Positions 1-64,000 of a DNA stretch of 64,000 nt are shown piece by piece (within the stretch, counting starts at the first letter, position 1; each line of letters begins with the position of its first letter). The notes beneath the pieces are model-generated. The model saw only the letters and a program-made list of their open reading frames with translations, did no database searches and was not told the origin of the DNA. The translations under genes and the position numbers were made by a program. Origin of the DNA: Pseudomonas koreensis (GTDB lineage: Bacteria; Pseudomonadota; Gammaproteobacteria; Pseudomonadales; Pseudomonadaceae); contig NZ_JALJWP010000001.1 of the NCBI RefSeq assembly GCF_024169245.1, positions 62,001 through 126,000 of the forward strand. Direction: 5' to 3'.

Positions 1-53
1 CAGCCCAGTGCGGCCAGGCAGGTGATCAGGCGTCGCCGCCTCACGCTGTCCAT
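1..53 (-). CDS. Partial exported protein, N-terminus only
   Basis: An ATG on the minus strand at 53 opens a frame that reads MDSVRRRRLITCLAALG and leaves the window. A run of four arginines followed by a hydrophobic stretch looks like the start of a signal peptide (Sec or Tat), so the product is probably exported. The ATG lies one base after the TGA of the upstream VF530-like gene, which suggests co-transcription and translational coupling. Too little is present to name a family. Confidence 0.5.
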   Translation of the reverse strand, partial: MDSVRRRRLITCLAALG

Positions 54-54
54 C

Positions 55-285
55 TCAGAGCGGTCGCTTGGTGCGCATCAGCTTCACGTACAGGCGCTCG
101 ACCTTCTCCCGCGCCCACGGGGTTTTGCGCAGAAACGTCAGGCTCGACTTGATGCTCGGATCGCTTTTAAAGCAGCGGATATCGATGCGCTCAGCCAGCC
201 CCGACCATTCGTAGTGAGCGACCAGTGCGTTGAGGATCTGTTCGAGGGTCACGCCGTGCAGCGGATCGGGGGTCTGTTCGTTCAT
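55..285 (-). CDS. VF530 family small DNA-binding protein (DUF2132)
   Basis: A 76-residue protein beginning [18 protein letters not shown]. The text [14 protein letters not shown] followed by a W-x-x-L/DIRCF segment and [13 protein letters not shown] near the C-terminus is typical of the VF530 family, named after a Vibrio fischeri protein with DNA-binding activity; the physiological role is not known. The frame is open upstream to 456, but those extra codons look unlike the family, so I start at the ATG at 285. The C-terminus is rich in Lys/Arg, in keeping with nucleic-acid binding. The next gene on the same strand starts one base after its stop. Confidence 0.8.
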
Positions 286-586
286 GCCGGGCCTTTGAGC
301 GAAGTGGAAATGCGTAAAGCCGCGCACCTTAGCCGAGGGGGTGATCGGGTGGAAGGCCTTCCTGCAAATGTAGGCCAACCCCGAAAGATCGCAGGCCGTG
401 ACCCGACTCACAATGCGCCCGTTTGCCGCACTGTTACCGAATCCGAAACGCTGCATGTCTGCAAAAGCCCTTTCTCAATTTGTTACAGATCATTATCCTG
501 CCGCCCTTCCGCTGAAACGCTTCACTGCCTGCGACAAACTGAAGCGCTCGGCCTGCCCCCGAAAAACATCAAAAAAAGACTTATTC

Positions 587-1948
587 ATGGCTGATTTTTC
601 CTTCTCCCGAGATAGCGCTATCTCCATTCTGCGCACCCTTGGCGGCTGCACCGCGCTCGGTCTTGCCTCTTGCGCCCAGGCGGCTCCGGCCTTCGACAGT
701 GAGTCACCGTACATGCTCGGTGACTGGAACGGCACGCGCACAGAACTTTCGGAAAAAGGCTACGACTTCAAACTCGACTACACCGGCGAAATGGGCAGCA
801 ACCTGCACGGTGGCTACGACCACGACCGCACCGCGCGTTACAGCGACCAGTTCGGCCTCGGCACCCATCTGGATCTGCAGAAGATCCTCGGCTGGGACGA
901 CGCCGAGTTTCAACTGACCATCACCAAACGCAGCGGCAACAACATCAGCAACGATCGCATCAACGATCCGCGCGTTGGCGGCTTCACTTCGGCGCAGGAA
1001 GTCTGGGGCCGAGGCCAGACCACGCGCCTGACGCAGATGTGGTACCAGCAGAAATTCTTCGACCAGAAACTCGACATCAAGGTCGGTCGTTTCGGCGAAG
1101 GCGAAGACTTCAACAGCTTCCCCTGCGATTTCCAGAATCTGGCGTTCTGCGGCTCGCAGGTCGGCAACTGGGTCGGCGGCATCTGGTACAACTGGCCGGT
1201 CAGCCAATGGGCACTGCGGGTCAAATATCACCTGACGCCGGAGCTGTACGCACAGGTCGGTGCCTATGAGCAGAACCCGTCGAACCTCGATCGTGGCAAC
1301 GGCTTCAAACTCAGCGGCAGCGGCACCCAAGGTGCGATCCTGCCAGTCGAACTGGTGTGGACGCCGAAGCTCAACGGCCTGCCGGGCGAATACCGCGCCG
1401 GTTATTACTACAGCAATGCCAAGGCCTCGGATGTCTACAAAGATCGCAATGACCAGCCGGCAGCGCTGAGCGGTGAAGCCTACCGCAGCGCGTCGAGCAA
1501 GCACGGCGTGTGGCTGGGCCTGCAGCAGCAGGTCACCAGCGTCGCCAGCGATAACAGCCGTGGCTTGAGCCTGTTCGCCAACGCGACGATGCATGACAAG
1601 AAAACCAACGCCATCGACAACTACGTGCAGGCCGGCCTGACCTACAAAGGCCCGTTCGACGCCCGCGCCAAAGACGACATCGGTTTCGCCCTGGCACGTG
1701 TGCACGTCAACCCGGCCTATCGCAAGAACGCCGAAGCGAGCAACCGCGCCAACGCCGTCTACGACTACGACAATCCGGGGTTTCTGCCGCCGCAGGACAC
1801 CGAGTACAGCGCCGAGTTGTATTACGGCGTGCACGTGACCAACTGGCTGACCGTGCGCCCGAACCTGCAATACATCCGCCACCCCGGTGGCGTGAACGAC
1901 GTCGACGATGCCCTGATCGGCGGGATCAAGATCCAGTCGTCGTTCTAA
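587..1948 (+). CDS. oprB: Carbohydrate-selective porin, OprB family
   Basis: A 453-residue outer-membrane porin. Residues 1 to about 33 form a signal peptide ending near CAQAAPA; the mature protein starts with the OprB signature (SPYMLGDWNGTRTELSEKGY) and ends in a terminal phenylalanine (IQSSF), as expected for a 16-strand beta-barrel. It should allow glucose and other sugars across the outer membrane. The frame is open upstream to 398, but only the ATG at 587 gives a proper signal peptide. It lies directly upstream of gcd on the same strand, so porin and periplasmic glucose dehydrogenase form a functional pair. A REP pair in the gap may separate their mRNAs. Confidence 0.88.
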   Translation: MADFSFSRDSAISILRTLGGCTALGLASCAQAAPAFDSESPYMLGDWNGTRTELSEKGYDFKLDYTGEMGSNLHGGYDHDRTARYSDQFGLGTHLDLQKILGWDDAEFQLTITKRSGNNISNDRINDPRVGGFTSAQEVWGRGQTTRLTQMWYQQKFFDQKLDIKVGRFGEGEDFNSFPCDFQNLAFCGSQVGNWVGGIWYNWPVSQWALRVKYHLTPELYAQVGAYEQNPSNLDRGNGFKLSGSGTQGAILPVELVWTPKLNGLPGEYRAGYYYSNAKASDVYKDRNDQPAALSGEAYRSASSKHGVWLGLQQQVTSVASDNSRGLSLFANATMHDKKTNAIDNYVQAGLTYKGPFDARAKDDIGFALARVHVNPAYRKNAEASNRANAVYDYDNPGFLPPQDTEYSAELYYGVHVTNWLTVRPNLQYIRHPGGVNDVDDALIGGIKIQSSF

Positions 1949-1966
1949 AGATCTACACAAATCCAA

Positions 1967-2056
1967 TGTAGGAGTGAGCCTGCCCGCGATAGCGTTGTTA
2001 CAGGCGACATCTCCAGTGACTGAAACAGCGCTATCGCGAGCAGGCTCACTCCTACA
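1967..2056. repeat. REP inverted pair between oprB and gcd
   Basis: Two imperfect copies of a REP unit in opposite orientation: TGTAGGAGTGAGCCTGCCCG at 1967 and its reverse complement ending at 2056 (GAGCAGGCTCACTCCTACA). The arms enclose a spacer of about 35 bases. Same family as the elements at 4663, 12442, 30104, 53055 and 55734. Confidence 0.85.
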
Positions 2057-2165
2057 GAAGCAATTGGTTAGCCGAACAAGTTTTTATCTGAACCATGCCT
2101 GCGCCAAATCGTCATCTAAAGTGACTACAGCGCGGGACTACATAAACGTCACGGAGATTCACACT

Positions 2166-4574
2166 ATGAGCACCGAAAGTGCTTCGAGTCGGGGCCGTCT
2201 GCTACCGGGCCTGCTCGGCATCCTGCTTCTACTGATGGGCCTGGCCATGCTGGCCGGGGGAGTCAAGCTGAGCATGCTCGGCGGCTCGCTTTACTATCTG
2301 CTGGCCGGTATCGGCATCGCATTGACCGGCGTTCTGCTGCTGATGCGCCGTCGTGCAGCACTGGGCCTGTACGCCATCGTGCTGTTTGCCAGCACCGTCT
2401 GGGCGCTGTGGGAAGTTGGCCTGGACTGGTGGCAACTGGTGCCGCGTCTGGCAATGCTGTTCGCGCTGGGCCTGGTGATGTTGCTGCCATGGTTCCGCCG
2501 CCCGCTGCTGCTCAACGGCCCTGCCCCGATGGGCACCGGCGCGCTGACCGTGGCCGTGGTGCTGGCCGGCCTGACCGCTGTCGCCAGCCAGTTCACCAAC
2601 CCTGGGGAAATCAAAGGCCAGCTGGATCGCGACAGCGTCGACGGCATGACCAACACCGCCCCGGCCATGCCCGACGGTGACTGGAACTCCTACGGCCGCA
2701 GTGCCCACGGTGATCGTTACTCGCCACTGGCGCAGATCACCCCGGCCAACGTGAGCAAACTCGTACCGGCGTGGACCTACCGCACCGGCGACATCCCGGG
2801 GCCGAACGATCCGGGCGAAACCACCGCTGAAAATACCCCGCTGAAAGTCAACGGCATGCTCTACGTGTGCACGCCGCACAGCCAGGTGATTGCACTGGAT
2901 CCGGACACCGGCAAGGAAATCTGGCGTTTCGATCCGAAGCTGAGCACGCAGAACGCGGCCAACTTCAAAGGCTGGGCGCACATGACCTGCCGTGGCGTGA
3001 GCTATCACGACGATGCGGTCTATGCCTCCGAGCAGAGCCCGACCGGTTCGGCCAGCCCGGCCCCGGCCAGTGCCTGCCCGCGCCGCATCTTTCTGCCGAC
3101 CGCTGACACCCGTCTGATCGCCCTTAATGCCGACACCGGCAAAATGTGCGAAGACTTTGGCGACAAAGGCCAGATCGACCTGTCTGCCAACATCGGCGGC
3201 TTCAACGCTGGCGGCTACTACTCCACTTCGCCACCTGCGGTCACCAAGGACCTGGTGGTGATCGGCGGTCACGTCACCGACAACGTTTCCACCGACGAGC
3301 CTAGCGGCGTAATCCGTGCGTTCGACGTGCACACCGGCAAACTGGTGTGGAACTGGGACAGCGGCAACCCGGACGAAACCGCGCCGATTGCCGAAGGCAA
3401 AACCTACACGCGCAACTCGCCGAACATGTGGTCGATGTTTGCCGTCGATGAAAAACTCGGCATGCTCTACCTGCCAATGGGCAACCAGACCCCGGACCAG
3501 TTCGGTGGCATGCGTACGCCTGAATCGGAACTGCACGCCGCTGGCCTGACTGCGCTGGACATCGCCACCGGCAAGGTGCGCTGGAACTTCCAGTTCACCC
3601 ACCATGACCTGTGGGACATGGACGTCGGCGGGCAGCCGACGGTGATGGACATCAAAACCGCTGACGGCGTCAAGCCGGCGGTATTGGCGTCGACCAAGCA
3701 GGGCAGCATCTACGTGCTGGATCGCAGCACCGGCAAGGCCATCGTGCCGATCAACGAAATCCCGGTGCCGCAAGGCGCGGTGGAAGGCGACCACACCTCG
3801 CCGACCCAACCGAAATCCGACCTCAACTTCATGCCGCCGCCACTCAAAGAGCGCGACATGTGGGGCGTGACGCCATTCGACCAGATGCTCTGCCGGATCG
3901 ACTTCAAATCCCTGCGTTATGACGGCCCGTTCACCCCGCCGTCGCTGCAAGGTTCGATCGTCTACCCAGGCAACTTCGGCGTGTTCGACTGGGGCGGCAT
4001 CTCGGTCGATCCGGTGCGCCAGATCGCCTTCGTCAACCCGAGCTACATGGCGTTCCGTTCGAAACTGGTACCGGCTGCAGAAGTGGCCGGCGGCCCGGGT
4101 CGCAAGAGCGAAACCGAAGGCGTGCAGCCTAACAAGGGCGCGCCATACGGCGTGATCCTCGAAGCCCTGCTGTCGCCAATGGGCCTGCCATGCCAGGCGC
4201 CAGCGTGGGGTTATGTCGCAGCGGTCGACCTGACCACCAGCAAAACCATCTGGATGCACAAAAACGGCACCGTGCGCGACAGCTCGCCGGTTCCGGTCCC
4301 GCTGAGCATGGGCGTACCGAGCCTGGGCGGCACCTTCACCACCGCCGGTGGCGTTGCCTTCCTGAGCGGCACCCTCGACCAGTACCTGCGCGCCTACGAT
4401 GTGAAAAACGGCAAGCAACTGTGGGAAGGCCGCCTGCCAGCCGGCGCGCAAACCACACCGATGACCTACACCGGCAAGGACGGCAAGCAATACGTGCTCG
4501 TCGTCGCCGGCGGTCACGGCTCCCTGGGCACCAAGCAGGGCGACTATGTGATTGCGTACAAACTGTCTGAATAA
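2166..4574 (+). CDS. gcd: PQQ-dependent membrane glucose dehydrogenase
   Basis: An 802-residue quinoprotein, close to the roughly 800 residues usual for Gcd. Residues 10-140 hold the five hydrophobic helices of the membrane anchor. From about residue 168 (DGDWNSYGRSAHGDRYSPLAQI) comes the PQQ beta-propeller with repeated W-motifs such as LDPDTGKEIWRFDP and LDIATGKVRWNFQF. It oxidises glucose to gluconolactone in the periplasm and passes electrons to ubiquinone, feeding gluconate metabolism and, in many pseudomonads, phosphate solubilisation. The frame extends upstream through the REP, but the ATG at 2166 has a GGAG ribosome site about 10 bases before it. A strong terminator follows the stop codon. 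Confidence 0.95.
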   Translation: MSTESASSRGRLLPGLLGILLLLMGLAMLAGGVKLSMLGGSLYYLLAGIGIALTGVLLLMRRRAALGLYAIVLFASTVWALWEVGLDWWQLVPRLAMLFALGLVMLLPWFRRPLLLNGPAPMGTGALTVAVVLAGLTAVASQFTNPGEIKGQLDRDSVDGMTNTAPAMPDGDWNSYGRSAHGDRYSPLAQITPANVSKLVPAWTYRTGDIPGPNDPGETTAENTPLKVNGMLYVCTPHSQVIALDPDTGKEIWRFDPKLSTQNAANFKGWAHMTCRGVSYHDDAVYASEQSPTGSASPAPASACPRRIFLPTADTRLIALNADTGKMCEDFGDKGQIDLSANIGGFNAGGYYSTSPPAVTKDLVVIGGHVTDNVSTDEPSGVIRAFDVHTGKLVWNWDSGNPDETAPIAEGKTYTRNSPNMWSMFAVDEKLGMLYLPMGNQTPDQFGGMRTPESELHAAGLTALDIATGKVRWNFQFTHHDLWDMDVGGQPTVMDIKTADGVKPAVLASTKQGSIYVLDRSTGKAIVPINEIPVPQGAVEGDHTSPTQPKSDLNFMPPPLKERDMWGVTPFDQMLCRIDFKSLRYDGPFTPPSLQGSIVYPGNFGVFDWGGISVDPVRQIAFVNPSYMAFRSKLVPAAEVAGGPGRKSETEGVQPNKGAPYGVILEALLSPMGLPCQAPAWGYVAAVDLTTSKTIWMHKNGTVRDSSPVPVPLSMGVPSLGGTFTTAGGVAFLSGTLDQYLRAYDVKNGKQLWEGRLPAGAQTTPMTYTGKDGKQYVLVVAGGHGSLGTKQGDYVIAYKLSE

Positions 4575-4594
4575 GCGTTAGCGACAGGTAAGGA

Positions 4595-4629
4595 AAAGGC
4601 GATGTCCCGTGAGGGACATCGCCTTTTTT
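4595..4629 (+). terminator. Rho-independent terminator of gcd
   Basis: Perfect stem AAGGCGATGTCCC / GGGACATCGCCTT around a GTGA loop, followed by TTTTTT, 21 bases after the gcd stop codon. Confidence 0.92.
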
Positions 4630-4662
4630 GTGCGTCAAATCTTTCAGCCATTCACAAAACCT

Positions 4663-4750
4663 GCAGGAGTGAGCCTGCTCGCGATAGCGGTGTGTCAGAC
4701 AGCAAGTTTGGGCCTGACACACCGCTATCGCGAGCAGGCTCACTCCCACA
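4663..4750. repeat. REP inverted pair with long stem
   Basis: The arms pair over about 28 bases (GAGCCTGCTCGCGATAGCGG continuing into TGTGTCAG, against CTGACACA then CCGCTATCGCGAGCAGGCTC). The complementarity extends past the core REP unit, which is longer than in the other pairs of this window. Confidence 0.88.
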
Positions 4751-4813
4751 ATGGACGGTGTTCGTCCTACATAGCCGCGTGATGCGGGGGAGTTTTCCGA
4801 CAGCTCGCGTCGG

Positions 4814-4968
4814 TTGTGCTTCGCAAATGCGCTGGATAGGCTCGCAAGGTCGCTGACAATGGACAGTCCGCAGCGAGATACCATCCTGGCAATCCAGCAA
4901 GTGATCATGCTCGCCGAACTGGCCGTGAACCGCGCACTGGATAACCCCGAAATCCCCGCAAATAACTG
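4814..4968 (+). pseudogene. C-terminal fragment of a DUF6124 family protein
   Basis: The frame reads FANALDRLARSL, then MDSPQRDTILAIQQVIMLAE and LAVNRALDNPEIP. As I recall the family, this ending (DSPQRD...IQQ...ELAVNRALDN) is typical of small Pseudomonas DUF6124/DUF3077 proteins of about 110-130 residues. No N-terminal half is visible: upstream lies only about 60 bases and then a REP element. The frame has no stop directly after the conserved part and runs into a short palindrome. I read this as a 5'-truncated remnant whose head was removed in an event that left REP sequence behind. The family assignment is from memory. Confidence 0.45.
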
Positions 4969-4979
4969 CCAACCCACCT

Positions 4980-5012
4980 TGTGTAGGAGCAGCGTGCGAC
5001 AGCTCCTACACA
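4980..5012. repeat. Short palindrome TGTGTAGGAGC...GCTCCTACACA
   Basis: An 11-base perfect inverted repeat with an 11-base loop, between the DUF6124 fragment and the convergent small gene at 5036-5224. It resembles the outer arms of the TGTAGGAGCTGCC type REP found at 29434 and 31050 without their inner part. Confidence 0.6.
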
Positions 5013-5035
5013 GGTCGAGCGTTAACTCGGTTGAC

Positions 5036-5224
5036 TCAAAAAGCTTTCCCACCACTTTTCATCCGATCCAATCGCTCATTGATCAATTGCTCGGCCTGTT
5101 TGCGGGTCTCAAGCAAAAAACTCTCATCTGTCGCGTCATAGATCACCCGAAAATGCAGTCCCGGAGTGTCAGAAGAATATTCGCGAATGGTGTAATCCTT
5201 GTATTTCGAATCTGTATAACTCAC
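5036..5224 (-). CDS. Small hypothetical protein (62 aa)
   Basis: A 62-residue hydrophilic protein that starts with GTG and reads MSYTDSKYKDYTIREYSSDT. AAGGAA sits 7 bases before the GTG, a good ribosome site that supports both gene and start. Residues 10-35 look like two short beta strands (YTIREYSSD, HFRVIYDA) and the second half like a helix (ETRKQAEQLINERLDRM). I do not recognise a named family. It has no signal peptide or membrane segment and stands alone between repeat-rich stretches. Confidence 0.6.
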   Translation of the reverse strand: MSYTDSKYKDYTIREYSSDTPGLHFRVIYDATDESFLLETRKQAEQLINERLDRMKSGGKAF

Positions 5225-5460
5225 GGTTTGATTCCTTGAAGTCGGAGATTGGCATGCAGCATCCTGACGCCTAAGGGCGCCTGATTAATCTCGGGGCAAC
5301 CGACAAATATGTCCACTGTCAGAAATTACAGGAGCTCAAGACCAGTTCGAAATAAACCGCAAACAATTTTGATCTATGAATTAACCGTTGAATTGAAGAT
5401 GACTCTCGAGAGGCATCGTCTTTTTGTGCACGCTGTTTTCAGAGTCACCAAAGATACCCT

Positions 5461-5549
5461 GTGGGAGTGAGCTTTCTCACGAAGGCGTCAGCACATTCAA
5501 CATCTACGGTGCCTGACACGTCGCTTTCGCGAGCAGGCTCACTCCCACA
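5461..5549. repeat. REP inverted pair (diverged)
   Basis: GTGGGAGTGAGCTTTCTCAC at 5461 faces CGCGAGCAGGCTCACTCCCAC ending at 5549. The left arm has diverged in its core (GCTTTCTCACGAAGGCG). Confidence 0.8.
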
Positions 5550-5587
5550 TGGATTGCGTACCACCTGAAGAACAGGTCGGCTGTCAG

Positions 5588-5618
5588 GCCGCCTTCGCGA
5601 GCAAGCTCGCTCCCATAC
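5588..5618. repeat. Solitary REP unit
   Basis: A single unit GCCTTCGCGAGCAAGCTCGC followed by TCCCATA, with an internal hairpin GCGAGCAAGCTCGC. No opposing partner is nearby. Confidence 0.7.
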
Positions 5619-5639
5619 AAAACAAAAAACAAAATCAAA

Positions 5640-5985
5640 AGATCATCCGATCGCGCCCCGAGCCTTCGGCCGCGCCTACCCACGATGAGCGCAAGCTCGA
5701 GTTCCGCTTTTGATCCTGGAGCCCGTCGGCAGGCTGAGCGGAGGGATGGATCCGGGCGTGGGAGCGCAGCGACCGTACGACGCAGTCGGACACAGCGAGT
5801 GTAGGTGCAGCGAAGCAAACCGGAGCCGCTGCGCCAGGATCGATCCCGTAGCGAAGGAACCCCGAGCCCCAGCGAGCGGGCCGAACGTCAGGGCGAAGAC
5901 CTTTTGGTTCTTTTTGGGGCGTTTGCCAAAAGGGACTCGCCGTAAGGGCGAAACCGCCAGCCGCAACACCCAAAAAACGGATATT
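5640..5985. repeat. Putative dispersed intergenic element of P. fluorescens type
   Basis: A stretch of about 350 bases with many short self-complementary parts (for example TTTTGGTTC...TTTGCCAAAA) and no plausible gene. From general familiarity with pseudomonad genomes, the run GGGCGAAGACCTTTTGGTTC and the following segment ending GCCGTAAGGGCGAAACCGCC recurs between genes and gives rise to many spurious small ORF calls. Its boundaries are approximate, and membership in a repeat family cannot be shown from one copy. Confidence 0.45.
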
Positions 5986-8032
5986 CACACAATCCCCCAG
6001 AGCATGGCCGGCCCAAAGGCCGCCAAGGCCCCCTGAACACAAGCAGAAACACACCCGCCCCATTGAAACCACCCCACCCCTGCCCCATCTAACACCCCAT
6101 ACCCCATTGCGCAGGTGCCCCATGACCGACCAGCAAGATCGCCCGGACAACCACGACGACTACGAAACCGACCATATCGAACACACCTCCTCCGGCACCG
6201 GCCTGGCGCTGCCCGGGCAAAACCTGCCGGACAAGGTCTACATCATCCCGATCCACAATCGTCCGTTCTTCCCGGCCCAGGTCCTGCCGGTCATCGTCAA
6301 CGAAGAACCGTGGGCCGAAACCCTTGAGCTGGTCAGCAAATCCGAACACCACTCCCTGGCCCTGTTCTTCATGGACACGCCCCAGGAAGACCCGCGCCAC
6401 TTCGACACCGGCGCCCTCCCCGAATACGGCACGCTGGTCAAGGTCCACCATGCCAGCCGCGAGAACGGCAAACTGCAGTTTGTGGCCCAGGGCCTGAGCC
6501 GCGTGCGCATCAAGACCTGGCTCAAGCACCACCGCCCGCCGTATCTGGTCGAAGTCGAGTACCCGCACCAGCCCACCGAGCCGACCGACGAGGTCAAGGC
6601 TTACGGCATGGCGCTGATCAATGCGATCAAGGAATTGCTGCCGCTCAACCCGCTATACAGCGAAGAGCTGAAGAACTACCTCAACCGCTTCAGCCCCAAC
6701 GACCCGTCGCCGCTGACCGACTTTGCCGCCGCCCTGACGTCCGCCACCGGCCCCGAGCTGCAGGAAGTGCTCGATTGCGTGCCGATGCTCAAGCGCATGG
6801 AAAAAGTCCTGCCGATGCTGCGCAAGGAAGTCGAAGTCGCGCGCCTGCAAAAAGAGATCTCCGCCGAAGTCAACCGCAAGATCGGCGAGCATCAGCGCGA
6901 GTTCTTCCTCAAGGAACAACTCAAGGTCATCCAGCAGGAACTCGGCCTGACCAAGGACGACCGCAGCGCCGACCTCGAACAGTTCCAGCAGCGCCTCGAA
7001 GGCAAAACCCTGCCGGCGCAGGTGCAGAAGCGCCTCGAAGAAGAAACCCACAAACTGTCGATCCTCGAAACCGGCTCGCCGGAATACGCGGTCACGCGCA
7101 ATTATCTGGACTGGGCCACGTCGGTGCCGTGGGGCGTGTATGGCGAGGACAAACTCGACCTCAAGCACGCACGCAAAATCCTCGACAAGCACCACGCGGG
7201 TCTGGACGACATCAAGGATCGCATCCTCGAATTCCTCGCAGTGGGTGCCTACAAAGGCGAAATCAGCGGCTCGATCGTGCTGCTGGTCGGCCCGCCGGGC
7301 GTGGGTAAAACCAGTGTCGGCAAATCCATCGCCGAATCCCTCGGCCGGCCGTTCTACCGTTTCAGCGTCGGCGGCATGCGCGATGAGGCCGAGATCAAGG
7401 GGCATCGCCGCACCTACATCGGCGCGCAGCCGGGCAAACTGGTGCAGGCGTTGAAAGACGTTGAAGTGATGAACCCGGTGATCATGCTCGACGAGATCGA
7501 CAAGATGGGCCAGAGCTATCAGGGCGACCCGGCCTCGGCGCTGCTGGAAACCCTCGATCCCGAGCAGAACGTCGAATTCCTCGACCACTACCTCGACCTG
7601 CGAATGGATCTGTCGAAGGTCCTCTTCGTGTGCACCGCCAACACCCTCGACTCGATCCCCGGCCCGCTGCTAGACCGCATGGAAGTGATTCGTCTGTCGG
7701 GCTACATCACCGAAGAGAAAGTCGCCATCGCCAAGCGTCACCTGTGGCCGAAGCTGTTGGAAAAGGCCGGCGTGTCGAAAGGCAGCCTGAGCATCAGCGA
7801 CACCGCGCTCAAAGCCTTGATCGACGGTTACGCCCGAGAAGCCGGCGTGCGCCAGCTGGAAAAACAGATGGGCAAACTGGTACGCAAAGCGGTGATGAAG
7901 CTGATCGACGATCCGAAAGCGGTGATCAAACTCGGCCCGAAGGACCTCGAAGCGTCACTGGGGCATCCGGTGTTCCGCAACGAACAAGTGCTGTCCGGGA
8001 CCGGTGTCATCACCGGGCTGGCATAGACCAGC

Positions 8033-8536
8033 ATGGGCGGTGCGACCTTGCCGATCGAAGCGACGCGGATTCACACGCTTAACCGGGGCTTCAAACTCAC
8101 CGGGCAACTCGGCGATGTGATGAAGGAATCGGCAGAGATCGCCTACAGCTACGTCAGCTCGCACCTCAAGCAGTTTGGCGGTGATGCGAAGTTCTTCGAC
8201 GAAGCGTTCGTCCACTTGCACGTGCCGGAAGGCGCGACGCCGAAGGACGGCCCGAGCGCCGGCGTAACCATGGCCAGCGCCCTGCTCTCGCTCGCGCGTA
8301 ATCAACCACCGAAAAAAGGCGTGGCGATGACTGGTGAATTGACCCTGACCGGGCATGTGCTGCCGATTGGCGGTGTGCGCGAGAAGGTGATTGCGGCGCG
8401 GCGACAGAAGATTTTCGAGTTGATTCTGCCCGAGCCGAATCGGGGTAATTTTGAAGAACTGCCGGATTATCTGAAGGACGGGATTACTGTGCACTTTGCC
8501 AAGCGGTTTGCGGATGTGGCGAAGGTGTTGTTTTAA
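8033..8536 (+). CDS. Detached Lon S16 protease domain (possible re-initiation product)
   Basis: The frame after the amber codon opens at an ATG seven bases further on and encodes 167 residues (MGGATLPIEATRIHTLNRGF onward), a whole S16 domain with Ser75 and Lys118 in local numbering. No Shine-Dalgarno is visible before this ATG, so translation would need re-initiation or readthrough of the TAG. It is listed separately because a free protease domain without its ATPase would behave differently from Lon; most likely it is simply the broken 3' half. Confidence 0.35.
   Translation: MGGATLPIEATRIHTLNRGFKLTGQLGDVMKESAEIAYSYVSSHLKQFGGDAKFFDEAFVHLHVPEGATPKDGPSAGVTMASALLSLARNQPPKKGVAMTGELTLTGHVLPIGGVREKVIAARRQKIFELILPEPNRGNFEELPDYLKDGITVHFAKRFADVAKVLF
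8485..8536 (+). repeat. Direct repeat, left copy (lon 3' end)
   Basis: The last 52 bases of lon, coding TVHFAKRFADVAKVLF and stop. A copy of equal length with 45 of 52 identical bases lies at 9747-9798, and resemblance continues weakly for about 25 bases upstream. Together the two copies bracket the accessory gene at 8704-9708. Confidence 0.8.
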
Positions 8537-8619
8537 CGGGAGTTTGCGCCATGCGGGCTTCTCGCGGTGATTTATGAGTTTTTGTTGTTAAAACTGGATC
8601 AAACCGAGCTTAGAAATCT

Positions 8620-8653
8620 AAAGTACTGTCAACTCTGACAGTACTTTTTTTTT
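8620..8653 (+). terminator. Rho-independent terminator after lon
   Basis: Stem AAAGTACTGTCA / TGACAGTACTTT with an ACTC loop followed by a run of nine or more T, about 85 bases after the lon stop and before the accessory gene. Confidence 0.9.
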
Positions 8654-8703
8654 GCGTACCACTCAGACTGATTGCTCTATTGGCCTTACCCAGTGAGTGA
8701 CTG

Positions 8704-9708
8704 ATGAGCAAGCAAAATGCACTTCATATCGGCTTCATGCACAATCTTTGCGGGAAATTCGAAGCTTCATTCACCAGCCCCGGCGCTCCCGGCGAAGCAC
8801 GCTATCCATATCACTCCCAGACATTGCATAACCGGCTGGCCCGGACTCCTGAGTATCTGAACTTTGATAGCACCTCAGGCACATCCCCATTAGCAACGGC
8901 AACCAGCGACCGTCGAAGCATAGGCATTACGCTTAGATCAGAGATTGTATCTGGCACCTACGTATTTCCGCGGGATGCTTCTGTGGTGCAGGTAACCTAC
9001 GGCGAATTTCAAAACTCCGACACCAATTTCAATTTTATGACTCACCCTGCAACCCACGCAGAACTTGAGCTGAACATTACCGAAGAGGGACGGCGTTACT
9101 CGGGTGAACTCCGATTCGAAGTGCTGATCAACGGAGAAGTCCTGGAAATCGCGTCGCGCTTTGATGTTGTAATAACTTTCAACGGCGGTCCGGCAGTCTC
9201 AAGCAGCATCCAATCGAAACAAAGTCCAGCAAGCGCAAGGCTGCAAAACCTGAGTGGAGAATTCAACGCCAGGTTTCCTGTTTCTGCGGAACCAGGCGAA
9301 ACGTCATTTGCACGAGCTCCATATCACTCTTCGGGCCTGAACTACATTGATGCATTCTTTCAGGAAGACATTAACTTCAATACCCAAAGCGGAAGGGTTT
9401 ACTTAGACTCTTATATAACCAGCGATGCGCGGTCGTTTTCAGTTCACTTGAAGAAAGGAATTACTTCTGGCACCTATAGCTATCCAAGCGTGGGCAGTCC
9501 ATTTACGCTGGTGAAATATAACGAAATGCGCTACATGGGCGATGGATATCTGGATTGGAGCCTGGATATTCTTGAAGCAACACTTGAACTTGAAGTTACG
9601 GATGAACGTCGCTACGTCGCGAAGGCCTTGTCGATAAAAGCCAAAACACCCACCGGCTCGGTCTTGAACATCAATGCCGATTTCGACATTTATCTGGCGA
9701 TGGATTGA
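8704..9708 (+). CDS. Uncharacterised protein of two tandem repeats (334 aa)
   Basis: A 334-residue soluble protein without signal peptide or membrane segments. It consists of two related halves, about residues 14-158 and 182-331. Shared landmarks in the same order are LxGxFxAxF (15, 183), PYHS (35, 206), SGTYxxP (83, 255), LELxITE/LELEVTD followed by RRY (121, 294), and GxVLxIxxxFD (144, 318). Alternating hydrophobic residues point to beta-sandwich-like units. I know no family name. Codon use differs from the neighbours (AGA, ATA and TTA codons, lower GC), and the gene lies between two copies of the lon 3' end, so it was probably acquired. GTGAG lies just before the ATG as a weak ribosome site. 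Confidence 0.75.
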   Translation: MSKQNALHIGFMHNLCGKFEASFTSPGAPGEARYPYHSQTLHNRLARTPEYLNFDSTSGTSPLATATSDRRSIGITLRSEIVSGTYVFPRDASVVQVTYGEFQNSDTNFNFMTHPATHAELELNITEEGRRYSGELRFEVLINGEVLEIASRFDVVITFNGGPAVSSSIQSKQSPASARLQNLSGEFNARFPVSAEPGETSFARAPYHSSGLNYIDAFFQEDINFNTQSGRVYLDSYITSDARSFSVHLKKGITSGTYSYPSVGSPFTLVKYNEMRYMGDGYLDWSLDILEATLELEVTDERRYVAKALSIKAKTPTGSVLNINADFDIYLAMD

Positions 9709-9746
9709 CTGATTCGACCCGATTGTCTGGATAACCGGGCAGGCAA

Positions 9747-9798
9747 TACTGTGCACTTTGTCATGCGGTTTGGAGCTGTGGCGAAGGTGCTCTTTTAA
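9747..9798 (+). repeat. Direct repeat, right copy (decayed lon 3' end)
   Basis: This copy still reads TVHFVMRFGAVAKVLF and stop in one frame, matching the true lon C-terminus in 12 of 16 residues. It has no gene upstream of it other than the accessory gene and is clearly a relic. The preceding bases read DCLDNRAGN against DYLKDGI in lon. Confidence 0.8.
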
Positions 9799-9804
9799 CC
9801 GATA

Positions 9805-9982
9805 GCCCCTCACCCCAGCCCTCTCCCCGAGGAGAGGGAGCCGACCGAGGCGTCCGGAGTCATCCATCGACCTGAAAAACCGGGTCGACTATGGATTCGG
9901 TGAGGCGCGTTCATGTCGGCGGATTTCGCCAATCGCACCCGGTCGGTCCCCTCTCCCTCTGGGAGAGGGCTAGGGTGAGGGC
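9805..9982. repeat. Inverted repeat CCCCTCACCCCAGCCCTCTC / GAGAGGGCTAGGGTGAGGG
   Basis: The outer arms at 9807-9827 and 9961-9982 are complementary, and each contains a smaller hairpin (CTCTCCCCGAGGAGAG; CCCTCTCCCTCTGGGAGAGGG). About 130 bases lie between. This is a second class of intergenic repeat, distinct from the REPs. It fills most of the gap of about 370 bp between the lon relic and the chagasin-like gene; I see no gene there. Confidence 0.65.
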
Positions 9983-10079
9983 TTGGCGTCAGTGGGTCAA
10001 CGCGGCACCCGCCTGTCACACTTTGTCTCATCTTCAGTTATGCTCGCCGTTCGTCGTAAACGCCGGAGCTGCTGATCCC

Positions 10080-10472
10080 ATGTCCACCACTCGCCTGTTT
10101 CTCCCCCTCGCCCTTTCGTTGCTGGCCGCCTGCGCCACGCAGCCAAAACACAACGTGACCGTGGAAAAACAAAGCGAATGCCCGGTGAAACTCACCAATG
10201 GGCAGAACCTGATCGTGATGCTGCCAAGCAACCCGACCACGGGTTATCGCTGGGCCATTCAGGATTCCGCTGGCGGCGTGCTGCGCGCGCTCAGCCCAGA
10301 GGTCTACAGCAATCCGGAAGATGCAGGTGTCGTCGGTGCGGCGGGCATTTCGACCTGGCGCTTCCAGGCCTTCGCGGCCGGCACCGGGCGTTTGCGCCTG
10401 ACCTCGCAACAACCTTGGGCACCAGAAGTGCTGCCCGTGGAAACCTTTGACTGCGCCATTTCCGTGAACTGA
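10080..10472 (+). CDS. Chagasin-type (I42) protease inhibitor lipoprotein
   Basis: A 130-residue lipoprotein. The signal peptide ends in the lipobox LAAC with Cys18. The mature part carries the three loops of the chagasin family that block papain-like cysteine peptidases: NPTTGYRW (51-58), a GVVGAAG segment with the following TWRFQA (83-96), and QPWAPE (111-116). Family members inhibit C1 cysteine proteases; the target in this bacterium is unknown. I start at the ATG at 10080 because it gives the lipoprotein signal; the frame is open upstream into the repeat. GGAG lies 12 bases before the ATG. Confidence 0.85.
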
Positions 10473-10488
10473 CGGCGGGATACCGCGC

Positions 10489-10518
10489 TGGCTTCTTCGC
10501 GAGGAGGCTCGCTCCTTC
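10489..10518. repeat. Solitary degenerate REP
   Basis: CTTCTTCGCGAGGAGGCTCG followed by CTCCTT is a diverged single REP unit just downstream of the chagasin-like gene. Confidence 0.5.
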
Positions 10519-10540
10519 AATTCATCGATCCCACGCGCAG

Positions 10541-10633
10541 CAAAGGAATGCCGCCGCGGAGGCTCCACGTTCCGCCGCTGTTGTGACGCAGAGCGTCACG
10601 GGATGCATGCCCACGCAGAGCGTGGGAACGATC
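10541..10633. repeat. Multi-hairpin repeat (CACGCAGAGCGTGGGAACGA type)
   Basis: Consecutive small hairpins: GTGACGCAGAGCGTCAC and CCCACGCAGAGCGTGGG, with the shared string GGAACGATCA at the end. A fuller copy of the same element lies at 37749-37859. It sits between the inhibitor gene and cmoA. Confidence 0.75.
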
Positions 10634-10722
10634 ATCAAAACCGGCTTATCAGCAACCCGAGCATCCCGACGCCCTTTTGGCTAAAATGCCGGCCTTTTCC
10701 ACCGACACCGCCGGAAACCGCC

Positions 10723-11466
10723 GTGAGCAAAGAACCCGATCGCCTATTCGCCCAGCCGTTGGCCCAGGTGCCTGACTTCGCCTTCAACGAAGACGTCGTG
10801 CGGGTGTTCCCGGACATGATCAAGCGCTCGGTGCCGGGTTACCCGACCATCGTTGAAAACCTCGGCGTGCTCGCGGCGCAATTCGCCCAGCCGAACAGCG
10901 TGCTCTACGATCTCGGCGCATCGCTCGGCGCAGTGACTCAAGCCCTGCGCCGTCATGTGCGCACCGATGGTTGCCGAGTGATTGCGGTGGATAACTCGGC
11001 GGCGATGGTCGAGCGTTGCCGGGAATACCTCAACGGTCAGGATTCGATGTTTCAGGAATTGCTGCCGGTCGAAGTGATCGAGGGCGATATCCTCGCGCTG
11101 GAGTTTCAGCCCGCCTGCGTAGTCGCGCTGAACTTCACCCTGCAATTCATCGCCCCGGCTCAGCGCACCGCGTTGCTGTCGCGCATCCGCCAATCATTGC
11201 TGCCCGGCGGCGCACTGATTCTGTCGGAAAAACTGCGCTTCAACGATATTGAAGAACATACATTGCTCACCGATCTGCACGTGGCGTTCAAACGCGCCAA
11301 CGGCTACAGCGAACTGGAAATCGCCCAGAAGCGCAGCGCCATCGAAAATGTCATGAAGCCCGACAGCCTCGAAGAACACCGCGAACGCCTGCTGGCCGCC
11401 GGTTTTTCGAAAGTCGTGCCGTGGTTCCAGTGTCTTAACTTTGCCTCGTTGATTGCCTTGCCATGA
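10723..11466 (+). CDS. cmoA: Carboxy-S-adenosyl-L-methionine synthase
   Basis: A 247-residue Rossmann methyltransferase-like enzyme, the same length as E. coli CmoA. It turns SAM and prephenate into carboxy-SAM, the donor used by CmoB to make uridine-5-oxyacetic acid at the wobble base of tRNAs. Visible marks: [20 protein letters not shown] near the start, the SAM loop YDLGASLGA (other members usually have Cys where Ala stands), [15 protein letters not shown] and LNFTLQFI. The start is GTG at 10723; the frame continues upstream only through repeat DNA. It overlaps cmoB by ATGA, so the two are translationally coupled. Confidence 0.93.
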
Positions 11467-12419
11467 TTGATCTGTCCCCCCTCGCCCGCCGTCTGGCCGG
11501 CACACCGCTGGCCGAATGGGCCAACACCCTGCAGCTTCAACTCGACAAGAAAATGGAAAAAGGCCACGGCGACCTGGAGCGCTGGCAAAGTGCGCTGGAT
11601 GCCTTGCCGAAGATTCAGCCGAGCGAAGTCGACTTGCTCAACGGCCTGACACTCGACACCGATTGCGACGATGACACTCGCGCGCAGATGCGTATCGCGC
11701 TGATGGGCCTGTCGCCCTGGCGCAAAGGGCCGTTCGATCTGTTTGGCGTGCACGTCGACACTGAATGGCGCTCGGACTGGAAGTGGTCGCGCGTGGCGCC
11801 GCACCTGGATCTGAAAGGCAAACGCATCCTTGATGTCGGCTGCGGCAACGGCTACTACATGTGGCGCATGCTCGGCGCCGGAGCGGACAGTGTCATTGGC
11901 GTTGATCCGAACTGGCTGTTCTTCTGCCAGTTCCAGGCCGTGCAGCGTTACCTGTCCGAGCCGAATGCCTGGCACCTGCCGTTCCCGTTCGAAGACTTGC
12001 CTGCGAATCTGGAAGGTTTCGACACTGTGGTTTCCATGGGCGTGTTCTACCACCGCCGCTCGCCGATCGAGCATTTGCTGGCATTGAAGGATTGCCTGGT
12101 CAAGGGCGGCGAACTGGTGCTGGAGACGCTGGTGGTCGAAGGCGACAAGCATCAGGTGCTGGTGCCGGAAGATCGCTACGCGCAGATGCGCAACGTGTGG
12201 TTTTTGCCGTCGGTGCCGGCGCTGGAATTGTGGCTGCGGCGGGCCGGGTTCAGCGATATTCGCTGCGTGGATGTCAGCACGACCACGGTTGAGGAACAGC
12301 GCGGCACAGAGTGGATGAAGTATCAGTCGCTGAGCGATTTTCTTGATCCCGAGGATCACAGCAAAACGATTGAAGGGCTGCCGGCGCCGATGCGGGCGGT
12401 TATCGTTGCCAGGAAGTAA
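11463..12419 (+). CDS. cmoB: tRNA U34 carboxymethyltransferase
   Basis: A 318-residue enzyme that transfers the carboxymethyl group from carboxy-SAM to 5-hydroxyuridine 34 of tRNA. The N-terminal helical part carries [20 protein letters not shown], the SAM fold begins at [19 protein letters not shown], and [16 protein letters not shown] is the typical active-site strand. The ATG overlaps the cmoA TGA by four bases. Downstream there is no terminator but a REP pair. Confidence 0.94.
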
Positions 12420-12441
12420 TCCTCACAAACGCCGCATTCCC

Positions 12442-12532
12442 CTGTAGGAGTGAGCCTGCTCGCGATAGCGGTGTGTCAGTCACCATGATTTTGAATGTGC
12501 TGACGCTATCGCGAGCAGGCTCACTCCTACAG
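12442..12532. repeat. REP inverted pair after cmoB
   Basis: CTGTAGGAGTGAGCCTGCTC at 12442 faces GAGCAGGCTCACTCCTACAG ending at 12532, with GCGATAGCG / CGCTATCGC inside. It lies between the convergent genes cmoB and tadA. Confidence 0.88.
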
Positions 12533-12543
12533 GGGGGCGGTGT

Positions 12544-13041
12544 TCATTCCGGGGATTTCGCGCGGCGAGCGCGGAAGAATTCGGTCAACACTGCGCCACA
12601 TTCTTCAGCCAACACCCCACCCTCATACAACACCCGGTGATTCAAAAAAACCTGGGTAAAAAACTGCCCCTGACTCTGCACAATCCCGGCTTTCGGTTCC
12701 AGCGCGCCATACACCACCCGCGCCACCCGCGAATGCACAATCAGCCCGGCGCACATGCTGCACGGTTCGAGCGTTACGTACAGCGTGCTGCCCGGCAGAC
12801 GATAGTTATCCACTGCCTGCGCCGCCGCGCGGATCGCGACCATTTCCGCATGGGCACTCGGGTCGCTGGTGCTGATCGGGCAGTTGAAGCCGCTTCCGAT
12901 GATCTCGCCGTCCTGTACCAGCACTGCGCCCACCGGCACTTCGCCGAGCGCCGCACCTTGTGCGGCGAGGGTCAGGGCTTCGCGCATGAAGTCGCGGTCG
13001 CGGCTGCGGTCGATGATCGCCGCCGGGCGGATCTGGCGCAT
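12544..13041 (-). CDS. tadA: tRNA-specific adenosine deaminase
   Basis: A 165-residue zinc deaminase that makes inosine at position 34 of tRNA-Arg(ACG). Zinc and catalytic residues are visible: HAE at 64-66 (Glu66 as proton shuttle) and PCSMC with Cys94 and Cys97. Residues 34-40 (EVPVGAV) belong to the deaminase core. The frame is open upstream, but the ATG at 13041 fits the family and its A is the last base of the upstream oxidase stop (TGATG), so the two genes are probably translated in a coupled way. Confidence 0.94.
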   Translation of the reverse strand: MRQIRPAAIIDRSRDRDFMREALTLAAQGAALGEVPVGAVLVQDGEIIGSGFNCPISTSDPSAHAEMVAIRAAAQAVDNYRLPGSTLYVTLEPCSMCAGLIVHSRVARVVYGALEPKAGIVQSQGQFFTQVFLNHRVLYEGGVLAEECGAVLTEFFRARRAKSPE

Positions 13042-14417
13042 CACTTCACCTCGATGGCGGCCATCAGGCCGGTTTCCATGTGGTCGATGACATGGCAGTG
13101 GAACATCCACACCCCCGGGTTATCCGCCACCAGCGCCACTTGCGCGCGCTCATTCTTGCCCAGCAGATAGGTGTCGGTGAAGTACGGAACGACCTTGTGC
13201 CGGTTCGACGCGATCACCTTGAAGCTCATGCCGTGCAGGTGGATCGGGTGCTGGTACTGGGTCATGTTCTTCAGTTCGAAAATATAGCTCTGGCCCAGCT
13301 TCAGGCTGGCGATCGGTCGATCGGCGCAGGTCTTGTCGGTGATGTCCCAGGCCTTGCCGTTGATCTGCCACAGGCTCGGCGGTTTGCCGTTGTCGACGTT
13401 GACCGACACCGAGCCGACCCATTCGAAATTGAAGTTGAGTTTCTCGGCATTGGCCAGGTCCGGCTCGGCCACCGGGTTGGCCGGCAGGGCTTTCGGCCAG
13501 TCCGTCGGCGCATCGGTGTTGGCGACCGAACGCAGCGTGCCCAGGCGCACCGGGCCGTTGCGCAGCGACAGCTCTTCACCCGCCGCCGGCGCCTTGATCG
13601 CCAGGCAAATGCGCATGCCGGGGCCGAGCCAGTATTCCTTGCCCAATGGCCGGGGTTCGACCGGATTACCATCGAGCGCGTAGATCTTCGCTTCAACGCC
13701 CGGAATGTTGATGCGATAGGTCAGGGTGTTGTCGAGGTTGAGCAAACGCACCCGAGTGATCTGCCCGGCCGGCAAATCAATCACCGGCAACGGCACACCA
13801 TTGATCGTCGACAGGCGCCCGGCGGTGCCGCCACGGGCTGCTTCGCGCGGGATGCTGAATTCGACGAACTGGCCTTGCTCGTCGACATGCCAGTTCTTCA
13901 GGCTGAGGGTTTTCTCGTACTTGAAACCGGTGGGCTCGCGCTCTTCGATGATCAGCGGCCCGACCAGCCCGCGTCCGAGTTCTTCGCTGCTGCTGACATG
14001 CGGGTGATACCAGTAGCTGCCGGCGTCCGGCACGCGGAATTTGTAGTCGAAATACTCGCCCGGCAGCACCGGCAGTTGCGACACATAAGGCACGCCATCC
14101 ATTTCCAGCGGCAGGCGGATGCCATGCCAATGAATGGTGGTCGCCATCGGCAAGTGATTGATGAAACGCACCCGCAGCCATTCGCCCTGACGCACGCGCA
14201 ACTCGGTGCCCGGCGCCGACGGGCCGAATGCCCAGGCCTCGGTCTTGTGTCCCGGCACCAGCTCGACGTCGAGCGGCGCGGCGATCAGTTCATAGTCGTG
14301 GCCGGCCTCGGCGTCGGCCATCTTGCCCAGCCAGTAACGCGAAGCGCCTCCCGCGCCCACGCCAACGACAACAAGACCGGCCAGGCCACCGAGAATTTGG
14401 CGACGGGTAAAGGACAT
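13041..14417 (-). CDS. Tat-exported multicopper oxidase
   Basis: A 458-residue laccase-like oxidase. The N-terminus MSFTRRQILGGLAGLVVVGV is a twin-arginine signal followed by a hydrophobic stretch, so the folded copper protein is exported to the periplasm. Copper ligands are complete: HWHG (96-99), HPH (138-140), HPIHLHG (390-396) and HCHVIDHM (440-447). That gives one type 1 site plus the trinuclear cluster. Related proteins oxidise Cu(I), metals or phenols; the substrate here is not evident, and no copper-resistance partner lies nearby. I start at the ATG at 14417, which gives the clean Tat signal. Confidence 0.9.
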   Translation of the reverse strand: MSFTRRQILGGLAGLVVVGVGAGGASRYWLGKMADAEAGHDYELIAAPLDVELVPGHKTEAWAFGPSAPGTELRVRQGEWLRVRFINHLPMATTIHWHGIRLPLEMDGVPYVSQLPVLPGEYFDYKFRVPDAGSYWYHPHVSSSEELGRGLVGPLIIEEREPTGFKYEKTLSLKNWHVDEQGQFVEFSIPREAARGGTAGRLSTINGVPLPVIDLPAGQITRVRLLNLDNTLTYRINIPGVEAKIYALDGNPVEPRPLGKEYWLGPGMRICLAIKAPAAGEELSLRNGPVRLGTLRSVANTDAPTDWPKALPANPVAEPDLANAEKLNFNFEWVGSVSVNVDNGKPPSLWQINGKAWDITDKTCADRPIASLKLGQSYIFELKNMTQYQHPIHLHGMSFKVIASNRHKVVPYFTDTYLLGKNERAQVALVADNPGVWMFHCHVIDHMETGLMAAIEVK

Positions 14418-14529
14418 GAACTCAACTACCTCACGTATCAGCGACAGACCCCGAGGGATCCGCAAAAAGGCGAATACGATACACCCGCAGTTGAGAAACA
14501 GTAAGGGCGACCTGCGGCCGCACGTCTTG

Positions 14530-14826
14530 TCAGCCTTGCGCGCGCAGCCCGGTAATCAGGTGCAACACGCCGTCACCAAGCGGCATGACGCCCGCCACAC
14601 CGGCCACATTCAGCGCCTGACGGTCAACTCGCGCCTCGTCATGCAGCGCCACCCGCACCCGGGTCAATGCCACAGGCTGCTGCGACTTGAGGTTATCCAC
14701 ACCGCCCAACGCCGCAATGATCTCTGCGCTCAAGCCCGCAACCGGATCGACGGCGACTTTCACCTCATCCGCAACCAGATCCGGCGTCAATGCTTTCCAG
14801 AATGCCTGCTGCAATTTGTCGAACAT
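14530..14826 (-). CDS. Stand-alone PTS EIIB-like protein lacking the active cysteine
   Basis: A 98-residue protein with the EIIB(Glc)-family fold signature: ALGGVDNLKSQQPVALTRVRVAL matches the usual GGxDNI...CxTRLRV, but the phosphorylated Cys is Ala53. It also has the later segment NVAGVAGVMPLGDGVLHLITG. The ATG at 14826 follows a GGAGG ribosome site with 7 bases spacing, two bases after the EIIA-HPr-EI stop region, so it is the last gene of the trehalose PTS operon. Without the cysteine it cannot carry phosphate by the normal route; a structural or regulatory role, or decay, are the options. The full EIIBC at 20514-21956 keeps its own Cys28. Confidence 0.8.
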   Translation of the reverse strand: MFDKLQQAFWKALTPDLVADEVKVAVDPVAGLSAEIIAALGGVDNLKSQQPVALTRVRVALHDEARVDRQALNVAGVAGVMPLGDGVLHLITGLRAQG

Positions 14827-14828
14827 GT

Positions 14829-17357
14829 TCAATCCTCCATTACCGGCAAGCCATCGACTTTCACCTCATGAAATCGCCGCAAGGCTTCGCGCACATCGCC
14901 AGCGCTTTCCAGGTTCGAAACCTGCTCGGCGATGATTCGACAGTCGGCCAGATTCAATTCGCGCACGGCCGACTTGATCGCCGGAACCAACGGCACGCTG
15001 ACCGACAGTTCATCCACACCCAGCCCCAACAGCAACGGCACGGCCAGGCGTTCAGACGCCATCGCGCCACAAACGCCAACCCATTTGCCGTGCGCATGCG
15101 CTGCCTTCACCGTCATGGCGATCAGGCGCAGCACCGAAGGATGGAAACTGTCTGCATGGCTGGCCAGGCGCGGATGATCGCGGTCCATGGCGAGAGTGTA
15201 TTGGGTGAGGTCGTTGGTGCCGATGGAGAAAAAATCCACGTGTGGCGCCAGCACATCGGCCATCAACGCGGCGGCCGGAACCTCGATCATGATCCCGAGT
15301 TTCGGCATATGCACCAGATCAAGCACTCGCGCCTCCTGCTCGAGGATCTGCCGGGCCAGACGCAGCTCGGCAAGATTGCTGACCATCGGCAACATGATGT
15401 GCAGACGCGTCAGCTCAGTGCAGGCCAGGATCGCCCGAAACTGTTCGCGCAACAGTTGCGGTCGCTCAAGGCACAGACGAATGCCGCGCAAACCGAGGAA
15501 GGGATTGCTTTCACTGTCCATCGGCACATAGGCCAGCGGCTTGTCACCGCCGACATCGAGGGTGCGCACCACCAGATTGTGCGCTGGCCCGATAGTGCGG
15601 GCGATGGCGCTGTAGGTGGCCACTTGTTCGTCGTGGCTGGGCGCCTGCTGGCGGCCCAGGTAGAGAAACTCCGAACGCAGCAGCCCGACGCCGTTCGCGC
15701 CCAGTTCCATCGCCTGCGCGGTTTCGCTCAGCGACGCCACGTTGGCCGTGACCTCGATATGCTGACCGTCACGGGTACACGCTGCCTGATTGGCCTGCGC
15801 CAGTTCCTGCTGATGGCGCTGGCGCTGGCGCTCATGCCGCGTGCGCAATTGATCGATGGACTCGGCGTCCGGATGCAACTGCAATTCGCCCTTGTCGGCA
15901 TCGAGCAGCACCCGCGTGCCGTTGTCGAGCGCGAGCATTTGCAGGGGCATGCCGCAGATCGCCGGTAAACCGCAGGCCCGTGCCAGAATGGCCACGTGAC
16001 TGGTAGCACCGCCACCAACCGTGGCGAAACCCAGTACTTTGCGCGTATCAAGCCCGGCGGTCTGTGAAGGGGTTAACTGATCGGCAATGAGGATGGTGTC
16101 GTCCGGTAGCTCCAGCGCCTGCTCGTGAACACCGAGGATCAGCTTCAGCACGCGCTGGCCGACATCGTCCAGATCTGCCGCACGCTCGGCCAGCAACGCA
16201 TTACCCAGCGAGCGAAACATCGCCCCGGTCGCTTCGGTCGTGGTCTTCCAGGCGAACGCCGCGCTTTTGCCCTCCTCGATCAAGGCCTGCGCCTGATCCA
16301 GCAGGCTCGGGTCGGCCAGCAGTTCCTGATGCGCCTTGAAGATCTCCGCCTGCGCCTGGCCGTTGGCGGTATCGCGCAAATGTTGCAGGGCCATGTCAGC
16401 TTCGATCAGTGCCTGGCTCAACGCATCCAGTTCGATTGGCGGCTCGGCGCCGAACTCGGTGACCATGAGCGATGCTTCGACGATCTGCATGACTTGCCCC
16501 AATGCCGAACCGGGCGAGGCACAGACACCGCGCAGGATGTTCGGCATTTCTGCGGCGACGGCTTCGACTGGCGCGGGCGCTGTGACAGCTTCGCCGCAGC
16601 CTTCGGTCAGCAAGCGGGTCAGCGCTTCGACGGCGGCCTCGGCATCGTCACCTTCGGCGCTGACCTGCACGCTGTCGCCATGGGCCGTTTGCAACGCCAT
16701 GACTGCCACCAATGATTTGGCATTGGCTTGCGCTTGCAGCTTGTGCAGATGGATCGTCGCTGAAAACGCCTTCGCCGCTTGGGCAAATACGGCTGCCGGA
16801 CGCGCGTGCAGACCATTGGGGTTGGGCAGGTTGATCGGTTGGGAGAAGACCGCATCACCTTGCACCGTCGCTGGATGTGCGTCGCGGGCTGCGCCGCCCC
16901 CGACATCCAGTACGGGCTGGCCAGCCTCCACCAATCCCGTCGAGCCGACGAGCGAATTGAACGGCTCGCCGCTGACCACCAGCATCAAGGTCAACAAACT
17001 GCGCGCATGCAGGGCAATGTAATCGGCATCGAAATCAATCAGCGTCTGTCCCGCTTCGACACGCTGCCCCGCCTCGACACGGCAGATGAATCCCTTACCC
17101 GCGAGATTCACCGTGTCCAGACCGATATGCATCAGCACCTGGACACCTTCATCGCTGGTAACGGTGACCGCGTGCCCGCTGGCCTGCATGTCGCTGACCA
17201 CGCCGGCCAGCGGTGCGCAGAGCGTCGACGAAGTCGGGTCGATGCACAGGCCGTCGCCGATGATCCGTCCGGCAAACACCGGGTCGGGCACTTGGTCCAG
17301 CGCCATCAGGACGCCGGACAAGGGTGCCAGCAACTGCAATTGTTGGGGTATGACCAT
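14829..17357 (-). CDS. Fused PTS protein EIIA(Glc)-HPr-enzyme I
   Basis: An 842-residue cytoplasmic phosphotransferase chain in one polypeptide. Residues 1-150 are EIIA(Glc)-like with His77 in VLMHIGLDTV; 172-255 are HPr with His184 in NGLHARPAA; 285-842 are enzyme I with His454 in GGGATSHVAILAR, the PEP-binding LLRSEFLY and RTLDVGGDKPL segments, and Cys763 in GVCGAMASE. It moves phosphate from PEP through to the trehalose EIIBC. I use the ATG at 17357, preceded by AGGTGAT, rather than the open frame to 17417. Its place in the operon beside porin, phosphotrehalase and EIIBC points to a dedicated trehalose system. P. aeruginosa has similar fusions for other sugars. Confidence 0.92.
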   Translation of the reverse strand: MVIPQQLQLLAPLSGVLMALDQVPDPVFAGRIIGDGLCIDPTSSTLCAPLAGVVSDMQASGHAVTVTSDEGVQVLMHIGLDTVNLAGKGFICRVEAGQRVEAGQTLIDFDADYIALHARSLLTLMLVVSGEPFNSLVGSTGLVEAGQPVLDVGGGAARDAHPATVQGDAVFSQPINLPNPNGLHARPAAVFAQAAKAFSATIHLHKLQAQANAKSLVAVMALQTAHGDSVQVSAEGDDAEAAVEALTRLLTEGCGEAVTAPAPVEAVAAEMPNILRGVCASPGSALGQVMQIVEASLMVTEFGAEPPIELDALSQALIEADMALQHLRDTANGQAQAEIFKAHQELLADPSLLDQAQALIEEGKSAAFAWKTTTEATGAMFRSLGNALLAERAADLDDVGQRVLKLILGVHEQALELPDDTILIADQLTPSQTAGLDTRKVLGFATVGGGATSHVAILARACGLPAICGMPLQMLALDNGTRVLLDADKGELQLHPDAESIDQLRTRHERQRQRHQQELAQANQAACTRDGQHIEVTANVASLSETAQAMELGANGVGLLRSEFLYLGRQQAPSHDEQVATYSAIARTIGPAHNLVVRTLDVGGDKPLAYVPMDSESNPFLGLRGIRLCLERPQLLREQFRAILACTELTRLHIMLPMVSNLAELRLARQILEQEARVLDLVHMPKLGIMIEVPAAALMADVLAPHVDFFSIGTNDLTQYTLAMDRDHPRLASHADSFHPSVLRLIAMTVKAAHAHGKWVGVCGAMASERLAVPLLLGLGVDELSVSVPLVPAIKSAVRELNLADCRIIAEQVSNLESAGDVREALRRFHEVKVDGLPVMED

Positions 17358-17407
17358 GACATCACCTGCGCTTGTATTTTCTGAGTGGGCGGTAGCGTCC
17401 GCCTTGC

Positions 17408-18640
<1,233 letters not shown>

Positions 18641-18734
18641 TTATTTTTATTGTGTGGTCGCAAGAATTCAGCGCGCACAAATCCCCCGCGCAGCGTTCTG
18701 CGTGTTTTTTTAAAACGTGTTTTTCAGTGAGTGA

Positions 18735-20381
18735 TCAGGGATCGGTCAGGTGCAGCACGAAAGATTCGTAAGGTCGCAAGTGCAGCCACCGCGTGCGTTT
18801 CGGACAGTCCGGGTAATTGCTGATCAGCAGGCGCTGCTCCTGAGATTCGTCAATCAGCGCAGTTAGCTCGACTTCACACGCGGTGCCGTAAAAATTGTTT
18901 ACCACCAGCAGGCGTTCACCTGCCCCTTCGCGCAGGTAAGCCCAGACTTGTGGATGCTCCGGCAGCAACTGGCAATAGATGCCGTCCGAGATCAGCGCTT
19001 CAGTCCGGCGCAGGTTGATCAGGCGCCGATAGTGATGCAGCACCGATTCCGGGTCATGCAACTGATGCGCAACATTGATCTGTGCAGCATTGGCCGGCAC
19101 ACCGATCCACGGTTCGCCGCGGGTGAAACCGGCATTGTGCCCGGCGTGCCAGTGCATCGGGGTGCGCCCGTTGTCGCGGGACTTCTGCATGATCGCCGCC
19201 ATGTTGTCGAGCTCGCTGGCCCCGGCCTCGCGCTTGAGGCGGAAGATATTCAGGGTCTCGACATCGCGGTACTGCTCGATGCTTTCGAAGCCAGGATTGG
19301 TCATACCCAGTTCTTCGCCCTGATAGATGAACGGCGTACCCTGCAGAAAGTGCAGCGCCGTACCGAGCATCTTCGCCGACAGCTCGCGATACTCGCCGTC
19401 GTTGCCGAACCGCGAGACCACGCGCGGCTGATCGTGGTTACACCAGAACAGCGCATTCCAGCCGCCTCCCGCCTGCATGCCGGTCTGCCAATCGGACAGA
19501 ATCTGCTTGAGCTGGAGGAAATCGAAATCGGCGCGCACCCATTTCTGCAGGTTCGGATAATCGACCTTCAGGTGATGAAAATTGAAGGTCATCGACAGCT
19601 CTTTCGACTGCGGATTGGAGTAACGGATGCAGTGTTCGAGACGGGTCGAGGACATCTCGCCGACGTTGATCAGCTCATGCCCCTCGAAGACTTCGCGGTG
19701 CATTTGCTGCAAGTACTCATGCACGTTCGGCCCGTCGGTGTAGAAGCGCCGACCGTCGCTGTCATCTTCGGCGAAATCCGCCGGTTTGGAGATCAGGTTG
19801 ATCACGTCGAGGCGAAAGCCACCGACGCCCTTGTCGCGCCAGAAGCGCATCATCTTGAACACTTCGTCCCGGACTTTGGGGTTGTCCCAATTGAGGTCGG
19901 CCTGGGTGTGGTCGAACAGGTGCAGATAGTACTGACCGGTCTGTGCTTCGTACTCCCAGGCCGAACCGCCGAACTTGGATTCCCAGTTGTTCGGCTGGTC
20001 GCGCCAGATATAGAAGTCGCGATAAGGATTGTCGAGGCTGCTGCGCGCTTGCTGGAACCAGACGTGCTCGATCGAGGTATGGTTGACCACGATGTCGAGC
20101 ATCAGCTTGATCCCGCGCTTGCCCGCTTCGGCAATCAGCAGTTCACAGTCGGCCATGCTGCCGTAACTCGGATCGACCGCGTAATAGTCACTGATGTCGT
20201 AGCCGTTATCGCGCTGTGGTGAGCGTAAAAAAGGCGTGACCCATAGATAATCGACCCCCAGCCATTGCAGGTAATCAAGCTTGGCGACGATACCGAGCAG
20301 ATCGCCGGTCGGGTTGCCGGCATGGCTGTAAAAGCTCTTCGGGTAGATCTGGTAGATCACCGAACGTTGCCAGTCTTGCAT
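18735..20381 (-). CDS. treC: Trehalose-6-phosphate hydrolase
   Basis: A 548-residue GH13 enzyme (alpha,alpha-phosphotrehalase) that splits trehalose 6-phosphate, the product of the PTS, into glucose and glucose 6-phosphate. The (beta/alpha)8 barrel motifs are clear: DIVVNHT (96-102), GFRLDVIN with nucleophile Asp192, NVGEMSS with acid Glu242, and NHDQPR with Asp317. WQRSVIYQIYPKSFY at the start is family-typical. It lies downstream of treB and upstream of the LamB-type porin, all on the minus strand. A neutral oligo-1,6-glucosidase is the main alternative by sequence, but the PTS context decides for TreC. Confidence 0.93.
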   Translation of the reverse strand: MQDWQRSVIYQIYPKSFYSHAGNPTGDLLGIVAKLDYLQWLGVDYLWVTPFLRSPQRDNGYDISDYYAVDPSYGSMADCELLIAEAGKRGIKLMLDIVVNHTSIEHVWFQQARSSLDNPYRDFYIWRDQPNNWESKFGGSAWEYEAQTGQYYLHLFDHTQADLNWDNPKVRDEVFKMMRFWRDKGVGGFRLDVINLISKPADFAEDDSDGRRFYTDGPNVHEYLQQMHREVFEGHELINVGEMSSTRLEHCIRYSNPQSKELSMTFNFHHLKVDYPNLQKWVRADFDFLQLKQILSDWQTGMQAGGGWNALFWCNHDQPRVVSRFGNDGEYRELSAKMLGTALHFLQGTPFIYQGEELGMTNPGFESIEQYRDVETLNIFRLKREAGASELDNMAAIMQKSRDNGRTPMHWHAGHNAGFTRGEPWIGVPANAAQINVAHQLHDPESVLHHYRRLINLRRTEALISDGIYCQLLPEHPQVWAYLREGAGERLLVVNNFYGTACEVELTALIDESQEQRLLISNYPDCPKRTRWLHLRPYESFVLHLTDP

Positions 20382-20413
20382 GGCGTATTTCCCTCTTGAA
20401 TTCTACGAGCCCC

Positions 20414-20503
20414 GCAGGAGCTGCCGCAGGTTGCGATCAATGAATTTTGAAAGGCAAGATCAAAAGATCGTCCGATCGCGGCCCGAGCCTTCGGCAGCTC
20501 CTA
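20414..20503. repeat. Inverted repeat of the CAGGAGCTGCC type
   Basis: GCAGGAGCTGCCGCAGGTTG at 20414 and TTCGGCAGCTCCTAC ending at 20503, with GATCAAAAGATCG inside. It is a diverged member of the class seen at 29434 and 31050. It lies between treB and treC and may attenuate the distal operon. Confidence 0.7.
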
Positions 20504-20513
20504 CGATTCGATT

Positions 20514-21956
20514 TCAGGCGACCCGGTAACCCGGCCGGACAATCTTCATGCTCAGCACACAGGTCAGGGCGAACGGAACGAGCATGGCGATCAGCATCCC
20601 GACCACGAACATCGGGATGAACTCTGGAATGATCGAAATGAATCCGGGCAGGCCGCCGACGCCGATCGCCGAGGCCTGGATCTTGTTCAACGACAGGAAC
20701 ATGCAGCCCAGCGCCGAGCCGGTCAACGCGGCATAAAACGGAAACTTGTAGCGCAGATTGACGCCGAACATCGCCGGCTCGGTGATGGCGAAATACGCGG
20801 AAATCGCCGAGGTCGAGGCCATGCTCCTGTCCCGCGCATTGCGCGTCATCCTGAACACCGCCAACGCCGCACTGCCCTGCGCCAGATTGGACATGACGAT
20901 CATTGGCCAGATGAAAGTGCCGCCCTGGCTGGAGATCAATTGCAGATCGACCGCGAGAAACATGTGATGCATGCCTGTGATCACCAGAGGTGCATAGAGC
21001 AGACCGAAAATTGCGCCACCCACCAGCGGTGCCAGATCGAACAGCATTACCAGGCCTTCGGTAATGAAGATGCCGATATGCCGGGTCACCGGACCGATGA
21101 TCGCCAGTGCCAGCACGCCAGTTACGACGATGGTGGTAATTGGCACCACCAGCAATTGCACGGCATTGGGCACTCGCGCCCGCAACCATTTTTCAATCAC
21201 GCTCATCACATAGGCCGCCAGCAGTATCGGCAGAATCTGCCCCTGGTAACCGACCTTTTCCACCTGGAACAGGCCGAGAATGTCGAAGTAGGGCAGCTGC
21301 TGCCCCTCCACCCCGGCGACGGCCTTGCCGTAATTCCAGGCATTGAGCAGATCCGGGTGCACGAGCATCAGGCCGAGGACGATGCCGAGGATCTCACTGC
21401 CACCGAAACGCTTGGCCGCAGACCAGCCCACCAGCGCCGGCAGAAACACGAATGAGGTGTTGGCCATCAGGTTGATCAGGCTCCACAGCCCGTCGAGATT
21501 CGGATAGGCATCGAGCAGGCTCTGGTCTTCGATGAACATGCCCTTGGCGCCGAGCAGGTTGTTGATGCCCATCAACAGGCCGGCAATGATCAGCGCCGGC
21601 AGGATCGGCATGAACACATCGGAAAATACCCGCACCAGCCGCTGCATGGCGTTTATCTTCTCGGCGCTTTTCTGTTTAACGTCGGCGATGGTCGATGCCG
21701 CAAGGCCGGTCTGCTGGCGCAATTGGGCGTAGACCTTTTCAACATCTCCCGGACCGATGACCACTTGATACAACCCGCCGGTGAAGAACGAACCCTTGAC
21801 CAGATCGATCCCGTTGAGCGCAGCAGTGTTGACCAGCGCAGGGTTCTTCAACGCCAGGCGCAAGCGCGTCACGCAATGCGCCGCCTGCTCGATGTTGTCG
21901 CTGCCACCGAGGCTTTCCAGCAGCTCCCGGGCAATGTTCGGATAGTCATGGCTCAT
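20514..21956 (-). CDS. treB: Trehalose-specific PTS enzyme EIIBC
   Basis: A 480-residue inner-membrane transporter. Residues 1-85 are the EIIB domain with phospho-Cys28 in NIEQAAHCVTRLRLAL; from about 105 begins the EIIC channel (SDVFMPILPALIIAGLLMGI) with some ten membrane segments and the trehalose-family GWSAAKRFGG. It imports trehalose as trehalose 6-phosphate, taking phosphate from the fused EIIA-HPr-EI. The start ATG at 21956 is chosen over the frame to 21995 because MSHDYPNIARELLESLGGSD is the usual EIIB beginning. It is the first gene of the operon and is preceded by two TreR-type palindromes. Confidence 0.93.
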   Translation of the reverse strand: MSHDYPNIARELLESLGGSDNIEQAAHCVTRLRLALKNPALVNTAALNGIDLVKGSFFTGGLYQVVIGPGDVEKVYAQLRQQTGLAASTIADVKQKSAEKINAMQRLVRVFSDVFMPILPALIIAGLLMGINNLLGAKGMFIEDQSLLDAYPNLDGLWSLINLMANTSFVFLPALVGWSAAKRFGGSEILGIVLGLMLVHPDLLNAWNYGKAVAGVEGQQLPYFDILGLFQVEKVGYQGQILPILLAAYVMSVIEKWLRARVPNAVQLLVVPITTIVVTGVLALAIIGPVTRHIGIFITEGLVMLFDLAPLVGGAIFGLLYAPLVITGMHHMFLAVDLQLISSQGGTFIWPMIVMSNLAQGSAALAVFRMTRNARDRSMASTSAISAYFAITEPAMFGVNLRYKFPFYAALTGSALGCMFLSLNKIQASAIGVGGLPGFISIIPEFIPMFVVGMLIAMLVPFALTCVLSMKIVRPGYRVA

Positions 21957-22010
21957 GCTTGTTCTTCCGTCGTGGATTGTTGTTATTGGCAGCACGCCGA
22001 ACAGAAAAAT

Positions 22011-22026
22011 ACTCGTCTGTACGAGT
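22011..22026. promoter_or_regulatory. Putative TreR operator, copy 1
   Basis: The palindrome ACTCGTCTGTACGAGT (arms ACTCGT / ACGAGT) lies 55 bases upstream of the treB ATG. The form is typical of GntR/HutC-type operators, and the treR gene is adjacent, which makes TreR the obvious ligand (inference). Confidence 0.8.
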
Positions 22027-22036
22027 TAATGCAATA

Positions 22037-22052
22037 ACTCGTCTGTACGAGT
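22037..22052. promoter_or_regulatory. Putative TreR operator, copy 2
   Basis: An exact second copy of ACTCGTCTGTACGAGT with 26 bases between equivalent positions. That is about two and a half helical turns, so two dimers would bind on opposite faces. It lies in the shared treB-treR intergenic region and could serve repression of both. Confidence 0.8.
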
Positions 22053-22191
22053 TTGTATGAAGAGATGAATGTCAGATGGGCGCGGATTTTTCCTACTCTG
22101 ACCTATGATGTTTTCCCTCCCGCACGTGGACAAATCAGTACCCTGCCCTTAAGGTTCGGGGTTTTGAGTAGCGTCGGCACAGAGTCCAGCC

Positions 22192-22896
22192 ATGAGCAAA
22201 TACAATCAGATCTACAGCGATTTGCTTGCCAGCATCACTGCTGAACGCCTGGAGCGCGGTGCCCGGCTGCCGTCGGAAACCGAACTCATGCAGCGCTATC
22301 AGGCCAGTCGGGGCACGGTGCGCAAGGCCATCGACCTGCTGCAGGAACGCGGTTTCGCGCAGAAGATTCACGGCAAAGGCGCGTTCGTGCTGTCGACCAA
22401 CCCGATCGAATTCCAGCTCGGCGGCATCGTCAGCTTCCAGGAAGCGCACCCGCGTCTGGGCAACGACGTCAGCACCGAAGTGATCGAAATGTGTGAGGTG
22501 CCGCTGGAAGGTGCACTGCTCGAACACATCAACGCCGAGCCCGGCAGCCCGATCACCCGGATCAAGCGCGTGCGGCGCATCGATGGCAAGCGTGTCATCC
22601 TCGACATCAACCACTTCGTCAGCGCGGTGATTCCAGGCCTGTCTGCAGACATCGCCGAACACTCGATCTACGCTCACATCGAGCAAACCCTGCAACTGCA
22701 GATCGCCTATGCCCAGCGCACCATCGAAGCCGTGCCATGCAGCAAGGACGACCAACAACACCTGGACCTCGACGGCCAGAGCCATGTCATTGTGGTCAGT
22801 AATCAAACGTTTCTGCAGGACGGCCGTCAGTTCGAATACACCGAATCGCGGCATACGCTGGACAAGTTTTATTTCTCGGATGTGGCGCGGCGCTGA
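22192..22896 (+). CDS. treR: GntR-family trehalose operon regulator
   Basis: A 234-residue repressor of the HutC/FarR branch. Residues 1-70 are the winged helix (YNQIYSDLLASITAERLERG, LPSETELMQRYQASRGTVRKA, then the wing QKIHGKGAFVL); residues 85-234 are the UTRA ligand domain, which in B. subtilis TreR binds trehalose 6-phosphate. It is divergent from treB with two identical palindromes between them. The start ATG at 22192 has only a weak ribosome site. By analogy it should release DNA when trehalose 6-phosphate accumulates. Confidence 0.92.
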   Translation: MSKYNQIYSDLLASITAERLERGARLPSETELMQRYQASRGTVRKAIDLLQERGFAQKIHGKGAFVLSTNPIEFQLGGIVSFQEAHPRLGNDVSTEVIEMCEVPLEGALLEHINAEPGSPITRIKRVRRIDGKRVILDINHFVSAVIPGLSADIAEHSIYAHIEQTLQLQIAYAQRTIEAVPCSKDDQQHLDLDGQSHVIVVSNQTFLQDGRQFEYTESRHTLDKFYFSDVARR

Positions 22897-22996
22897 ACTG
22901 AACATTTTTCCAGACGCAACGGGCGGTAGCTGGGTAGCGCACTTACTTTGAGCGCAGAGATCATCCTCGGTCTTTGTTTTTCAAGGATGAACACCC

Positions 22997-25900
22997 ATGA
23001 CCGCTCCCGAACGCCGTCTGCTGCCAAACGCAGCGGACAAAAACGCCCTTAAAGCCATCGCCACAACGATCGTGCAGACCTGCCCGAGTCTGCTCGATGC
23101 GGCCCGCCAAGTCGCCAGCGAGCTGCTGGCGGACAAAGGACTGTCCGGCCTCGATCCTGACCTGGTTTATTTTCACCGCTTCAAAACGGCTCAGAGCAGC
23201 GCACTGACCTTCACCGGTTGGGAACACTTGCTGGAAAAGCCTTACGAAACGCTCACCCTCACGCAACTGGTCATCCATCGTTTTCGCGCGACCGATCAAG
23301 ACAACGCAGATCTGCTCGGCCTTTACTGCGGCTTCTATTCGGATGGCCCGGAAACGGAAAATTTCAATCAGAGCAATGAAGTGCGGTTGCTTGGCAGCGA
23401 TGTGCTGAAGACATTCTGGGAAGTCGACTTCAGCGCGCGCTACACCGGTCAACTGGCGACGTTCTGGCACACCTCGTCGGATAACTTTCGCGCCCTGGCA
23501 AAGTGCAACTTTCTCAGTCAGGCGGTGCAGGCGCTGCAACACGGCGACCTGGATGGCACTGATTTCCAGCGCATCGTCGATTCGGTAATCGGCCCCGTTG
23601 CCTGGCCCGTCACCTTGCAAATGCTGCGAGCGACATACCCGGTCGGCGCTGAGGTACGGACACTGGATCTCGATGGTCACGTCGCCAGCAAAGCGCTGCG
23701 TCTGGTGCAGGATAACGGCCGCCAGACCTTGTGCCTGCCGGGCGAAACCCAGGCATTCGTGTTCATGGACAACGAAGCGGATCTGCACTGGTGGGTGCTT
23801 GAGCAGATGAATTCCGAGGACAAGCGCAGCGCATTTCTCAAGCTTTTCCCGCTGGCTGACAGCAATCACATGAGCGAAAACCTCACCGATCTGATGAATC
23901 GTCTGGTGAGCACTTGGGGCCACAGTGATCACCGGATGATCAACCGCAGCAATGGCGCAATCACGGGCGACGCGTTCACTTGGCTAAGCGAGTCGACACG
24001 CACTGCCATGATCGCCGAGGCGCAGCTGGTGCTCACGTCCAACAGTGACCTGCGCAAGAAACTCTGGATAGGCTATCTGAGTGCCGGTCTGAAAGTATTC
24101 GGCCCGATGGCAGCGGTAGGCTGGCCAGTGGCGTTGCCATTGATTGGCGCCAGCGTCGCGAACATGGGATTGAACATCGATCAGGCCATCAACGCTTCCA
24201 CAGCGTCCGAACGTAAAGCCGGCGTAACCGGCGCAGTGCTCAATGCGATCGACATCGTATTCACTATTCCGTTTCTGATCGGCACTGGCGCACAACTGGA
24301 GGTGGGCCCACAGGTTGATTTTGCCGAAGCGGAAGAAATGCTCGGGTTGATCGAGTTAACTTCGCCTGATGCACCATTTTTTCCGCCTCTGGATCCCCCC
24401 TCGGTCACATCGGTTGGTCCAGAGACGACCGTTGAGCTGGAAAACGGAATACGCTTCGACTCTCCCATCGCATCCACCCAGCAGATGGCTGGTGCGCGCC
24501 AAGGTTCGTCTGTTCCAAGGATTCCTGCCCGGTATCGATGCAACGAGCTGCTTGCAGACCGTGCTGTAGAGGCGGCGCCGGGAAAATATGAGGGCATCTA
24601 CCGCCTGGACAGGGAACCCGGCCATGCGATCGAGATGGATGGCGACACGTACTACGTGCGGTACTTTGCCGACTCCGAAGACGCGGGTAACTGGGCCATC
24701 GTCAATCCTGAACGTCCCAATCAGTTCGCTTACTCGCTGCCAGTACGCTTCGCCAGCGGCAAGTGGGAACGCATACCCGCCCTGCGTCTCAGGGGAGGCG
24801 GTCAATGCGTAGGCAAGGCATGTTTACCGGACCCTGAAGTGACCTCCGTTCCGCTTTCAACAACGCCGTCAGCGGAACTTCCCCTCGTCCTCCCGGTTTC
24901 GCCGGTTGCGCGACCGCTGCGTCTGGTGACTCCCCTGGACGACATTCCAGGGATGGACATGGCGAAAATGAGACGATGGGCAATGAACTTGCCCGAGACG
25001 TTCGTCGAATACTCCAATGCGCGTCTCGGTAAGCCATCAACGGCCGATACATATGCGAACTATTTCCGCGACAGACGCATGTCCTTGGTCAACGAGGCCA
25101 AAGAATATTACTCAGAGCTGGACTGGACCAACCTCCCCGCACGGCCGGTCATCCCGCCAATCGAGCCCGAGATGCAGACTGCCGAGTTGATCGATCGCAT
25201 CTTTGCCAATACCGATGGACTGGTCGTCGGTGAAACCCTTGATCGCATTGCCAGCATGCGTTTCATGATCGAAAACATGCCAGCGCTCGCTCGGCATATC
25301 AAAACCCTGTACGTACGGGGCTTGCTGAGCGATTTCGCCCAACCGGATTTCAACGACTTTTTTCTGTCGGGAGAGATGTCCGAGGATCTTCGAGTGTACC
25401 TGTCCAGCCTGGGTACCGACCCTGAGGAAAGGTTCAACGTCCTGGAACTGGTCAAGGCCGCCCAGGCCAATGGCATTCGGATCCAGGGGCTTGACGTCGC
25501 CCACACATACAAACTGAAGATACCGCTTACGTCGATCGAAGAGCAGATGATCCACGCCCGGCTCGCCTCTCGAATCATCTGGGGAGATCAGATCCTCAAC
25601 GGTCCGGGCAAATGGGCGGCCCTGATCGAGGCTACGAACACCAATACTTTCAGGAACCTGCCGGGAATCAGCGAAACCAGGGGCGGCATCGGTTTGCGGA
25701 TTGAAGAAGCAGAGTCCGCCGAAGTGGCCGGCGTGCGCATCGACCCAGGGCTGGAAATCACCCGCGGCCCGTTTGATAACGGGGCATCGACGCGCAACTC
25801 TTCCGACTTCCTGTTCGCGGACCTGCAATTGCAGATAGAGACACCTGCGCCGCAATGGACTGAGGCAACGCTGGAAAATCTACTGCATCGCAACGGCATG

Positions 25901-26122
25901 TTCCTGATCGAGAAGACACAAAACAACGCATACATGCTGGTGCGTCGCGACAGCGCCAGCCATATTGTCCGCACAACGGTGAATCTAAGAAGGGACGGCC
26001 AGGTTTATATCTGGGCCCAGACGTTGCCCAGGATCAGCGGCATCATGTTCCGTGACATCGCAGCGTTAGCCGAGCGCCTGATAGAGATCGGCCTGACCCT
26101 GCAAAGTCGCTTGCCTGCCTGA
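22997..26122 (+). CDS. Large DUF6543-type, toxin-like protein
   Basis: A 1041-residue protein related to the dermonecrotic/membrane-targeting toxins common in fluorescent pseudomonads (family from memory). Residues 1-330 are the N-terminal DUF6543-like part, with GLYCGFYSDGPE and NFRALAKCNF. Residues 350-430 hold hydrophobic helices (FGPMAAVGWPVALPLIGASV; IVFTIPFLIGTG). Residues 725-960 resemble the C-terminal Tiki/ChaN/EreA-like effector domain (LIDRIFANTDGLVVGETLD, FRNLPGISETRGGIGLR). In relatives I expect polar residues in ETHD, MEHL, LDC and GNSH; here these read ETLD, VRGL, LDV and EATN, so catalysis may be lost. No signal peptide, secretion or immunity gene is adjacent. Confidence 0.7.
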   Translation: MTAPERRLLPNAADKNALKAIATTIVQTCPSLLDAARQVASELLADKGLSGLDPDLVYFHRFKTAQSSALTFTGWEHLLEKPYETLTLTQLVIHRFRATDQDNADLLGLYCGFYSDGPETENFNQSNEVRLLGSDVLKTFWEVDFSARYTGQLATFWHTSSDNFRALAKCNFLSQAVQALQHGDLDGTDFQRIVDSVIGPVAWPVTLQMLRATYPVGAEVRTLDLDGHVASKALRLVQDNGRQTLCLPGETQAFVFMDNEADLHWWVLEQMNSEDKRSAFLKLFPLADSNHMSENLTDLMNRLVSTWGHSDHRMINRSNGAITGDAFTWLSESTRTAMIAEAQLVLTSNSDLRKKLWIGYLSAGLKVFGPMAAVGWPVALPLIGASVANMGLNIDQAINASTASERKAGVTGAVLNAIDIVFTIPFLIGTGAQLEVGPQVDFAEAEEMLGLIELTSPDAPFFPPLDPPSVTSVGPETTVELENGIRFDSPIASTQQMAGARQGSSVPRIPARYRCNELLADRAVEAAPGKYEGIYRLDREPGHAIEMDGDTYYVRYFADSEDAGNWAIVNPERPNQFAYSLPVRFASGKWERIPALRLRGGGQCVGKACLPDPEVTSVPLSTTPSAELPLVLPVSPVARPLRLVTPLDDIPGMDMAKMRRWAMNLPETFVEYSNARLGKPSTADTYANYFRDRRMSLVNEAKEYYSELDWTNLPARPVIPPIEPEMQTAELIDRIFANTDGLVVGETLDRIASMRFMIENMPALARHIKTLYVRGLLSDFAQPDFNDFFLSGEMSEDLRVYLSSLGTDPEERFNVLELVKAAQANGIRIQGLDVAHTYKLKIPLTSIEEQMIHARLASRIIWGDQILNGPGKWAALIEATNTNTFRNLPGISETRGGIGLRIEEAESAEVAGVRIDPGLEITRGPFDNGASTRNSSDFLFADLQLQIETPAPQWTEATLENLLHRNGMFLIEKTQNNAYMLVRRDSASHIVRTTVNLRRDGQVYIWAQTLPRISGIMFRDIAALAERLIEIGLTLQSRLPA

Positions 26123-26142
26123 TCTGTTTTCACGGTCATGAA

Positions 26143-26180
26143 ACGAAAAAACCCTTGGATTCGGGCCAAGGGTTTTTCGT
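26143..26180. terminator. Bidirectional terminator between toxin-like gene and guaA
   Basis: ACGAAAAAACCCTTGG / CCAAGGGTTTTTCGT with a seven-base loop. A-runs and T-runs flank both sides, so it can serve the convergent genes on both strands. Confidence 0.9.
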
Positions 26181-26199
26181 TAATCGAACCGCAGCGGGA

Positions 26200-27777
26200 T
26201 CACTCCCACTCAATCGTCGCCGGAGGCTTGCTCGACACGTCGTAAGTAACGCGCGAGATGCCTTCGATTTCGTTGATGATGCGGCCGGAGACGGTTTCCA
26301 GCAGTTCGTAAGGCAGGTGTGCCCAACGTGCGGTCATGAAGTCGATGGTTTCCACGGCACGCAGGGCCACGACCCAAGCGTAACGGCGACCGTCGCCGAC
26401 CACGCCGACCGATTTGACCGGCTGGAACACCACGAACGCCTGGCTGACCTTGTGGTACCAGTCGGCCTTGCGCAGTTCTTCGATGAAGATATGGTCGGCG
26501 CGACGCAGCAGGTCGGCGTATTCCTTTTTCACTTCACCGAGGATGCGCACGCCCAGGCCCGGGCCCGGGAACGGGTGACGGTAGACCATGTCGTACGGCA
26601 GGCCCAGTTCCAGACCCAGACGACGGACTTCGTCCTTGAACAGTTCGCGCAGGGGCTCGACCAGTTTCAGGTTCATCTCTTCCGGCAGGCCGCCCACGTT
26701 GTGGTGCGACTTGATCACGTGAGCCTTGCCGCTTTTCGCGCCAGCCGACTCGATCACGTCCGGGTAGATGGTGCCCTGAGCGAGGTATTTGATGTTTTCC
26801 AGTTTGTTCGACTGGGCATCGAAGACGTCGATGAAGGTGCGGCCGATGATCTTGCGCTTCTTCTCCGGGTCGGCTTCGCCGGCCAGGTTGTTGAGGAACT
26901 GCTCTTCAGCGTTGGCGCGGATCACCTTGACGCCCATGTTCTCGGCAAACATGGCCATAACCTGCTCGCCTTCGTGCAGACGCAGCAGACCATTGTCGAC
27001 GAAAACGCAGGTCAGCTGGTCGCCGATGGCCTTGTGCAGCAGCGCGGCAACCACCGAGGAATCGACACCGCCGGACAGGCCCAGCAGGACATTGTCGGTG
27101 CCGACCTGGGCGCGAATGTTGGCGATGGCGTCTTCAGCGATCTTCGACGGCGTCCACAGGGCTTCACAGCCGCAGATGTCGAGCACGAAGCGCGACAGGA
27201 TGCGACCGCCCTGCTTGGTGTGGGTCACTTCCGGGTGGAACTGCACGCCGTAGTAAGCGCGGTCGTCGTTGAACATACCGGCGATCGGGCAGCTCGGGGT
27301 GCTGGCGAGGATGTGGAAGTCTTCCGGCATCTTCGTGACTTTGTCACCGTGGCTCATCCACACGTCGAGGCCGAACAGGCCGTCGGCGTCGATGTGGTCT
27401 TCGATGCCGTCGAGCAGGCGGCTCTTGCCAACTACATCAACGCGGGCGTAACCGAACTCACGCAGTTCGGAACCTTCAACCTTGCCGCCCAGTTGCTCGG
27501 CCATGGTCTGCATGCCGTAGCAGATGCCGAACACCGGAACGCCCAGATCGAACACCGCCTGCGGGCAGCGCGGGCTGTTGGCTTCGTGCACGGACTCGGG
27601 GCCGCCGGCGAGGATGACGCCTTTAGGGGCGAATTCGCGGATCGCATCTTCGTCCATGTCGAACGGGTGCAGTTCGCAGTACACGCCGATCTCGCGCACG
27701 CGGCGGGCAATCAGCTGGGTGTATTGCGAACCGAAGTCGAGGATCAGGATGCGGTGAGCGTGAATGTCGAGGGCCAT
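26200..27777 (-). CDS. guaA: GMP synthase (glutamine-hydrolysing)
   Basis: A 525-residue enzyme that aminates XMP to GMP. Residues 1-200 are the class I glutamine amidotransferase with Cys86 in GICYGMQ and the HPEVTHT segment; next comes the ATP pyrophosphatase loop [15 protein letters not shown]; the C-terminal dimerisation domain ends in [10 protein letters not shown], the usual GuaA end. It lies 80 bases after guaB on the same strand, the classical guaBA operon. Confidence 0.98.
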
Positions 27778-27857
27778 GACTCATTCTCATGTAGTGAATC
27801 AGAAACAACTCGGGGCTGAATGAACAGCCCCGGTGATTTAACGTTTTGCTGGAAGCC

Positions 27858-29405
<1,548 letters not shown>

Positions 29406-29433
29406 CTAATTGATAGATGGGAAACCCCGCTTT

Positions 29434-29520
29434 CTGTAGGAGCTGCCGAAGGCTGCGATCTTTTGACTTTGCTTTTCAAAGGCAAGATCAAAAGATCGCA
29501 GCCTTCGGCAGCTCCTACAG
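29434..29520. repeat. Inverted repeat of the TGTAGGAGCTGCCGAAGGCT type
   Basis: Perfect outer arms: CTGTAGGAGCTGCCGAAGGC at 29434 and GCCTTCGGCAGCTCCTACAG ending at 29520. The inner arms GATCTTTTGA and TCAAAAGATC also pair. A near copy lies at 31050-31146, and the right half is shared with 20414-20503. It separates guaB from the convergent-side gene at 29524. Confidence 0.88.
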
Positions 29521-29523
29521 GGA

Positions 29524-30072
29524 TCAGAGCTCGACCTTTACCCAACCCACGGGTTGATCGAGCCAGTCGGCGAACTCGTCGATAAAGCTCTGTTTGAACC
29601 CCGCCTCCAGCCAATTGTTGAAAATGAAGCCGAGATTGGAAAACGCGCATTCCTGCAAAAACAGAAAGCCGTTGATGTCGTCTTCATGCCCGCATTCCGG
29701 GCAGGTGAAATTGTCGGTGCGGCCTGGAAACCATTCTTCGAGACTTTCGAACAGCGCCTCACCCACTTCACGTCGGCACTCGGCGCAACCGGCCTCTTCA
29801 AGAAAGCCCTTGGCCGGCGTGTAGATGCAGCGTTTGGTGATGATTTCCAGGCCATTGACCGGCTCGCCGAATGGCAGCGCTTCGGGATGCAGAACGACAG
29901 CGCGTGCGCCCTCGGCGATCGCGTGAGCCATGCGATTGCCGGTGCGGCCGCAGGTGGTCAGCTGTTCTTCGACGATGTTCTTGCGCACCAGCCAGCGCAC
30001 GATCGCCCGTGCCCGGGGCTCGTGCACCGGCAAGGTGGAGATTTTCGGGACGATGATGCTTTGCGTGTTCAT
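29524..30072 (-). CDS. Cys-rich (zinc-ribbon-like) protein of unknown function
   Basis: A 182-residue cytoplasmic protein starting MNTQSIIVPKISTLPVHEPR. It contains two pairs of cysteines, CAEC (about 94-97) and CPEC (about 122-125) followed by GHEDD, which look like a zinc ribbon. Database copies in pseudomonads often carry the name sugar ABC transporter ATPase, but no Walker A, Walker B or signature motif is present, so that name is not supported. The start ATG at 30072 gives the conserved-looking N-terminus; the upstream open frame lies in a REP. Its function is not known to me. Confidence 0.7.
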   Translation of the reverse strand: MNTQSIIVPKISTLPVHEPRARAIVRWLVRKNIVEEQLTTCGRTGNRMAHAIAEGARAVVLHPEALPFGEPVNGLEIITKRCIYTPAKGFLEEAGCAECRREVGEALFESLEEWFPGRTDNFTCPECGHEDDINGFLFLQECAFSNLGFIFNNWLEAGFKQSFIDEFADWLDQPVGWVKVEL

Positions 30073-30103
30073 GGTGGAGCCTGCTGAAAATATCGGGATA
30101 CCC

Positions 30104-30194
30104 CTGTAGGAGTGAGCCTGCTCGCGATAGCGGTGGATCAGCCAACATCGCTGTGCCTGACCCACAGCTATCGCGAGCAGGCTCACTCCTACAG
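30104..30194. repeat. REP inverted pair
   Basis: CTGTAGGAGTGAGCCTGCTC at 30104 and GAGCAGGCTCACTCCTACAG ending at 30194, between the Cys-rich gene and the TauE/SafE permease gene on the same strand. Confidence 0.88.
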
Positions 30195-30232
30195 GAACTG
30201 CGGCCGGCAGCTTAATCCCTGAAGAAATCCGG

Positions 30233-31000
30233 TCAAGTGCTGAAATAGCGCACGATCAACGCAACCCCGCTGGCCAGCACCAGCCATGTCACCAGCCGCA
30301 CAAATGCCTCGCGTGACAACTTCATCGTCAAGCGCCGGCCGATCCACAAGCCCAGCGCCATGGCTGGCAACAGACACAGCGCCAGCATCAACAAGGGTAG
30401 CTCGGCATACACACCGGCGAAGGCGAACAGGCTCAAGCGCACCACGGTGCTGCAACTGATCAACGCACTTTGCGTGGCCCGTGCTGCCTCCTTGGGCAGT
30501 CGGCTGTTCAGATAGATCGCATAAAGAAAGCCGCCACTGCCAAACAACGCGCCGAACAACCCGCCCACCGTGCCCATCGGCACCGCCCACGCCGCCGACA
30601 ACTGCGCCGGCCGTGCTTTGACCCACAGGCTGTACACCGCGTAGGCGCTGATAAACAGCCCCATCAACAGCAGCAACAGATCGGATTTCAGGTTCAGCAG
30701 GAAGATCACTCCCAGCGTGCAGCCGATCGCCATGCACGGCAGCAGCCTGAGCAATTCCGGCCTGGCGACGTCCCGCCGCGAGGGCAGCAGATTGCCGAAC
30801 GCCGCGACGAAATCCAGCAGCACCAGCAACGGCACGATTTTCGACAGCGGCATGAACAGAATCAGAATCGGTCCCGCCACCAGCGCCGTGCCGAAGCCGG
30901 CGATGCCGAACACGATATAGGCCAGGGCAATGCCCAGCCCGATCACCGCCCAACCGCCAGCGCTCCACGACCATGTGCCCAACAGCTCCATCACGCTCAT
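30233..31000 (-). CDS. TauE/SafE family permease
   Basis: A 255-residue membrane protein with about eight hydrophobic helices. The first repeat shows IVFGIAGFGTALVAGPILIL and the second the parallel GGLFGALFGSGGFLYAIYL, the duplicated pattern of the TauE/SafE (sulfite/sulfoacetate exporter) family. It probably moves a small organic or sulfur-containing anion across the inner membrane; nothing in the context fixes the substrate. The start ATG at 31000 is chosen because the longer frame runs through a repeat. Confidence 0.85.
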   Translation of the reverse strand: MSVMELLGTWSWSAGGWAVIGLGIALAYIVFGIAGFGTALVAGPILILFMPLSKIVPLLVLLDFVAAFGNLLPSRRDVARPELLRLLPCMAIGCTLGVIFLLNLKSDLLLLLMGLFISAYAVYSLWVKARPAQLSAAWAVPMGTVGGLFGALFGSGGFLYAIYLNSRLPKEAARATQSALISCSTVVRLSLFAFAGVYAELPLLMLALCLLPAMALGLWIGRRLTMKLSREAFVRLVTWLVLASGVALIVRYFST

Positions 31001-31049
31001 CAACGCGTTTCCTTTATAAGACCGCCGACGGTTACGACTGACACTCGCC

Positions 31050-31146
31050 CTGTAGGAGCTGCCGAAGGCTGCGATCTTTTGATCTTGATGTTGAAAAAGC
31101 AAGATCAAAAGATCGCAGCCTCGTTGCACTCGACAGCTCCTACAGG
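31050..31146. repeat. Inverted repeat of the TGTAGGAGCTGCCGAAGGCT type, second copy
   Basis: CTGTAGGAGCTGCCGAAGGC at 31050 opposes a right arm (GATCGCAGCCTCG, then GACAGCTCCTACAG) that carries a small substitution/insertion relative to 29434-29520. It lies in the divergent gap between the permease and xseA, where it could contribute to or disturb the promoters. Confidence 0.85.
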
Positions 31147-31187
31147 GTTCGTGCAATGAGCAGAAGAATGCCTTTAAACTGCGCCCC

Positions 31188-32567
31188 ATGATTAAAGATC
31201 CCTTTGCAAGACTTGGCCTGGACCGTGAAGTCCTGACCGTCAGCCAGCTCAACGGCCGCGCGCGGGTGTTGCTCGAAGACGTGTTCAGCAACATCTGGGT
31301 CGAAGGCGAAATCTCCAACCTCGCGCGCCCGGCGTCCGGCCACGTCTACTTCACGCTCAAGGACAGCGGCGCGCAGGTGCGTTGCGCGTTGTTCCGACAG
31401 AACGCCGCGCGCGTGCGCCAGGCGCTGAAGGATGGCCTGGCGGTCAAGGTGCGCGGCAAGGTTTCGCTGTTCGAAGGTCGCGGCGACTATCAACTGATCC
31501 TCGACACCGTCGAGCCTGCCGGTGACGGCGCGCTGCGTCTGGCCTTCGATGCGCTGAAGGAAAAGCTCAGCGCGGAAGGCCTGTTCAGTGCCGAACGCAA
31601 GGTGCCGCTGCCCGCGCATCCGCAACGCATCGGCATCATCAGTTCGCCGACCGGCGCGGTAATTCGCGACATCATCAGCGTATTCCGCCGCCGTGCGCCG
31701 CAAGTGCAACTGACCCTGATTCCCACCGCTGTGCAGGGCCGCGAGGCCACCGCGCAGATTGTCCGCGCGCTGAAAATGGCCGACGCCCGCGGCTTCGATG
31801 CGCTGATTCTCGCCCGTGGCGGCGGCTCGCTGGAGGACCTCTGGTGCTTCAACGAAGAAGCTGTGGCCCGCGCGGTCGATGCCTGCGTCACCCCGATCGT
31901 CAGCGCCGTCGGCCATGAAACCGATGTGTCGATCAGCGACTTTGTCGCCGACGTCCGCGCACCGACGCCCTCGGCCGCTGCCGAACTGCTCGCTCCGGAT
32001 TCCAGCCATCTGATTCGCCAAGTCGAAAGCCTGCATCGCCGCCTGGTAATGCGCATGCGTGATCGCTTGATGCGTGATCGCCTGCGTCTGGAAGGCATGG
32101 CGCGACGGTTGCGCCATCCCGGCGAACGTCTGCGCCAGCAGGCGCAACGTCTGGATGATCTGGACATGCGCATGCGTCGGGCTTTCGAGCGCAGTCTCAA
32201 TACCCGTCGCGAACGCCTGATTCGTCTGGAAACCCGCCTCGCCGGGCAACATCCGGGGCGCCAACTGGCGATGCTCCGCCAGCGTCTCGACAGCCTCGCC
32301 GAACGCCTGCCGCGGGCCATGCGCGATGCTCTGAAACAGCGTCGTCAGCAATTGCACAGTCAGATGCAGACCCTGCACGTGGTCAGCCCGTTGGCGACTC
32401 TCGGTCGCGGTTACAGCATCCTGCTTGACGAGCGCGGCCACGCGATCCGCAACGCCGCGCAGACCCACACCGGCCAGCGCCTGAAAGCCAAGCTGGGCGA
32501 AGGCGAACTGCAAGTGCGCGTCGAGGACAATCACCTGACGCCCGTCACCCTCTCTTTACTGGACTGA
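31188..32567 (+). CDS. xseA: Exodeoxyribonuclease VII large subunit
   Basis: A 459-residue nuclease subunit. Residues 17-110 form the OB fold (LTVSQLNGRARVLLEDVFSN, VEGEISNLARPASGHVYFTL, then CALFRQNAARVRQ); 125-310 hold the catalytic region (IGIISSPTGAVIRDI, LARGGGSLEDLWCFNEEAVA, SAVGHETDVSISDFVAD, APTPSAAAELL); the remainder is a long coiled coil ending in a short beta unit (ATLGRGYSILLD). With XseB it digests single-stranded DNA from both ends. Three bases separate it from the peptidase gene downstream. Confidence 0.97.
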   Translation: MIKDPFARLGLDREVLTVSQLNGRARVLLEDVFSNIWVEGEISNLARPASGHVYFTLKDSGAQVRCALFRQNAARVRQALKDGLAVKVRGKVSLFEGRGDYQLILDTVEPAGDGALRLAFDALKEKLSAEGLFSAERKVPLPAHPQRIGIISSPTGAVIRDIISVFRRRAPQVQLTLIPTAVQGREATAQIVRALKMADARGFDALILARGGGSLEDLWCFNEEAVARAVDACVTPIVSAVGHETDVSISDFVADVRAPTPSAAAELLAPDSSHLIRQVESLHRRLVMRMRDRLMRDRLRLEGMARRLRHPGERLRQQAQRLDDLDMRMRRAFERSLNTRRERLIRLETRLAGQHPGRQLAMLRQRLDSLAERLPRAMRDALKQRRQQLHSQMQTLHVVSPLATLGRGYSILLDERGHAIRNAAQTHTGQRLKAKLGEGELQVRVEDNHLTPVTLSLLD

Positions 32568-32570
32568 TCC

Positions 32571-33392
32571 ATGCCGCGTTTTCTTGCTCCGCTGCTGTTG
32601 CTCTGCCTGACCTTCAACGCCCAAGCCGACAGTTACATCACCCGGCTGCTGAACAAACCGGTGCCGGGCGGCGTCGCCGTGGTGGATCTCGGCACTGCCG
32701 CGCAAGCACCGAAAGCCACCTATCAGGGCAAACCGGTGCTGGTGGTCAAAGAGCAGAACAACTGGCTGGCGATTGTTGGCGTACCGCTGACGGTCAAACC
32801 CGGCGCGCAGCAGATCAGCAGTGGCGGGCGCAATCTGCCCTTCACCGTCGGCAGCAAGAAATACCCGGAACAGCACATCACCCTGAAGAACAAACAGCAG
32901 GTCAACCCGAACGCCGACAATCTCAAGCGCATTGAAGGCGAACTGGCGGAACAGATTGCGGCTTACCGCAGTTTCAGCCCGAACACGCCGAGCAATCTGC
33001 TGCTGGACAAGCCGGTCAACGGGCCGCTGTCGAGCAAGTTCGGTGTGCGTCGTTTCTTCAACGGCGAAGAGCGCAATCCTCACGCCGGACTCGATTTCGC
33101 AGTGCCAGCGGGCACGCCGATCAAGACCCCGGCAGCGGGCAAGGTGATTCTGATCGGCAATTACTTCTTCAACGGCAACACGGTCTTTGTTGACCACGGC
33201 CAGGGCTTTATCAGCATGTTTTGCCATATGTCGAAGATCGACGTGAAGAACGGCCAGCAACTTGCCCGCGGCGCGGTGGTGGGCAAGGTCGGTGCGACTG
33301 GCCGGGCGACCGGCCCGCACATGCACTGGAATGTCAGCCTGAATGATGCGCGGGTGGATCCGGCGATTTTCATTGGGGCATTTCAACCTTGA
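32571..33392 (+). CDS. M23 family metallopeptidase, exported
   Basis: A 273-residue periplasmic protein. Signal peptide 1-19 (MPRFLAPLLLLCLTFNAQA), an N-terminal beta domain with KPVLVVKEQNNWLAIVG, and from about residue 155 the LytM/M23 domain: NPHAGLDFAVPAGTPIKTPA (zinc His and Asp), FVDHGQGF, and GPHMHWNV (HxH). All zinc ligands look present, so it may cleave peptidoglycan cross-links. It begins three bases after xseA and is likely co-transcribed. Confidence 0.9.
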   Translation: MPRFLAPLLLLCLTFNAQADSYITRLLNKPVPGGVAVVDLGTAAQAPKATYQGKPVLVVKEQNNWLAIVGVPLTVKPGAQQISSGGRNLPFTVGSKKYPEQHITLKNKQQVNPNADNLKRIEGELAEQIAAYRSFSPNTPSNLLLDKPVNGPLSSKFGVRRFFNGEERNPHAGLDFAVPAGTPIKTPAAGKVILIGNYFFNGNTVFVDHGQGFISMFCHMSKIDVKNGQQLARGAVVGKVGATGRATGPHMHWNVSLNDARVDPAIFIGAFQP

Positions 33393-33410
33393 ATATGCGT
33401 TGAGGCGACC

Positions 33411-33500
33411 GGCCTCTTCGCGAGCAGGCTCGCTCCCACACTGGATCTTATTCACAACAAAGATTCCCTGTGGGAGCGAGCCTGCTCGCGAAGGCGGCCT
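33411..33500. repeat. REP inverted pair (GCGAAGGC subtype)
   Basis: GGCCTCTTCGCGAGCAGGCT at 33411 and its opposite AGCCTGCTCGCGAAGGCGGC near 33500, enclosing TCGCTCCCACA / TGTGGGAGCGA. This subtype has GAAGGC where others have GATAGC. Confidence 0.88.
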
Positions 33501-33652
33501 ATAACACACCGCCATACTCAATGAATCTCAAAAAACTCAATTGCGCACCAATCTAGCCTTACGCAAACATCAACAACTTCCACCGCCTTAAGCGCAATAA
33601 ATTCCTGCAAAATCCCGCTTTCCGGGTATTCCTCTCAATTTTTTCCGACTGC

Positions 33653-33681
33653 TTGCCATCCTTTCCCCTCGCGGTTAGGGT
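33653..33681 (+). promoter_or_regulatory. Possible leuA promoter
   Basis: TTGCCA (33653-33658) and TAGGGT (33676-33681) with a 17-base spacer lie just before the candidate leader peptide. The -10 box is weak. If correct, transcription would start close to the leader ATG at 33689. From 33501 to 33652 I see nothing else. Confidence 0.3.
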
Positions 33682-33688
33682 TGAAGCC

Positions 33689-33766
33689 ATGAAAACCTCT
33701 CACACCCTCATTCAGCTTCGCCAGCACCGCAGCCTGTGCCTCGTCAGCGCACGACTGCCAGGCTGA
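33689..33766 (+). CDS. Candidate leader peptide upstream of leuA (25 aa)
   Basis: ATG at 33689 opens a 25-codon frame that begins [12 protein letters not shown], continues [13 protein letters not shown] and ends with TGA 89 bases before leuA. Five of 25 residues are Leu, which would suit a leucine-sensing attenuation leader, although the Leu codons are not in one run. No classic terminator hairpin with a T-run follows; only GGCCG/CGGCC around CCTCTTTT is seen, so any control might be by another route. GGGTTG lies 8 bases before the ATG as a poor ribosome site. Support comes from position, length and composition only. Confidence 0.4.
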
Positions 33767-33855
33767 ATCGCTGCGCCTCGTCCCACGCTTTTCCAAGAAC
33801 ATTCGTTCAACCGGCAGGCCGCCTCTTTTCGGCCCAGACAACAAGGAATTTCCCG

Positions 33856-35535
33856 ATGAGCATGCTCAAAGACCCGTCTTCGAAATACCGCGCATTTCCC
33901 GTCATCAACCTGCCGGATCGCACCTGGCCGTCGAAAACCATCGACGCCGCGCCGATCTGGTGCAGCTCCGACCTGCGTGACGGCAACCAGTCGCTGATCG
34001 AGCCAATGGACGCGGCAAAGAAGCTGCGCTTCTGGAAAACCCTCGTACAGGTAGGTGTGAAGGAAATCGAGGCGTCGTTCCCGGCCGCTTCGCAAACCGA
34101 CTTCGATTTCGTGCGTACGCTGATCGAAGAAGGCCACATCCCGGACGACACCACCATTCAGGTGCTGACCCAGGGCCGTGAAGACCTGATCGAGCGCACC
34201 TTCGAATCCCTTCGCGGGGCGAAGAAAGCCATCGTCCACTTGTACAACGCCACCTCGCCTTCTTTCCGGCGCATCGTCTTCAACCAGGACAAGGACGGCA
34301 TCAAGGCCATCGCGGTCAACGCGGCCAAGCTGTTCGTCAAATACGCCGCCCTGCAGCCGGAAACCGAGTGGACCTTTGAATACTCGCCGGAAACCTTCAG
34401 CGCCACCGAGCTGGAATTCGCCAAGGAAGTCTGTGACGCCGTGATCGAGGTGTGGAACCCGACGCCTGAGCACAAAATGATCCTCAACCTGCCGGCCACC
34501 GTTGAATGCGCGACGCCGAACGTTTACGCCGACCAGATCGAGTGGTTCGGCCGCAACATCAACCGTCGTGACAGCGTGATCATCAGCCTGCACACCCACA
34601 ACGACCGTGGCACTGGTGTGGCCGCCACCGAGCTGGGCCTGATGGCCGGCGCCGATCGCGTCGAAGGCTGCCTGTTCGGCAACGGCGAGCGCACCGGTAA
34701 CGTCGACCTCGTCACCGTCGCGTTGAACATGTACACCCAGGGCGTGGATCCTGAGCTGGACTTCTCCGACATTGACGGCGTGCGCAAGGTCGTCGAAGAG
34801 TGCAACCAGATCCAGGTGCACCCGCGTCATCCGTACGTTGGCGACCTGGTACACACCGCGTTCTCCGGCTCGCACCAGGACGCGATCCGCAAGGGCTTCG
34901 CCCAGCAGAAACCCGACACCCTGTGGGAAGTGCCATACCTGCCGATCGACCCGGCCGACATCGGCCGCAGCTACGAGGCGGTGATCCGCGTCAACAGCCA
35001 GTCGGGCAAGGGCGGTATCGCTTACCTGCTGGAACAGGAATACGGCATCAGCCTGCCACGGCGCATGCAGATCGAGTTCAGCCAGGTCGTGCAGCGTGAA
35101 ACCGATCGCCTGGGCCTGGAGATGACCGCCAAGCAGATTCACTCGCTGCTGATCAGCGAATACCTGCAAGCCAACACCCCGTACGCGCTGGTCAGCCATC
35201 GCCTGCAGGAAGAAAACGGCAACAGCGCCGTCGAAGTCGAAGTGGCGAGCAAAGGTCAGGGCGAAACCAACCTGCACTGGCGCGGCAAGGGCAACGGCGC
35301 ACTGGAAGCCCTGGTCGCCGGCCTTCCGATTCCGGTGGAAATCATGGACTACAACGAACACGCGATTGGTGCGGGCACCAATGCCAAAGCGGCGGCCTAT
35401 ATCGAATTGCGGGTGAACGGTGAACGTGCAGTGCACGGCGTGGGTATCGATGAAAACATCACCACGGCGAGTTTCAAGGCATTGTTCAGCGCGCTGAACC
35501 GCTCGCTGAGCCAGCCAGAGGCGAAAGCGGCGTAA
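33856..35535 (+). CDS. leuA: 2-isopropylmalate synthase
   Basis: A 559-residue enzyme, the long form usual in pseudomonads. It condenses acetyl-CoA and 2-oxoisovalerate in the first step of leucine synthesis. [16 protein letters not shown] (catalytic Arg/Asp) and [19 protein letters not shown] (metal HxH) mark the TIM barrel; residues 420-559 are the leucine-binding regulatory domain with [19 protein letters not shown] precedes the ATG at 33856; the frame is open upstream to 33736 but those codons overlap the leader. A strong terminator follows. Confidence 0.97.
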
Positions 35536-35554
35536 TCCGACCACTGAAATGCGA

Positions 35555-35589
35555 AAGGCCCCGGAGTGTGAGCTCCGGGGCCTTTTTTT
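35555..35589 (+). terminator. Rho-independent terminator of leuA
   Basis: Perfect stem AAAGGCCCCGGAG / CTCCGGGGCCTTT with loop TGTGAG and T7, about 20 bases after the leuA stop. Confidence 0.94.
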
Positions 35590-35619
35590 GCCTGCAGGTA
35601 TTTGGCTGACTTTTATGGC

Positions 35620-35691
35620 CCCTTCGCGAGCAGGCTCGCTCCCACATTTGGAATGCATTTCCCTGTGGGAGCGAGCCTGCTCGCGAAGGCG
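35620..35691. repeat. REP inverted pair (GCGAAGGC subtype)
   Basis: CCTTCGCGAGCAGGCTCGCT at 35621 and its complement AGCGAGCCTGCTCGCGAAGG near 35690, with a short 30-base middle part. It lies between convergent leuA and the amidase gene. Confidence 0.88.
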
Positions 35692-35712
35692 TCCAGACAG
35701 GTGCTGCGAGTA

Positions 35713-36504
35713 TCAGGTGAACTCGAAAGTGTCGGCATCCAGATTTGCCGGGAAGCGTTCGCGATAAGCAGCCAGCGGCGCAGCTTCCAGCACCACCTTG
35801 AACACGCCATCCGCCTCCCCCGCCGCCAGCAAGGTTTCGCCCTGGAAATCCAGCACCTGACTGTCGCCGGTATACGCGAAGCCCTTGCCATCGCTGCCAA
35901 TCCGATTCACCGCCGCCACATAACAGAGGTTTTCAATCGCACGCGCCGGCAACAGCCGATTCCAGTGCAGACGCCGTGCGCCCGGCCAGTTCGCGGTGTA
36001 CAGCAGCAGATCGGTGTCCTGCGCGTCGCGGCTCCACACCGGGAACCGCAGGTCGTAGCAGATCAGCGGCCGAATCCGCCAGCCCTTGAGCTCGAACTGC
36101 ACCTGACGCTCGCCCGGGGTGTAATGGTTGTGTTCGCCGGCCATCCGGAATAGGTGGCGCTTGTCGTAATGCAGCACTTCGCCGTCCGGCCGCGCCCACA
36201 GCAGGCGGTTACGATGGCTGCCGTCAGCCGCCTGAATGATCACGCTGCCAGTGATGACCGCATCGAACTTGGCCGCCTGCGCCCGCAGCCATTTGCTGGT
36301 CGGGCCGTTTTCGGCTTCGGCGAGGGTTTCCGATTCCATGGAAAAACCGGTGGTGAACATCTCCGGCAGGATAATCAGATCGGCGCCACGGGCCTGTTCC
36401 AGCAACAGCTCGAAATGCTCAAGGTTGGCCTGGCGGTCGTGCCAGGCCAGGCTGGTCTGGATCAGCGCCAGAGTCAGGTCGGGCAATGTACTCAGATCAC
36501 GCAT
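35713..36504 (-). CDS. Omega-amidase of the nitrilase superfamily (YafV-like)
   Basis: A 263-residue carbon-nitrogen hydrolase with the catalytic triad Glu48 (ILPEMF), Lys115 (HYDKRHLF) and Cys149 (PLICYDLRFP). GEHNHYTPGERQ and YTANWPGARRLHWNRLLPAR are typical of the YafV/Nit2 group, which hydrolyse 2-oxoglutaramate or 2-oxosuccinamate. Its 5' end overlaps the aminotransferase gene by 13 bases. In the methionine salvage and transamination pathways a glutamine-type aminotransferase and an omega-amidase act in sequence, so the pairing is meaningful. Confidence 0.88.
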   Translation of the reverse strand: MRDLSTLPDLTLALIQTSLAWHDRQANLEHFELLLEQARGADLIILPEMFTTGFSMESETLAEAENGPTSKWLRAQAAKFDAVITGSVIIQAADGSHRNRLLWARPDGEVLHYDKRHLFRMAGEHNHYTPGERQVQFELKGWRIRPLICYDLRFPVWSRDAQDTDLLLYTANWPGARRLHWNRLLPARAIENLCYVAAVNRIGSDGKGFAYTGDSQVLDFQGETLLAAGEADGVFKVVLEAAPLAAYRERFPANLDADTFEFT

Positions 36505-37640
36505 AGTTTCGCCGCTGCTTCACGCAGCGTCTCCTCGCGCTTGGCAAAGCACAGACGTATCAGGCGCTGGCCTTGCGGTGGATTCTGGTAGAACACCGAC
36601 ACCGGAATGCTCGCGACACCGTGTTCGCGGGTCATCCACATGGCCATGTCGACATCATTCAGATCAGGGCGGATCTGCGAATAATCGACCAGCTGGAAAT
36701 AGGTACCGGTGACCCGGGTAAAACTGAAGCGCGAAGGCGCGAGCAGATCGCAGAACAGATCGCGCTTGGCCTGATAGAAACCCGGCAGCTCTTCAACGTG
36801 CTCCGGGTGCTCGGCCATGTAATCGGCCAGCGCGTATTGCAGCGGCGTGACGCCACAGAAACTGACGTACTGATGCACCTTGCGCAATTCGGCCGTCAGC
36901 GCCGGCGGGGCCACGACATAGCCGGTTTTCCAGCCGGTGACGTGATAAGTCTTGCCGAACGAGCTGACCACGAACGCGCGCTGATACAGCTCTTCATGGG
37001 CGAGCACGCTGACATGCGGTACGCCGTCGAACACCAGGTGTTCGTAGACTTCGTCGCTGATCAGATAGATGTCACGATCACGGATCAACGCCGCCAGTTG
37101 ATCGAGCTCGTCGCGGCTGATCAAGGCACCGCTGGGGTTGTGCGGGGTGTTGATGACGATCATTTTCGTCCGCGGACTGAGGGCCGCTGCGAGCTGGTCG
37201 AAATCGATGGAGAAATCGTCCGGTTTCAGCTGCACATGCACGCAACGACCGCCCGCCAGCTCCGTGGCCGGTGCATAGCTGTCGTAGCACGGATCGAACA
37301 CGATGACTTCGTCGCCGCTGTGGATAACGGCCTGAATCGCGCAGAAGATTGCCTGAGTTGCGCCGGGCGTTACCGTCACCTCGTGATCAGCATCGACATT
37401 CACGCCATAACTGCGCGCGATCTTGGCCGCGATCTGCTCACGCAACGCCGGCAATCCGGTCATCGGCGAATACTGGTTATGGCCGCTGGCGATATGCCGC
37501 CCGACTGCATCACGCAGCGACTGCGGCCCGTCGAAATCCGGGAAACCCTGAGACAGGTTGATCGCGCCGGTCTGCGCCGCGAGCTGAGACATCTGCGTGA
37601 AAATAGTGATGCCGACATTCGGCAGCTTGCTGGTGATCAT
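36492..37640 (-). CDS. Methionine (glutamine-type) aminotransferase, class I
   Basis: A 382-residue PLP enzyme of the YbdL/kynurenine aminotransferase group. The Schiff-base lysine is Lys230 in SSFGKTYHVTGWK; NTPHNPSGA (165-173) and SDEVYEHL are further PLP contacts, and INLSQGFPDFDGPQ is the usual start. It transfers the amino group from methionine or glutamine to 2-oxo acids; the resulting 2-oxoglutaramate is a substrate for the amidase encoded next to it. The ATG at 37640 is used because the upstream extension lies in a terminator and repeat. Confidence 0.9.
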   Translation of the reverse strand: MITSKLPNVGITIFTQMSQLAAQTGAINLSQGFPDFDGPQSLRDAVGRHIASGHNQYSPMTGLPALREQIAAKIARSYGVNVDADHEVTVTPGATQAIFCAIQAVIHSGDEVIVFDPCYDSYAPATELAGGRCVHVQLKPDDFSIDFDQLAAALSPRTKMIVINTPHNPSGALISRDELDQLAALIRDRDIYLISDEVYEHLVFDGVPHVSVLAHEELYQRAFVVSSFGKTYHVTGWKTGYVVAPPALTAELRKVHQYVSFCGVTPLQYALADYMAEHPEHVEELPGFYQAKRDLFCDLLAPSRFSFTRVTGTYFQLVDYSQIRPDLNDVDMAMWMTREHGVASIPVSVFYQNPPQGQRLIRLCFAKREETLREAAAKLCVI

Positions 37641-37713
37641 CGGGAGTTCTCTGCTCAACACCCGGCTCTGACGACGGCGCGGGAGAGCCCGAGGATAGCC
37701 CATCCGGCGCCCA

Positions 37714-37746
37714 TAAAAAAAGGGCGCCAAACGGCGCCCTTCTTTC
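37714..37746. terminator. Bidirectional terminator
   Basis: AAAAAAAGGGCGCC / GGCGCCCTTCTTT with loop AAAC. On the minus strand the T-run is longer (TTTTTTT). It stands upstream of the aminotransferase start and ends any minus-strand transcript coming from der. Confidence 0.8.
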
Positions 37747-37748
37747 AC

Positions 37749-37859
37749 CGATCGTTCCCATGCTCTGCGTGGGAATGCCGCCACGGACGCTCTGCGTCCC
37801 TCGCTTTGTGACGCGGAGCGTCACGGGATGCATTCCCACGCGGAGCGTGGGAACGATCA
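37749..37859. repeat. Multi-hairpin repeat, full copy
   Basis: Four small hairpins in a row: TTCCCATGCTCTGCGTGGGAA, GGACGCTCTGCGTCC, GTGACGCGGAGCGTCAC, and TTCCCACGCGGAGCGTGGGA. The outer ends CGATCGTTCCC and GGGAACGATC are complementary, so the whole can also fold as one long cruciform. The right half matches 10541-10633. Terminators stand on each side. Confidence 0.82.
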
Positions 37860-37871
37860 AACCTTCGCGCA

Positions 37872-37902
37872 CAAAAAAGGGCTCCTACAGAGCCCTTTTT
37901 GC
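37872..37902. terminator. Terminator of der
   Basis: AAAAAAGGGCTCCTACAGAGCCCTTTTT is a hairpin GGGCTC/GAGCCC with A- and T-runs. It lies 50 bases after the der stop on the minus strand. Confidence 0.85.
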
Positions 37903-37951
37903 GTTACCGCTTTTACTTGAAGCTTGCAGCTCGAAACTTGAGGCTGCTGTT

Positions 37952-39424
37952 TTATTTCTTGTCGCGGCGCTTCTTGCTGGCTTTCTTGTTGTGCGACATC
38001 AAGCGACGCTTCTTGTTGACCTGGCGGTCGGTCAGCGTGTTCTTGTTGCCTTCGTACGGGTTCTCGCCGCCCTTGAACTCGATGCGGATCGGCGTACCGA
38101 CCAGCTTCAGTACACGGCGGTAAGTGTTTTCCAGATAGCGCACGTACGACTTCGGCACTTTCTCGATCTGGTTACCGTGGATCACGATGATCGGCGGGTT
38201 CGCGCCACCCAGGTGCGCGTAACGCAGCTTGATCCGGCGGTTGTTGACCATCGGTGGCGCGTGCTCACCCACCGCATCTTCCAGAATCTGGGTGAGGCGG
38301 TTGGTCGGCCAGCGGGTAACAGCGGACTTGAACGAGTTCTGCACCGAAGCGTAGAGGTTGCCCACGCCAGTACCGTGCAGCGCCGAGATGAAGTGGATGT
38401 CGGCGTAGTCGACGAAGAACAGCCGGCGTTGCAGCTCGACCTTGACGAAGTCGCGCTCGCTCGGCGTCATGCCGTCCCACTTGTTGATCGCGATGACCAG
38501 CGCACGACCGGATTCGATCGCGAAGCCCAGCAGGTTCAGGTCGTGATCGACCACACCCTCGCGGGCGTCCATGACGAAGATCACCACGTTGGCGTCTTTG
38601 ATCGCCTGCAGGGTTTTGACCACGGAGAACTTTTCGACTTCTTCGTGGATCTTGCCGCGCTTGCGCACACCGGCGGTGTCGATCAGCGTGTACTTCTCTT
38701 CATTGCGCTCGAACGGAATGTAGATGCTGTCGCGGGTGGTGCCCGGCTGGTCATACACGATGACGCGGTCTTCACCGAGCATGCGGTTGACCAGAGTCGA
38801 CTTGCCGACGTTAGGACGGCCGATGATGGCGATCTTGATCCCGTCTTTCTCGCTCGGGCCAGGAATGCGCTTGGCTTCCTCGCCTTCGGCGACGACTTCT
38901 TCCTCTTCACCTTCAGCCGGCTCGTCGTCATCGCGCGGGAATTCGCTCAGAGCGGCTTCCAGCAGTTGCGTGATGCCGCGGCCGTGGGCACCGGCGATCG
39001 GGATCGCGTGGCCCATGCCCAGCGGGGCGAATTCGGCGCGGGCCATTTCCGGGTCGATGTTGTCGACCTTGTTGGCCACCACGTGGGAACGCTTGTTACG
39101 TTTGCGCAAATGCTCGGCGATCATCTGGTCGGCAGCGGTAAAACCGGCCTTGGCATCTACCAGAAACAGCACCACATCGGCTTCTTCGATGGCCAGCAGC
39201 GACTGCTCGGCCATTTTTTCGTCCATACCATGTTCGTCACCGGAGATACCGCCGGTGTCGATCAGAATGTAGGAACGCCCTTGCCACTTGGCCTCACCGT
39301 ACTGGCGATCACGGGTCAGACCGGACAGGTCGCCGACGATGGCGTCACGAGTCCTGGTCAGGCGGTTGAACAAGGTGGACTTGCCGACGTTCGGTCGGCC
39401 CACCAGGGCGATTACGGGAACCAT
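37952..39424 (-). CDS. der: Ribosome assembly GTPase Der (EngA)
   Basis: A 490-residue protein with two G domains in tandem: GRPNVGKST at 9-17 with DTGGI and NKVD, and GRPNVGKST again near 200 with DTAGV and NKWD. They are joined by an acidic linker ([11 protein letters not shown]), and a KH-like C-terminal domain ends in a very basic tail ([12 protein letters not shown]). It is required for maturation of the 50S subunit. The family start is [16 protein letters not shown] at 39424, 12 bases inside the longest frame. Downstream of bamB in the same direction, as in other gammaproteobacteria. Confidence 0.97.
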
Positions 39425-39454
39425 GCGGCTCTCCACTGCGTTATTTCAGAAAAT

Positions 39455-39482
39455 ACAAAAGCCGCTGCGAGGCAGCGGCTGG
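39455..39482 (-). terminator. Hairpin between bamB and der
   Basis: On the minus strand AGCCGCTGCCTCGCAGCGGCTTTTG forms a 9-base stem followed by TTTTGTATTTT. A second hairpin CTTGGGGTTATCCCCAAG lies nearer bamB. Readthrough into der is possible as the T-run is broken. Confidence 0.6.
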
Positions 39483-39558
39483 TGCTCGGGGCAACACCCG
39501 TAGGCGCTGCAAACCCTGCAGATGCAGGGCCGCTTGGGGATAACCCCAAGCATAGTTG

Positions 39559-40710
39559 TTACTTGATGGTCAGGGCTTCCAGTTTGCCGCTGTTGCCATA
39601 CACATAAATCGTGTCGCCCACCACCAGCGGACGGGCACGCAGGCCGTCGCTGTCGATGCGCTCACGGCCGACGAAACGACCGTCGACCTGACTCAGCAGA
39701 TGCAGATAACCTTCCAGGTCACCCACAGCTACGTAGCTGGAGAACACTTCCGGTGCCGACAGTTGACGGCGAGCCAGCGAGTCGTTGCTCCACAGTGCAG
39801 TGGTCGAACGCTCGTCGACGCCTTCAACGGTGCCCGAGGACAGGCTCACGTAGACGCTGCCGAAACCTTGAGCGATACCGGCGTAGCTCGACGCATCGCG
39901 CTGCCACAGTTGACGACCGCTTTCCAGGTCCAGTGCCGCAACGCGACCCTGATAGCTGGCCACGTACAGCGTGCCGCCGGACAGCAGCAGACCGCCGTCG
40001 ATGTCGACCACGCGCTCCAGTTCCGAACGACCTTGTGGAATGGCGATGCGTTGTTCCCACACCGGCACGCCGTTGGAGATGTCCAGCGCGACCACTTTAC
40101 CGGTCGACAGGCCAGCTACCGCCAGACGGTTGGTCACCAGCGGAGCACTGGTGCCACGCAGGGTCAGGACCGCCGGGGTGCTGTCATACACCCAGCGCTG
40201 GTTGCCGGTGGCAGCATCCAGACCGATCAGACGATCATCCTGGGTCTGCACCACCACCACGTCGCCGTTGTTGGCCGGCGGCGCGAGGACTTCACTGTTG
40301 ACGCGGGCACGCCACTTCTCTTCACCATTGCTGGTGTCCAGGGCGACGACTTCGCCACGCAGCGTACCGATCAATACCAGACCGTAACCCACGCCAACGG
40401 CGCCGGAGACAGGCAGTTCCAGATCCTGGTCCCACTTCACGTCGCCGTTGCTGCGGTCCAGCGCCATTACTACACCGGTGACATCAGCGGCGTAGATGGT
40501 GTCGCCGTCGATCGCCGGCACCAGCATGTTGTAGGTTTCGCCCTGACCGTCACCGATCGAGCGGCTCCACTGCTTGTGCAGAACCACTTCTTCTTTGAAG
40601 TCGGTCAGTTCGGCCGGTGGCAATTCTTTCTTGCTGTTGCTGCTGCAACCCGCGGCCAGAAGGGCCAGAGCCAGCAATGCTGCATGCTTCCAACGGATCA
40701 CGTCACGCAT
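39559..40710 (-). CDS. bamB: Outer-membrane assembly lipoprotein BamB
   Basis: A 383-residue lipoprotein. The signal peptide ends in the lipobox LAAGC with Cys22. The rest is an eight-bladed PQQ-like beta-propeller with repeated W-type motifs (VVMALDRSNGDVKWDQD, GLDAATGNQRWVYDS, AALDLESGRQLWQRD). It is part of the Bam complex that inserts beta-barrel proteins such as the porins of this window. The start MRDVIRWKH at 40710 overlaps the yfgM stop by 8 bases; a GTG three codons later has better spacing to AAGGGG and is an alternative start. Confidence 0.95.
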   Translation of the reverse strand: MRDVIRWKHAALLALALLAAGCSSNSKKELPPAELTDFKEEVVLHKQWSRSIGDGQGETYNMLVPAIDGDTIYAADVTGVVMALDRSNGDVKWDQDLELPVSGAVGVGYGLVLIGTLRGEVVALDTSNGEEKWRARVNSEVLAPPANNGDVVVVQTQDDRLIGLDAATGNQRWVYDSTPAVLTLRGTSAPLVTNRLAVAGLSTGKVVALDISNGVPVWEQRIAIPQGRSELERVVDIDGGLLLSGGTLYVASYQGRVAALDLESGRQLWQRDASSYAGIAQGFGSVYVSLSSGTVEGVDERSTTALWSNDSLARRQLSAPEVFSSYVAVGDLEGYLHLLSQVDGRFVGRERIDSDGLRARPLVVGDTIYVYGNSGKLEALTIK

Positions 40711-41344
40711 CCCCTTTGGCCAGGTCGTCGAGCTTGATTTGAAGGCCACCGACCGCCGCTTCATCCGACAGTGCCGCCTTGGCTTTTTGATACGCCTTGT
40801 TCGCGTCATCGGTACGGCCCAAGCGCACCAGCAGGTCGCCCTTGAGTTCTTCGCGAGTGGCCAGGAACGCTTTGTCGGCATCGCCGTCGAGCAGTTTCAG
40901 GGCATCTTCAGCCTTGTCCTGCGCGCCGAGCACCTGCGCCAGACGCTGACGGGCGATTTCGCCCAGCGCCGGGTTGGCCGGTTTGTCGACGATGGCTTTG
41001 AGTTCGGTTGCCGCGTCGTCCAGCTTGCCGCTGTCGACCGCTACTTTGGCAACGAACAGGCTGCCGTACTGCGCGTAGGCCGAACCGCCGTATTCGCTGT
41101 TGAGCTTGCCGGCCAGATCGGCAACGCGCGCGGCATCAGGCTTGCCGTCAGGCGTCAGCGTGGTTTCCAGCAATTGCTGATAGAGCACCGAGGCGCCTTG
41201 CGACTGGTTGCTCTGGTACTTGTGATAGGCCTGCCAGCCGAACACGATGACCAGCGCCAACAGGCCGCCGGTGACCAGAGGTTTGCCGTTGCGTGTCCAC
41301 CAGTCCTTCAAATCCGCCAACTGTTCGTCTTCGGTACTCGACAC
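40703..41344 (-). CDS. yfgM: YfgM family TPR protein (ancillary SecYEG translocon subunit)
   Basis: A 213-residue inner-membrane protein: short cytoplasmic start (MSSTEDEQLADLKDWWTRNG), one membrane helix at about 21-40 (KPLVTGGLLALVIVFGWQAY), then a periplasmic TPR region. In E. coli YfgM associates with SecYEG and PpiD and helps hand over periplasmic proteins. It lies between hisS and bamB, as is standard. Confidence 0.93.
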   Translation of the reverse strand: MSSTEDEQLADLKDWWTRNGKPLVTGGLLALVIVFGWQAYHKYQSNQSQGASVLYQQLLETTLTPDGKPDAARVADLAGKLNSEYGGSAYAQYGSLFVAKVAVDSGKLDDAATELKAIVDKPANPALGEIARQRLAQVLGAQDKAEDALKLLDGDADKAFLATREELKGDLLVRLGRTDDANKAYQKAKAALSDEAAVGGLQIKLDDLAKGDA

Positions 41345-41385
41345 CCCAATACTCCTTAATCGCTAAATCGGCTGTTAAGACAGCT

Positions 41386-42675
41386 TCAACCCTGCACGAC
41401 GCAGGTGGCCAGGTGAGCGGCGAGCGCATCCCAGGCAATGCTTTGTTGTTCGCCCTGGCCACGCAGGGGTTTGAAACCTACCACTTGCTGGGCCATTTCG
41501 TCGTCACCGAGGATCAATGCGTACAGCGCACCGCTCTTGTCGGCCTTCTTGAACTGGCTTTTGAAACTGCCAGCGCCGGCATTGACTTGCAGGCGCAGGT
41601 TTGGAAGTTGATCGCGAACCCGTTCGGCCAGGGCCAGCCCGGCCAGCTCGGCCTCTTCACCGAAGGCGCAGAGGTAGACGTCGACCTGACGGGCAATTTC
41701 TTGCGGGATCTGCTCGAGGGTTTCGAGCATCAGGACCAGACGTTCGATGCCCATGGCGAAACCCACGCCCGGGGTTGGCTTGCCGCCCATCTGCTCGACC
41801 AGACCGTCGTAACGGCCGCCAGCGCACACGGTGCCCTGGGCGCCGAGCTTGTCGGTGACCCATTCGAAAACGGTTTTGCTGTAGTAATCGAGGCCGCGCA
41901 CCAGTTTCGGGTTGAGCACGTAGGGAATGCCAACGGCATCCAGACGCGCCTTCAGGCCTTCGAAGTGAGCGCGGGACTCGTCGTCGAGGTAATCGGCCAT
42001 TTTCGGCGCATCGACCAGCACGGCCTGGGTGTCGGCATTTTTCGTGTCGAGCACGCGCAGCGGGTTGGTCTTGAGGCGACGCTGGCTGTCTTCGTCGAGC
42101 TTGTCGTGGTGCGCCGAGAGGTACTCGACCAGCGCTTCACGATAGTGGCCACGGGATTCGCTGGTGCCGAGGCTGTTGAGTTCGAGCTTGACCGCATCAC
42201 GGATGCCCAGCTCGCCCCACAGGCGCCAGGTCATGATGATCAGCTCGGCGTCGATGTCCGGACCGTCGAGGTTGAACACCTCCAGACCGATCTGGTGGAA
42301 CTGGCGATAGCGGCCTTTCTGCGGACGCTCGTGGCGGAACATCGGGCCGATGTACCAGAGTTTCTGCACCTGACCGCCGCCGGTGATGCCGTGTTCGAGC
42401 ACTGCGCGCACGCAGGCCGCGGTGCCTTCCGGACGCAGGGTCAGGGAGTCGCCATTGCGGTCTTCGAAGGTGTACATCTCTTTTTCGACGATATCGGTGA
42501 CTTCGCCGATCGAGCGTTTGAACAGCTCGGTGAACTCGACGATCGGCATGCGGATCTGCTTGTAACCGTAGTTATCCAGCAGACGCGCCACAGTGCCTTC
42601 GAAATAACGCCACAGCGGGGTCTGTTCGGGCAGGATGTCGTTCATGCCACGAATGGCTTGCAGAGACTTGCTCAC
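41386..42675 (-). CDS. hisS: Histidyl-tRNA synthetase
   Basis: A 429-residue class II synthetase. Motif 2 region [32 protein letters not shown], the histidine-specific [15 protein letters not shown] and [14 protein letters not shown], motif 3 [13 protein letters not shown], and the C-terminal anticodon domain from about 330 are all present. The start [20 protein letters not shown] is the family norm. It lies 22 bases after ispG on the same strand. Confidence 0.98.
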
Positions 42676-42697
42676 AAAATTTCCTTAATTCGTTCGA

Positions 42698-43807
42698 TCA
42701 GCCGCGCGCGATAACGGCAGCGTCAGCTTCGACCTTTTCGGCCGCTTTCTGGCGGATCAGCTTTTCCAGCTCGTCCACCAGATTGTCATTCGTCAGCTTC
42801 TGCGACGGCTTGCCGTCGATGTAAATCAGGTTTGGCGTGCCGCCGGTCAAGCCGATATGGGCTTCCTTGGCTTCGCCGGGGCCGTTGACCACGCAACCGA
42901 TGACCGCGACATCCAGCGGCACCAGCAGGTCTTCAAGGCGCCCTTCCAGCTCGTTCATGGTCTTGACCACATCGAAGTTCTGCCGCGAGCAGCTCGGGCA
43001 GGCGATGAAGTTGATGCCACGGGAACGCAGATGCAAAGACTTGAGAATGTCGTAACCGACCTTCACTTCCTCGACCGGATCGGCCGCCAGCGAGATGCGG
43101 ATAGTATCGCCAATCCCTTCGGCGAGCAGCATACCTAGGCCCACGGCGGATTTCACCGTGCCCGAACGCAAACCGCCAGCTTCGGTGATACCCAGGTGCA
43201 GCGGCTGGACGATTTCCTTGGCCAGCAAGCGGTAGGCTTCGACGGCCATGAACACGTCGGAGGCCTTCACGCTGACCTTGAAGTCCTGGAAATTCAGGCG
43301 TTCGAGGTGCTCGACGTGACGCAGCGCGGATTCGACCAGCGCCGCCGGGGTCGGCTCGCCGTATTTCTTCTGCAGGTCTTTTTCCAGGGAGCCGGCGTTG
43401 ACGCCGATGCGGATCGGAATGCCGCGATCACGCGCCGCATCGACCACCGCACGCACGCGGTCTTCGCGACCGATGTTGCCCGGGTTGATACGCAGGCAGT
43501 CGACGCCCAGCTCAGCCACGCGCAAGGCGATCTTGTAGTCGAAGTGAATGTCGGCCACCAACGGCACTTTGACCAGCTGCTTGATCCTGCCGAACGCCTC
43601 GGCGGCGTCCATGTCCGGTACCGAGACGCGAACGATGTCGACGCCGGCAGCTTCCAGACGGTTGATCTGCGCCACGGTCGCGGCCACGTCATTGGTGTCG
43701 CTGTTGGTCATGCTCTGCACAGCGATCGGCGCGTCGCCGCCCACCGGTACGTTGCCGACCCAGATCTTGCGCGATTCGCGACGTTTGATTGGAGATTCGC
43801 CGTGCAT
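42698..43807 (-). CDS. ispG: 4-hydroxy-3-methylbut-2-enyl diphosphate synthase (flavodoxin)
   Basis: A 369-residue iron-sulfur enzyme of the MEP isoprenoid pathway. A TIM barrel ([42 protein letters not shown]) is followed by the [4Fe-4S] domain with Cys270 and Cys273 (ACPSCSRQ), Cys305 ([10 protein letters not shown]) and the conserved Glu312. It lies three bases downstream of the rodZ stop. Its cluster depends on the Isc system encoded further upstream in the same block. Confidence 0.97.
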
Positions 43808-43810
43808 GAC

Positions 43811-44833
43811 TTATTGACCCAACTTCAGGCGAGCAGTCTCGCCACTGGTGAACGGAGCGATATCGACCGGTTGGCCGTTGTAGCTGACCTGTGCCGCGCG
43901 GGCAACGCCCAGACGTACGGCGAGCGGCGGCTTGCCGGAAACACTCACGCTGTCGCCTTTATGCTTCAGACCACTGAAAATCACTTTGCCACGGCCATCG
44001 GTCACCTGTGCCCAGCAATCGCCAGTGAACTGCAGCTGCACCTGGCCTTCACCGGCAACCGGAGCAGCTGTTTCAGCGCTTGGCGCTTGAGCAACCGGCG
44101 CGGTCGGTGCAGGTGTCGCTGGGACATTCGGTGCTGGAGTGGCCGGAGCCGCCACCACTGGCGCGGGCGTCTGTGCCGGTGCGCTTGGCGCAACTGCCGG
44201 GGCAGCTGGCTCGGTCGCTGGCGCAGCAGATTCGGCGCCGGTCGATTCAGCACTGGTTTCCGACTGCGGCAAGGCCAGCGAAGTCGAATTGTCGGCCTGA
44301 TTTTCAGCGACAGCCTGATCTTCCGGCTCGTCGATCGGGTGGATCTGCGTGGTGCCGTCGGCGCCTTCGACTTCGACGTGCTCCGGCGCGAGGCTGGTCA
44401 GATCGCGGGTGCGTTGCGAAGTCTGATCCTGCCACCAGATGAAACCGCCGCCGATGACTGCGATCAGCAGCAACAGGCTGACGATACGCAAAATGGTGTG
44501 GGAGACCCGCACCGGCTCCTCGATACGACCGAGGGCGTGAACGTTGCTGCCCTGGGAGTCGGTGCCGGTGGACTGGTCGAACTGCTGAACCAGAACGGTC
44601 TGGTCCATGCCGAGCAATTTGGCATAGGCGCGAATGTAACCTCGAGCGAAGGTATGCCCCGGCAGCTTGTCGAAAGCGCCGGCTTCAAGATTGCTCAGGG
44701 ACGTCACGGTGAGGTTGAGCTTGAGGGCCACTTCGGCCAGCGACCAGCCATTGCTTTCGCGGGCCTGGCGCAGGGTCTCACCGGGATTAACGCGATTCGC
44801 TGCTACAACTTCGGGATGCGCCGCTTTCATCAT
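43811..44833 (-). CDS. rodZ: Cell-shape protein RodZ
   Basis: A 340-residue membrane protein. Residues 15-85 are an HTH_25 domain (GETLRQARESNGWSLAEVAL, LSNLEAG, FARGYIRAYAKLLGM), about 113-132 the membrane helix (ILRIVSLLLLIAVIGGGFIW), about 190-262 a linker almost wholly of Ala, Pro and Thr, and 265-340 a DUF4115 beta domain (FTGDCWAQVTDGRGKVIFSG). It links MreB to the membrane and helps cell elongation. The ATG overlaps the pilW stop by four bases. Confidence 0.95.
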   Translation of the reverse strand: MMKAAHPEVVAANRVNPGETLRQARESNGWSLAEVALKLNLTVTSLSNLEAGAFDKLPGHTFARGYIRAYAKLLGMDQTVLVQQFDQSTGTDSQGSNVHALGRIEEPVRVSHTILRIVSLLLLIAVIGGGFIWWQDQTSQRTRDLTSLAPEHVEVEGADGTTQIHPIDEPEDQAVAENQADNSTSLALPQSETSAESTGAESAAPATEPAAPAVAPSAPAQTPAPVVAAPATPAPNVPATPAPTAPVAQAPSAETAAPVAGEGQVQLQFTGDCWAQVTDGRGKVIFSGLKHKGDSVSVSGKPPLAVRLGVARAAQVSYNGQPVDIAPFTSGETARLKLGQ

Positions 44834-45588
44834 TGCTCCGACAGGTATTGCTGATATTCCGGCGTACCGGGATAGAGTCGTTTTAATTGCAGACCGTAAC
44901 TGGCTGCCTTGTCGCGATCTTCAAACACTTTTGCCAGCCGAACGCCGAGCAATAGACTACGTGCATTTTGTTCGGTCAGCTGGCTGAAACGGTCGTAATA
45001 GTCACGCGCGGGCACATAATGCCTGTCTTCGAAGGACAACTCAGCCATTTCCAGCAATGCGCGCGGTTGTTGGCGGTTCAGGCGCAGGGCTTTTTCCAGC
45101 TGTTGCTGCGCCAGATCACGCTGGCCCAACTTGGCGGCCGTCATGCCGAGGTTTTCGAAGACCCGCGAACGCTCAGGATACAGGGTATCAGCGGCCGCTT
45201 GTTCAAAACGCTCGTAGGCTTCCTTGTAGCGCTGTTCTTCGTAGAGAAAACTGCCGTAGTTGTTGAGAATGCGCGCATCGGCGGGACGGGAAGACAGGGC
45301 CTTGCGAAAGTGCTCGTCGGCCAGTGCAGGCTCCATCTCGGCCTGAAACACCAGACCGAGGGCCGCATTGGCGTCGGGATCCGAACTGTCCAGATCCAGC
45401 GCCTTTTTCAGCGGCACCTTGGCGCGTTCGGTCATGCCTTGCTGCAGGTAGCCCAGCCCCAACTGCACGTAGGCAGCCCGCGCTTCATCGCGGCCCTTGC
45501 TGGTCTTCATCGGGTTGTAGTCACCCGACAGGACACAACCAGCGCACAGGCTGGCCAACAGCAATAGCAGCGCAAAGCGCAGGGACAT
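44830..45588 (-). CDS. pilW: Type IV pilus biogenesis lipoprotein PilW (PilF)
   Basis: A 252-residue lipoprotein with lipobox LCAGC (Cys18) and about six TPR units (YVQLGLGYLQQGMTERAKVP, ANAALGLVFQAEMEPALADE, ILNNYGSFLYEEQRYKEAYE). It serves as pilotin for the PilQ secretin, taking it to the outer membrane. In P. aeruginosa the same protein is called PilF. It lies 12 bases after rlmN and overlaps rodZ, as in other pseudomonads. Confidence 0.94.
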   Translation of the reverse strand: MSLRFALLLLLASLCAGCVLSGDYNPMKTSKGRDEARAAYVQLGLGYLQQGMTERAKVPLKKALDLDSSDPDANAALGLVFQAEMEPALADEHFRKALSSRPADARILNNYGSFLYEEQRYKEAYERFEQAAADTLYPERSRVFENLGMTAAKLGQRDLAQQQLEKALRLNRQQPRALLEMAELSFEDRHYVPARDYYDRFSQLTEQNARSLLLGVRLAKVFEDRDKAASYGLQLKRLYPGTPEYQQYLSEQ

Positions 45589-45600
45589 AGAGATCCTCTC

Positions 45601-46749
45601 TTAATTTGTGTTCGCGGCGTTCTGTGCCAGATCGCTGTCGGCGCTCAACTCACGCACGGCGATGTAACGTTCGCTGCGACGGGTGCGATCCAGCACCTGC
45701 CCTACCAATTGACCACATGCAGCGTCAATGTCTTCACCACGGGTGGTGCGGACAGTGACGTTGAAACCGGCCTGATGCAACTGATCCTGGAAGCGGCGGA
45801 TGGCATTGTTGCTCGGCCGCTCGTACCCGGAGTGCGGGAACGGGTTGAATGGAATCAGGTTGATCTTGCACGGGATGTCTTTGAGCAGCTCGATCATTTC
45901 CACGGCGTGCTCAAGCTTGTCATTGACGTCCTTGAGCAAGGTGTACTCGATGGTCAGCACACGTTTCTCGCCAAGGGCAGACATGTAGCGCTGGCACGAC
46001 TCGAGCAGCATCTTAAGCGGATATTTCTTGTTGATCGGCACCAATTGGTTACGCAATGCGTCATTCGGTGCGTGCAGCGACAACGCCAGGGATACGTCGA
46101 TGTGCTTGGCCAGCTCATCGATCATGGGCACCACACCCGAGGTGGACAGGGTCACGCGGCGCTTGGAGATCCCGTAGCCGAGGTCATCCATCATCAGATG
46201 CATGGCGGCGACGACGTTGTCGAAGTTCAGCAACGGCTCGCCCATGCCCATCATCACCACGTTGGTGATGGCGCGGTCGACGGTGGCCGGGACGCTGCCG
46301 AAAGATTTGTTGGCAATCCACACCTGACCGATAACTTCGGCGGCGGTGAGGTTGCTGTTGAAGCCTTGCTTGCCGGTGGAGCAGAAACTGCAGTCCAGGG
46401 CACAGCCTGCCTGGGACGAAACGCACAAGGTGCCGCGTTTGCCCTGGGGAATGTACACGGTCTCGACGCAGCTGCCGGACGCCACGCGCACCACCCATTT
46501 ACGGGTGCCGTCGCTGGAGATGTCCTCGCTGACCACTTCCGGACCACGTACTTCAGCAATGGCCTTGAGCTTGTCGCGCAAGGCTTTGCTGACGTTCGTC
46601 ATGGCGTCGAAATCATCGACGCCAAAGTGGTGAATCCATTTCATTACCTGACCGGCACGGAAACGCTTCTCCCCGATTGAGTCGAAGAATTTTTCCATTT
46701 CCGGCTGGGTCAGACCCAGCAGGTTTGTTTTAACAGTCGATGTAGTCAT
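45601..46749 (-). CDS. rlmN: Dual-specificity RNA methyltransferase RlmN
   Basis: A 382-residue radical SAM enzyme that makes 2-methyladenosine at A2503 of 23S rRNA and A37 of some tRNAs. The cluster-binding CALDCSFC has Cys116, Cys120 and Cys123, and [13 protein letters not shown] and a C-terminal [11 protein letters not shown] with the second catalytic Cys are seen. I start at [20 protein letters not shown] (46749) rather than the longer frame. The enzyme needs an iron-sulfur cluster from the Isc genes upstream. Confidence 0.97.
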
Positions 46750-46777
46750 GGATTCACCTTCACTCTGCAAGCAATGC

Positions 46778-47203
46778 TTAGCGAGTGGTTACTTCAGTAG
46801 CTGCGAAGAAGTAAGCGATTTCGCGAGCGGCAGCAGCTTCGGAGTCCGAACCGTGAACGGCGTTGGCGTCGATCGATTCAGCGAAGTCAGCACGGATGGT
46901 GCCGGCAGCAGCTTCTTTAGGGTTGGTAGCGCCCATCAGCTCACGGTTGCGAGCGATAGCGTTTTCGCCTTCCAGAACCTGAACGACAACCGGGCCGGAA
47001 GTCATGAAAGCAACCAGGTCACCGAAGAAACCGCGCTCGCTGTGCTCAGCGTAGAAGCCTTCGGCTTCGGCTTTGGACAGTTGCTTCAGTTTCGAAGCTA
47101 CAACGCGCAGGCCAGCGTCTTCGAAGCGAGTGGTGATCTTGCCGATCACGTTTTTAGCAACGGCGTCAGGCTTGATGATGGAGAAAGTACGTTGAACAGC
47201 CAT
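46778..47203 (-). CDS. ndk: Nucleoside diphosphate kinase
   Basis: A 141-residue enzyme that balances NTP and dNTP pools. The phospho-histidine is His117 in [22 protein letters not shown] and the ELMGATNP segment are family marks. A terminator-like hairpin after iscX (47239-47262) suggests its own promoter, though none is obvious. It lies 28 bases before rlmN. Confidence 0.98.
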
Positions 47204-47238
47204 GGTGTAACTCCAGAAACGGTAATTTGCGAAAAATT

Positions 47239-47262
47239 AAACCCGCGAATTATACGCGGGTT
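47239..47262 (-). terminator. Terminator between iscX and ndk
   Basis: On the minus strand AACCCGCG-TATAATT-CGCGGGTT is followed by TAATTTTT. It probably ends the isc transcript. Confidence 0.8.
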
Positions 47263-47291
47263 CTTGGGTATTGCCTAACCTGCGAGGACGA

Positions 47292-47492
47292 TCAGTCCAA
47301 TTCTTCAGCCCAGAGTGTCTGAACCGCTTCCAACACCTTCTCGCCAACGCGACCAGAGGTGTCGTCGAAATCGGGAAGTGACTTGATCATCTGCTGCAGT
47401 TTGACGAAACCAACAGAATACGGATCGATACCCGGGTGGACCTCGGCCAGCTCTTCTGCAATACGTTGAACATCATTCCAACCGTAGCTCAT
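47292..47492 (-). CDS. iscX: Fe-S assembly protein IscX
   Basis: A 66-residue acidic winged-helix protein (MSYGWNDVQRIAEELAEVHP, GIDPYSVGFVKL, SLPDFDDT) that binds IscS and iron and modulates cluster assembly. It is the last gene of the isc operon, 14 bases after fdx. Confidence 0.97.
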   Translation of the reverse strand: MSYGWNDVQRIAEELAEVHPGIDPYSVGFVKLQQMIKSLPDFDDTSGRVGEKVLEAVQTLWAEELD

Positions 47493-47506
47493 GACAGTCT
47501 TACCAG

Positions 47507-47848
47507 TCAGTGCGGCGCTTCGGCCGCATGGTTAAGCGAATATTTCGGAATCTCGACGGTGAGGTCTTCTTCACCGACGATGGCCTGGCAGGCCAGACGC
47601 GATTGCGCTTCCAGGCCCCAGGCACGATCAAGGAAATCTTCTTCCAGCTCGTCAGCCTCTTCCAGCGAGTCGAAACCCTCGCGGATGATGCAGTGGCACG
47701 TGGTGCAGGCGCAGACGCCCCCGCACGCGCTTTCCATCTCGATGTGGTGTTCATGGGCCAGCTCGAGAATCGATGTGCCGGGCGCAGCCTCGACGACCAT
47801 GCCTTCAGGGCAGAACTTCTCGTGGGGCAGAAAAATGACCTGCGGCAT
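47507..47848 (-). CDS. fdx: ISC system [2Fe-2S] ferredoxin
   Basis: A 113-residue adrenodoxin-type ferredoxin. Cluster ligands are Cys42, Cys48, Cys51 (SACGGVCACTTCH) and Cys87 (RLACQA). It supplies electrons for cluster assembly on IscU. The start shares one base with the hscA stop region. Confidence 0.98.
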   Translation of the reverse strand: MPQVIFLPHEKFCPEGMVVEAAPGTSILELAHEHHIEMESACGGVCACTTCHCIIREGFDSLEEADELEEDFLDRAWGLEAQSRLACQAIVGEEDLTVEIPKYSLNHAAEAPH

Positions 47849-49713
47849 CAGATATCCTCGATTTCATTCAGGTTGCGCCCCGACAGAGCGGCTTTCACCG
47901 TCAGATCCATGCGGCGGGCAGCAAAAGCATCGGTCACTTGCGACAGACGCTTGGTCTGCTGCTCGATGGCGTAACCATCGGTACCTTTCATCAGTTCGGC
48001 CAGTTCCTGCATTTGCAGTTCGATGACCATGCGCTCTTCGGCGTCGAGCAAGCGCTCGCCATCGGCCTCCAGCGCACCCTGCACCGCTTCAAGCAGGCGC
48101 TGGGCATCGACCTGCTGCTCGCGCAGGACGCGGGCAACCTTGTCGTCATTGGCATGCTGGAACGAATCTTTGAGCATCTTGGCGATTTCGCCGTCGGTCA
48201 GGCCGTAGGACGGCTTGACCTGAATGCTCGCTTCAACGCCCGAGCCCAGTTCACGGGCGGACACGCTAAGCAAACCGTCGGCGTCGACCTGGAAGGTCAC
48301 GCGAATTTTCGCCGCACCGGCCACCATCGCCGGAATGCCGCGCAATTCGAAACGTGCCAGCGAGCGGCAGTCGCTGATCAGCTCGCGCTCGCCCTGCAAG
48401 ACGTGGATCGCCATGGCCGACTGGCCGTCTTTGTAAGTGGTGAAATCCTGGGCGCGGGCGACGGGGATGGTGGTGTTGCGCGGAATCACCTTCTCCATCA
48501 GACCGCCCATGGTTTCCAGCCCCAGGGACAGCGGAATCACATCGAGCAGCAGCAGTTCGCCGCCATCGCGTTTGTTGCCAGCCAGGGTATCGGCCTGGAT
48601 CGCGGCCCCGATGGCCACCACTTGATCCGGGTCGATTTCCGTCAATGGCTGACGACCAAAGGCTTCGGCAACAGCTTCACGAACACGCGGAACGCGGGTC
48701 GAACCGCCGACCATGACCACGGCGTGGACGTCTTCCAGCTCAATGCCGGAGTCGCGAACCGCGCGGCGGCAGGCTTTCAGACTGCGCGCAACCATTGGCT
48801 CGATCAGCGCATCGAAGGCTTCACGGGTCAGTTGTGCTTTCCAGTCGCCGTAAGCCACTTCCACACTGGCCGCGTCGGTCAGGGCTTCTTTGGCCGCGCA
48901 GGCGGTCTGCAGCAGATTGCGTTGTGCGCCCGGATCGAGATCAGCGGACAGCCCAGCGCTTTCAATGATCCAGCCGGCAATCGCGTGGTCGAAGTCATCG
49001 CCGCCCAGCGCGCTGTCGCCGCCGGTGGCCAGCACTTCAAAGACGCCGCCGGTCAGACGCAGAACCGAAATATCGAACGTACCGCCACCCAGGTCATAAA
49101 TCGCCACCAGACCTTCGGCGTGCTGATCCAGACCATACGCAACGGCAGCGGCGGTCGGCTCGTTGAGCAGACGCAACACGTTCAGACCGGCGAGCCTGGC
49201 CGCATCTTTGGTGGCCTGACGCTGAGCATCGTCGAAGTAGGCAGGGACGGTGATCACCGCGCCAACCAGTTCACCGCCCAAGGTCGCTTCAGCACGCAGA
49301 CGCAAGACCTTGAGAATATCGGCGGAGACTTCAACGGGGCTTTTCGGGCCTTGTACGGTGTCGATGAACGGCATGTGCGATTCGCCGCCGACAAAGCGGT
49401 ACGGCAGTTGCTCGCCCAATTGCTTGACGTCGGACAGCCCACGACCCATCAAGCGCTTGACCGACAGCACGGTATTCAGAGGATCGGAGGATGCGGCGAG
49501 CTTGGCCGACTCGCCGACTTCGACGCGGTCGGCGTGATAACGCACGGCGGACGGCAGGATGACCTGCCCGTTGGCGTCGGCCAGCGGCTCGGAAAGACCA
49601 CTGCGCAGCGCAGCGACCAGCGAATTGGTAGTACCCAAGTCGATGCCCACAGCCAGACGACGCTGGTGCGGTTGAGGACTTTGGCCGGGTTCGGCGATCT
49701 GCAGTAGAGCCAT
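47848..49713 (-). CDS. hscA: Hsp70-type chaperone HscA
   Basis: A 621-residue specialised Hsp70 that, with HscB, releases clusters from IscU. The actin-like ATPase holds [51 protein letters not shown] and [17 protein letters not shown]. From about 390 begins the substrate domain ([20 protein letters not shown]), and the C-terminus ends [10 protein letters not shown] as usual. The ATP sites appear intact. Confidence 0.98.
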
Positions 49714-49763
49714 GGTGATCAGGTCTTGTCTGTCTGTCAGCGTGCAATCAGGGCAGCACTGGG

Positions 49764-50285
49764 TTAATCGTCGAGGCGCTCTTCCAGCTGGCGCACTTCG
49801 TAGGTGAGCTTGTCGAGGAACTGCATGCGCCGCATCAGGCGTTCGGCCTGCTCGCGTTGCGCTGCATCATCCCAACAGGCTGCGAAGCTTTCGTTGAGCT
49901 GCTCCTGAGCTGCCTTCAAGCGACGCTTGAATACCGCGACACCGTCGAGGTCGGCACTGTCCTGCAGATCTTCAAGCTCTTCGCGCCATTGCATCTGCTG
50001 CAGAAGAAACTCGGGGTCGTGGACGGTGACTTCCATCGGCACTTCATGCCCGCTGATTTTCAACAGGTAGCGTGCGCGCTGGGCCGGGCTCTTGAGCGTC
50101 TGGTAGGCGTCGTTGAGCCGCGCCGATTGCTCGAGCGCCGAGCGCTGCTCGCGCTCCGAAGCGTCGGCAAAACGGTCGGGATGGACGCCGCGCGCCAACT
50201 CACGGTAGCGCGTGGCCAACTGCTCGAGATCCAGGCGGAAGCTCGGCTGCAGCTCGAATAAAGCGAAATGACAAGGAATACCCAC
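49764..50285 (-). CDS. hscB: J-domain co-chaperone HscB
   Basis: A 173-residue co-chaperone with the HPD tripeptide at 35-37 in the J domain and a C-terminal helical bundle that holds IscU ([16 protein letters not shown]). The start is GTG at 50285 ([16 protein letters not shown]), preceded by TGAGG that overlaps the iscA stop region; the longer frame to 50324 runs into iscA. It lies 50 bases before hscA. Confidence 0.95.
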
Positions 50286-50293
50286 GACCAGCC

Positions 50294-50617
50294 TCAGATG
50301 TTGAAGCTTTCGCCGCAGCCACACTCACCGCGCACGTTGGGGTTGTTGAACTTGAAGCCTTCGTTCAACCCTTCCTTGACGAAATCGAGCTCGGTGCCGT
50401 CCAGGTAGGCCAGGCTTTTAGGGTCGATGATCACTTTTTCGCCGTGACTCTCGAACACCTGATCTTCCGCCACTACCTCGTCGACAAACTCCAGCACGTA
50501 GGCAAGGCCGGAACAGCCTGTGGTGCGAACACCCAGACGAATCCCTTCACCTTTGCCGCGCCCGTCGAGGGAGCGCCGCACGTGTCGAGCAGCCGCTTCT
50601 GTCATGCTGATAGCCAT
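50294..50617 (-). CDS. iscA: A-type Fe-S carrier IscA
   Basis: A 107-residue carrier with the three cluster cysteines Cys35 (TTGCSGLAY), Cys99 and Cys101 (GECGCGESF). I start at [13 protein letters not shown] (50617). It passes clusters from IscU to target proteins. It lies 34 bases after iscU. Confidence 0.97.
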
Positions 50618-50651
50618 CGGTGACTCCTTACTCGTCGCCAAATCTTGAAAG

Positions 50652-51038
50652 TCAGATCAAGCCTTTCTTCTGCTTGTAATCGCGAACTGCCGCTTTGATA
50701 GCGTCTTCTGCGAGCACGGAGCAGTGGATTTTCACTGGCGGCAGGGCCAGTTCTTCGGCCAGCTGAGTGTTCTTGATGGTTTCGGCTTCGTCCAGGGTCT
50801 TGCCTTTCATCCACTCGGTGGCGAGGGAGCTGGAGGCAATTGCCGAACCGCAACCGTAGGTCTTGAACTTGGCGTCTTCGATAACGCCCTGATCGTTGAC
50901 CTTGATCTGCAAACGCATCACGTCGCCGCACGCCGGAGCGCCGACCATGCCGGTGCCGACATCAGGATCTTCCGCGTTCATCTTGCCGACGTTGCGCGGG
51001 TTTTCGTAGTGGTCGATGACCTTTTCGCTGTAAGCCAT
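50652..51038 (-). CDS. iscU: Fe-S scaffold IscU
   Basis: A 128-residue scaffold with Cys37 (PACGD), Cys63 ([11 protein letters not shown]), His105 and Cys106 ([10 protein letters not shown]) and the LPPVK motif (99-103) recognised by HscA. The start [20 protein letters not shown] at 51038 is standard. A gap of 100 bases separates it from iscS. Confidence 0.98.
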
Positions 51039-51138
51039 GATTCTAATCCTCACTCATCAGGGCCGCTCTTGAGACCCTGCAACTGCGCTGCGTAAACCGC
51101 CGCGTCGCTACAGGATCTGTATCTGGCGGCTTCTATAT

Positions 51139-52353
51139 TTAGTGTGCCGCCCACTCGATTTTCGAGATATCGACGCCGTCTTTGTACATGTCCCACAGCG
51201 GCGACAGAGCGCGCAGCTTGGTAACGGCCTCGCAGACTTTCTGCGCGGCGTAGTCGATTTCTTCTTCGGTGGTGAAACGGCCGAAGGTAAAGCGGATCGA
51301 GCTGTGTGCCAGTTCGTCGTTGCGGCCCAGGGCGCGCAGTACATACGACGGCTCCAGCGACGCCGAGGTGCAGGCCGAACCGGACGATACCGCCAGATCC
51401 TTGAGCGCCATGATCAGCGACTCGCCTTCAACGTAGTTGAAGCTCAGGTTCAGGTTGTGCGGAACGCGGGCAGTCAGGCTGCCGTTGACGTACAGCTCTT
51501 CCAGATGCTCGACCTGCTGGTAGAAGCGATCGCTCAAGGCTTTGATGCGCACGTTTTCAGCGGCCATGTCTTCCTTGGCTACGCGGAACGCTTCACCCAT
51601 GCCGACGATCTGGTGGGTCGCCAGGGTGCCGGAACGCATGCCACGCTCGTGACCGCCGCCGTGCATGGTCGCTTCGATGCGCACACGCGGCTTGCGGCTG
51701 ACATAAAGCGCGCCGATGCCTTTAGGGCCATAAGTCTTGTGGGCGGAGAACGACATCATGTCGACTTTCAGCTTCTGCAGATCGATTTCGACCTTGCCAG
51801 TAGACTGAGCGGCGTCGACGTGGAACAGCACGCCCTTGGCGCGCAGCATCTCGCCAATGGCGGCGATGTCGTTGATGGTGCCGATTTCGTTGTTGACGTG
51901 CATTACCGACACCAGAATGGTGTCTTCGCGCAGGGCCGCATCGATCATTGCCGGAGTGATCAGACCGTCTTCGGTCGGCTCGAGGTAGGTCACTTCGAAA
52001 CCTTCACGCTCCAGTTGGCGCATGGTGTCGAGGACAGCCTTGTGCTCGATCTTGCTGGTGATCAGGTGCTTGCCCTTGGAGGCGTAGAAATGTGCCGCGC
52101 CCTTGATCGCCAGGTTGTCGGACTCGGTGGCACCGGAGGTCCAGACGATTTCACGCGGGTCGGCGTTGACCAGATCGGCCACCTGACGACGAGCGTTTTC
52201 GACGGACTCTTCAGCTTTCCAGCCGAACACGTGGGAGCGGGACGCCGGGTTACCGAAGTTTCCGTCGACCAGCAGGCATTCACTCATTTTCTGCGCAACG
52301 CGCGGATCAACCGGGGTGGTTGCAGAGTAATCAAGGTAAATCGGCAATTTCAT
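51139..52353 (-). CDS. iscS: Cysteine desulfurase IscS
   Basis: A 404-residue PLP enzyme that supplies sulfur from cysteine. Lys206 ([10 protein letters not shown]) binds PLP, and Cys328 ([14 protein letters not shown]) carries the persulfide. The C-terminal end ISKIEWAAH is typical. Fifty bases separate it from iscR. Confidence 0.98.
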
Positions 52354-52403
52354 GGACTATCTCCTAAATCAGGGCTGGCGTGCCGCGGGTAGCTCTTCGG
52401 CTG

Positions 52404-52895
52404 TCATTCGACGGCGGACGCTTCAATCTTGTCCAGGCGTGGCGCCTTGCTGCTGCAACGGCGCTGGTCCTGACGCTGGGCCACTTCTTGTACCTCACGG
52501 CGAGTCACAAGGTCGGCCAAGCTGATACCGCTCAGAAATTCGTGAATCTGCAGGCTCAAGTCGCACCACAGATGATGGGTCAGGCAGGTATCACCGGAAT
52601 GGCAATCGCCCTGGCCCTGGCACTTGGTGGCATCGACCGATTCGTTCACCGCATCGATCACCTGGGCGACCTGGATGCCCTGCATATCGCGGGACAACTG
52701 GTAGCCACCACCCGGACCGCGAACACTGGAAACCAGGTTGCTGCGGCGCAGCTTGGCGAACAGCTGTTCGAGGTAGGACAGGGAGATGCCTTGGCGCTCG
52801 GAGATATCGGCCAGAGACACCGGCCCGTGCTGCGCGTGCAACGCCAGGTCAAGCATGGCGGTCACGGCGTATCGGCCTTTTGTAGTCAGTCGCAT
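52404..52895 (-). CDS. iscR: Iron-sulfur cluster regulator IscR
   Basis: A 163-residue Rrf2 family regulator: winged helix ([44 protein letters not shown]) and the [2Fe-2S] ligands Cys92, Cys98, Cys104 and His107. It represses the isc operon when clusters are plentiful; two putative operators lie just upstream. Confidence 0.98.
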
Positions 52896-52935
52896 GGACA
52901 GTTACCACGGAGTTCGGAATGGGCGGGAGTATGCA

Positions 52936-52959
52936 ATTCCCGAGCATTTAAGTCAACTA
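52936..52959 (-). promoter_or_regulatory. Putative IscR operator, promoter-proximal
   Basis: On the minus strand TAGTTGACTTAAATGCTCGG followed by GAAT closely resembles the E. coli iscR operator that covers the -35 region (TAGTTGACC...TACTCGGGAAT, from memory). It lies 41 bases upstream of the iscR ATG; TTGACT could be the -35 box and TGCATACT the -10 region. Confidence 0.6.
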
Positions 52960-52983
52960 TAAGACCTAGTGCTTTAGTCGGGT
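52960..52983 (-). promoter_or_regulatory. Putative IscR operator, distal
   Basis: On the minus strand CCCGACTAAAGCACTAGGTC then TTAT fits the type 1 IscR pattern (CCGACTAAA...AGTCGGGT-like arms, right arm diverged). It directly abuts the proximal site, giving a tandem arrangement as in E. coli. Confidence 0.55.
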
Positions 52984-53054
52984 TTACCCGCAAAAGAGCG
53001 CGCGAATGATAGCAAAGGCCTGCGGCGTACAGCCAGTGATACCGAGCCATCGTT

Positions 53055-53122
53055 CATCGCGAGCAGGCTCACTCCTACATTTGGAATGCGCTCTCCTGTA
53101 GGAGTGAGCCTGCTCGCGATAG
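53055..53122. repeat. REP inverted pair
   Basis: ATCGCGAGCAGGCTCACTCC at 53055 and GGAGTGAGCCTGCTCGCGAT ending near 53120, close spacing, between cysE and iscR on the minus strand. Confidence 0.88.
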
Positions 53123-53134
53123 CAGCGCCTCGGT

Positions 53135-53914
53135 TTAACTGGCCTGGCTCTGATCCTTGCCTTTGACGCAGGCGAAGTCTTCTTCGCGCAGCTCAGGCAG
53201 ATCTTTCGCACAGTAATTGCTGCCCAGGTCCTTCAGCGCGCCGCACATGCCTTCCAGACGTCCGTCCACCGCTTGCAGATGATCGAGCAACTGGCCGATG
53301 GCGCGGGCCACCGGGTCGGGCATGTCTTCGCTGACACCGTAGGCGTCGAAACCGATCTTCTCGGCCATGGCTTTGCGCTTGGCGTCCTGCTCTTCATCAG
53401 TCTTGATGATGATCCGCCCTGGAATTCCCACCACGGTGGCGCCCGGTGGCACTTCCTTGGTTACCACAGCGTTGGAACCGACTTTGGCGCCTGCACCGAC
53501 CGTGAACGGGCCAAGGACCTTGGCGCCGGCTCCAACCACCACGCCATCACCCAGCGTCGGGTGGCGCTTGCCTTTGTTCCAACTGGTGCCGCCGAGGGTC
53601 ACACCTTGATAGATGGTCACGTCGTCGCCGATCTCGGCGGTTTCACCAATGACGATGCCCATGCCGTGGTCGATGAAGAAACGCCGACCAACTTTGGCGC
53701 CCGGATGAATTTCGATTCCGGTCAGCCAGCGACCGAAGTTCGACACCAGTCGCGCCAACCATTTCAGCTCGTTGCGCCAGAGCATGCCGGCCAGTCGATG
53801 AATCCAGATCGCATGCATGCCGGGGTAGCAGGTCAGGACTTCAAAAGCGTTACGCGCCGCCGGGTCTCGATGGAATACGCTCTGGATATCTTCACGCAAA
53901 CGCTCAAACATCAT
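53135..53914 (-). CDS. cysE: Serine O-acetyltransferase
   Basis: A 259-residue hexapeptide-repeat enzyme of the short EpsC-like type. [20 protein letters not shown] and [20 protein letters not shown] carry the active His/Asp residues, and [20 protein letters not shown] forms the left-handed helix. It makes O-acetylserine for cysteine synthesis, supplying the substrate of IscS. It follows trmJ with no gap, so the two are likely co-transcribed. Confidence 0.95.
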
Positions 53915-54685
53915 TCAATCCTTCCGCTTTAGAAGCTCGCCACGGGCCGCTTTCTGGGTCTCCGTGAGGATGCCACGCAAAATATTCATTTCCGCCCGGC
54001 TGACCGAGCTGCGTCCATACAACCGACGCAGGCGCGCCATCAAGTGCCGAGGTTTTTCCGGGTCGAGGAACTCGATGGCAACCAGCGTCTGCTCAAGATG
54101 CTCATAGAATCGCTCCAGCTCATCCATGGTCGCCAGCTCGGCGCTTTTCACCGAGGCCACTTCTTCTTTCTCGACCTTGCTCGGCTGACCCTGCGCAGCC
54201 AGCCAGGCCATGCGCACTTCATAACTCAACACCTGCACCGCCGCCCCGAGGTTCAGCGAACTGAAGGTCGGGTCGGAAGGGATGTGCACGTGGAAGTGAC
54301 ATCGCTGCAGCTCTTCGTTGGTCAGGCCGGAGTCTTCACGGCCGAACACCAGAGCGATCTCGGCGCCCTGCCCGGCTTCCTCGACCACTTTGTTGCCGCA
54401 TTCGCGCGGATCCAGCAGCGGCCAGGGAATACGGCGATCGCGGGCGCTGGTACCGAGCACCAGATTGCAACCGACCAAAGCGTCTTCCAGAGTGGCGACG
54501 ACTTGCGCGTTTTCAAGGATGTCACCGGCACCGGAGGCGCGGGCGTCGGCCTCGTGGTGCGGGAAGACCCGCGGTTCGACCAGCACCAGTCGCGACAGAC
54601 CCATGTTTTTCATGGCGCGCGCGGCCCCGCCGATGTTGCCGGGGTGGCTGGTGTTGACCAGGACGACACGAATGTTCTGCAGCAA
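53915..54685 (-). CDS. trmJ: tRNA (cytidine/uridine-32-2'-O)-methyltransferase
   Basis: A 256-residue SPOUT enzyme. N-terminal NIRVVLVNTSHPGNIGGAAR, the knot segments LVFGREDSGLTNEELQRCHF and IPSDPTFSSLNLGAAVQVLS, and a C-terminal basic helix region are seen. It methylates the ribose of residue 32 in tRNAs. It is divergent from suhB, with 145 bases between, where their promoters must lie. Confidence 0.96.
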   Translation of the reverse strand: MLQNIRVVLVNTSHPGNIGGAARAMKNMGLSRLVLVEPRVFPHHEADARASGAGDILENAQVVATLEDALVGCNLVLGTSARDRRIPWPLLDPRECGNKVVEEAGQGAEIALVFGREDSGLTNEELQRCHFHVHIPSDPTFSSLNLGAAVQVLSYEVRMAWLAAQGQPSKVEKEEVASVKSAELATMDELERFYEHLEQTLVAIEFLDPEKPRHLMARLRRLYGRSSVSRAEMNILRGILTETQKAARGELLKRKD

Positions 54686-54830
54686 GGGAGGCGCTCTCGG
54701 ACACAGGAAAGGGGGGCAAATCTTACAGAACAGCCTACCGTTAAGCTATGAAAGCGAACAGCGTCCTTCACCTGAAGAAAAGTTCTGATAGAATGCGCGG
54801 CTTTCTTTAACAACCTTAGGTGACACATCC

Positions 54831-55649
54831 ATGCAGCCCATGCTGAATATCGCGCTGCGCGCCGCCCGCAGCGCCAGTGAACTGATCTTCCGCTCCATCG
54901 AGCGCCTGGATACCATCAAGGTCGACGAAAAAGACGCCAAGGATTACGTATCCGAGGTCGATCGCGCCGCTGAACAGAAAATCATCGATGCCCTGCGCAA
55001 GGCTTACCCGAATCACTCGATCCAGGGTGAAGAAACCGGCCTGCACGCCGGCACCGGCATCGAAGGCGAAGAGTACCTGTGGATCATCGATCCGCTGGAC
55101 GGCACCACCAACTTCCTCCGTGGCATTCCGCATTTTGCAGTGAGCATCGCCTGCAAATATCGTGGCCGCCTGGAACACGCAGTGGTGCTGGACCCGGTTC
55201 GCCAGGAAGAATTCACCGCCAGCCGTGGTCGCGGCGCTCAACTGAACGGTCGCCGTCTGCGCGTCAGCGGTCGCACCAGCCTCGACGGCGCCCTGCTCGG
55301 CACTGGCTTCCCGTTCCGTGACGATCAGATGGACAACCTCGACAACTACCTGGGCATGTTCCGCGCCCTGGTTGGCCAGACTGCTGGCATCCGCCGCGCC
55401 GGCTCGGCGAGCCTGGACCTGGCCTACGTGGCTGCCGGTCGTTTCGACGCGTTCTGGGAGTCGGGCCTGTCCGAGTGGGACATGGCTGCAGGCGCCCTGC
55501 TGATCCAGGAAGCTGGCGGTCTGGTGAGCGATTTCACCGGCGGTCACGACTTCCTCGAGAAAGGCCACATCGTTGCCGGCAACACCAAATGCTTCAAGGC
55601 AGTGCTGACAGCGATCCAGCCGCACCTGCCGGCTTCGTTGAAGCGTTAA
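54831..55649 (+). CDS. suhB: Inositol-1-monophosphatase family protein SuhB
   Basis: A 272-residue Mg-dependent phosphatase: metal ligands in GEETG, the signature WIIDPLDGTTNFLRGIPHFA and the second motif WDMAAGALLIQEAGG. SuhB also joins rRNA antitermination complexes in E. coli and affects virulence regulation in P. aeruginosa. It is monocistronic and followed by a strong terminator. Confidence 0.95.
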   Translation: MQPMLNIALRAARSASELIFRSIERLDTIKVDEKDAKDYVSEVDRAAEQKIIDALRKAYPNHSIQGEETGLHAGTGIEGEEYLWIIDPLDGTTNFLRGIPHFAVSIACKYRGRLEHAVVLDPVRQEEFTASRGRGAQLNGRRLRVSGRTSLDGALLGTGFPFRDDQMDNLDNYLGMFRALVGQTAGIRRAGSASLDLAYVAAGRFDAFWESGLSEWDMAAGALLIQEAGGLVSDFTGGHDFLEKGHIVAGNTKCFKAVLTAIQPHLPASLKR

Positions 55650-55663
55650 GCTTTCCGCGAAAC

Positions 55664-55692
55664 GAAAAAAACACCCTTCGGGGTGTTTTTTT
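55664..55692 (+). terminator. Terminator of suhB
   Basis: AAAAAACACCCTTCGGGGTGTTTTTTT: stem ACACCC/GGGTGT with a TTCG loop and T7, 15 bases after the stop. Confidence 0.92.
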
Positions 55693-55733
55693 ATGCCTGG
55701 AATTTCCCCCCTCCAGACACACCACGAACCCAA

Positions 55734-55823
55734 TGTAGGAGTGAGCCTGCTCGCGATAGCGTCGTATCAATCACCACCCGCTTTGAATGATGAATCGCTA
55801 TCGCGAGCAGGCTCACTCCTACA
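55734..55823. repeat. REP inverted pair
   Basis: TGTAGGAGTGAGCCTGCTCG at 55734 and CGAGCAGGCTCACTCCTACA ending at 55823, with GCGATAGCG / CGCTATCGC inside, between the convergent suhB and glycine-zipper genes. Confidence 0.9.
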
Positions 55824-55856
55824 AGGGAATGCGGTGCAGCCAAAAAACGCGGGCAC

Positions 55857-55885
55857 AAAAAAAGCACCCCGCAGGGTGCTTCTTT
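55857..55885 (-). terminator. Terminator of the glycine-zipper gene
   Basis: On the minus strand GAAGCACCCTGCGGGGTGCTTTTTTT: stem AGCACCC/GGGTGCT with T7. Confidence 0.9.
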
Positions 55886-55900
55886 CATAACAGTGGAATC

Positions 55901-56449
55901 TTACTGAGCTGGCTCATTCTGCGACAGGATCAGCTTGCCTTCCTTGTCGACCGGAATCTGGTTGCCCGGATCGCGATCCATCCGCACTTTGCCTTCCTTG
56001 CCATCGAGCGAGTAACGCACATCGTAACCAACGACCTTGTCGCTGATGTCATTGACCGTGTTGCAACGGGTTTGGGTGGTGGTGTAGGTATCGCGGTTCT
56101 GCATACCTTCCTGCACCTTGTTACCGGCATAACCGCCGCCGACTGCACCGGCTACCGTGGCAATCTTCTTGCCGGTACCGCCGCCCACCTGATTACCCAA
56201 CAAACCACCGGCTACGGCGCCAATTGCCGTGCCGAGAATCTGGTGTTGATCCTTGACCGGCGCCTGCCGGGTCACGGTTACATCCTTGCATACTTCACGT
56301 GGAGTCTTGATCTGTGTCTTGACCGGCTCAACGGCTAATACTTGCGCATACTCAGGGCCGCTTTTAACCAGGCTGTAGGTGGCAACAGCACCCCCGGCTG
56401 TGACACCGACAGCACCCAATACCGCACCAACCAGCATCGACTTGTTCAC
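55901..56449 (-). CDS. Glycine-zipper 2TM domain protein, cell envelope
   Basis: A 182-residue envelope protein. An N-terminal membrane/signal stretch (MLVGAVLGAVGVTAGGAVAT) is followed by a glycine-zipper pair (ILGTAIGAVAGGLLGNQVGG, VAGAVGGGYAGNKVQEGMQN) of the Rick_17kDa/SlyB type, and then a polar C-terminal domain (YDVRYSLDGKEGKVRMDRDP). Related proteins sit in the outer membrane or periplasm, with roles in envelope integrity. No cysteine stands at a lipobox, so it is not an obvious lipoprotein. It is monocistronic with its own terminator. Confidence 0.85.
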   Translation of the reverse strand: MNKSMLVGAVLGAVGVTAGGAVATYSLVKSGPEYAQVLAVEPVKTQIKTPREVCKDVTVTRQAPVKDQHQILGTAIGAVAGGLLGNQVGGGTGKKIATVAGAVGGGYAGNKVQEGMQNRDTYTTTQTRCNTVNDISDKVVGYDVRYSLDGKEGKVRMDRDPGNQIPVDKEGKLILSQNEPAQ

Positions 56450-56506
56450 ATGAACCTCCTGACCATCACATGCGGGACGCGCCCGCGCTTCTCCCAGCCT
56501 TGGAGC

Positions 56507-56540
56507 ACAAAAAAAGGCGGGAGTTCAACTCGCGCCTTTT
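56507..56540 (-). terminator. Terminator of the sec operon
   Basis: On the minus strand AAAAGGCGCGAGTTGAACTC followed by CCGCCTTTTTTT; stem GGCGcGAGTT/AACTCcCGCC with T7, 31 bases after the secF stop. Confidence 0.85.
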
Positions 56541-56570
56541 GCTGGCTGACAGCCGGGAAATCGCTGGCCG

Positions 56571-57485
56571 TTATGGACGGTCGTCGACTTCCTTCTCGGT
56601 GTTGGCAGGAGGAATCAGATCCTCTGTGGTCAGGTTCAGCCAGATCAGCACCACGTTGGCGATGTAGATCGACGAGTAGGTACCCGCCAACACACCGATG
56701 AACAGCGCGATGGAAAAGCCGAACAGGTTGTCGCCGCCGAAGAACAGCAGCGCCGCGATCGCCAGCAGCGTGGAGATCGACGTCGCCATGGTGCGCAGCA
56801 GGGTCTGGGTGGTCGAGATGTTGATGTTCTCGATCAGCGTCGCCTTGCGCAGCACGCGGAAGTTCTCACGTACCCGGTCGAAAACGACGATGGTGTCGTT
56901 CAGCGAGTAACCGATGATCGCCAGCACCGCCGCCAGTACCGTCAGATCGAAGGTGATCTGGAAGTACGAGAGGATACCCACGGTCACGATCACGTCGTGG
57001 ATCAGCGAGACAATCGCGCCGACCGCGAACTTCCACTGAAAGCGGAACGCCAGGTAGATCAGGATGCCGCCGAGCGCCAGCAGCATGCCGAGGCCGCCCT
57101 GGTCGCGCAGCTCTTCACCGACCTGCGGGCCGACGAACTCGACACGCTTGACCGTCGCCGGGTTGTCGCCGCCGATCTTCTGCAGCGCTTCGGCAACCTG
57201 ATGGCCCAGTTGCGGGTCTTCACCCGGCATGCGCACCAGCAGGTCAGTCGTGGCGCCGAAATTCTGCACCACGGCTTCGTGATAACCGGAGGTCGCCAGC
57301 TGCTCGCGCACCTTGGTGACGTCGGCCGGACGCTCGTAGGTCAGCTCGATGAGCGTACCGCCGGTGAAGTCCAGACCCCAGTTCATGCCCTTGGTGGCGA
57401 CACTGAACAAGGCAATGACGGTAAGCAACACGGTGACGCCGAACGCGAAGTTGCGAACGCCCATGAAGTTGATTGTACGTAACAT
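56571..57485 (-). CDS. secF: Protein translocase subunit SecF
   Basis: A 304-residue inner-membrane protein of the SecDF complex, which uses the proton gradient to pull exported proteins through SecYEG. The first helix is followed by GLDFTGGTLIELTY, a periplasmic loop, and then five helices with YSLNDTIVVFDRVRENFR and the conserved DNLFGFSIALFIGV. The acidic C-terminal end is PANTEKEVDDRP. Nine bases after secD. Confidence 0.97.
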   Translation of the reverse strand: MLRTINFMGVRNFAFGVTVLLTVIALFSVATKGMNWGLDFTGGTLIELTYERPADVTKVREQLATSGYHEAVVQNFGATTDLLVRMPGEDPQLGHQVAEALQKIGGDNPATVKRVEFVGPQVGEELRDQGGLGMLLALGGILIYLAFRFQWKFAVGAIVSLIHDVIVTVGILSYFQITFDLTVLAAVLAIIGYSLNDTIVVFDRVRENFRVLRKATLIENINISTTQTLLRTMATSISTLLAIAALLFFGGDNLFGFSIALFIGVLAGTYSSIYIANVVLIWLNLTTEDLIPPANTEKEVDDRP

Positions 57486-57494
57486 GGCAGCCCC

Positions 57495-59363
57495 TTAAAT
57501 CCACAGCTTCTTGAAGTCACGTCCGCCAAAGATCAGGTTGACCATTGCGCGGGTCACCATGATGGCCGTGAACATCGAGGTAAAGATCCCGAGGGACATG
57601 GTCACTGCGAAACCCTTCACCGGGCCGGTGCCCATGGCGAACAGAATGCCGCCGACCAGCAAGGTGGTCAGGTTGGCGTCGAGAATCGCGGTGAATGCCC
57701 GGCCGAAGCCTTCGTTGATTGCCCGCTGCACCGTCATGCCAGCGGCGATCTCTTCACGAATCCGCGAGAAGATCAGTACGTTGGCGTCGACCGCCATACC
57801 CATGGTCAGGACGATACCGGCGATACCCGGCAGGGTCAGCGTGGCGCCCAACAGCGACATCAATGCCAGCAGGAGCACCATGTTCACCGCCAGCGCGACG
57901 GTGGCGATGACGCCGAAGAAGCGGTAGATGGCGATGATGAACAGCGACACGAACAGCATGCCCCACAGCGACGCATCGATACCTTTGGTGATGTTGTCAG
58001 CACCCAGACTCGGACCGATTGTGCGCTCTTCAGCGAAGTACATCGGTGCAGCCAGACCACCGGCACGCAGCAGCAGCGCCAGCTCGGACGACTCGCCCTG
58101 ACCGTTCAGGCCAGTGATGCGGAATTGCGCACCCAGCGGCGACTGGATGGTCGCCAGGCTGATGATCTTCTTCTCTTCCTTGAACGTCTGCACCGCGACG
58201 TCTTTCTCGACGCCATCAACCACTTGCTTGGTGTATGTGGTGACCGGACGCTGTTCGATGAAGATCACCGCCATGCTGCGACCGACGTTGGAACGGGTCG
58301 CGCGGCTCATCAGCTCGCCACCGTGGCCATCCAGACGGATGTTCACTTCAGGCGTGCCGTGTTCGCCGAAACCGGCCTTGGCGTCGGTAACCTGGTCACC
58401 GGTGATGATCAGACCACGTTCGATCTGCGCTGGCGGACGGTTGCCTTCACGGAATTCAAACGACTCGGAAGTGGCTTTCGACGCACCCGGCTCAGCGGCC
58501 AGACGGAACTCAAGGTTGGCCGTCTTGCCGAGAATACGCTTGGCTTCGGCAGTGTCCTGCACGCCCGGCAGCTCAACCACGATGCGGTTGGCGCCCTGAC
58601 GCTGGACGATCGGTTCGGCAACACCCAGCTCGTTGACGCGGTTACGGACCGTGGTCAGGTTCTGCTTGATGGAGTATTCACGGATTTCCGCCAGCTTGGC
58701 CGGGGTCATCGCCAGACGCAGCACCGGTTGACCGTTGAGGTCGGCCGGAACAATGTCGAAATCGTTGAAGTTCTTGCGGATCAGCGCACGGGCCTGTTCG
58801 CGGGAGTCTTCATCGCTGAAGCCCAACTGAATGGCACCGCCCAGTTGCGGCAGGCTGCGATAGCGCAGCTTCTCTTTGCGCAGCAGGCTCTTGACGTCGC
58901 CTTCGTAGACTTTCAGGCGTGCATCGAGGGCTTTGTCCATGTCCACTTCGAGCAGGAAGTGCACACCACCGGACAAGTCCAGACCCAGCTTCATAGGGTG
59001 CGCACCGAGGTTGCGCAGCCATTGCGGAGTGGTCTGTGCCAGGTTCAGCGCGACAACATAGTCGTCACCCAATGCCTTGCGCACAACATCCTTGGCCGGC
59101 AGCTGATCTTCAGCCTTGCTCAGACGAATCAGACCGCCCTTGCCGCCCGCGGTCAGAGTGGCCGCCTTGACGTTGATGCCGGACTCTTTCAGCGCTGTGC
59201 TGACGCGAGCCAGATCGGCGTCATTGACCTGCAGAGCCGTGCTGGCGCCGCTGATCTGAATGGCCGGGTCATCGGGGTAAAGATTGGGAGCGGAATAAAT
59301 CAGACCGATCGCCAGCACCGCCAGGATCAGAATGTATTTCCACAGAGGGTATTTGTTCAGCAT
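57495..59363 (-). CDS. secD: Protein translocase subunit SecD
   Basis: A 622-residue partner of SecF with a large periplasmic region (LGLDLSGGVHFLLEVDMDKA, then NRVNELGVAEPIVQRQGANR) and six helices near the C-terminus, including GIVLTMGMAVDANVLIFSRI with the Asp used in proton transfer. The ATG at 59363 follows a GTG that starts the longer frame. It is downstream of yajC. Confidence 0.97.
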   Translation of the reverse strand: MLNKYPLWKYILILAVLAIGLIYSAPNLYPDDPAIQISGASTALQVNDADLARVSTALKESGINVKAATLTAGGKGGLIRLSKAEDQLPAKDVVRKALGDDYVVALNLAQTTPQWLRNLGAHPMKLGLDLSGGVHFLLEVDMDKALDARLKVYEGDVKSLLRKEKLRYRSLPQLGGAIQLGFSDEDSREQARALIRKNFNDFDIVPADLNGQPVLRLAMTPAKLAEIREYSIKQNLTTVRNRVNELGVAEPIVQRQGANRIVVELPGVQDTAEAKRILGKTANLEFRLAAEPGASKATSESFEFREGNRPPAQIERGLIITGDQVTDAKAGFGEHGTPEVNIRLDGHGGELMSRATRSNVGRSMAVIFIEQRPVTTYTKQVVDGVEKDVAVQTFKEEKKIISLATIQSPLGAQFRITGLNGQGESSELALLLRAGGLAAPMYFAEERTIGPSLGADNITKGIDASLWGMLFVSLFIIAIYRFFGVIATVALAVNMVLLLALMSLLGATLTLPGIAGIVLTMGMAVDANVLIFSRIREEIAAGMTVQRAINEGFGRAFTAILDANLTTLLVGGILFAMGTGPVKGFAVTMSLGIFTSMFTAIMVTRAMVNLIFGGRDFKKLWI

Positions 59364-59428
59364 CACGCCGCCCGTTATGAACGCGGGGCGCCTTGCGCGC
59401 CCCGTCGATTGAGTAGAAGTTGTTGCTC

Positions 59429-59767
59429 TTAGATCGCTTTCAGCGTGCCTTTTGGCAGCGTGGCGGCGATAGCGCCTTTCTGGAACTTCATTTCCACGGT
59501 GTCGGACACTTCCAGGACCACGAAGTCATCGGCAACCTTGGTGATCTTGCCGGCGATGCCGCCAGTGGTCACGACTTCGTCGCCCTTCTGCAGGCTGCTC
59601 AGCAGGTTCTTCTGCTCTTTGGCGCGCTTGGCCTGTGGACGCCAGATCATCAGGTAGAAGATGATCAGGAAGCCGACCAGGAAAATCCACTCGAAGCCGC
59701 CGCCCATTGGGCTTGCAGCAGCCGGTGCAGCTGCGTCAGCCATGGCGTTAGAGATAAAAAAGCTCAT
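59429..59767 (-). CDS. yajC: Preprotein translocase subunit YajC
   Basis: A 112-residue single-helix membrane protein: hydrophobic FEWIFLVGFLIIFYLMIWRP at about 26-45, followed by QAKRAKEQKNLLSSLQKGDE and a small SH3-like part (VVTTGGIAGKITKV). It accompanies SecDF. Standard place between tgt and secD. Confidence 0.96.
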   Translation of the reverse strand: MSFFISNAMADAAAPAAASPMGGGFEWIFLVGFLIIFYLMIWRPQAKRAKEQKNLLSSLQKGDEVVTTGGIAGKITKVADDFVVLEVSDTVEMKFQKGAIAATLPKGTLKAI

Positions 59768-59810
59768 TTAGCACTCCAGTTGCAAATGTTGAATCTTGGG
59801 GTCAGAAAAC

Positions 59811-62005
<2,195 letters not shown>

Positions 62006-62113
62006 GATGGGGTTCGTCTAGCAGGGCCGGAAAGTCTAGCGGAAATATCAAAAATTGACCATGAAACGTGATTGACCAACGGTAATCACCTCTCTATACT
62101 TCGCCGCCATTGA

Positions 62114-62198
62114 GCCCTGATGGCGGAATTGGTAGACGCGGCGGATTCAAAATCCGTTTTCGAAAGGAGTGGGAGTTCGAGTCTCCCTCGGGGCACCA
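62114..62198 (+). tRNA. tRNA-Leu (anticodon CAA)
   Basis: 85 bases including encoded CCA. Acceptor stem GCCCTGA / TCGGGGC, D-arm GGCGGAATTGGTAGACGC, anticodon stem GCGGA / TCCGT with loop TTCAAAA giving anticodon CAA, a long variable arm as in class II tRNAs, and T-arm with GTTCGAGTC. It reads UUG codons. Confidence 0.96.
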
Positions 62199-62207
62199 AC
62201 ACAGAGA

Positions 62208-62240
62208 AAAAGGTCTTGCGAAAGCAAGGCCTTTTTTTTC
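62208..62240 (+). terminator. Terminator of tRNA-Leu
   Basis: AAAGGTCTTGC-GAAA-GCAAGGCCTTTTTTTT: a 10-base stem with one G-T pair and T8, ten bases after the CCA. Confidence 0.92.
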
Positions 62241-62291
62241 GTCGTGAGAAAAGTGGTTGGTGCCTATCTGGCTTTCCTACCCAAGATCAAA

Positions 62292-62552
62292 TCAGTTTTC
62301 GGAATCGGATGGGTGCCCACCCGACTCCTTCACTCCAAACATCCGCCCAGCAATCTCCCGCCCCCATTCCAACCCTTCCTTCGTCAACCATATCGACTTG
62401 TTCCTGTTCACCGGATTACTGATCAAACCCTGTTCGTGCAAGCGGTTCATGATCTCGAAGTCATACCCCTTCCACGCATTGCCGTCGTCGGAGCTATAGG
62501 CTGCCAGGAGAGCGAGGACGGCGTCGTCGATCAGTTTCATGTCGTATTCCAT
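62292..62552 (-). CDS. DUF6429 family small protein
   Basis: An 86-residue protein. AWKGYDFEIMNRLHEQGLIS, then NPVNRNKSIWLTKEGLE, resembles the DUF6429 family, a winged-helix-like fold with no known function. The ATG at 62552 has GGAG ten bases upstream and is preferred to the GTG at 62561. It is convergent with the tRNA-Leu terminator. Confidence 0.75.
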   Translation of the reverse strand: MEYDMKLIDDAVLALLAAYSSDDGNAWKGYDFEIMNRLHEQGLISNPVNRNKSIWLTKEGLEWGREIAGRMFGVKESGGHPSDSEN

Positions 62553-62653
62553 GATGGTCACTCCGCTGATGTTCAGTCTTTGTAATCAAAGCGTCGTATC
62601 AAAGTGGATGTCAATGCTGCGCGAGCTTGTGGGTTTAGATGCCCGATTGCTGG

Positions 62654-62684
62654 TTGCCTCGAATGCGATGACCGCCCGTATAAT
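62654..62684 (+). promoter_or_regulatory. Possible promoter of the 62761 gene
   Basis: A perfect -10 box TATAAT at 62679-62684. The best -35 is TTGCCT at 62654-62659, with a long 19-base spacer. It stands 77 bases before the ATG. Confidence 0.4.
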
Positions 62685-62760
62685 CGCGCCCGCAAAATAG
62701 ACTTCCGCTGGTACTTCGCGCATTGGGCTCAAGCCCTTCACTTCATTGACAGACATCCCC

Positions 62761-63090
62761 ATGGAAACCTCACTGGAAACCGTCGCCCTTTTCTCCCTCA
62801 AACTCGCCTACGAAGAAGAGGGCCTGAGCCCGATCCTGCGCGATGACATGGTCATGGGCGATTATCAGAAAGATGTTTTCGAGCTACTGGTGAAACGCGG
62901 CGATGTCGAGGCCATTCAGTTCAAGATGAACGAATGCCTGAACGTGGCGCTGGATGCCTTGGGTGGGGTCGAGAAGCCGTTGGGGCGGGAGTTGCGCAAG
63001 TTGTCGGCGGAGTTGGCTCAGGCGCGGTCGGTGGAGCAGCTGGGTCAGCCGCTGCTCGCGCTGAAGGGGTATCTGCGCGACATTCTTTGA
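62761..63090 (+). CDS. Hypothetical protein (109 aa), mostly helical
   Basis: A 109-residue acidic protein starting METSLETVALFSLKLAYEEE. It has no signal peptide or membrane helix and is nearly all helical by sequence look (DVFELLVKRGDVEAIQFKMN, RELRKLSAELAQARSVEQLG). I do not recognise its family. A TATAAT box lies upstream, and the frame continues 15 bases before the ATG to an alternative start. It is convergent with the PH-domain gene. Confidence 0.65.
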   Translation: METSLETVALFSLKLAYEEEGLSPILRDDMVMGDYQKDVFELLVKRGDVEAIQFKMNECLNVALDALGGVEKPLGRELRKLSAELAQARSVEQLGQPLLALKGYLRDIL

Positions 63091-63108
63091 GTGCCGCGCA
63101 ATCGATGC

Positions 63109-63477
63109 TTACAGCAGATAGCTCGAGATGTACTTGGAAATTTCCACCATCGAGGTCTTGCCGGTGAATTCGAATTTCACTTTGCCCAGCGACGAAAAGT
63201 AGATTTCCAGCTCGGAATCCAAGTCGAACGTGCCCGAGGTTTCCACGGAGTAGGCGACGATGTTTTTGTATGGCAGGGAGGTGAAGTCCTTTTTGCTGCC
63301 GGTGATACCTTGGACGTTGACGGCAATGATGCGTTTGTTGGTGAAGACCACCCCGTCGCGCATGGCTTTGTAGGAATCGATGACTTGTTCACCTTCCAGT
63401 AGCAGCGCAGTGACGCGCTCGGCGTATTCGTCGTTCTGCTTGAGTTTGAAGAAGCCTTTGTTATTGAAGTCGATCAT
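63109..63477 (-). CDS. Bacterial PH-domain protein
   Basis: A 122-residue protein of the bPH_1 type (PF08000-like): LLEGEQVIDSYKAMRDGVVF, TNKRIIAVNVQGITGSKKDF, SLPYKNIVAYSVETSGTFDL, and ELEIYFSSLGKVKFEF form the seven strands, and VEISKYISSYL the closing helix. The function of these proteins is unknown. It is on the same strand as the partial gene upstream of it. Confidence 0.8.
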   Translation of the reverse strand: MIDFNNKGFFKLKQNDEYAERVTALLLEGEQVIDSYKAMRDGVVFTNKRIIAVNVQGITGSKKDFTSLPYKNIVAYSVETSGTFDLDSELEIYFSSLGKVKFEFTGKTSMVEISKYISSYLL

Positions 63478-63522
63478 GTGTCCATCCTCTTGCTTGAGAA
63501 AACATCCTGGTATTTCTTCAAA

Positions 63523-64000
63523 TCAGCGACGCGCCTTCAGCACCCGAATATCCGTTGGGAAGCCGTCAGCGCCCACCAGCTTTTTCCAGCCCATGTACTG
63601 AAATTCACCGTTGGGATTAATGTAGTCGCCCTTCTCTGGTTGCCCTCCGCCAACTATCGCAACACGCTTCACTTCGCCACAGCCGCCATCCGATGGTCGC
63701 ACCGTGTAGATCACATAGGGCTTCACGTATTGCGTCGCGCGGAAGTATTGGCCGCAGATTTCGTCGACGGTGATCAGCATGGTTTTCAGGCGGGCTTCGC
63801 CGTCGGTGTCTTCGTGCAGTTTCAGGAAGGAGATGTCGCCGACGTCGCTGTAGCCGAGGGAACGGGCGCGTTGGTAGGCGGGGGAGTTCTGGTGCGCAAT
63901 ACGGCCCTCCTCCACACCCCGTTGCGTTTGCGCGGCGAACTCGGCTTTGCCTTGGGCCAGGGTTGCCTCGGCGTGGGCGGCGACGTTTTCGCAGTGAGCG
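63523..64000 (-). CDS. Hypothetical protein, 5' end outside the window
   Basis: The frame is open to the window edge; it reads AHCENVAAHAEATLAQGKAE at the start of the visible part, so the true start lies beyond 64000 and the first GTG inside (63915) is not the start. About 158 residues are seen: an Ala/Gln/Glu-rich helical part, then YSDVGDISFLKLHEDTDGEA and a Cys-containing domain (ICGQYFRATQYVKPYVIYTV, SDGGCGEVKRVAIV) that ends FPTDIRVLKARR. No family is recognised; two spaced cysteines suggest an exported protein with a disulfide. Confidence 0.6.
   Translation of the reverse strand, partial: AHCENVAAHAEATLAQGKAEFAAQTQRGVEEGRIAHQNSPAYQRARSLGYSDVGDISFLKLHEDTDGEARLKTMLITVDEICGQYFRATQYVKPYVIYTVRPSDGGCGEVKRVAIVGGGQPEKGDYINPNGEFQYMGWKKLVGADGFPTDIRVLKARR

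What the first reader, a model, noticed from the sequence alone, without database searches (positions are those of the whole stretch)
8024..8026. In-frame amber codon splits a Lon-type protease between ATPase and protease domains
Codon 635 is TAG where Lon proteins have a Trp in the GLAWT motif (established for the family, including E. coli Lon). TGG to TAG is one base. The frame is open for 634 codons before and 169 after, and the protease half keeps its Ser712/Lys755 dyad, so the gene was functional until recently. Loss of this Lon (which looks AsrA-like) could change the heat-shock response and aminoglycoside tolerance. A truncated ATPase without protease might still unfold or sequester substrates. 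Sequencing error and amber suppression are also possible.
Basis: partly seen in the sequence, partly recalled or inferred. Interest (0 to 1): 0.8.

Follow-up and report, generated by a model that had tools for sequence, protein, structure and literature searches.

The report
Recent stop codon breaks second Lon
A Pseudomonas genome carries a fresh stop codon in its spare, heat-shock-type Lon protease gene while its main Lon gene is intact; this looks like an ordinary recent gene loss or a single-base sequencing error, not a new mechanism.

Summary
Window 6122-8536 is a second LonA gene with TAG at codon 635 (8024-8026), 634 open codons before and 169 after, dyad Ser712/Lys755 encoded after the stop. 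The 114 relative loci compared all have a tryptophan codon there. One correction: the stop lies about 29 codons inside the protease-domain match, not between domains. The gene is AsrA-like: a conserved sigma-32-type promoter motif (15 of 15 regions) and an I42-inhibitor gene downstream, as for PA0779/PA0778. The housekeeping lon is intact. No CUA anticodon was seen at the 63 tRNA matches and RF1 is intact, so efficient suppression is unlikely. Besides the stop, 47 of 48 substitutions private to this genome are synonymous; constraint ended in at most about the last 3% of the terminal branch. Most likely a recent null allele of a dispensable accessory protease. A sequencing error cannot be excluded without reads. 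Interest is low. In passing: the lon2-icp gap is a hotspot for unknown, mostly low-GC cargo genes.

The parts
6063..6091 (+). sigma-32-type promoter motif: TTGAAA, 14-base spacer, CCCCATCTA
   Evidence: TTGAA-N{12,18}-CCCCAT found in 15 of 15 upstream regions compared, G000 and 14 relatives; the consensus is recalled
6122..8023 (+). lon2 (AsrA-like) 5' piece: N domain, AAA+ module, lid and the first ~29 codons of the protease domain; 634 codons
8024..8026 (+). in-frame amber codon 635; a tryptophan codon in the 114 relative loci compared
8027..8533 (+). lon2 3' piece: rest of the protease domain with Ser712/Lys755, 169 codons, probably untranslated (inferred)
8033..8035 (+). family-conserved internal ATG (codon 638), 6 bases after the stop; nearest candidate for re-initiation
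   Evidence: ATG in 113 of 113 relatives; predicted Shine-Dalgarno pairing within the range of the other internal ATGs
9891..10472 (+). icp-like gene, Chagasin-family inhibitor I42 (longest ORF; the coding-like alignment starts at 10023). Next conserved gene after lon2, here separated from it by an extra 334-aa ORF

Best explanation
The gene is the second LonA protease of a Pseudomonas whose nearest named matches are fluorescens-group records. It is AsrA-like and sits behind a heat-shock-type promoter. A single-base nonsense change at codon 635 ended translation very recently in this lineage. Shown: the stop, its absence from the relatives compared, strong constraint until recently, the intact main lon, no CUA anticodon found. 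Inferred: heat shock still makes the message, ribosomes stop at codon 635, RF1 releases a 634-aa ATPase fragment without catalytic residues, and the cell has no Lon2 proteolysis. Lon1, ClpXP and others presumably cover most needs, which fits the gene's absence from some other Pseudomonas genomes.
For: TGG in 114 of 114 relative loci; TAG is one of two codons of 667 seen in none of 113 relatives. G000 against G033: 107 synonymous and 0 nonsynonymous differences in codons 1-634, 38 and 2 after the stop. Private to G000 against four agreeing relatives: 47 synonymous, 1 nonsynonymous (E786D), plus the stop. About 150 nonsynonymous changes were expected had the whole terminal branch been unconstrained, so constraint ended within the last ~3% of it (95% bound). 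Lon1 is intact with tig, clpP, clpX (over cut-off) and hupB- and ppiD-like neighbours (best matches, below cut-off). No CTA anticodon in the ARAGORN calls at the 63 tRNA matches; RF1 over cut-off with an open frame. In 14 of 398 genomes the best match falls to about the score of lon1; 10 of these 14 were rechecked and all 10 have only matches of 40% identity or less, so lon2 is dispensable in the genus.
Against: No reads and no second strain of the species, so a base-calling error cannot be separated from a real allele. No expression or protein data. One private nonsynonymous change is too few to show relaxed selection directly.
Confidence: 0.75

Rival explanations
1. The stop is a single-base sequencing or polishing error and the strain's Lon2 is intact.
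For: The relatives compared have the sense codon; constraint is unbroken almost to the present, as expected if the gene still works. lon2 is split between frames, without stops, in G034, G101, G129 and G380, and lon1 is split too in G129, so assembly errors in lon genes probably occur.
Against: The genome is one contig, 100% complete, 0.14% contaminated. Among 46 coding-like genes shared with G033, lon2 is the only one longer than 106 aa with an in-frame stop; the other two stops are in ORFs of 82 and 106 aa, and the three genes flagged for indels have open frames in the window. The change is a substitution, not an indel.
Confidence: 0.15
2. The stop is read through at a useful rate (suppressor or leaky context), so some full-length Lon2 is made.
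For: Strong constraint after the stop (10 synonymous, 1 nonsynonymous private change). The base after the stop is A, a context recalled as somewhat leaky in E. coli.
Against: No CUA anticodon at the 63 tRNA matches found, RF1 intact. The constraint is equally explained by a very young stop.
Confidence: 0.06
3. Two-chain Lon: the ribosome restarts at ATG 8033 and the fragments assemble.
For: The ATG lies 6 bases after the stop; predicted anti-Shine-Dalgarno pairing is -4.3 kcal/mol against -3.9 for the true start. Short protease-only Lon entries exist in the protein database, a few on long contigs (e.g. P0182, 139 aa, on a 5.86-Mb contig, not followed up).
Against: The ATG is an ordinary family residue (113 of 113 relatives), and 3 of 16 other internal ATGs pair better. 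The piece after the stop starts at position 36 of 205 of Lon_C, so the restart product lacks the first part of the domain. The 114 relative loci compared do not have this stop, so nothing shows that the split is maintained.
Confidence: 0.04

Closest known systems
AsrA / PA0779 of Pseudomonas aeruginosa
   Same: Second LonA paralogue beside the housekeeping lon; sigma-32-type motif here and RpoH induction there (PMC9866376, passages); I42/icp gene downstream; N piece 38-40% identical to the unsplit lon1 copies, as PA0779 is reported to be 40% identical to Lon (PMC1949823, passage)
   Different: This copy has an amber codon at 635, and an extra ORF lies between it and icp. The PA0779 sequence itself was not fetched, so orthology is inferred
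LonA of the E. coli type (PDB chains 6u5z_A, 1rr9_A; organism recalled)
   Same: Same domain types and Ser-Lys dyad; the first residue after the stop aligns with residue 604 of the 784-aa chain 6u5z_A, so the stop stands at 603
   Different: Interrupted before the catalytic residues
Ordinary strain-level nonsense pseudogenes of bacteria (recalled category)
   Same: Single-base stop, otherwise intact frame, no further decay seen
   Different: Nothing seen

Membership tests
LonA (endopeptidase La) | N domain, AAA+ module and S16 protease domain in one chain | tested here: not met
   All three are encoded in one frame but interrupted by TAG at 635: a LonA gene, not a complete LonA protein as read
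LonA (endopeptidase La) | Ser-Lys catalytic dyad | tested here: met
   Ser712 in PKDGPSAG and Lys755 in GVREK, both encoded after the stop
AsrA (PA0779) orthologue | Second lon beside an intact housekeeping lon | tested here: met
   Lon1, 798 aa, over the NF008053 cut-off, beside clpX, clpP and tig
AsrA (PA0779) orthologue | icp (I42) gene beside it | tested here: met
   Inhibitor_I42 at 9891-10472, with a 334-aa ORF in between here; icp-like DNA behind lon2 in 82 of 85 loci. PA0778 icp and PA0779 asrA both RpoH-induced in PMC9866376 (passage)
AsrA (PA0779) orthologue | Heat-shock (RpoH) control | tested here: inconclusive
   Promoter motif conserved in 15 of 15 regions; a sequence match only, no expression data
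AsrA (PA0779) orthologue | Reciprocal best match with PA0779 | not tested
   PA0779 sequence not fetched; Kindrachuk 2011 not held
Amber-recoded or suppressed gene | tRNA with CUA anticodon | tested here: not met
   None in the ARAGORN calls at the 63 Rfam tRNA matches; a tRNA missed by RF00005 would not be seen
Split two-chain Lon | Split shared by relatives | tested here: not met
   Sense codon in 114 of 114 relative loci

The most novel reading that the evidence does not exclude
A stop six bases before an in-frame ATG turns a hexameric AAA+ protease into a two-polypeptide machine by termination-reinitiation, giving a heat-induced unfoldase whose protease half is made as a separate chain.
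Probability: 0.03. Interest if true: 0.6.

Novelty: new member of a known kind. Interest (0 to 1): 0.15.

Why it matters
If real, the strain is a natural null for an accessory heat-shock Lon, and a caution for annotators who might name two Lon proteins here. It does not open a new mechanism. The neighbouring cargo hotspot of unknown proteins is probably the more interesting lead.

Tried and rejected
Suppressor tRNA: rejected, no CUA anticodon found. Missing RF1: rejected.

Recurrent natural inactivation of lon2 in the genus: G034, G101, G129 and G380 carry frame splits, but G129's lon1 is split too and G101 is 86% complete, so these look like indel errors and were not used as support. G261 (77% complete, 400 contigs) has lon2 in two contig-end pieces.

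A split shared by close relatives: rejected for the loci compared. A 634-639-aa version in the protein database: none at 100% identity among the best 120 listed of 8000 scored. The list holds three shortened entries (P0047, P0048, P0072); I looked at P0047 and P0072. Both have the tryptophan; P0047 bears the name 'partial' and P0072 changes frame after it. P0048 was not looked at. The database is clustered at 90% identity, so a truncated member could be hidden.

Protease-only homologues: one search lists 120 of 7987; many are on contigs of a few kilobases, but some are on long contigs (P0182, P0208, P0216, P0238, P0191, P0224, P0155), so other interrupted lon genes may exist. Not followed up.

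Unfiltered frame comparison with G033 flagged 9 of 45 G033 ORFs and 14 of 44 window ORFs. Many of these overlap a coding-like gene on the other strand, so one search repeated it with a third-position filter (at least 0.55 of differences at position 3, at least half covered). That filter can drop real genes.

Literature: seven search listings (titles and starts of abstracts, several cut to the top 10-20) showed no report of a nonsense lon2 in this group; absence from print is claimed only for what those listings show. Not done: structure prediction, reads, same-species comparison (one genome per species held).

Full report
What is there. The frame from ATG 6122 to TAA 8536 has 804 codons before its end, one of them TAG at codon 635. 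The first piece matches the Lon substrate-binding domain, AAA and Lon lid; the second matches Lon_C; both match TIGR00763. A search of the genome with Lon_C places the domain's start at window 7937, with one TAG inside the match. The stop is therefore within the protease domain; the match of the downstream piece starts at profile position 36 of 205. In the PDB comparison the first residue after the stop aligns with residue 604 of the 784-aa chain 6u5z_A; that this chain is E. coli Lon and the lost residue its Trp603 is recalled. The intact lon1 of this genome has the same GLAWT motif. Ser712 and Lys755 lie after the stop.

Comparison with relatives. Codon 635 is TGG in 114 of 114 loci (two are the same genome, others may overlap). 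In the genus search all 398 genomes gave a match; among the roughly 150 best rows that the tool listed, every frame except those of G000 and G034 was open over at least 809 residues. G034 has a one-base gap at codon 731 in a genome rated 95% complete. The nearest relative, G033, is 93.9% identical in DNA, with no amino-acid difference in codons 1-634 and one, at 786, after the stop. Of the substitutions private to G000, 47 are synonymous, one is not, and one is the stop. A Poisson bound puts loss of constraint in the last ~3% of the terminal branch (it assumes a uniform neutral rate and uses only sites where four relatives agree).

Is it AsrA-like? A TTGAA-N-CCCCAT motif is present in 15 of 15 upstream regions. 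An I42-inhibitor gene lies downstream, and DNA like it follows lon2 in 82 of 85 loci; L057, L074 and L075 gave no match. [quoted passage not shown] PMC1949823 (passage) gives PA0779 40% identity to Lon. Kindrachuk 2011 was not held and was not seen. The PA0779 sequence was not compared.

How it probably works. The main lon is intact beside clpX, clpP and tig, all over cut-off, with hupB- and ppiD-like genes on the other side as best matches below cut-off. RF1 is intact, and none of the tRNAs called at the 63 matches has a CUA anticodon. The expected product is a 634-aa ATPase fragment without catalytic residues. ATP-dependent, protease-independent chaperone-like action is reported for human mitochondrial Lon (PMC8368198, abstract and passages), but for a protein with its protease domain; whether this fragment is stable or active is unknown. 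Restart at ATG 8033 is possible in principle, but its predicted Shine-Dalgarno pairing (-4.3 kcal/mol) lies within the range of the other 16 internal ATGs, three of which pair better.

Error or real. The assembly is one contig, rated 100% complete and 0.14% contaminated. In 46 coding-like genes shared with G033, three have an in-frame stop in the window: lon2, a 106-aa ORF antisense to the PQQ dehydrogenase gene, and an 82-aa ORF. Three genes flagged for indels have open frames in the window. That set reaches window 58,274 and leaves out some real genes, the PQQ dehydrogenase among them. An earlier, unfiltered comparison flagged 9 of 45 and 14 of 44 ORFs, many of them overlapping a coding-like gene on the other strand. 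Reads are needed to decide.

Dispensability. In 14 of 398 genomes the best match has an E-value near 1e-120, and in one more (G387, 77% complete) it is 6e-6. Ten of the 14 were rechecked: their best matches are 38-40% identical, i.e. lon1. Three of the ten have 330 or more contigs, so seven are the firmer cases; the other four of the 14 (G096, G305, G339, G351) were not rechecked.

Verdict. A correct observation of a recent nonsense allele, or possibly a base error, in an accessory Lon gene; ordinary in kind.

Noticed in passing
window 8485-8537 and 9747-9799: A ~1.2-kb stretch between lon2 and icp is flanked by a 53-base imperfect repeat (86.8%) of the lon2 3' end with its stop codon. Of 16 other loci with a long lon2-icp gap, one (L041) has such a second copy and 15 do not.
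   Followed up: partly
window 8704-9708: ORF of 334 aa, GC 0.49 against 0.598 for the window, no Pfam or PHROGs match, no DNA match in 85 related loci. It has 12 homologues (52-81% identity) besides itself among 5.77 billion proteins; the names given are hypothetical or uncharacterized, apart from one FlaF-like label.
   Followed up: partly
lon2-icp gap in L041, L044, L049, L060, L063, L064, L065, L072, L076, L085, L092, L096, L099, L114, L185, L186: 16 of 82 loci have more than 500 bases between lon2 and icp, and 13 of these hold an ORF of 128-328 aa. Of 10 cargo proteins scanned, the window's included, 8 have no Pfam match and 2 only matches below cut-off. Several are distantly related (L044's 328-aa ORF to the window's, 31%). 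It looks like a hotspot for a fast-diverging protein family.
   Followed up: partly
   Followed up: partly
G000:C1:1065202, 394902, 417302 (L003-L005): Three further, weak Lon_C matches (31-32 bits) in open frames of 540, 815 and 479 aa; not identified.
   Followed up: no
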